Source of the DNA: a virus | Virus record (IMG/VR): IMGVR_UViG_3300020477_000945 | Span: 1-22,193 of that record | Length of the DNA stretch: 22,193 bases | Reading direction: 5' to 3' (one strand) | Shown here: positions 1 through 22,193 of the stretch, in pieces | How positions within the stretch are numbered: the stretch's first letter is position 1 | How the letters are laid out: each line of letters starts with the position of its first letter | The notes under the pieces: generated by a model | The model's input: the letters and a program-made list of their open reading frames with translations, nothing else | Databases searched by the model: none | What the model was told of the DNA's origin: nothing | Program-made: the position numbers and the translations under genes

Positions 1-2089
1 ACCAGTTAACAACCGCTTTCCGCCGTGTCGGTTTGCCGGATCCCTTGACCGCCGGCGCCGTTCCCGGCAACACGCACCCCGTGACACTCGCAGCGACCGC
101 GGATCCGACCAGACAATCGAAAAGGTGATTGTCCGGACGTTCCGGACGCAACTTCCATTCGTCGACGACACGTCCGCGCCCTTCGGTTCGGACGCGGTAT
201 TCTGCGACCAAATGGTCTGACAACATTCGATGTTGTGCGGGACGTTTGCCGAACAGCGACAACGCCCCCTTGTCCCCTAGCGGAACCGTTAGTCGACCGT
301 GGACGAAGGACTTCCAGTAATTCGCGTCAAACGCCACGTGTCGCGCCGTCCTGGTCCCCTGTATCGACGGGATCCGCCAATTGTGTCCCAAACGGTCGCC
401 GCGTTTTCGCTTGTATTCGCTGAACGGTTTCGACGACGCCCCGACGTATCGACCGTGCGCCGGCATCACCGCCGCGTTGTTCGTCGCCCGTGCGAATTGG
501 TAGACCACGTCCGTTTGCCAGTTTGCATCCACCAACAAACGACCGATTTTCAATTCGGCCCCGTCTTCGCGTTTCCACGCCCGCGAACACAATTCGTCGG
601 CGCACGCGTTGAGACCGGCGAAGATAGCGCCCTCGATGCCGGCGCCGCGAAACCGTCGGCCCAACGTCTTCGACACGTCGGACAACGCCCAGTATTCGCG
701 GCCCTGGTCCGGGAATCCGCCGTAATCCAAAACGTATCCCGTGAAATCGTCGGCCCACGCCGCGACCAGCCAGAACAGACAACGTTGTTGCACGTCCACA
801 AACGCCGTGACGTTGTCCACGTCGACAGGCAACACGCCACGACCCAACCCGTTGCATTTCGTCGCGATTTCGTCGGACGTCATGATGTCGCCCGACGTGT
901 CGTCCGTCTTGGGATCGTTTTGATACTCCGACCAGAACGACGCCGGATCCGTCAAAAACTTGTTCATTGCGTGTTGAATCGCCGACACTTCGTCGGGGTT
1001 GTGCCGTTCGGTCCAGGCAACCCGCGCGCCGTCGTCCATTGCTTCGCGGTTTTCAACATAAAACGCGGTCGCCGACTTGCCGCCGTCGCCAGCTTGCAAA
1101 CCAGCCACGCGCAATTCCTGGTATTCGTCCCACAACTTTTCGTCGGTAGGGAATTCGTACAACATTCTGAACCGTTCGCCGTTCCACTCCGGATGCCGTT
1201 CCCGGTCCAGAATGCGGTCCGCCATATCGCCCGGCGAAATGACCGTACACGGCATAACGCCCGCGATTTTCGAACCAGGACCAGCCAAGCCCAAAATAGC
1301 GCCGGCCAATATGCGTTCCCGTGTTGCACATTGTGAAAACGACCGCGCGGATTCGTCCGTCTGGGGATCGTCAATCACGACCAGTGACGGCCGGACCTGT
1401 CGACCGTCCGGACGTTTGAATTTCATCCCGCGTATACGTCCCGTGATGCCGGCAACCCGGACAACGGCGCCCGACGCAATGGAACCGGCAATCGTCGGCA
1501 AAACGATTTCTTTTTGCGTCCAGGTCAATTGAGTCCGGACGCCGTCACACGTTTGGCCGGCGGTCCGGTTGTGGATCCCGTCCAATCGTCGGACGGGTTC
1601 GCACACTTCCGGGAAGTCCTCGGCTAGCGTGTCGTTGCCGGCCAATTCGGTTTTCAGGCTTTCCAGCATTTGCACCGCGTGCGATTCGTCGGCGCCGATC
1701 AACGCCACGAATTCCCGATGCCCGTAAACCAGCGCCCACAAACACGCGGTTTCGGCCAGTGTCGTTTTTCCCGTGCCGCGTGGCATAGCCACCGCAAACA
1801 ACCCGCCTTCGAGTACCGCGCGTTCGATGCTGGCAATTGTCGTTAGGTGGTCGTCGGACCAGGGAATACAAAACGTCGCGCCGAAATACGATTCACAAAA
1901 CGTGCGGAACGACATTTCCGCGTCCGACCGCCGGGACGGTTTGACGACCGCCGGCAACGGTCCAATGTCACGCCCCAACGCCGAACGTTCCGCTTCGCGC
2001 TTCCGGATCCGTTCCTTGTGCTTTTCATACGCGGACGGTTCCGCCGTTGGCTTTTTCCGTTTGCGTGGTTTCTTCGTTTCCGCTGCCAT
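1..2089 (-). CDS. terL: Phage terminase large subunit (TerL), 3' end beyond the window
   Basis: This is the DNA-packaging motor: an ATPase that drives DNA into the prohead, joined to a nuclease that cuts it. I translated 696 codons from the ATG at 2089 with no stop before the left edge, so the C-terminus is missing. Walker A is MPRGTGKTT (K108) and Walker B is LVVIDD (about 236-241). The C-terminal half has well-spaced carboxylates typical of the RNase H-like nuclease: D432 in FVDVQ, D521 in LLVDAN and D658 in DNHLFDC. The N-terminus is very basic. No clear Shine-Dalgarno precedes the ATG, so the start is less certain than the frame. The nearest upstream gene is the small conserved phage gene at 2210-2719. 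No typical small terminase subunit is recognised in the window. The family is certain; the exact TerL subgroup (GpA-like or other) is not. Confidence 0.93.
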   Translation of the reverse strand, partial: MAAETKKPRKRKKPTAEPSAYEKHKERIRKREAERSALGRDIGPLPAVVKPSRRSDAEMSFRTFCESYFGATFCIPWSDDHLTTIASIERAVLEGGLFAVAMPRGTGKTTLAETACLWALVYGHREFVALIGADESHAVQMLESLKTELAGNDTLAEDFPEVCEPVRRLDGIHNRTAGQTCDGVRTQLTWTQKEIVLPTIAGSIASGAVVRVAGITGRIRGMKFKRPDGRQVRPSLVVIDDPQTDESARSFSQCATRERILAGAILGLAGPGSKIAGVMPCTVISPGDMADRILDRERHPEWNGERFRMLYEFPTDEKLWDEYQELRVAGLQAGDGGKSATAFYVENREAMDDGARVAWTERHNPDEVSAIQHAMNKFLTDPASFWSEYQNDPKTDDTSGDIMTSDEIATKCNGLGRGVLPVDVDNVTAFVDVQQRCLFWLVAAWADDFTGYVLDYGGFPDQGREYWALSDVSKTLGRRFRGAGIEGAIFAGLNACADELCSRAWKREDGAELKIGRLLVDANWQTDVVYQFARATNNAAVMPAHGRYVGASSKPFSEYKRKRGDRLGHNWRIPSIQGTRTARHVAFDANYWKSFVHGRLTVPLGDKGALSLFGKRPAQHRMLSDHLVAEYRVRTEGRGRVVDEWKLRPERPDNHLFDCLVGSAVAASVTGCVLPGTAPAVKGSGKPTRRKAVVNW

Positions 2090-2209
2090 GATTCGAACAC
2101 CGGCCGAACACTTCGCCGCCGTGTGCTTTCTCGAATGTAAGTCTGTGACGTTTTTTGTCTGTTCCGCGTGGGGGCGGGAGAGACCGCGTCAAGTAGTACC
2201 TACTCCCAT
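2090..2209. other. Intergenic gap upstream of terL
   Basis: This is a 120-bp stretch between the terminase start and the preceding gene. It holds a short hairpin at 2192-2204 (AGTAG/CTACT with a 3-base loop) and a run of six T at about 2152-2157. I see no convincing promoter or ribosome binding site here. Confidence 0.4.
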
Positions 2210-2719
2210 TTAGACGCGTCGTTGGCGTGCGCTTGTTCCCGCCGACGTCGACACGACGTTGTCGATTGCAGAAAACACCGACCCGAAAAACTCACGATAG
2301 CCGCGATAACGATTCCGCCACGACTCCAGTTCCCCCCGCGCGCGGTCGACCACGTCGTCGGCAATGTCTGGTCGTTCTTTCACAATCTTGACGTGGACGT
2401 ACCGACGCGCCGTCGTGTCGTCGTCGGTTTGAACGTCGACGGAATGAAACGCCTTGATCGGTTCCAGGTTGCCGTCCGGCATTGTCACGACGACCGACAA
2501 GTGGTTCAGGACGCTACGCGCTTCCTGTCGTCGCCACCGTACCGCGGCCAACGTGTCGTCCCATTCGAATAGGCGATGTAACGGCGACGACGTGTCCCGT
2601 GCCGCTTCGACCACGTCGTCCGGCGTTACCTCGTCCCCAATCCGTTCGACCGCTTCGCCGATCTGTTGCGCGTCGGCGTTCGAGAAAGCCGCGCCCCTGG
2701 TTGCCCTATATGTCGTCAT
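2210..2719 (-). CDS. Conserved phage protein of unknown function (169 aa)
   Basis: The protein has the pattern of a small conserved phage family: an N-terminal segment around GEAVERIGDEVTPDDVVEAA, then SPLHRLFEWDD and an arginine-rich helix (WRRQEARSVLNHL), followed by a charged C-terminus. I recall proteins with the HxxFEWDDxxAA signature from many phages but know no assigned function. The ATG at 2719 is preceded by AGGAAC at a good distance. It lies between the pentamer tract and terL. It could be a structural or regulatory partner of packaging; a small-terminase role is possible only from position and is not shown by motifs. Confidence 0.8.
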   Translation of the reverse strand: MTTYRATRGAAFSNADAQQIGEAVERIGDEVTPDDVVEAARDTSSPLHRLFEWDDTLAAVRWRRQEARSVLNHLSVVVTMPDGNLEPIKAFHSVDVQTDDDTTARRYVHVKIVKERPDIADDVVDRARGELESWRNRYRGYREFFGSVFSAIDNVVSTSAGTSARQRRV

Positions 2720-2740
2720 TGGTTTTCGTTCCTGTTAGTT

Positions 2741-2950
2741 GCCTGCCAAGCCTCGCCTTGCCTTGCCCTGCCGCGCCGCGCCGAGACTTGCCTTTCCTGC
2801 CATGCCTTGCCGGGCCAAGACTAGCCCAACCACGCCCGGCCCCGCCGCGCCGCGACTCGCCGAGACAAGCCGATCCTGCCATGCCTAGTCAAGCCAAGCC
2901 ACGCCCGGCCCCGCAGCGCCGGGACGGGCCAAGACTGCCAGTCCTGCCAT
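2741..2950. repeat. Imperfect NNGGC pentanucleotide tract
   Basis: About 210 bp read on the minus strand as a run of degenerate pentamers of the form NNGGC (for example AAGGC, TTGGC, ATGGC, GCGGC), with occasional one-base phase shifts. It fills the whole gap between the genes ending at 2954 and starting at 2719. Open frames across it give only pentad-repeat peptides (ARxGRAWLG-like or PxPCLAxP-like) and are not credible genes. Function is unknown. It could be a structured RNA spacer, a recombination-prone tract or a protein-loading site. Confidence 0.8.
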
Positions 2951-2953
2951 TCC

Positions 2954-3643
2954 CTAGATCCCTTCAACGCCCAAATCTTCAACGGCCCCGACCGTGAACA
3001 TTCCGAACGACCCGTCGCGTTCCGGTCGCCACTCGCCAACGCCAACCCCGAAACCGGCGTTTCGTAACAGGTTGACCAGTTGTGAAATTCCAATCAGCGA
3101 CGCGTTGTACGAAATCGACAACGTGGCGCCCCAACCCGAATAACGCGGCCGGTAACGCAAGTCGGAGGTCTTGCCTTGTAGACGGACGACCGATTCGTCC
3201 ATCGACACGCCGGCGAACGTCAACGGGACCAGATTATCGGCCCCGACTGTTTCGACCATGAACGCGGTTTTTGTGTCCGTCATCACGGCGCCCGCCATCT
3301 TCGCCCCGCGGACCATAGCCTTTCGAAATGCCGCGGCCGGCATCCCGTGAACCGCCAAACAATCCGACGACGCCACGGGTTCCGTAACGTCGTTTTGATC
3401 CGTAGACGGATCCCCGGAGACGATGTACATGGCGCCGAAATAGTCCGCGACGGGATCCCGCTTTTCCCTTTTCTTCGTCGCTTTCCCGGCTTGTTTGTCC
3501 GCGATCATTCGCCGGCCTTTTTCGCTGAAACGATGAACCAACAGGTCCGCCGTTCCAACGACTTCGATTTGACAACGTCCGATTTCCAGCGTCGGAACCT
3601 CAATCGTCGTCGCCCGTCCGTTAGTGTTTGTCGTTGTCGCCAT
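2954..3643 (-). CDS. Conserved phage protein, replication/recombination block (229 aa)
   Basis: It begins with a Thr/Asn-rich tail and then ADLLVHRFSEKGRRMI, a lysine-rich segment, a central AVHGMPAAAFRKAMVRGAK region, SDLRYRPRYSGW and a C-terminal FGVGVGEWRPERDGSFGMF. I recall this set of motifs from a widespread phage protein family lying among replication and recombination genes, but no function is established to my knowledge. The start at 3643 has a strong Shine-Dalgarno (GGAAGGAAA). It follows the RuvC-like gene by 27 bp and ends at the NNGGC tract. It might act on DNA ends or single strands, judging only from neighbours. Confidence 0.82.
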   Translation of the reverse strand: MATTTNTNGRATTIEVPTLEIGRCQIEVVGTADLLVHRFSEKGRRMIADKQAGKATKKREKRDPVADYFGAMYIVSGDPSTDQNDVTEPVASSDCLAVHGMPAAAFRKAMVRGAKMAGAVMTDTKTAFMVETVGADNLVPLTFAGVSMDESVVRLQGKTSDLRYRPRYSGWGATLSISYNASLIGISQLVNLLRNAGFGVGVGEWRPERDGSFGMFTVGAVEDLGVEGI

Positions 3644-3670
3644 TTGCCACTTTCCTTCCGTTTTTGGAAT

Positions 3671-4114
3671 TCAACTACCTAGCACCCTGTCACCCAACAC
3701 CCGCCGTCGGCCGAATTCGGCAATCAACAGCGCGTCGGCGATTGCGTGTGTAATCTTCAACGCCGGAAATAGTTCCTGCGCTTTTGCCTTCGTTACGTTT
3801 TTGTCGCCCTTCGACAAACACGACAACGACCGCTGCCACTTCGCCGGCGTGACCGCTTCAAACGGGATCCCGCACGCGACCAGACAGCCGCGAAGAAACC
3901 CATAGGACTGGCCGAATTTGAAAGTGGACGACACGCCTTGACCAGGGAACGCGCCGACGCGTTCGATGTATGCGAATTCGCACGACGTCGAGGCCATGCG
4001 GATTGCGTCCCAAATATCGCGTTCCGTGTCCCCGAATTTCGCGGCGTCGGCGTATCCGTCACCGACGACAGCCAGTCCGCCCGATTTGCCGGGATCCAAT
4101 CCTAGAATTTTCAT
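3671..4114 (-). CDS. RuvC-like Holliday junction resolvase (147 aa)
   Basis: It probably resolves four-way or branched DNA before packaging. The N-terminus MKILGLDPGKSGGLA carries the first catalytic aspartate (D7) of the RNase H-like RuvC fold. E51 in YIERV and D127 in HAIADALLIAEFG fit the other acidic positions. FPGQGVSSTFKFGQSYG is typical of the phage branch of this family. The start is fixed by a four-base ATGA overlap with the stop of the upstream gene; a longer frame upstream exists but is arginine-rich shadow sequence. It sits between small replication-block genes and the conserved gene at 2954, a usual place for phage resolvases. Confidence 0.9.
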   Translation of the reverse strand: MKILGLDPGKSGGLAVVGDGYADAAKFGDTERDIWDAIRMASTSCEFAYIERVGAFPGQGVSSTFKFGQSYGFLRGCLVACGIPFEAVTPAKWQRSLSCLSKGDKNVTKAKAQELFPALKITHAIADALLIAEFGRRRVLGDRVLGS

Positions 4115-4386
4115 TCGACGCCCGCCGTTTCGAGACTTGTAAACCAGAACGGCGTTAGTTCGCCAACGTCCGCGCCCGCCGTGTTGAATTCGAACCACTC
4201 GACCGCGGACCCATAATCCCCGATTTCGGATTCGAGAATTTCGATACAACGTTCGCGGTCGTACACCAGCCGGATAGGTTCGCCGCAGCGTTCGACGAAT
4301 CCGATTAGTGCGTCGTCCAATCCGTCCGCGGCCAAAACTTCGACGTCCAGGAGGTCCGCCAATTCGTCCGCTTTCCGATTGTTCAT
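4111..4386 (-). CDS. Small conserved phage protein (91 aa)
   Basis: This acidic protein has the segments GEPIRLVYDRERCIEILE and AVEWFEFNTAGADVGELTPFW, which I recall from a small conserved phage family of unknown function. Both ends are coupled: its ATG overlaps the upstream stop as ATGA, and its own stop overlaps the resolvase start as ATGA. The sequence GGGGCGAAGCG precedes the ATG, nearly the same leader as the next gene upstream. No catalytic motif is visible. Confidence 0.82.
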   Translation of the reverse strand: MNNRKADELADLLDVEVLAADGLDDALIGFVERCGEPIRLVYDRERCIEILESEIGDYGSAVEWFEFNTAGADVGELTPFWFTSLETAGVE

Positions 4387-4784
4387 CGCTTCGCCCCGCA
4401 TTGGCCACACGTCAACGACGCCGGCGAAATCGCGGCGCCGCATTTATCGCACACGGTCCCGGTTCCGAACGGAATCCAACCCCTTGTCCAACTTTTGATT
4501 TCGTCGGGGCTTGTCGTTTGCCCGCTGGCCACGCCCCAACGATCAATGGACGACCGTAATTCCATCCGCGCGACTTGTTGGACCTGCGACGTGTGGTCGA
4601 CAACGTCGGACGCGGCGTAATAGCGTTTTGCGGATTCGGCCAAGTATCGCAACACGGTTAGTTCCCGGACGTCGTCGACCGTCATTTCGGCCAAACGTTT
4701 CGACCAATGTTCGAAACTTTCCGCACGTTGCCGCGCGTCGGACTTTTGTTGCCACTCCAGCCACAGTTCTTTCGACCGTGTCAT
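4383..4784 (-). CDS. Small protein with C-terminal zinc ribbon (133 aa)
   Basis: The N-terminal 90 residues are charged and helical. The C-terminus has four cysteines in two CxxC pairs (C112/C115 and C126/C129), a zinc-ribbon arrangement. The start at 4784 is set by an ATGA overlap with the stop of the helicase-loader gene and by AGGGCGAAGC just upstream; a further in-frame start at 4820 would overlap that gene more. It may bind nucleic acid or a replication partner. I do not recognise the family. Confidence 0.78.
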   Translation of the reverse strand: MTRSKELWLEWQQKSDARQRAESFEHWSKRLAEMTVDDVRELTVLRYLAESAKRYYAASDVVDHTSQVQQVARMELRSSIDRWGVASGQTTSPDEIKSWTRGWIPFGTGTVCDKCGAAISPASLTCGQCGAKR

Positions 4785-5470
4785 TGCTTCGCCCTGTAAG
4801 ACGGCCACGAACAGAAACACGCCAACGCGCCGTCCCGCAACCGGTCAACAATCGCCGGCGTCAATCGTTCTTCGGCCTCTTTGCCGCCCGACACGTTCGC
4901 CGTCACGATTGTTGGACGTTGTTTTCGATAGCGGCCGTCGACAACCTGGAACAAAATCGACGCTTGGTATGGTGACAACGCGCCGACTTGCGGGACCACG
5001 TCGGACACGACCAGGACGTCCGGCGACACTAGGTCCGCCACCATTGCCCGTTCGGAACCGCCCTTGTCGATTCTGTCCCGCATTTCAGCGAACAGCGTTG
5101 GACCGTCGACCCAAGCGCCCGCGTAATTCTTGGCAACGACTCGATACAACAACCCGACGGCCAAATGGTCTTTTCCGGTTCCCGGCGGACCGAACAGAAA
5201 CACGCCGCGGCCGGCGGAAATGTTGTCGTCCAGGTTGATAGCGTATTCCGTGACCGCTTCGCGGACGTCGGTTTTTCGTTTCCTGATTTCGCCGTTCTGG
5301 TCGGCAACGTCGAACGTTGAAATTCGGCAATCCGCGTAACGCGGCCCGACACCGCGCAAGATGTCGACCCAAATTTCGTCGCGAGTTCTACAACGTCCCG
5401 TGTCCGCTTGCGACGGCGTCCGGTTCGTACCGCTGGCCAGCACCGATGCGATTTGTTGTGGTTCGCCCAT
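4781..5470 (-). CDS. DnaC/IstB-like helicase loader ATPase (229 aa)
   Basis: It probably loads the host replicative helicase at the phage origin, working with the initiator encoded just upstream. It is an AAA+ protein: Walker A GPPGTGKDHL (K100), a Walker B-like strand DVLVVSDV (151-158), a sensor-1-like TIVTANVS and a C-terminal IVDRLRDGA with an arginine-finger pattern as in DnaC. The Walker B strand has Ser where the family usually has the first of two Asp residues; one Asp remains. The ATG at 5470 has a good GGAG ribosome site. This start makes the gene overlap the end of the initiator gene by 83 bp in another frame. Confidence 0.88.
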   Translation of the reverse strand: MGEPQQIASVLASGTNRTPSQADTGRCRTRDEIWVDILRGVGPRYADCRISTFDVADQNGEIRKRKTDVREAVTEYAINLDDNISAGRGVFLFGPPGTGKDHLAVGLLYRVVAKNYAGAWVDGPTLFAEMRDRIDKGGSERAMVADLVSPDVLVVSDVVPQVGALSPYQASILFQVVDGRYRKQRPTIVTANVSGGKEAEERLTPAIVDRLRDGALACFCSWPSYRAKQ

Positions 5471-6203
5471 TGTTCTTTTCTCCGAATAATCCCTGGTATT
5501 CGTTCGCGATTGAGTGGTCGACGGCCTTCCGGAATTCGTCCGGCCCGGCGGATTTCCACTTGGACAGCAACGCGCCGACAGCTTCGGCGGACTTATACGG
5601 TTTGTGAATTCGCCGGCGATGCGTCAACCAGCGTTCCAGGTCGATCCGGACGTCCGGCGTGTCCATTTCATCGGGGAACGTGACGTCGCCAACCGTGACG
5701 GCCGGACGTCGTCCCCGTCGCTTCGGTTTCTTTTCCGCGTCCGTCGCTTCGGTGGCAAAAATTCTTTTTTTGCCCCTTACTTCCTTTTCCTTTTCCTTTT
5801 CCTTTTCCTTTTCCTTTTCCTTTTCCGGGGGGTGACCGTCGACGAGTGTTCGACGATCATTCGACGAGTGTTCGTCGAATTCCGGTTGTGGGAAACGAAT
5901 CGACGGACGGTCGATTTTCTGATGTTTCCAGCCTGTTACGTGCCACCAGGAACGCCCGTCGGCCTCAAATTCCACGAGTAACCCGGCGGAAATCAATTCA
6001 CCGATCCACCCGTCAATCTGTTCCGTGGTGAAGTTGTCACCCGGAAACACTTCCATTTTGAGACGTACGGCGGACGCCGGATGCGTCCCACCGTCGTCGC
6101 AAAAATTCCACAGGCCGACGAACATCAGTCGAGCATTCGTCGAACACTCGACGATTTGTTCGCTAGTCCAAAAGTCCGGTTTTATCGTGCGAATTCGTGG
6201 CAT
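5388..6203 (-). CDS. Phage replication initiator, lambda O/DnaD-like (271 aa)
   Basis: The N-terminus MPRIRTIKPDFWTSEQIVEC with NARLMFVGLWNFCDDGG is the winged-helix start of a large family of phage replication proteins. Residues 1-105 are the likely DNA-binding domain. A low-complexity linker follows, including a Lys-Glu run at 127-141, then a basic patch and a C-terminal helical domain (about 170-240: DLERWLTHRRRIHKPYKSAEAV). The protein should bind the origin and recruit the DnaC-like loader encoded downstream. The ATG at 6203 has AAGGGG upstream and overlaps the end of the preceding gene by 41 bp. The linker-coding DNA contains palindromic repeats and a GGAAAA tract that look like an origin. 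Confidence 0.87.
   Translation of the reverse strand: MPRIRTIKPDFWTSEQIVECSTNARLMFVGLWNFCDDGGTHPASAVRLKMEVFPGDNFTTEQIDGWIGELISAGLLVEFEADGRSWWHVTGWKHQKIDRPSIRFPQPEFDEHSSNDRRTLVDGHPPEKEKEKEKEKEKEKEVRGKKRIFATEATDAEKKPKRRGRRPAVTVGDVTFPDEMDTPDVRIDLERWLTHRRRIHKPYKSAEAVGALLSKWKSAGPDEFRKAVDHSIANEYQGLFGEKNNGRTTTNRIGAGQRYEPDAVASGHGTL
5781..5826 (-). repeat. (GGAAAA)n hexanucleotide tract coding Lys-Glu repeats
   Basis: There are seven full GGAAAA units plus four bases, read on the minus strand. The unit is six bases, so slippage adds or removes Lys-Glu pairs without breaking the initiator frame. The tract is purine-only on one strand, AT-richer than its surroundings and starts 12 bp from two palindromic repeats, so it could be a melting element of an origin. 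Confidence 0.9.
5838..5857 (+). repeat. Putative origin repeat 1
   Basis: GTCGACGAGTGTTCGACGAT shares TCGACGAGTGTTCG with the copy 22 bp further on. It lies inside the initiator gene. Confidence 0.6.
5860..5879 (+). repeat. Putative origin repeat 2 (perfect palindrome)
   Basis: TTCGACGAGTGTTCGTCGAA is an 8-bp perfect inverted repeat around GTGT. It is the best member of three related 20-mers in the initiator gene. Confidence 0.62.
6136..6155 (-). repeat. Putative origin repeat 3
   Basis: On the minus strand this reads ATCGTCGAGTGTTCGACGAA, matching the other two repeats apart from A/T swaps in the arms and the end bases. It codes for part of the conserved QIVECSTNAR motif, so some of the likeness could be chance. 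Confidence 0.45.
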
Positions 6204-6822
6204 ATTTTAGCCCCTTCGCCGTTTGGGAAATTTCTTCAAAGCAAGTCCGCCAGTCGTCGAAGTTGTCCAGGCAATCGGCCGGAAACAACAAATAGGGATC
6301 CCCGGACCCGCGGAGTGGATCCGGAACCCGGACGAATTTCACGCCGTCCGGCGCGTGTGGTTCCAATACTGGTCCCGTGTGTTCGATCAATTGCGACATT
6401 TCGCGGTCCGACCAGCGTGTCGGGACCATTACAGCCGCCGCACGCGCCACCACAGCGCCGCGGACACGGATCCCGTATTCTTTGCCGTCCCCGACGTGCC
6501 GGACCGCATAGACGCATTCACAGCCCATTGCCGCGCGTTGTAGGTGTTCGACGAACGGGACCAGTTCAACCGCTAGGTTTTTGTGGCGCGGTCCGACTGT
6601 CTTGATTTCGACCCGCACCGATTGTTCCGCGTTGACCAGGAACGCCACGCGGTCCGCTTGCCCGCGGATCGACAACGATGTCGCGTCGAACCGTGCGCCG
6701 AAGCCGCGCGCGATATGCGGCGCGAAAACGTCGTGATACGTCACCGACGGCGGGACGACCCAACCGGCCGCGCGCAACCAACGACACACGTCGTTTTCGA
6801 ATTGTTCGTGTTGTTCGTTCAT
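6163..6822 (-). CDS. Putative PD-(D/E)XK-type nuclease (219 aa)
   Basis: An N-terminal helix with E8 (FENDVCRWLRAAGW) is followed by D57 in GQADRVAFLV and by E72-x-K74 in VEIKT. That order is the signature of the restriction-endonuclease-like (PD-(D/E)XK) fold, as in many phage nucleases. The remainder has no recognised domain. It lies between the SSB-like gene and the initiator, so a role in recombination or end processing is plausible. The ATG at 6822 has only a weak ribosome site. The end overlaps the initiator start by 41 bp. The nuclease call is inferred from three residues and predicted topology only. Confidence 0.68.
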   Translation of the reverse strand: MNEQHEQFENDVCRWLRAAGWVVPPSVTYHDVFAPHIARGFGARFDATSLSIRGQADRVAFLVNAEQSVRVEIKTVGPRHKNLAVELVPFVEHLQRAAMGCECVYAVRHVGDGKEYGIRVRGAVVARAAAVMVPTRWSDREMSQLIEHTGPVLEPHAPDGVKFVRVPDPLRGSGDPYLLFPADCLDNFDDWRTCFEEISQTAKGLKYATNSHDKTGLLD

Positions 6823-6918
6823 AAGTCGTCCGTGACAAAAACCCCGCCGGCCCGGCCCCCATAACGGCCGTGAGGGAACCGCAACGCCGGACCGACGGGT
6901 ATCGGGACTCCGTTCCCG

Positions 6919-7488
6919 TTAGAAGGGGATTTCGTCCGTGCTTGTTGGCCCGCCGTCCGGCGGAACAGTCGTCGCCTTTTTCCGTTTCCGTTTTGGTTTC
7001 GCCGCGGCCGGTTCTTCGACTAGGTCACCGACGCACGCGCGCAACGCGGCCCCGTGTTCGGCCTGCAACGCTTTGACTTCGTCGCCGTCGAGTCCGGCAA
7101 TCGTTCCCCGGTTCGGTTTTTCGGGATCCACGATCCGCGACAACCGATACCGGACAATCCCTTCGTATTCGTTGGGTTGAACGTGAAACACAACCGCCGG
7201 CGGTTCCCACGTCCCCGACGAAATGGATTCCAGGTCGCCGTCCCACCCGGCGTGTTCGCACAAGTCGCGCGCGGTCCATTCCAGGACTTCGCCGGTTTTG
7301 CCGACGACCCACAAGTCGCCGAACGCGTCAAACTCGAATTCGGACCAGTCTTCCCAGTCGTCACCGATCAACGCCGCGTCGATTTCTGCGTGTACCGTCA
7401 CGGCGACCGCGCCGGACTTGGCCTTTTTTACGCCGTAATCAATCACGCGGCCCTGGAAGGTTCCTTGTCTGTCAATGCGTTGTGTCAT
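6919..7488 (-). CDS. ssb: Predicted single-stranded DNA-binding protein (189 aa)
   Basis: It probably coats phage single-stranded DNA for the Sak4-type ATPase encoded just upstream. Residues 1-130 are beta-rich with alternating hydrophobic strands, as in an OB-type domain. The linker after 150 is basic (KPKRKRKK) and Pro/Gly-rich, and the last residues are DEIPF, matching the acidic-aromatic tail of bacterial SSBs that binds partner proteins. The start at 7488 is fixed by an ATGA overlap with the Sak4 stop; longer frames upstream are shadows. Phage Sak4 ATPases are often paired with such an SSB. Confidence 0.75.
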   Translation of the reverse strand: MTQRIDRQGTFQGRVIDYGVKKAKSGAVAVTVHAEIDAALIGDDWEDWSEFEFDAFGDLWVVGKTGEVLEWTARDLCEHAGWDGDLESISSGTWEPPAVVFHVQPNEYEGIVRYRLSRIVDPEKPNRGTIAGLDGDEVKALQAEHGAALRACVGDLVEEPAAAKPKRKRKKATTVPPDGGPTSTDEIPF

Positions 7489-8321
7489 TCCTCGTCGCCC
7501 CCTTCGTCGGTTAGTTGTCGCCACACTTCCGCGTCCCCGCGCCGATACGCGATCGGACGTTCCAGCCGGCGCGACTTCGCAAGATGCCCCGGCCGTTCTT
7601 GCGGATGAATTGTTCGCGTCCCGCTGCCACTCGCCTTGCCGTCCGACGACACCACAGTGTCGAACGCGACGAACAGGACGTGGTCCGCCCACTCTTTCAC
7701 GCGTAACCGAATGGACGACTTCCCCGACGCCGGCGATTGCAAACGCGGTTCGTAGCGGATCCAGTCCGCGCCCGTCGGGTTTGGCACATTCGCGACGCAC
7801 TCGTGGCAAATCAGAACGACATTCGTTCCCGCCTTCGCCATTTGTTCCAGGTCGTTCAGCAACGCAACGAATTCTTGGTAGACGTGCGTATAGCCTTTGC
7901 CGAATCCGTACCCTTCGACGGACGACACGGACCCGCCGTTTTCGTGCGGGACATTTTCGACGACCCACGCCGCGGCGTGTTCTTCCGCCTTCGTCAATGA
8001 GTCAACGACGACAGCGCCGTATTCGGACACCGCTTCCGGATCCGCCGTAACGGCCCGCAACGTGTCCCAATCCGTCACGCGGACCCGCTGAACGTCCAAG
8101 TGGTCGGTTCCGTCTTCCAAATCCATGAACAACACCGGCCCGTCGACGTCTTCCAGCAGCGACGCCAGTTCCGTTTTTCCTACGCCGCCCGGTCCGTAAA
8201 TGACCGTCCGCATTCCGCGCGGTTGAATTCCGCCGACAATCTCAAACGCCGGCCGGCGTTCGTTTTGTTCCGCTGGTTTCGGCGGTCGTTTCGGCCGTGT
8301 CTGTGTTGGTGTTCGTGCCAC
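7485..8321 (-). CDS. Sak4-like RecA-type recombination ATPase (278 aa)
   Basis: This ATPase should promote annealing or strand exchange of phage DNA. Walker A is YGPGGVGKTELA (about 42-53), followed by a short RecA-like core with VLFMDLEDGTD, the Walker B strand GAVVVDSLTK and NVVLICHE. The length and motif order fit the Sak4 (AAA_24-like) group, and the adjacent SSB gene supports it. The start codon is GTG at 8321 with a GGAG ribosome site; the first 80 bp overlap the end of the CsrA gene in another frame. The C-terminus contains HPQERPGHLAKSRR, an arginine/lysine patch often seen in these ATPases. Confidence 0.85.
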   Translation of the reverse strand: MARTPTQTRPKRPPKPAEQNERRPAFEIVGGIQPRGMRTVIYGPGGVGKTELASLLEDVDGPVLFMDLEDGTDHLDVQRVRVTDWDTLRAVTADPEAVSEYGAVVVDSLTKAEEHAAAWVVENVPHENGGSVSSVEGYGFGKGYTHVYQEFVALLNDLEQMAKAGTNVVLICHECVANVPNPTGADWIRYEPRLQSPASGKSSIRLRVKEWADHVLFVAFDTVVSSDGKASGSGTRTIHPQERPGHLAKSRRLERPIAYRRGDAEVWRQLTDEGGDEE

Positions 8322-8487
8322 TTTCTTCGTTCTCCAGTTCGTCCCTTATGATTTCGAATCCGTCCGGCGCGTCGATTGCGACGCGCGCCGTTGTTGTCGC
8401 AACCTTTGTGATGCGGACGACGATTTCGACGTCCTCGTGTCGAATAAAAATCGCCTGTCCGATTTTCCTGGTGAGAACCAATGACAT
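8242..8487 (-). CDS. csrA: Phage-encoded CsrA-like RNA-binding regulator (81 aa)
   Basis: CsrA proteins are small dimers that bind GGA motifs near ribosome binding sites and change translation or mRNA stability. Residues 2-52 align well with bacterial CsrA: SLVLTRKIGQAIFI, VEIVVRITKV, ARVAIDAPDGFEIIRDEL. The key RNA-contacting residues have counterparts (L5/T6/R7 at the N-terminus and R48 near the end of the core). A Thr/Glu-rich tail of about 25 residues lies in the overlap with the Sak4 gene. The ATG at 8487 is one base from the methyltransferase stop and follows GGATAACCGGAGAAGG. That leader holds two GGA triplets, so self-regulation is possible. Confidence 0.92.
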   Translation of the reverse strand: MSLVLTRKIGQAIFIRHEDVEIVVRITKVATTTARVAIDAPDGFEIIRDELENEESGTNTNTDTAETTAETSGTKRTPAGV

Positions 8488-8488
8488 C

Positions 8489-9235
8489 TCAAAGCCTTCT
8501 CCGGTTATCCAGGTCCAAAATTACTTCCGCGACGAATTGCGCCACGCTAGGAACGACCGCATCAGCGCACGCCCCTATCCGTCTACCAATGTCCACCCCA
8601 TCGGAAGACCACTTATTAATTCGCATTCCGTTGGGGACAGGTTGTTTCCCGCCAAAAGGTCGCGGTGTGATTTCGCGACACAACTTCGTCCGTTCGTGTG
8701 GGAAAGGTCGCTTCCACCAATCAGTGTTGGCCATAACCGACCCGGACCTATACCCAACGACGAACATTCGTCGCCGTGCCTGACGTGTCCCAAAGTCGGA
8801 CGCGTCCAGCACTCGCCAGTCCGCATCAAACCCCAATCCGGCCAAGTCCCCGAGAACGTCCCCCAACCCCCGAACAACGATCGCTGCCACGTTCTCCACG
8901 ACGACAAATCGCGGTCGTATGTCGCGAACGATTCGTGCAAATTCTTTCCACCCGCCACCGCTTCGGTCTCCTTCCATGCCCGCGCGGTTCCCCTGGTTGG
9001 AAATGTCCACGCAAGGAAAGCCGCCCGTGATAACGTCGCACGACCAATCCGTCCCGTCGTGTGGCGGGAACGTTCGAACGTCGTCGTGTCGTCGCACATT
9101 CGGCCAGTGCTTTTCCAACACCCGGCGTTTCCATTCGTCCTTTTCAACTTGCCACGCAACTTCGAACCCCGCGCGTTCAAACCCCAAACCGATTCCGCCA
9201 ATTCCCGCGAACAGTTCGCCAACCGACAACGTCAC
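8489..9235 (-). CDS. DNA (cytosine-5) methyltransferase (248 aa)
   Basis: It methylates cytosine at C5 in a specific DNA site, probably to protect phage DNA or alter gene expression. Motif I SVGELFAGIGGIGLGF (4-19), motif IV GGFPCVDIS with catalytic C75, motif VI VVVENV (E114) and motif VIII QARRR (152-156) are all present. A C-terminal DAVVPSVAQFVAEVI replaces the usual GNAVVP element. Only about 55 residues separate motif VIII from the end motif, so the target-recognition part is very short. The start is a GTG at 9235, overlapping the upstream stop as GTGA; the longer frame to 9424 is shadow sequence. No restriction enzyme gene lies beside it, so it is an orphan. Confidence 0.9.
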   Translation of the reverse strand: MTLSVGELFAGIGGIGLGFERAGFEVAWQVEKDEWKRRVLEKHWPNVRRHDDVRTFPPHDGTDWSCDVITGGFPCVDISNQGNRAGMEGDRSGGGWKEFARIVRDIRPRFVVVENVAAIVVRGLGDVLGDLAGLGFDADWRVLDASDFGTRQARRRMFVVGYRSGSVMANTDWWKRPFPHERTKLCREITPRPFGGKQPVPNGMRINKWSSDGVDIGRRIGACADAVVPSVAQFVAEVILDLDNRRRL

Positions 9236-9429
9236 TTGCCACCGTCCAACGCGGCGTCCGCTTTTTTGTTCCAGCCCCCGCGCCGCCGGCGCCGTGGTAG
9301 ACACAAGCCCGCCTTTTCCAACTGGCCCCACTCCGCGTCGCCCTTTTGCACCCGGCGCGCCGCTTGCGCGTAACACGCGTCGCATAGCCCGCGGCGTTTC
9401 GCGGTATTCTTGCACGTCAAACACTTCAC
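9232..9429 (-). CDS. Small zinc-binding protein (65 aa)
   Basis: The N-terminus MKCLTCKNTAKRRGLCDACY has two CxxC pairs (C3/C6 and C16/C19), a likely zinc site. The C-terminus is strongly basic (PRRRRRGGWNKK). Short phage proteins with a CxxC-GLCxxCY pattern are common; their role is unknown. A GTG start at 9429 overlaps the preceding stop as GTGA, and the stop overlaps the methyltransferase GTG in the same way. GGAAT lies just upstream of the start. Confidence 0.77.
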   Translation of the reverse strand: MKCLTCKNTAKRRGLCDACYAQAARRVQKGDAEWGQLEKAGLCLPRRRRRGGWNKKADAALDGGK

Positions 9430-9722
9430 GATTCCAGCCCCCAACGGTTCAAAAGTTCAGCCGCGGCCCGGTCGTCGTCTTCGTCCACCGCGGACGGATG
9501 CAGCCGCCCGGCGGTCGCGTTGGTTGTTTGCGCGTCCAAGAATTCACGGACCCAATCGGCGCAAGTAAACCAACGGCCGCCGTCGTTGATTGCCCGCAAT
9601 CGCACGCCGCGGGAACCGACGCGGATCCGCCGGCAAAGAGTTTTCAAATGGACCGTCTTCCCGTTCCGACTTGGGAACAGTTTTGCGGCCTTCGACAGTG
9701 TCAGTAATTCGTGACCGTCCAT
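9426..9722 (-). CDS. DUF1580-like helix-turn-helix protein (98 aa)
   Basis: The N-terminal half, LLTLSKAAKLFPSRNGKTVHLKTLCRRIRVGSRGVRLRAI (given here by its ends: 6 to 45), resembles the DUF1580 family, which I know mainly from planctomycetes: a helix-turn-helix with the pattern AAxxxPxRNGxxVHxxTLxR, a glycine turn and GVRL. It is the first gene of the leftward early operon and faces the rightward genes, so it could be a regulator or an excisionase-like factor. The ATG at 9722 fits the family start; the longer frame upstream is not conserved-looking. The C-terminus is acidic. Regulation targets are not known. Confidence 0.75.
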   Translation of the reverse strand: MDGHELLTLSKAAKLFPSRNGKTVHLKTLCRRIRVGSRGVRLRAINDGGRWFTCADWVREFLDAQTTNATAGRLHPSAVDEDDDRAAAELLNRWGLES

Positions 9723-9876
9723 GACGTCGCCGAACGTACAGATTTGTTTACAGAATTGCAATGGGTTTGTTTTGAATTCGTAACGTTGTCGAAATAGTAA
9801 ATCGGCAAGTTGCCCGTTGTTCTTTTGTTGTTCTGTTGATATAACTTTGCCGATACACATAGCGGAGGTAATTTCT
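9723..9876. promoter_or_regulatory. Divergent intergenic control region
   Basis: This 154-bp AT-richer region separates the leftward early operon from the rightward genes. It contains an inverted repeat, TCGGCAA at 9802-9808 and TTGCCGA at 9847-9853, flanking the putative rightward promoter. It is the natural place for a lysis-lysogeny switch. I see no strong leftward promoter; TTGCAA and TACGTT with 17-bp spacing just upstream of 9722 is a weak possibility. Confidence 0.5.
9817..9845 (+). promoter_or_regulatory. Putative sigma-70-type promoter for the rightward gene
   Basis: TTGTTC at 9817-9822 and TATAAC at 9840-9845 are separated by 17 bp, and a strong ribosome site follows at 9864. The right half of the 7-bp inverted repeat covers the expected transcription start. 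Confidence 0.45.
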
Positions 9877-10179
9877 ATGGTTCCCGCGCAACAAAAAAAT
9901 GGTGGCGGACGTGGCGGGTTTGGTGAGAAATCCAATTCGCGCCGCAAAGCCCCGCGAACGCCGGCCGACTTCGTCGCCCTGTCCGAAGAATGGGCAGGAA
10001 TGGCCAACGAAATGTTGGCGATAGCGGATTCGATGAAATCACTCGACCTGGACACGATGCTGGTCGACGGAGTCACAAAAGGTGACCGCGCGTCGACTCT
10101 GATGTCCGAGTTTCTCGCCAACGTCGAATCCGCGTTGGCTCGCGCGCGTCACCTAAAACGACAGGCCGGCAACGATTGA
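9877..10179 (+). CDS. Unknown protein, first rightward gene (100 aa)
   Basis: The start at 9877 follows a textbook GGAGGT at 9864-9869. The N-terminus is glycine-rich and basic (QQKNGGGRGGFGEKSNSRRK) and the rest is helical and charged (SEEWAGMANEMLAIADSMKSL, then a second helix ending ARARHLKRQAGND). I recognise no domain and see no clear helix-turn-helix. It stands opposite the DUF1580-like gene and just before attP, so a role in the lysogenic decision or integration is possible. An intrinsic terminator follows 15 bp after the stop. Confidence 0.72.
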   Translation: MVPAQQKNGGGRGGFGEKSNSRRKAPRTPADFVALSEEWAGMANEMLAIADSMKSLDLDTMLVDGVTKGDRASTLMSEFLANVESALARARHLKRQAGND

Positions 10180-10190
10180 ACGGCGCGGGA

Positions 10191-10242
10191 CTGGTCCGGA
10201 TTGGTCCGGATTTTTTGTCCCCTGTTGTTCCCGGTTGTTCCC
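10191..10242 (+). repeat. Helically phased short direct repeats left of attP
   Basis: Two copies of TGGTCCGGATT start at 10192 and 10202, and two copies of GTTGTTCCC start at 10224 and 10234. Both pairs have a 10-bp period, about one DNA turn. They may be arm-type sites for the integrase or a DNA-bending protein. The first pair also forms the terminator described separately. Confidence 0.55.
10195..10216 (+). terminator. Putative intrinsic terminator after the small rightward gene
   Basis: The self-complementary TCCGGA occurs twice with a TTGG loop between, giving a 6-bp stem followed by six T. It lies 15 bp after the stop at 10179 and would separate that gene from attP and the integrase. 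Confidence 0.6.
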
Positions 10243-10296
10243 ACAAAAACACCTTTTTTTCCGACGTTTCGCCAATTGAAAGACCCGGTTCGGTGT

Positions 10297-10338
10297 CTGG
10301 GGGTCAAGAGGTCGCAGGTTCAAATCCTGTCGTCCCGA
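10297..10338 (+). other. attP: attP core: 3' half of a tRNA-Pro(GGG) gene
   Basis: The 42 bases read as the anticodon loop CTGGGGG, anticodon 3' stem TCAAG, variable loop AGGTC, T arm GCAGG-TTCAAAT-CCTGT, acceptor 3' strand CGTCCCG and discriminator A. The 5' half of a tRNA is not present: the bases before 10297 cannot pair with TCAAG. This is the usual form of a phage attachment site that rebuilds a host tRNA on integration, and it lies 108 bp before the integrase. The antisense frame gives the familiar SGRQDLNLRPLDPQ artefact. Host CCA is not encoded after the discriminator. Confidence 0.85.
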
Positions 10339-10408
10339 CTTTACTAACTCGAACCGATTGCCCAACTTACGGCAACCCGGCCCACAAACGGCCGGCGCGG
10401 TTTTCCTT

Positions 10409-10429
10409 TTGGTCCGAAAATGGTCCGGA
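10409..10429 (+). repeat. TGGTCCG repeats right of attP
   Basis: TTGGTCCGA at 10409-10417 and TGGTCCGGA at 10421-10429 repeat the word found twice on the left side of attP. Two copies on each side fit arm sites, but the right pair starts 11 to 12 bp apart and also sits just before the integrase ribosome site. Confidence 0.45.
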
Positions 10430-10446
10430 ATTGGAGAATATGCGCC

Positions 10447-11586
10447 ATGGCCCGAATTCCAAAACTACGGAAGAAAACACGCAACCGCGCCGCCGTCGAT
10501 TACCGCGGCGTCCGATATTTTTTCGGCGAATGGGGATCCGCACAAGCGGACAGGGACTATCGGAAATGGTTGGCCCGGCACGCGGCCGGCGAATTCGACC
10601 AGGAAGACCAGCCCGCCCCTAAGCGGACAATGTCCGTTCGACGCCTTGCGGTTCGGTATCTCGCATTCTGCGAGAAACATTATTCGCCCGCGGAATTTAT
10701 CAACATTCGCGAGTCCGTCCGCGTGGTCGTCAAGTTGTTCGGCAAAACGCCCGCGTCCAATTTCGACGCGGCCCGGTTGCTAACGACACAGTCGGAAATG
10801 ATTCGAAAGAACTGGCGTCACCGCGTTATAAACCAACGTATCAACCGCCTTCGGCGCTGGTTCCGCTGGGCGGTTTCTGTTGTCCCCGCGGCCGGCGTGA
10901 CAGGGACGCAATGCGCCGACTTGAAGACCGTGGACGGTCTGCAACCCGGCAAGTCGAATTTGCAGGGACTCACGCCGCCGGCGTCCCGCGCGGTTCCGCG
11001 GGTTCCCTGGGCGGTTGCCGAATTGGTCTTGCCGTTTGTTTCGGCGGATATCGGTGGAATGATTCGGATTCAGTACGTGTGCGGGATGCGTCCAGGCGAA
11101 GTGGTCGTTATGCGCGAAATCGACATCGACACGTCCGGCCCCGTTTGGTTTTACACCGCGACGGAAGGAACGAAACGCCAGGAGGGTTCCCGCGTTCTCG
11201 AAAAGGCAATCCCGGCAATCGTCCAACCAACAGTCCGGGAATTTTTCACCGCGGACCCGTCGGCGTATATGTTCCAACCAACACGCGCGGACAGGTCGAA
11301 CACGTCCGGCGTCGTCGGACCGCATTACACGACGGCCAGTTATCGCCGCGCCGTGTCTCGCGGAATTGCCCGCGCCCGTCGCGCCGGGTTCGACGTTCCA
11401 CATTGGACGCCCAATCGACTACGGCACGCAATCGGGACGGACGTGTCGGCCCGACTCGGCCAACAGGCCGCGCAACGTTGGCTTGGACACGACAGCCTAG
11501 ACACCACCGCTATATATGCGGAAGTCGTCCGGGAGGAACTTACGACGATTGCAGAACATATAAACGAAATTCTGTGCGACGGTTGA
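10447..11586 (+). CDS. int: Tyrosine-type site-specific integrase (379 aa)
   Basis: It should recombine the phage attP with the host tRNA-Pro gene. An N-terminal arm-binding segment (1-60) and a core-binding domain (about 62-165) precede the catalytic domain. The catalytic residues are R215 in CGMRPGEV, K243 in EGTKRQEG, R326 in TPNRLRHA, H348 in WLGHDS and the nucleophile Y357 in AIYAE. The box II position normally His (HxxR) is Asn323 here. The ATG at 10447 follows GGAG at 10432; another start at 10420 would add nine residues with no better ribosome site. The gene starts 108 bp after the attP core, the usual arrangement. Confidence 0.93.
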   Translation: MARIPKLRKKTRNRAAVDYRGVRYFFGEWGSAQADRDYRKWLARHAAGEFDQEDQPAPKRTMSVRRLAVRYLAFCEKHYSPAEFINIRESVRVVVKLFGKTPASNFDAARLLTTQSEMIRKNWRHRVINQRINRLRRWFRWAVSVVPAAGVTGTQCADLKTVDGLQPGKSNLQGLTPPASRAVPRVPWAVAELVLPFVSADIGGMIRIQYVCGMRPGEVVVMREIDIDTSGPVWFYTATEGTKRQEGSRVLEKAIPAIVQPTVREFFTADPSAYMFQPTRADRSNTSGVVGPHYTTASYRRAVSRGIARARRAGFDVPHWTPNRLRHAIGTDVSARLGQQAAQRWLGHDSLDTTAIYAEVVREELTTIAEHINEILCDG

Positions 11587-11611
11587 CACGTGTTTGTTTG
11601 CGCATTCGAAT
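11583..11611 (+). promoter_or_regulatory. Possible promoter for the pseudokinase-FGE gene
   Basis: A perfect TTGACA at 11583-11588, overlapping the integrase stop, is 17 bp from TCGAAT at 11606-11611. The implied leader would be only about 12 bases, barely including the GGGGGAA ribosome site, so this is tentative. Confidence 0.3.
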
Positions 11612-11630
11612 TGATATTGGGGGAATAACG

Positions 11631-13379
11631 ATGCAAGTTCGTAACAAAAACACAACGACACATTTTCACCGTGTCGAATCGCGTGGCGGAACACGCCGCG
11701 AGACAATGAACCCGGCGCCGTTGTTTTTGAAACGGCCGCACGTCGGACCGGTCGTCGTCGACTTCGTTCCGGTCGACACCGTCGAAGACGAATTGTCGCG
11801 GTTGAACCAACTGGCAACGATTCGGCAATCGTTGGCGCCGGCCGCGCCGGTCGGGCTTTTGTTGCCCTTGGAAATGGGAATACACGACGGCGAATTGTTT
11901 GTCGTTCACAGATTGGTTGCCGGACAGACGATCGACCAGTCCCTAGCGTCCGGCCAGCGAGTCAACCCGGAACGAACCGCCGCCCTGGTTCGCGAATTGT
12001 CCCGACTGGTTGGATACTGTCACGGACTGGACGAACAACACGGCCACATCGTCGCCAGTTCCGTAATTCTCGGAACCGACAACGTGTTGTACCTGTCCGG
12101 ATTGACGGACTCCGTGTCGCACGATCAACCGCCGCCGTTTCCGTCGCTTTTGTTTCCGCGTTGCCAAGACTTGTTTTCGTTGTTGGCTTTGACGTATCGA
12201 CTCCGAACCGGAACGGACTTGCCGAAAACGGATCCGCTTTCCGCGCCGTGGCCACACGACTTGGCACCGCTTGCCGTTTCGGTCTGGAATGGCGACTGGT
12301 CGGGAACCGCGGAACAACTTGGCGTCGCGATTGCCAACCGCCTACGCCGGCCGATTTGGCGCCGACAACGTTACATCGTGTCCGCCCTGGTCGCTGTTGG
12401 CGTTGCCGCCGCCGCGGGATTCTGGTTGCAGACACCCACCCCGCCACCGTCCAAGTGGCGCACCGTCGAACCCTCACACGTCACCGCAGCGGACGCGACA
12501 TTTTATCAACAGGACTTCGCCCACAGTTCCGGCCACGCGTTACGCGCCACCGGACCCGCCGGCGTGCCGCTTTCGCTGATCCCGCCGGGAACGTTTGTCG
12601 CCGGAACCGACGCGGACACCGTCGCGCGAATGATCGGCGACATCACGACAGCCACCAAACCACAACCGCAATTCGTACTTGATTCGTTGGCCCTGGAACT
12701 CCCGCGCCGCGTTGCGTCCGTTGCCGGTTTCTACATTGGGACGACGGAAATAACGGTCGACCAATGGCAGCGTTTCCGACAGGCCACCGGGTATTTGTCG
12801 ACCGCCGAACAAGACGGAACCCCCGGCGGGACGGGACGCCGTGACGACGCGGACGGCGTGTCGCGTTGGATCCGTTCGCGGGATTTCAACTGGAACAATT
12901 CGAAACACGGTCGCCCGCCGATCAATCATCCGGTCCGCAACGTGACGCGCGTTGACGCGAACGCGTTTTGTAAATGGTTGTCCGACGAGTCCGGCGAGAC
13001 CTACCGTTTGCCGACGTCGATAGAATGGGAATATGCGTGCCGCGCGGGTAGTCAAACGTCCTGGTGGCTTGGCGACAGTGCCGCCGCCGTTTCCGCCGCG
13101 GCCGTTGTTGGCCCGCGACGGATACAACGCCCCGATGCCGTGGCCACTTGTGCCCCAAATCCCTGGGGATTGTTCGACACTATAGGCAACGTCGAAGAAT
13201 GGACGTCGACGACAATCGTAGACCGTGAAGGCACGTCGCGCGCGATACTGCGGTCCGGGACGTTTACGTCGTTGCCGTGGAAAGGCCGCAGCGCGTCCGT
13301 GAAGGCTTGCCAGGGACACGTCCCGCACGCTTCGACAGGGTTCCGCGTCGTCCGCGAATTGCCGGCGTCGGACGATTAG
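11631..13379 (+). CDS. Pseudokinase - TM - FGE-sulfatase-fold fusion protein (582 aa)
   Basis: Residues about 35-230 resemble a Ser/Thr kinase fold: a hinge-like LFVVHRLVAGQTIDQSL and a catalytic-loop position reading H137-G-H-IVASSVIL where active kinases have HRDLKPxN. The DFG position is also lost (LSGLTDS), so it should be inactive. A single transmembrane segment follows at about 248-267 after a basic stretch (RRPIWRRQR). Residues about 312-577 are an FGE-sulfatase (C-type-lectin-like) domain: IPPGTFVAGTD, GFYIGTTEITVDQWQRF, RLPTSIEWEYACRAG, GNVEEWTS and the ending TGFRV. Only one Cys lies in the region of the paired FGE active-site cysteines, so formylglycine-generating activity is unlikely. 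The start has GGGGGAA upstream; a long in-frame extension through the integrase gene is not coding. It is probably membrane-anchored with the FGE domain outside. Position beside int suggests a lysogen-expressed accessory gene. Confidence 0.85.
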   Translation: MQVRNKNTTTHFHRVESRGGTRRETMNPAPLFLKRPHVGPVVVDFVPVDTVEDELSRLNQLATIRQSLAPAAPVGLLLPLEMGIHDGELFVVHRLVAGQTIDQSLASGQRVNPERTAALVRELSRLVGYCHGLDEQHGHIVASSVILGTDNVLYLSGLTDSVSHDQPPPFPSLLFPRCQDLFSLLALTYRLRTGTDLPKTDPLSAPWPHDLAPLAVSVWNGDWSGTAEQLGVAIANRLRRPIWRRQRYIVSALVAVGVAAAAGFWLQTPTPPPSKWRTVEPSHVTAADATFYQQDFAHSSGHALRATGPAGVPLSLIPPGTFVAGTDADTVARMIGDITTATKPQPQFVLDSLALELPRRVASVAGFYIGTTEITVDQWQRFRQATGYLSTAEQDGTPGGTGRRDDADGVSRWIRSRDFNWNNSKHGRPPINHPVRNVTRVDANAFCKWLSDESGETYRLPTSIEWEYACRAGSQTSWWLGDSAAAVSAAAVVGPRRIQRPDAVATCAPNPWGLFDTIGNVEEWTSTTIVDREGTSRAILRSGTFTSLPWKGRSASVKACQGHVPHASTGFRVVRELPASDD

Positions 13380-13409
13380 TGCTTAAACAGTCTGACACAA
13401 ACAGCACCG

Positions 13410-13427
13410 AAACGGACGGCCGTTTTT
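13410..13427 (+). terminator. Putative intrinsic terminator after the pseudokinase-FGE gene
   Basis: AAACGG and CCGTTT pair around an ACGG loop, and the right arm continues into five T. It lies 30 bp after the stop at 13379. Confidence 0.55.
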
Positions 13428-13475
13428 GCCGCGACCCAAACCCCGCGGGACCACATCCGGACGCGTTAGAACGCA

Positions 13476-13541
13476 AATACGGACGCCGAAACCGGCCGGC
13501 CTGTCCCGCTATCGGCCGATTTCGCCGCCCGCGTCCGTATT
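13476..13541. terminator. Long imperfect stem-loop between convergent genes
   Basis: The outer arms AATACGGACGC (13476-13486) and GCGTCCGTATT (13531-13541) pair perfectly. Inner arms CGAAACCGGCCG and CGGCCGATTTCG pair with one mismatch; CCGCCC is a bulge and about 14 bases form the loop. It lies between two convergent genes and probably ends the leftward late transcript (20 bp after its last stop) or blocks both directions. There is no strong T run. Confidence 0.5.
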
Positions 13542-13560
13542 CGCCCCGTGAACCGTTCGC

Positions 13561-14424
13561 CTAGTCGCGGCGAATCAACACCGGGAACGCCTTCCCGTTT
13601 GGCGGACTGGCGGACTTGTTGCCGCCGGCGTCCTCGATTGGCATGGCGTCCAGGACCGCGGCCGTTGGCATTTTCACCGCGGGATCCATTGCCCACAAAA
13701 CGCCCGCCGACTTCGCCCACTTCCGCCAGCGTCGGACCGGCACGATTAGATTGAACCCCTGGACGGACGTTCCGCGCACCAACATTCCGACGATACGTCC
13801 GTCGGCCATTGTGACAGCGCCACCCGACGAACCCGGAAACGCCGTGACCGTGCATTGGTCGTAAATCACTTTGGACCCGCCGATAATGCGGCCCAATTGC
13901 GACATTGTGCCGCGCGTCACCGACCCGGCGCCGGGACTCCCCAACAGGCTTCCGCAATGCCATAGGTCCGACCCGACTTTTGGCAACTGGTCGACCAGGA
14001 AGAACCGACAAGTGGTCGGAATGAAACCCTTTTTCCGGACCCGCAACAACGCCAAGTCGTGTCCGTGCGTCGCGTCCGAATACCGCACGACCCGCGCGTC
14101 GATACTCAACCGCCCGACAATCCGCCCGTTCTCCAACAGAATCCGCACAACCTGCGCGTCGTCGAATTCTACCAGTGTTTTTTTGCCGCCCTTGCCGTCG
14201 ACCACGGTTCGCGTTTTCCGCAACCCGTCGACCACGTGCGCCGCGGTCCAAACCCACGTTACGCCGTCGCGCACGAACGCGATTCCGGAACCCTCCGCGC
14301 CTTTTGCCCGCACGGTTACGGATATTTCCTGTAAGTATTTCGGGACGTCCTCGATTTTCGCGGCGTCCGCCGGCACGCCCATAGCGGCGACCATTGCCGC
14401 GGCGATGAATGTTCGTCGTTCCAT
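13561..14424 (-). CDS. Secreted trypsin-like serine protease (287 aa)
   Basis: The N-terminus MERRTFIAAAMVAAMGVPADAAK is a signal peptide with a probable cut after ADA at 19-22. The chymotrypsin-fold triad is complete: H63 in TAAHVVDG, D123 in GHDLALLRV and S200 in PGSSGGAV. No PDZ domain is visible. After residue 260 the chain is Pro/Asn-rich. A good ribosome site (AAGGGGG) precedes the ATG at 14424; longer upstream frames belong to the next gene. The start is one base from the stop of the membrane-protein gene. It is the last gene of the leftward late operon. Substrate is unknown; attack on envelope or S-layer-type proteins during exit or entry is possible. Confidence 0.87.
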   Translation of the reverse strand: MERRTFIAAAMVAAMGVPADAAKIEDVPKYLQEISVTVRAKGAEGSGIAFVRDGVTWVWTAAHVVDGLRKTRTVVDGKGGKKTLVEFDDAQVVRILLENGRIVGRLSIDARVVRYSDATHGHDLALLRVRKKGFIPTTCRFFLVDQLPKVGSDLWHCGSLLGSPGAGSVTRGTMSQLGRIIGGSKVIYDQCTVTAFPGSSGGAVTMADGRIVGMLVRGTSVQGFNLIVPVRRWRKWAKSAGVLWAMDPAVKMPTAAVLDAMPIEDAGGNKSASPPNGKAFPVLIRRD

Positions 14425-14425
14425 T

Positions 14426-14731
14426 TTAGAAACCCCCTTGTAGCATCCTTGCCATATACGAACCGGCAACGACCGCTTGAACAGTCGCCACCGACACCAA
14501 ACAACACCACCCCGCACGCGGCCACCTGGACCGCATCGTCGCGACGATCCACAACACCGCGCCGGTTCCGGTTACCTTGCACGACACCAGTAATTCCACG
14601 CCGCCGGTTTCGATAAGCGCCAGCGCCAACGGGTTCATTTCCACGAATGGGACTTCGTCGTCGACCAGGGACACCCACGAGTCCAGCCCGGCGACCACGA
14701 CAACCCAACACGCTAGAACGTGCCAACTCAT
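14426..14731 (-). CDS. Small membrane protein (101 aa)
   Basis: Three hydrophobic segments are visible: about 3-22, 45-65 and 74-93. A short acidic loop (SLVDDEVPFVEMNP) lies between the first two. The ATG at 14731 overlaps the upstream stop as ATGA. Being small, with several membrane spans and next to lysis-type genes, it could be a holin or a companion of the secreted protease, but there is no family motif that I recognise. Confidence 0.72.
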   Translation of the reverse strand: MSWHVLACWVVVVAGLDSWVSLVDDEVPFVEMNPLALALIETGGVELLVSCKVTGTGAVLWIVATMRSRWPRAGWCCLVSVATVQAVVAGSYMARMLQGGF

Positions 14732-14982
14732 TTCCCGCCTTTGCCATTGCCGCCAAACCGCGGCCGGTTGCGCCAATCGGTCGTCCGGTCCGCGTCCGAC
14801 AGGTCCAACAACCCCTTGCCCAACGCCAACACCGCTTGCGTGATTCCTTGCCCCGTCGTCCCGTGTACGACGATTTCCGCGTCGGCTTCGTAGCCGCGCA
14901 GTTCGTCCCCGACTGGGATCTCGTAACGAACCCGGATCCGAACCGGCGTTGGTTCCGGTTGTTTTTTCTTACTCTTGAACAT
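14728..14982 (-). CDS. Unknown small phage protein (84 aa)
   Basis: It has a basic start (MFKSKKKQPEPTPVRIRVRY), a central acidic beta-like part (EIPVGDELRGYEADAEIVVHG) and a short helix (QAVLALGKGLLDLSD), ending basic and Gly-rich. The start overlaps the end of the metallophosphoesterase gene by 14 bp, with no strong ribosome site, and its stop is coupled as ATGA to the membrane protein. A longer frame extends upstream to 15306 but is a shadow of the phosphoesterase gene. Function is unknown. Confidence 0.62.
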   Translation of the reverse strand: MFKSKKKQPEPTPVRIRVRYEIPVGDELRGYEADAEIVVHGTTGQGITQAVLALGKGLLDLSDADRTTDWRNRPRFGGNGKGGK

Positions 14983-16222
14983 TTGTAGACACGTGTCCCG
15001 CGTACCCTTCGGATTCGTGCCACAGATAACATTCCGCGGCGCGTTTGTTGGCAACGTAGCCTTTCTGGAAATGCCAGGAGTCCGTCCCCGACAGCGACGG
15101 CAACACCCGGACGCGAACGCCGCCGGTTTCGTCGGTTGTTCGGTGGACCGTTTGGCGCGCCCTATGGAAATGGCCCAAGTGGATTTCCCGCCACGTCGTC
15201 GCGGCCCACAACGCCGGGACTTCCGCGGCCATGATCGCCGGCAAATCCCTATGCGCTTCCTGGTCGCCGTGCGTGAACCCCAACAGGTTGCACCCGTGCC
15301 GCACATACTTTCGCGGCCTATGGTCGCGGTCGACCGTCACGTCGTCGGAAGAACGGAACCACGCGTCAAGAAATCGAACAAGGTAGAACGACGTCGACAA
15401 GTCGTGGTTTCCCGGAACCCACAACAGGTCGACCGGCGCGACGGCCAAACACCGTTCGACCGCGGCGACCATTGCCGCGCAACCCGATTCGAACACACGC
15501 GAAAACGGCCCGTCCGAATCCTGCGGCGTCCCCTTCGCCGTGGTCCCGGACCAGTTGTCGACGTTGAAAAAATCATTGCCAACGGGAACCAGGATCCGCG
15601 ACACGTCCCAATTCGTGACACGGTCCAACAACGCCCCCACGGCGTCCGCGAAAATACGTTCCGCCGTCGCGACATCGAACGACGTTCCGTCGTATGCCAG
15701 TTTTCCGAAATGCACGTCGAATAATGACAGTTCCGCCAAATACGGACCCGCCGGCCGCGGCGCCTTCGGAACCGCCGGCACGTGGTCAGACATCCGCGCG
15801 AACATTGCGTCCAGCGCGTCCGTAATGTGCTTCGCGGCGCGGCGCTTCAGCCACAACTTAACCTGCCACAGCGTCCGCGTTTCCAGGTCGTCCCCGACTT
15901 TCGCCGCGACTTCCCACGAATTGACGACTTGCCGGTCGATCAACCACACGTCGTCGTCGATTTCGGCATAGGCCAACGCGTCCGCCGGCGTGCGGATCCG
16001 TTCCGACACGGACGTGATTGTCGCCCCGTTCCCGGCCACGGCGTGTTCGAAACGTTCTTCCGTGTTCCCCTTCGCGGCGTAGATTTGGTCGTTTTGTAGC
16101 TTGTTCTTAACCGACCCGTACGAACGCCCCATCGCGTCGGCACATTCTTGCATAGACATTCCCGACGCCCGCAACCGTCGCAGTTCGTCGACGTCCGTGT
16201 CCGTCCATTTTTTTCGTTCCAT
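14969..16222 (-). CDS. HTH-fused calcineurin-like metallophosphoesterase (417 aa)
   Basis: Residues 6-42 (WTDTDVDELRRLRASGMS to YGSVKNKL) form a helix-turn-helix of the kind used to bind DNA. The C-terminal two thirds is a metallophosphoesterase: D169-x-H171 in SLFDVHFGKL, GNDFF (215-219), GNHD (271-274), FTHGDQEAH and GHFHRA. This set holds the two-metal centre. The family includes phosphodiesterases and the Mre11/SbcD nucleases, so it may be a DNA-directed phosphoesterase. The ATG at 16222 puts the HTH at the very start; a GTG at 16234 is an alternative. It lies in the late region, not with replication genes, which is unusual for a nuclease of replication. Confidence 0.85.
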   Translation of the reverse strand: MERKKWTDTDVDELRRLRASGMSMQECADAMGRSYGSVKNKLQNDQIYAAKGNTEERFEHAVAGNGATITSVSERIRTPADALAYAEIDDDVWLIDRQVVNSWEVAAKVGDDLETRTLWQVKLWLKRRAAKHITDALDAMFARMSDHVPAVPKAPRPAGPYLAELSLFDVHFGKLAYDGTSFDVATAERIFADAVGALLDRVTNWDVSRILVPVGNDFFNVDNWSGTTAKGTPQDSDGPFSRVFESGCAAMVAAVERCLAVAPVDLLWVPGNHDLSTSFYLVRFLDAWFRSSDDVTVDRDHRPRKYVRHGCNLLGFTHGDQEAHRDLPAIMAAEVPALWAATTWREIHLGHFHRARQTVHRTTDETGGVRVRVLPSLSGTDSWHFQKGYVANKRAAECYLWHESEGYAGHVSTNVQE

Positions 16223-16267
16223 CGAATGCCCCACTCGGATTCCGTTCCGACGTCCTGCACCGCCGGC

Positions 16268-16567
16268 CTAATCATCGGCCGCGCCTTCGCGGTACAACAC
16301 CAACGCGATAACCGCATAATTCGCCAGGTCAATCAACGAGTCTTCCACGCCTTCATTCGCCAGCGTTCCGGTTTGCGCGAACGCTTTCAGGCGCGACATT
16401 TTGTCGTTTGCCCGCATCACCGAACCCAACCAACCAGGGATCCCGAAATCTTCCGACGCGCGCACGTTGGCGAACCCGTCAACTTCGGTTCCGTAGTCCT
16501 GGCGTTTGCGGTCGTGCAATTCCCGCATTTCGTCCAGGACAGCCGGGAAGTTGTTTTCGTTACTCAT
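16268..16567 (-). CDS. MazG/Nmad1-like nucleotide-associated phage protein (99 aa)
   Basis: The pattern ELHDRKRQDYGTE, GFANVRASEDFGIPGWLGSVMRANDK and NEGVEDSLIDLANYAVIALVLY matches a family of small phage proteins related to the all-alpha NTP pyrophosphatase/nucleotide-modification-associated group. Glu and Asp in the VEDSLIDLANY helix are candidate metal ligands. It could clean up or modify nucleotides during infection. The ATG at 16567 overlaps the upstream stop by 8 bp; the upstream region has no clean ribosome site. Confidence 0.8.
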   Translation of the reverse strand: MSNENNFPAVLDEMRELHDRKRQDYGTEVDGFANVRASEDFGIPGWLGSVMRANDKMSRLKAFAQTGTLANEGVEDSLIDLANYAVIALVLYREGAADD

Positions 16568-16742
16568 CGAACGTGTCCCAATGCAACGTTTTTGGACGGT
16601 CAAACTTCGGTTTTGTGTTTCTGACAGTGCGCCGGTTTGCTTCGGTTTCTTCCGTCCAGCCTGCGCGGATTTCGGCACACGCGGCGCGGATTTCTTCCGG
16701 CGTTGGCGTCGTCCTGGTTCGCGGATGTTCTGGCGTGTCCAT
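16560..16742 (-). CDS. Short phage protein (60 aa)
   Basis: TPEEIRAACAEIRAGWTEETEANRR is a pattern I have seen in many short phage proteins of unknown role; the rest is basic. It starts within TAATG shared with the upstream stop and has AGGGA just before. It overlaps the next gene by 8 bp. No catalytic motif is visible. Confidence 0.68.
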   Translation of the reverse strand: MDTPEHPRTRTTPTPEEIRAACAEIRAGWTEETEANRRTVRNTKPKFDRPKTLHWDTFDE

Positions 16743-17128
16743 TAGTAATCCCTGATAACCGCGTGTCCGTCCTGGACCATTTTGTCACACAGTGAAATCG
16801 GACCCGCCGACGTCGCGACGAACGCGTCCGCCAACAGTCTTCCGAATTTTCCCGACTTGTCCTTGAACGTCCGGACAAACAATTTTCCATCCGGCCCGGC
16901 GTAGTCGGCGACAAGTCGTCGAAGATGGTTCGTCGCTTCCAGACCCGCCGGTCGTTCCGGTCCGCGGGTTTCCGGCGCGTTGATCCCGCGGCCGTCGGAC
17001 GCACATAGGCGAAGGCGAACGGGGTCCAGGTACACGTCCAGGCCGCACGACAAACGAACGTCCAACGTGTCCCCATCGACAACGCGTCGCACCGTCGCGG
17101 CGTACACGTACAGGTCCGGCGTGGTCAT
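16742..17128 (-). CDS. Staphylococcal-nuclease-like (SNase) protein (128 aa)
   Basis: The OB-type SNase fold is indicated by ATVRRVVDGDTLDV with D18 and D20, VRLRLC with R40, INAPETRG with E53 and SGKFGRLLAD with R97. These match the metal-binding and catalytic positions of thermonuclease-type enzymes. No signal peptide is seen, so it would act inside the cell or virion. The start at 17128 is set by an ATGA overlap with the next upstream gene; the longer frame to 17245 is shadow. Together with the YiiX-type hydrolase it fits the lysis/degradation part of the late operon. Confidence 0.84.
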   Translation of the reverse strand: MTTPDLYVYAATVRRVVDGDTLDVRLSCGLDVYLDPVRLRLCASDGRGINAPETRGPERPAGLEATNHLRRLVADYAGPDGKLFVRTFKDKSGKFGRLLADAFVATSAGPISLCDKMVQDGHAVIRDY

Positions 17129-17673
17129 ATTTCCAACTTCCCCTTTCGCCGCAACACGGGAAGTTCGACGACGTCGGCCGGCGCCATTTTCGCCGGTTCG
17201 GTCCACACGGGGTCGTTGCAGACATAGCCCGCGCGCTTGAGACAATGCGCGACGAATTCAGAACAGAAAAACCGGTCCGGGTTTGTGTCCGCTGGTCTGT
17301 TCAGCTTGTCGACAACCAACCGAGAAACCCAACCCCAAGACCGGAGAAATTGCCACGGCGACGCGTACCGCTTGCCCCAATGTTCGAACGCCGCCGAAAT
17401 CAACGCGGACCTGTCGACCAGGTCGTCGGTTTTGTACCAGTCGACCCATTCGCCGTCGGCGATACGTTTTCGCAACGGATGCAAACGAACGCCGCCGGGT
17501 TCCATTGCTTCCAGGACCGCCAAACGGTCCCACGTCGGCAACCACACGGCAAACCCGACGTGTGACACGCGCGCACGCGTCCGCCATTGAATCAACCGGG
17601 AAAACGCCGCGGTCCCGCGAAACGCCAACACGTCGCCGTCCCTGATTTCGTGTCGATGGGTTTTGTAGTCCAT
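17125..17673 (-). CDS. YiiX-type permuted papain-like hydrolase (182 aa)
   Basis: The permuted NlpC/P60 (YaeF/YiiX) arrangement is visible: GDVLAF, RVSHVGFAV with H38, VLEAM with E55 and a late catalytic Cys in FFCSEFVAHCLKRAG (C137). In the usual NlpC/P60 order Cys precedes His, here it follows. Such enzymes act on amide bonds of cell-wall peptides or lipids, and phages use them in entry or lysis. There is no signal peptide, so a holin would be needed for release. The ATG at 17673 has AAGGAC at a good distance. It is the best endolysin candidate in the window. Confidence 0.82.
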   Translation of the reverse strand: MDYKTHRHEIRDGDVLAFRGTAAFSRLIQWRTRARVSHVGFAVWLPTWDRLAVLEAMEPGGVRLHPLRKRIADGEWVDWYKTDDLVDRSALISAAFEHWGKRYASPWQFLRSWGWVSRLVVDKLNRPADTNPDRFFCSEFVAHCLKRAGYVCNDPVWTEPAKMAPADVVELPVLRRKGKLEI

Positions 17674-17690
17674 TGAACAAACGTCCTTGT

Positions 17691-18110
17691 TTATTCGACC
17701 GGTTTGGCGTCCGTGATAACTGGTTCGCCGTCGACGCTTTCGACGGTTATTTCCCATTCCGCCGGCGCCGGCGTGTCCGGCACGACCGCCGCGGCCGGCT
17801 TGTCGACAAACGCCCCTAGCAACGACGCAACGCCCAACCCCGCGCCGCCGCCGCCCAGCAACAACCCCGCGGCCAACGCCGCACCCTTCACCAACCCGCC
17901 GCCATTCGACACGTTGACGATTTGCGGTCCTTCGGACGGATACGCCGGCCCGACGTCGTACGATTCGTCCAGGCCCGCGTCCCGCGCGATCGCTTTTCGT
18001 CGGATTCTCATTCGTTCGGCCACGTCGAACGTCCACATATCAAGGAACGTGTTCCGTCCCCGAAGATGCGCCGTCGCCGCCCGTTCCAAAATACTTGGTT
18101 TGGATTTCAT
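17691..18110 (-). CDS. Unknown protein with Gly-rich hydrophobic segment (139 aa)
   Basis: A basic N-terminal half is followed by a Gly/Ala/Leu-rich hydrophobic stretch (about 73-103, with LLLGGGGAGLG) and a Pro/Ala linker to an acidic tail. It may insert in a membrane. The ATG at 18110 has GGTGG before it but makes the gene overlap its neighbour by 71 bp; a second ATG at 18038, two bases after the neighbour's stop, would avoid this but has no ribosome site. Function is unknown. Confidence 0.65.
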   Translation of the reverse strand: MKSKPSILERAATAHLRGRNTFLDMWTFDVAERMRIRRKAIARDAGLDESYDVGPAYPSEGPQIVNVSNGGGLVKGAALAAGLLLGGGGAGLGVASLLGAFVDKPAAAVVPDTPAPAEWEITVESVDGEPVITDAKPVE

Positions 18111-18267
18111 CTATTGCCACCCTGTCGAGTTCCGCCAGTTCGTCCGCGGATTCCTTCGCCATTCGACGCGCCGCCAGGACCACCGCGACCGCTTCAATTT
18201 GCCGGCCGCGGTCGTCCAGGTCGACCAGTCGTTCCGCTTCCTTGCGGTCGTCTTCATTCGCAAACAC
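18040..18267 (-). CDS. Small charged protein (75 aa)
   Basis: It is almost wholly helical and charged (DDRKEAERLVDLDDRGRQIEA, then ARRMAKESADELAELDRV). The start is a GTG at 18267 sharing a base with the upstream TAG, so translation should be coupled. The end overlaps the next gene. I see no motif that gives a function. Confidence 0.6.
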   Translation of the reverse strand: MFANEDDRKEAERLVDLDDRGRQIEAVAVVLAARRMAKESADELAELDRVAIDEIQTKYFGTGGDGASSGTEHVP

Positions 18268-18485
18268 TAGGACGGCGCCACGGGATTGATCGGACTTTCA
18301 CGATAGGCAAGTTGCCGCGTGGCGAATGCTTCCGTCGGATCGGTTTCGGCGTACACTTTGCCGAACACGCGGTCGATCAATGCCAACGAAAACAAACTCG
18401 AGTCCGCTTGGCGACGGATCCCCATTGCCACGTCGGCTTCAAGGATTGATTGCAAATTGACGCGTGAAGCGTTGTTCTCAGCCAT
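18267..18485 (-). CDS. Small conserved-looking phage protein (72 aa)
   Basis: The last third, TDPTEAFATRQLAYRESPINPV, has the look of a small conserved phage protein in tail/lysis regions; function unknown. It starts inside TAATG with the protease stop and has AAGGGA upstream. Its stop shares a base with the following GTG start. Confidence 0.66.
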   Translation of the reverse strand: MAENNASRVNLQSILEADVAMGIRRQADSSLFSLALIDRVFGKVYAETDPTEAFATRQLAYRESPINPVAPS

Positions 18486-19435
18486 TAGTTGTTTCCCTTC
18501 GGGACAGGACTTACACGAACCCGCAACGTCGCGCGGAAACGCCCGCGCCAGTTTTCGAGTTCCACGATTCGTTTTTCGATTGCCGCCAACGCCGCCGGAT
18601 CCAAACCCGGTCCAGGTTCGCCACGCGGTCCCGCTGGTCCCGCCGGCCCTGGTTGCCCGGTTCCCGGTTTCGCCTTTTCGAGTTCGGCAATTCGTTTCTT
18701 TAATTCGAGGATTTCGCGCGTGCGGTCCTTGTCGCCCCAACCCGCCGGACCGCTTGAGAATGGCCACGCGAACGCCAGCGGCGTAAACGGCGGAACGGTC
18801 GTCCCTGACCGTGGCGCCAGAATAGCCACCCGGAATTCCGTTTCCGCCCGCCGCAGGAATGTTCGTAGTTCGGCCAACGGCGCCGCGTACATTTCGACGT
18901 CGTCGGTTCCGTGCGTCGCGACGGCAACCAGTCGACCGCCGACGAATACGCCGGATCCGCTGGACCCGTTGCGGAATTTCCCGCGTAGGACGTCGAACGC
19001 CCAACGGGCACGCGGTAGGTTCGTGATTCGTTCCGGACCGCGGAATTTCAGCCGGACGGTTTCCGGTCCCTTGTTGCGCGGATATCCGATGGACACAAAA
19101 TCCCCCGGCGGACGGGACGGCGGAACAGTCGCCACGCCCGTGACGTCGACCGCCCGCACACGTACCAGGGACAGGTCCGCGTCCGCGTCTTGCATAACGA
19201 CCAGCCCCGCGCCGCGTTTGCGTTTGTCGCCGGTTACGAACGCCACCGCTTGCCCGTCTTCGAAACAATGCGCCGCGGTAACAATCCACGCGCGCGCGCC
19301 GTCGACGGCCACAACGGTCCCGGAACACCCGTCGACGTGGACCGACGCGGCGACGTATGCCGGCACGTCGTCGGCCGCGGCGCACCGCGTGAACAACAAC
19401 AGCAAAACCAACGCGGTTATTTTGTGGCGAACCAT
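18485..19435 (-). CDS. Secreted trypsin-like protease with collagen-like stalk (316 aa)
   Basis: The N-terminus MVRHKITALVLLLLFTRCAAA is a signal peptide. The triad is H56 in TAAHC, D87 in DADLSLVRV and S159 in GSSGSGVF. The C-terminal third is different: a coiled-coil segment (about 240-256, ILELKKRIAELEKA), a Gly-X-Y stretch (260-277, GQPGPAGPAGPRGEPGPG) and a second helix (281-300). This would make trimers or a stalk carrying the protease head. The ATG at 19435 has AAAGGG nearby and lies 19 bp inside the preceding gene. Together with the protease at 13561 it suggests the phage needs to cut proteins outside the membrane. Confidence 0.86.
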   Translation of the reverse strand: MVRHKITALVLLLLFTRCAAADDVPAYVAASVHVDGCSGTVVAVDGARAWIVTAAHCFEDGQAVAFVTGDKRKRGAGLVVMQDADADLSLVRVRAVDVTGVATVPPSRPPGDFVSIGYPRNKGPETVRLKFRGPERITNLPRARWAFDVLRGKFRNGSSGSGVFVGGRLVAVATHGTDDVEMYAAPLAELRTFLRRAETEFRVAILAPRSGTTVPPFTPLAFAWPFSSGPAGWGDKDRTREILELKKRIAELEKAKPGTGQPGPAGPAGPRGEPGPGLDPAALAAIEKRIVELENWRGRFRATLRVRVSPVPKGNN

Positions 19436-19683
19436 TCCAGCCCTTTCATAACAACGGGAATTGCCACCGTCACAACTATCCCAATGGTCCGGATTTCCGT
19501 TCGCAGTTTGAGAATTTGCGCGTTGATAGAATCGGCGCCTTGCCAAATCACTTCGTCGAGATGGGCCAACCGCTTCGTGTGCGAATCGACCACGCGCCAC
19601 ACTTGCCCGGTTGTGTGGTCGTCGCCCAAATCGGTTTTCAATTTCGCCTCAATATCCACGATTCGCCGTTCCAATTCGTCCAT
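19417..19683 (-). CDS. XhlA-like holin-associated membrane protein (88 aa)
   Basis: A long charged helix with heptad-like spacing (DELERRIVDIEAKLKTDL to LRTEIRT) is followed by a single membrane span at about 66-84 (IGIVVTVAIPVVMKGLEWF). This is the plan of the haemolysin XhlA-type proteins found in phage lysis cassettes. It could act as a holin or holin partner. The ATG at 19683 is one base after the glycosyltransferase stop, with GGGGTG upstream. Confidence 0.68.
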   Translation of the reverse strand: MDELERRIVDIEAKLKTDLGDDHTTGQVWRVVDSHTKRLAHLDEVIWQGADSINAQILKLRTEIRTIGIVVTVAIPVVMKGLEWFATK

Positions 19684-19684
19684 C

Positions 19685-20923
19685 TCAAATCGTCACCCCG
19701 CCCGGCATTCGCCCGGCAATCTTCACCAAGTCCGCGCGCGTGTACACGATGTTGTGTTGTCGATGGAATTCCGTTGGGAAGAAATCAACCACGCGATTCG
19801 CTTGGAACCGCACCGGACAATCAATAAACCGGTTTTGGCTTTGCCGCGTGTAATACCAAAACGAATTCGAGTTCCAGAACGAGACGTGTGTCGGATCCTG
19901 GAACGCGCCGCGTCCGTCCGTCGACGGCGTTTGCGTCAGAAACCAACCGTTGTCGCCCAACACGCGGAACGCTTCCCGCATCACGTGTTGCGGATCCCGC
20001 AAGTGTTCTAACGCGTCATGCGCACGAATCACGCCGACGGTCCCGTCGTCAAACGGCCACGGTTCGTTCAAGTCCGCGACCACGTCGGCGCCGTGTAGGT
20101 CAACGGTTTCGTAACCGTCCGTCCCGTTGATTGCCCCGCACAAATCCAGCAACCGCAACCCCGACTCCCGCGCCCAGCGTTCGGCCATTGGGTAGACATA
20201 GCGGTCGTGCAGTTCCAGCGTTTCGGTTTGGATCCGGCCGTTTTTGGAACCGGTCGACGTGTTGTCGCCGTGGTGGTGTTGCACGTACAAACACCGGTCG
20301 ACGTGGCGGACGTTGCCCTGGACGAAGGTTCGACACAACAAGTCCTGATCGTCCAGGACGTCCCGCGCGGGATCGTGTCCGCCGATTCTGTGGTAAAACT
20401 TCGCCCGCCACGCGCGGACGTGGTTTGGCGCGTACCATATTTTCGAGAACGACATCGGCGACGGCGGGAACGCGATTGTTTCGATATGGTCGTCCCGGCC
20501 AGCCCACGAAAACGGCCGCGACTTCCATCCAAACCGTTCGTTATACGTGAACGGTTGCCCGTCTTTGATTTCGCAGGAATTCGAATAGACGAAATCGACA
20601 GCCGGATCGTCGAACGCCGCCGACAAGTGTTCCAGACAATCCGGGGTTATTTCGTCGTCGTGGTCGACTTCGACCAGGATGTCGCCGGTTGCCGACATTG
20701 TGGCAAACCGTTTCAGTTCGCCGACGGAATCCGTGTCGGAACGATACGCGGCCAGCTTCGCCGACTCCCCGGCCCATACGCGCACGTCTTGAGACGTAGC
20801 GCCGTTGTTAGGCGCCACAACCCATTCGAAATCCCGGAACGTTTGGCGTTCGATGGAACGCGCCAAACGGTCCAAGTGGGACACGTTGTGCGTCGGCGTG
20901 AAAATGGAAAATCTAGTCGTCAT
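19685..20923 (-). CDS. Glycosyltransferase family 2 fused to SAM methyltransferase (412 aa)
   Basis: The N-terminal GT-A domain (about 4-225) has FSIFTPTHN, a DHDD metal site (87-90) and DDQDLLCR near its end, typical of family 2 glycosyltransferases. Residues about 256-355 are a methyltransferase-11-type domain: LLDLCGAINGTDGYETVDLHGADVVADLNEPWPF (256-290 by its ends) and HDALEHLRDPQHVMREAFRVL. It may glycosylate and then methylate a sugar on the phage fibre or the host surface. The ATG at 20923 overlaps the end of the collagen-like fibre gene by 11 bp. The direct link to the fibre gene supports fibre decoration. Confidence 0.87.
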   Translation of the reverse strand: MTTRFSIFTPTHNVSHLDRLARSIERQTFRDFEWVVAPNNGATSQDVRVWAGESAKLAAYRSDTDSVGELKRFATMSATGDILVEVDHDDEITPDCLEHLSAAFDDPAVDFVYSNSCEIKDGQPFTYNERFGWKSRPFSWAGRDDHIETIAFPPSPMSFSKIWYAPNHVRAWRAKFYHRIGGHDPARDVLDDQDLLCRTFVQGNVRHVDRCLYVQHHHGDNTSTGSKNGRIQTETLELHDRYVYPMAERWARESGLRLLDLCGAINGTDGYETVDLHGADVVADLNEPWPFDDGTVGVIRAHDALEHLRDPQHVMREAFRVLGDNGWFLTQTPSTDGRGAFQDPTHVSFWNSNSFWYYTRQSQNRFIDCPVRFQANRVVDFFPTEFHRQHNIVYTRADLVKIAGRMPGGVTI

Positions 20924-22193
20924 GCGCGCACATCCATTCCGGTTTTTCGCGAACGACATAGTCGGCCGGCCGGTCGACATCGTGGTCCGCTTGCCACTCG
21001 GCTTGTTCCGCGGACCGTTCTTCGGCGCGTCGTTGCTCGGACGCGTCCCAATCTTCCGCGGTCAACGCCGCGTCGCCGGTCAAGCCCCGCCGCGCGTTGT
21101 ATTCGTCGAAGGTTTCACACACGACGCATTGTCGTTCCAACGGGTCCACCGGCATCGGGTCGCCGGCGAACATTTTGTCGATCAACGCCGACTGGCGCGA
21201 ACGGTTTGTAAAACGAATGACGCCGGCGAATACGTTTAGTTCCCGGTCGACTTGCGGCAAAGGATCGTCGTGGTCGATCAACCATTCCGGACAATCGAAC
21301 GCGTGGCGCGTCAGTTGCGTTTCGGTCCCCATTTCGTTTCGGACGAACAGTTCCGCCGACGGCGAACCCATCGCGGACGAATCTTTGGAATAGATTTGGA
21401 CGCGGTTCGACGGACTGGAACCCGGCGCGGTTCCGTTTTGTAGGACCAGGGTTCGCGTTGCCGACGTGCCGATCCCTATTCCGGTCGACCCAATGTGGAC
21501 GTTGGCGTCGTCGGTTAGCACCAGACCGCCCGACGTCCCGGTGACCAGTTGAAAATCCCCCGTGCCGGCCTTGTACCGCAACCGCGCCGCCGTTGGTGAC
21601 GACTCCGTACCGAAATGAATTGTTTGGTTTGCCGAACCGTCCGGGGTCAAAAACGACATTCCGACGGATCCGGAATTCTCGACGACAATGTCGTCGGCGG
21701 ACGTCGACGCGGTCACGGTCCCGGCGGACGCCGTGTGGACGTGTAGCGAACCGTCGGCGTTGTTCGAGTTTATACCGACACCAATCGGCCACAACATTTG
21801 GTGACCATTCATATCGAGATTGCCGCCAAGTTGCGGCGCAGTGTCTTCGCCAATCGACGACATTCCGTCGCCGGAATCGCCCTGCGGACCAGCACTCCCC
21901 GGCACGCCCTGATGGCCCTGGACGCCCTGCGGACCGGCACTCCCCGGCACGCCTTGATGGCCCTGGACGCCCTGCGGACCGGCACTCCCGGCATCGCCCT
22001 GATGGCCCTGGACGCCCTGCGAACCGGCACTCCCCGGCACGCCCTGATGGCCCTGGACGCCCTGCGAACCGGCACTCCCCGGCACGCCCTGATGGCCCTG
22101 GACGCCCTGCGAACCGGCACTCCCCGGCACGCCCTGATGGCCCTGGACGCCCTGCGGACCGGCACTCCCCGGCACGCCTTGATGGCCCTGGAC
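20913..22193 (-). CDS. Collagen-like tail fibre protein, 5' end beyond the window
   Basis: The open frame enters from the right edge, with 426 residues visible to the stop at 20913. The first about 105 residues are Gly-X-Y collagen-like repeats (GVQ-GHQ-GVP-GSA-GPQ pentads). A Ser/Gly linker (SIGEDTAPQLGGNLDMNGHQ), a beta-rich shaft and a charged C-terminal part (from about 330) follow. GGNLDMNGHQ-type motifs are common in phage tail fibres. The real start is not in the window. Any ATG or GTG in the repeats is an internal codon. Confidence 0.87.
   Translation of the reverse strand, partial: VQGHQGVPGSAGPQGVQGHQGVPGSAGSQGVQGHQGVPGSAGSQGVQGHQGVPGSAGSQGVQGHQGDAGSAGPQGVQGHQGVPGSAGPQGVQGHQGVPGSAGPQGDSGDGMSSIGEDTAPQLGGNLDMNGHQMLWPIGVGINSNNADGSLHVHTASAGTVTASTSADDIVVENSGSVGMSFLTPDGSANQTIHFGTESSPTAARLRYKAGTGDFQLVTGTSGGLVLTDDANVHIGSTGIGIGTSATRTLVLQNGTAPGSSPSNRVQIYSKDSSAMGSPSAELFVRNEMGTETQLTRHAFDCPEWLIDHDDPLPQVDRELNVFAGVIRFTNRSRQSALIDKMFAGDPMPVDPLERQCVVCETFDEYNARRGLTGDAALTAEDWDASEQRRAEERSAEQAEWQADHDVDRPADYVVREKPEWMCAHDD
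21879..22193 (-). repeat. 45-bp tandem repeat (7 units seen) coding collagen-like pentads
   Basis: Seven near-identical 45-bp units run from 21879 to 22193, each coding five Gly-X-Y triplets. They differ mainly by Pro/Ser and Val/Asp changes. The array continues off the right edge, and the window happens to end on a unit boundary. It can expand or contract by recombination or slippage. Confidence 0.92.

Follow-up and report, generated by a model that had tools for sequence, protein, structure and literature searches.

A candidate replication origin inside a phage initiator gene, built from tandem 11-bp iterons and a phased GGA-repeat tract

The window analysed here is an entire virus record of 22,193 bases. 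Its segment 5762-5878 is very likely the replication origin of this phage, placed inside the phage's own initiator gene and working by the mechanism proposed below; the assignment is based on sequence comparison. Origins inside initiator genes are already known (lambda O, pSK41 Rep), and for this initiator family such an origin is apparently undescribed before. The parts are as follows.

5388-6203, minus strand: initiator gene, 271 amino acids, whose N-domain of winged-helix fold and helical C-domain are joined by a disordered linker (about residues 113-171)
4781-5470, minus strand: DnaC/IstB-like helicase loader gene, overlapping the 3' end of the initiator gene (PF01695, 3.5e-15; phrog_50, 1.7e-31)
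5839-5878, minus strand: iterons of the linker, four TCGNCGA units spaced exactly 11 bp apart, kept in relatives
5827-5835, minus strand: C-rich junction between iterons and tract, TCACCCCCC on the coding strand
5781-5826, minus strand: tract of GGA repeats, which is (GGAAAA)7.7 in coding orientation and translates as EKEKEKEK...; purine-rich sequence extends to 5762
6115-6154, minus strand: second array, in the N-domain coding region, with exact units at 6148-6154 and 6137-6143, degenerate units at 6126-6132 and 6115-6121, and 11-bp spacing

The linker units lie at 5839-5845, 5850-5856, 5861-5867 and 5872-5878 and share the core TCGWCGA. The repeat unit is a tandem 11 bp, TCGNCGA-NNNN, whose 7-bp core is pseudo-palindromic, and the coding-strand order through the linker is TCGACGAACAC TCGTCGAATGA TCGTCGAACAC TCGTCGACGGT CACCCCCC and then (GGAAAA)7.7. 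The first-pass annotation of this DNA had described two related 20-bp palindromic repeats at 5838-5857 (GTCGACGAGTGTTCGACGAT) and 5860-5879 (TTCGACGAGTGTTCGTCGAA). Both are present, but the real unit is 11 bp and each 20-bp palindrome is a pair of neighbouring units; the second was called perfectly palindromic, which holds for its 8-bp arms but not for its centre, GTGT. The distance from repeats to tract, given as 12 bp, measures 11 bp (5827-5837). The (GGAAAA)7 polypurine tract was correctly recognised, and consists of 7.7 perfect copies of a 6-bp unit that reads CCTTTT on the plus strand and GGAAAA (polypurine) on the minus strand, which is the coding strand.

These repeats are hardly expected by chance. 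In the whole 22 kb, TCGWCGA pairs no more than 44 bp apart occur only in the two arrays, besides one overlapping pair at 159/162. When the initiator protein was recoded synonymously with the phage's own codon usage, none of 20,000 recodings matched the observed four 11-bp pairs and two of 20,000 gave a run of four units, while in first-order Markov copies of the window the longest run was two units versus the four observed. An 11-bp unit rotates the reading frame, and thus the identical DNA motif encodes differing peptides in successive copies.

The second array starts at coding nt 50 and reads TCGTCGAGTGT TCGACGAATGC TCGACTGATGT TCGTCGGCCTG, i.e. two exact and two degenerate units. A third related copy had been placed at 6136-6155 (ATCGTCGAGTGTTCGACGAA when reversed); it exists, but as units 6137 and 6148 of this separate N-domain array. 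Two exact N-domain units arise in 6.8% of synonymous recodings, so chance is possible in this genome alone, and it is across relatives, not from this genome taken alone, that the N-domain array appears significant. The nt 50 position is common to a subset of relatives and Stenotrophomonas phage SOVA965.

By profile search the initiator belongs with phrog_1408 (1.1e-36) and phrog_2149 (5.9e-32), both replication initiation protein families, and the N-domain itself matches; similarity to the O-like family phrog_678 is weak (1.6e-6 only). In the AlphaFold2 model the N-domain is a winged helix predicted with confidence (pLDDT for residues 11-90 mostly above 90), confidence is low at residues 113-171, as for a disordered linker, and the C-domain is helical. 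The linker array and tract encode residues from about 109 to 147, between the two domains, and the low-confidence linker coincides with the candidate origin in the DNA, in agreement with the first placement of repeats and tract in the linker-coding part. The top PDB matches of the model in Foldseek are the initiator N-domains 4pql and 4pt7, which are weak (E 3.5e-3, TM-score about 0.5 by target length). Searching solved structures with the initiator sequence gave no significant match, and Pfam returned no family at E up to 0.1, the RepA_N domain being absent. The helicase loader proposed next door is borne out by both of its domain matches listed above. In related loci a DnaB-like helicase, a P-like loader or a primase adjoins the initiator gene, and these neighbours fit a variable C-domain that recruits the helicase.

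Relatives were fetched by N-domain patterns alone, with genome contigs and viral contigs contributing 80 loci each, which yielded 158 usable initiator ORFs and a non-redundant set of 94 for shuffling tests. The family is large, and its members occur in proteobacterial, planctomycete and actinobacterial phages and prophages, with the proviso that host assignments of metagenome bins are possibly wrong. In 100 of the 158 ORFs the linker contains two or more exact TCGNCGA units at 11-bp distance (three or more in 46), and in 133 it contains a purine tract. Relatives that keep the protein without the repeats had been named beforehand as the finding that would speak against an origin, and these counts go the other way. 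An array in the N-domain part is found in 51 of the 158 ORFs, where its position is limited to a few fixed places, chiefly nt 50 and 178-200. Among relatives in named genomes, the nearest (L192; Lacipirellula) keeps the iterons and C-rich junction without the GGA tract.

In the 94 non-redundant ORFs we counted 102 linker pairs at 11 bp, whereas synonymous shuffling gives 2.5 (maximum 8 in 300 shuffles), an excess of about 40-fold; for the N-domain part the counts are 43 and 1.5. Protein coding does not explain the linker and N-domain pairs, and selection acts on the DNA. Unit spacings of 11, 22, 33, 44 and 55 bp dominate in this set. Self-similarity computed for any motif peaks at 11, 22 and 33 bp upstream of the tract and at 5 and 10 bp inside it. 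In 41 phase-aligned ORFs, four to five TCGNCGANNNN units are followed by TCaCCCCC and then GGA, so that the family consensus at the junction is TCaCCCCC-GGA. The distance from unit to tract, modulo 11, equals 8 for 99 of 162 units, and the commonest distance is 19 bp, as in this phage.

The tract is marked in its codons as well. Glycine in the tracts is encoded by GGA or GGG in 260 of 269 cases and arginine by AGA or AGG in 89 of 92, whereas GGC and CGN dominate elsewhere in the same genes. The GGA-to-GGA step is 5 bp in 337 of 412 cases; the period is 6 bp in this phage, in L028, in L002 and in Stenotrophomonas phage SOVA965, and 8 bp in actinophages. In this phage the GC content of the tract is 35%, against 56% for the initiator gene, and among relatives of the initiator the mean is 53%. 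Duplex stability falls to a local minimum in the tract, both on family average and in this phage.

These data bear on the idea that the tract is a (GGAAAA)n microsatellite spread by slippage and encoding a tolerated EK linker, with the repeats as low-complexity by-products. The perfect (GGAAAA)7.7 run does resemble a recent expansion, and the linker is disordered in the AlphaFold2 model. But the synonymous-shuffle tests, the rare codons and the 5-bp and 11-bp units lying off the codon period oppose it, and the DNA element is retained in relatives while the peptide diverges. Slippage is already contradicted for the family, and we regard it as highly improbable.

Purine score is weak in 20 ORFs. 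In 11 of them a 5-bp repeat, such as CGAGT, nevertheless exceeds the maximum of the N-domain background, and the phased tract is therefore present in at least 85 of the 94 non-redundant initiator ORFs. CGAGT pentamers that lack GGA and keep the 5-bp period occur in three loci (L213, L220, L229). Because such ORFs keep the period, the conserved property of the tract is a short phased motif, not purine purity or AT content.

Several other properties were considered and rejected for the tract. A G-quadruplex as the general conserved property was dismissed as the CGAGT-type pentamers keep their 5-bp period without GG runs, and strict polypurine character was set aside on the same retained period. 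An AT-rich unwinding element as a family-wide property does not agree with the mean tract GC. An internal translation start after the purine tract (a Shine-Dalgarno reading) was discarded, with an in-frame ATG or GTG within 18 nt in only 4 of 74 relatives.

Viral contigs were also scanned by DNA alone. The scan for three TCGNCGA units gave at least 80 loci, and among the matches listed the array is inside an initiator N-domain ORF in 72 of 80, although this ORF covers on average 13% of the locus; the other eight fall outside a recognised initiator ORF. The scan for the junction plus four GGA pentamers placed 76 of 80 loci inside an initiator ORF, all 76 on its coding strand, and in three of the other four the motif is no more than about 160 bp downstream of the initiator ORF. 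A scan for TCGCGA variant arrays gave 72 of 80 loci inside the initiator ORF. The association of these elements with the initiator gene is thus nearly exclusive.

Some loci deviate from this arrangement. In L361 (6942), L376 (4264) and L380 (6709) the GGA tract is directly downstream of a short initiator ORF, and these initiators are perhaps split, the origin lying between their two parts. In L121, L126 and L130, 11-bp TCGNCGA arrays lie in apparently non-coding DNA, about 400 bp upstream of an initiator ORF in the case of L121; they are possible origins uncoupled from the gene.

Non-coding arrays of this kind would also fit operators used by the initiator (or a different regulator) to control its own operon, with the origin elsewhere, and a second array only 50 nt into the initiator gene points the same way. 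However, the main array lies more than 320 nt into the gene and in fixed phase with the GGA tract, which an operator does not need, and arrays are nearly confined to initiator genes rather than promoters. We consider operators unlikely. A partition or packaging site instead of an origin has a negligible chance of being correct: phage parS sites are likewise short tandem repeats (PMC7157519), but no parA/parB or terminase gene adjoins, and the array is almost always inside the initiator gene with the loader next door.

GGA motifs are recognised by CsrA proteins, and the tract might act in RNA, the GGA repeats of the mRNA being a CsrA/RsmA target. The phage has its own csrA gene (8242-8487, minus strand; PF02599, 4.8e-11), a CsrA-family regulator of interest as the initiator mRNA carries the GGA run, and in the junction-plus-tract scan the tract is always on the coding strand. 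Nevertheless, an RNA target is very unlikely, since the three CGAGT loci do without GGA, the tract is locked in helical phase to the DNA iterons, and it is also present in mycobacterial and Gordonia phages, whose hosts are not known for CsrA.

Variant iterons and tracts are found within the family. In a Klebsiella phage-plasmid (L350), units of TCANTGA type appear in both arrays, with the 11-bp spacing and the tract kept; such a joint change of both unit halves in both arrays is what a site bound by a protein would be expected to show. Two arrays of TCGCGA units occur together with an 8-bp GGGGAACA tract in mycobacteriophage Butters and in a Rhodococcus plasmid, and actinophage Bunnies has repeats similar to those of Butters (11-bp TCGCGA, GGA-containing tract). 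In five viral and prophage loci (L004, L006, L197, L207, L213) the linker has an HNH-nuclease-like insert, and GGTGACGC-like repeats replace TCGNCGA. Pseudomonas phage F10 (L190) and E. coli phage Louie (L191) represent a related subfamily with the sequence MARxRNIKPG and pyrimidine-rich linker repeats of CTGATTC type, which are probably another origin class.

Among known systems, lambda has its origin in the middle of gene O, with inverted-repeat sites beside a strand-asymmetric purine tract and the loader gene adjoining (PMC7466680; PMC5043065). The phage studied here shares the position between the initiator domains, the sites beside an asymmetric purine tract and the adjoining loader. The iteron types do not match: lambda has four iterons, each an inverted repeat, whereas here tandem 11-bp TCGNCGA units form more than one array. 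The tract here is a phased GGA tract, asymmetric in nearly all members; it is AT-rich like the lambda tract in this phage (35% GC), but has 53% GC on family average. The proposal of a lambda-O-style origin is supported by comparison as regards its place in the initiator gene, but not in its 20-bp unit or in conserved AT-richness. The GC-skew shift suggested as a check was not seen, as the skew has no sign change at the candidate origin and stays negative around it.

In pSK41, the winged-helix N-domain of Rep binds four Rep boxes located centrally in rep, the linker encoded by the origin is dispensable for the protein, and the C-domain contacts the host DnaG primase (PMC5703833). The central place of the candidate origin and the predicted winged-helix N-domain are similar here, with weak fold matches (4pql/4pt7), but this initiator has no RepA_N match in Pfam and the phage has its own DnaC-like loader adjoining. 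The phrog_1408/phrog_2149 initiators, including the RepA-like proteins of actinophages, are the same protein family as the phage initiator, and in a search of chiefly openly accessible literature we found no published account of an internal origin for them. Wetzel et al. saw no repeats in the repA origins of mycobacteriophages Miko, Rachaly and Jeeves and guessed the origin to be in or just upstream of repA; those RepA proteins may or may not belong to this family (PMC7157519). DnaA-trio or basal unwinding elements, short tandem strand-specific motifs beside initiator sites, offer an analogy only (cited in PMC5043065): they are trinucleotides, whereas the period here is 5, 6 or 8 bp with a GGA core and the initiator family is different. 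No DnaA box (TTWTNCACA) exists in the window, which sets it apart from Rep_3-type origins with such boxes.

From this anatomy we infer how the origin might work. The winged-helix N-domain would bind the TCGNCGA units, which would lie on one face of the DNA because their 11-bp spacing is one helical turn. Bound units would build a nucleoprotein array abutting, in fixed helical phase, the C-rich junction and the GGA tract; binding strain could open the tract, with the G-rich coding strand or its partner held open, and the C-domain together with the adjacent DnaC-like loader would recruit the replicative helicase. As for the second array, it probably offers the initiator an accessory site that serves looping, titration or autoregulation. 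We suggest tentatively that the (GGANN)n tract could be a new class of origin-opening element: a phased track of a short motif (mostly with a 5-bp period, in some phages with one of 6 or 8 bp), read strand-specifically by the initiator or loader once the array has formed, working without AT-richness and kept, whatever the iteron sequence, in phages from several bacterial phyla.

In this family the probable origin can be read from the initiator gene: 11-bp iterons of TCGNCGA or variant sequence come with a C-rich junction and coding-strand GGA repeats. This predictive rule makes origins testable in many phages at once, among them actinophages that grow in safe laboratory hosts, and supplies small replicon parts for hosts in which few vectors exist. 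It also raises the question of what opens the DNA at a phased GGA track whose average composition is not AT-rich.

Other features of the record were noted. A DUF1580 domain gene is located at 9426-10121 (minus strand), and the best genome match of the initiator N-domain is a Lacipirellula prophage; together they suggest a planctomycete host. A long ORF beside the integrase (10911-13379, plus strand) contains an FGE-sulfatase (formylglycine-generating enzyme-like) domain at residues 596-815; it could be cargo, or host DNA at the flank. Genes for two different trypsin-like serine proteases (Trypsin_2) lie at 13561-14517 and 18485-19600, both on the minus strand, and a 45-bp tandem array of 7 copies at 21878-22193 encodes a collagen-like repeat protein running to the contig end.
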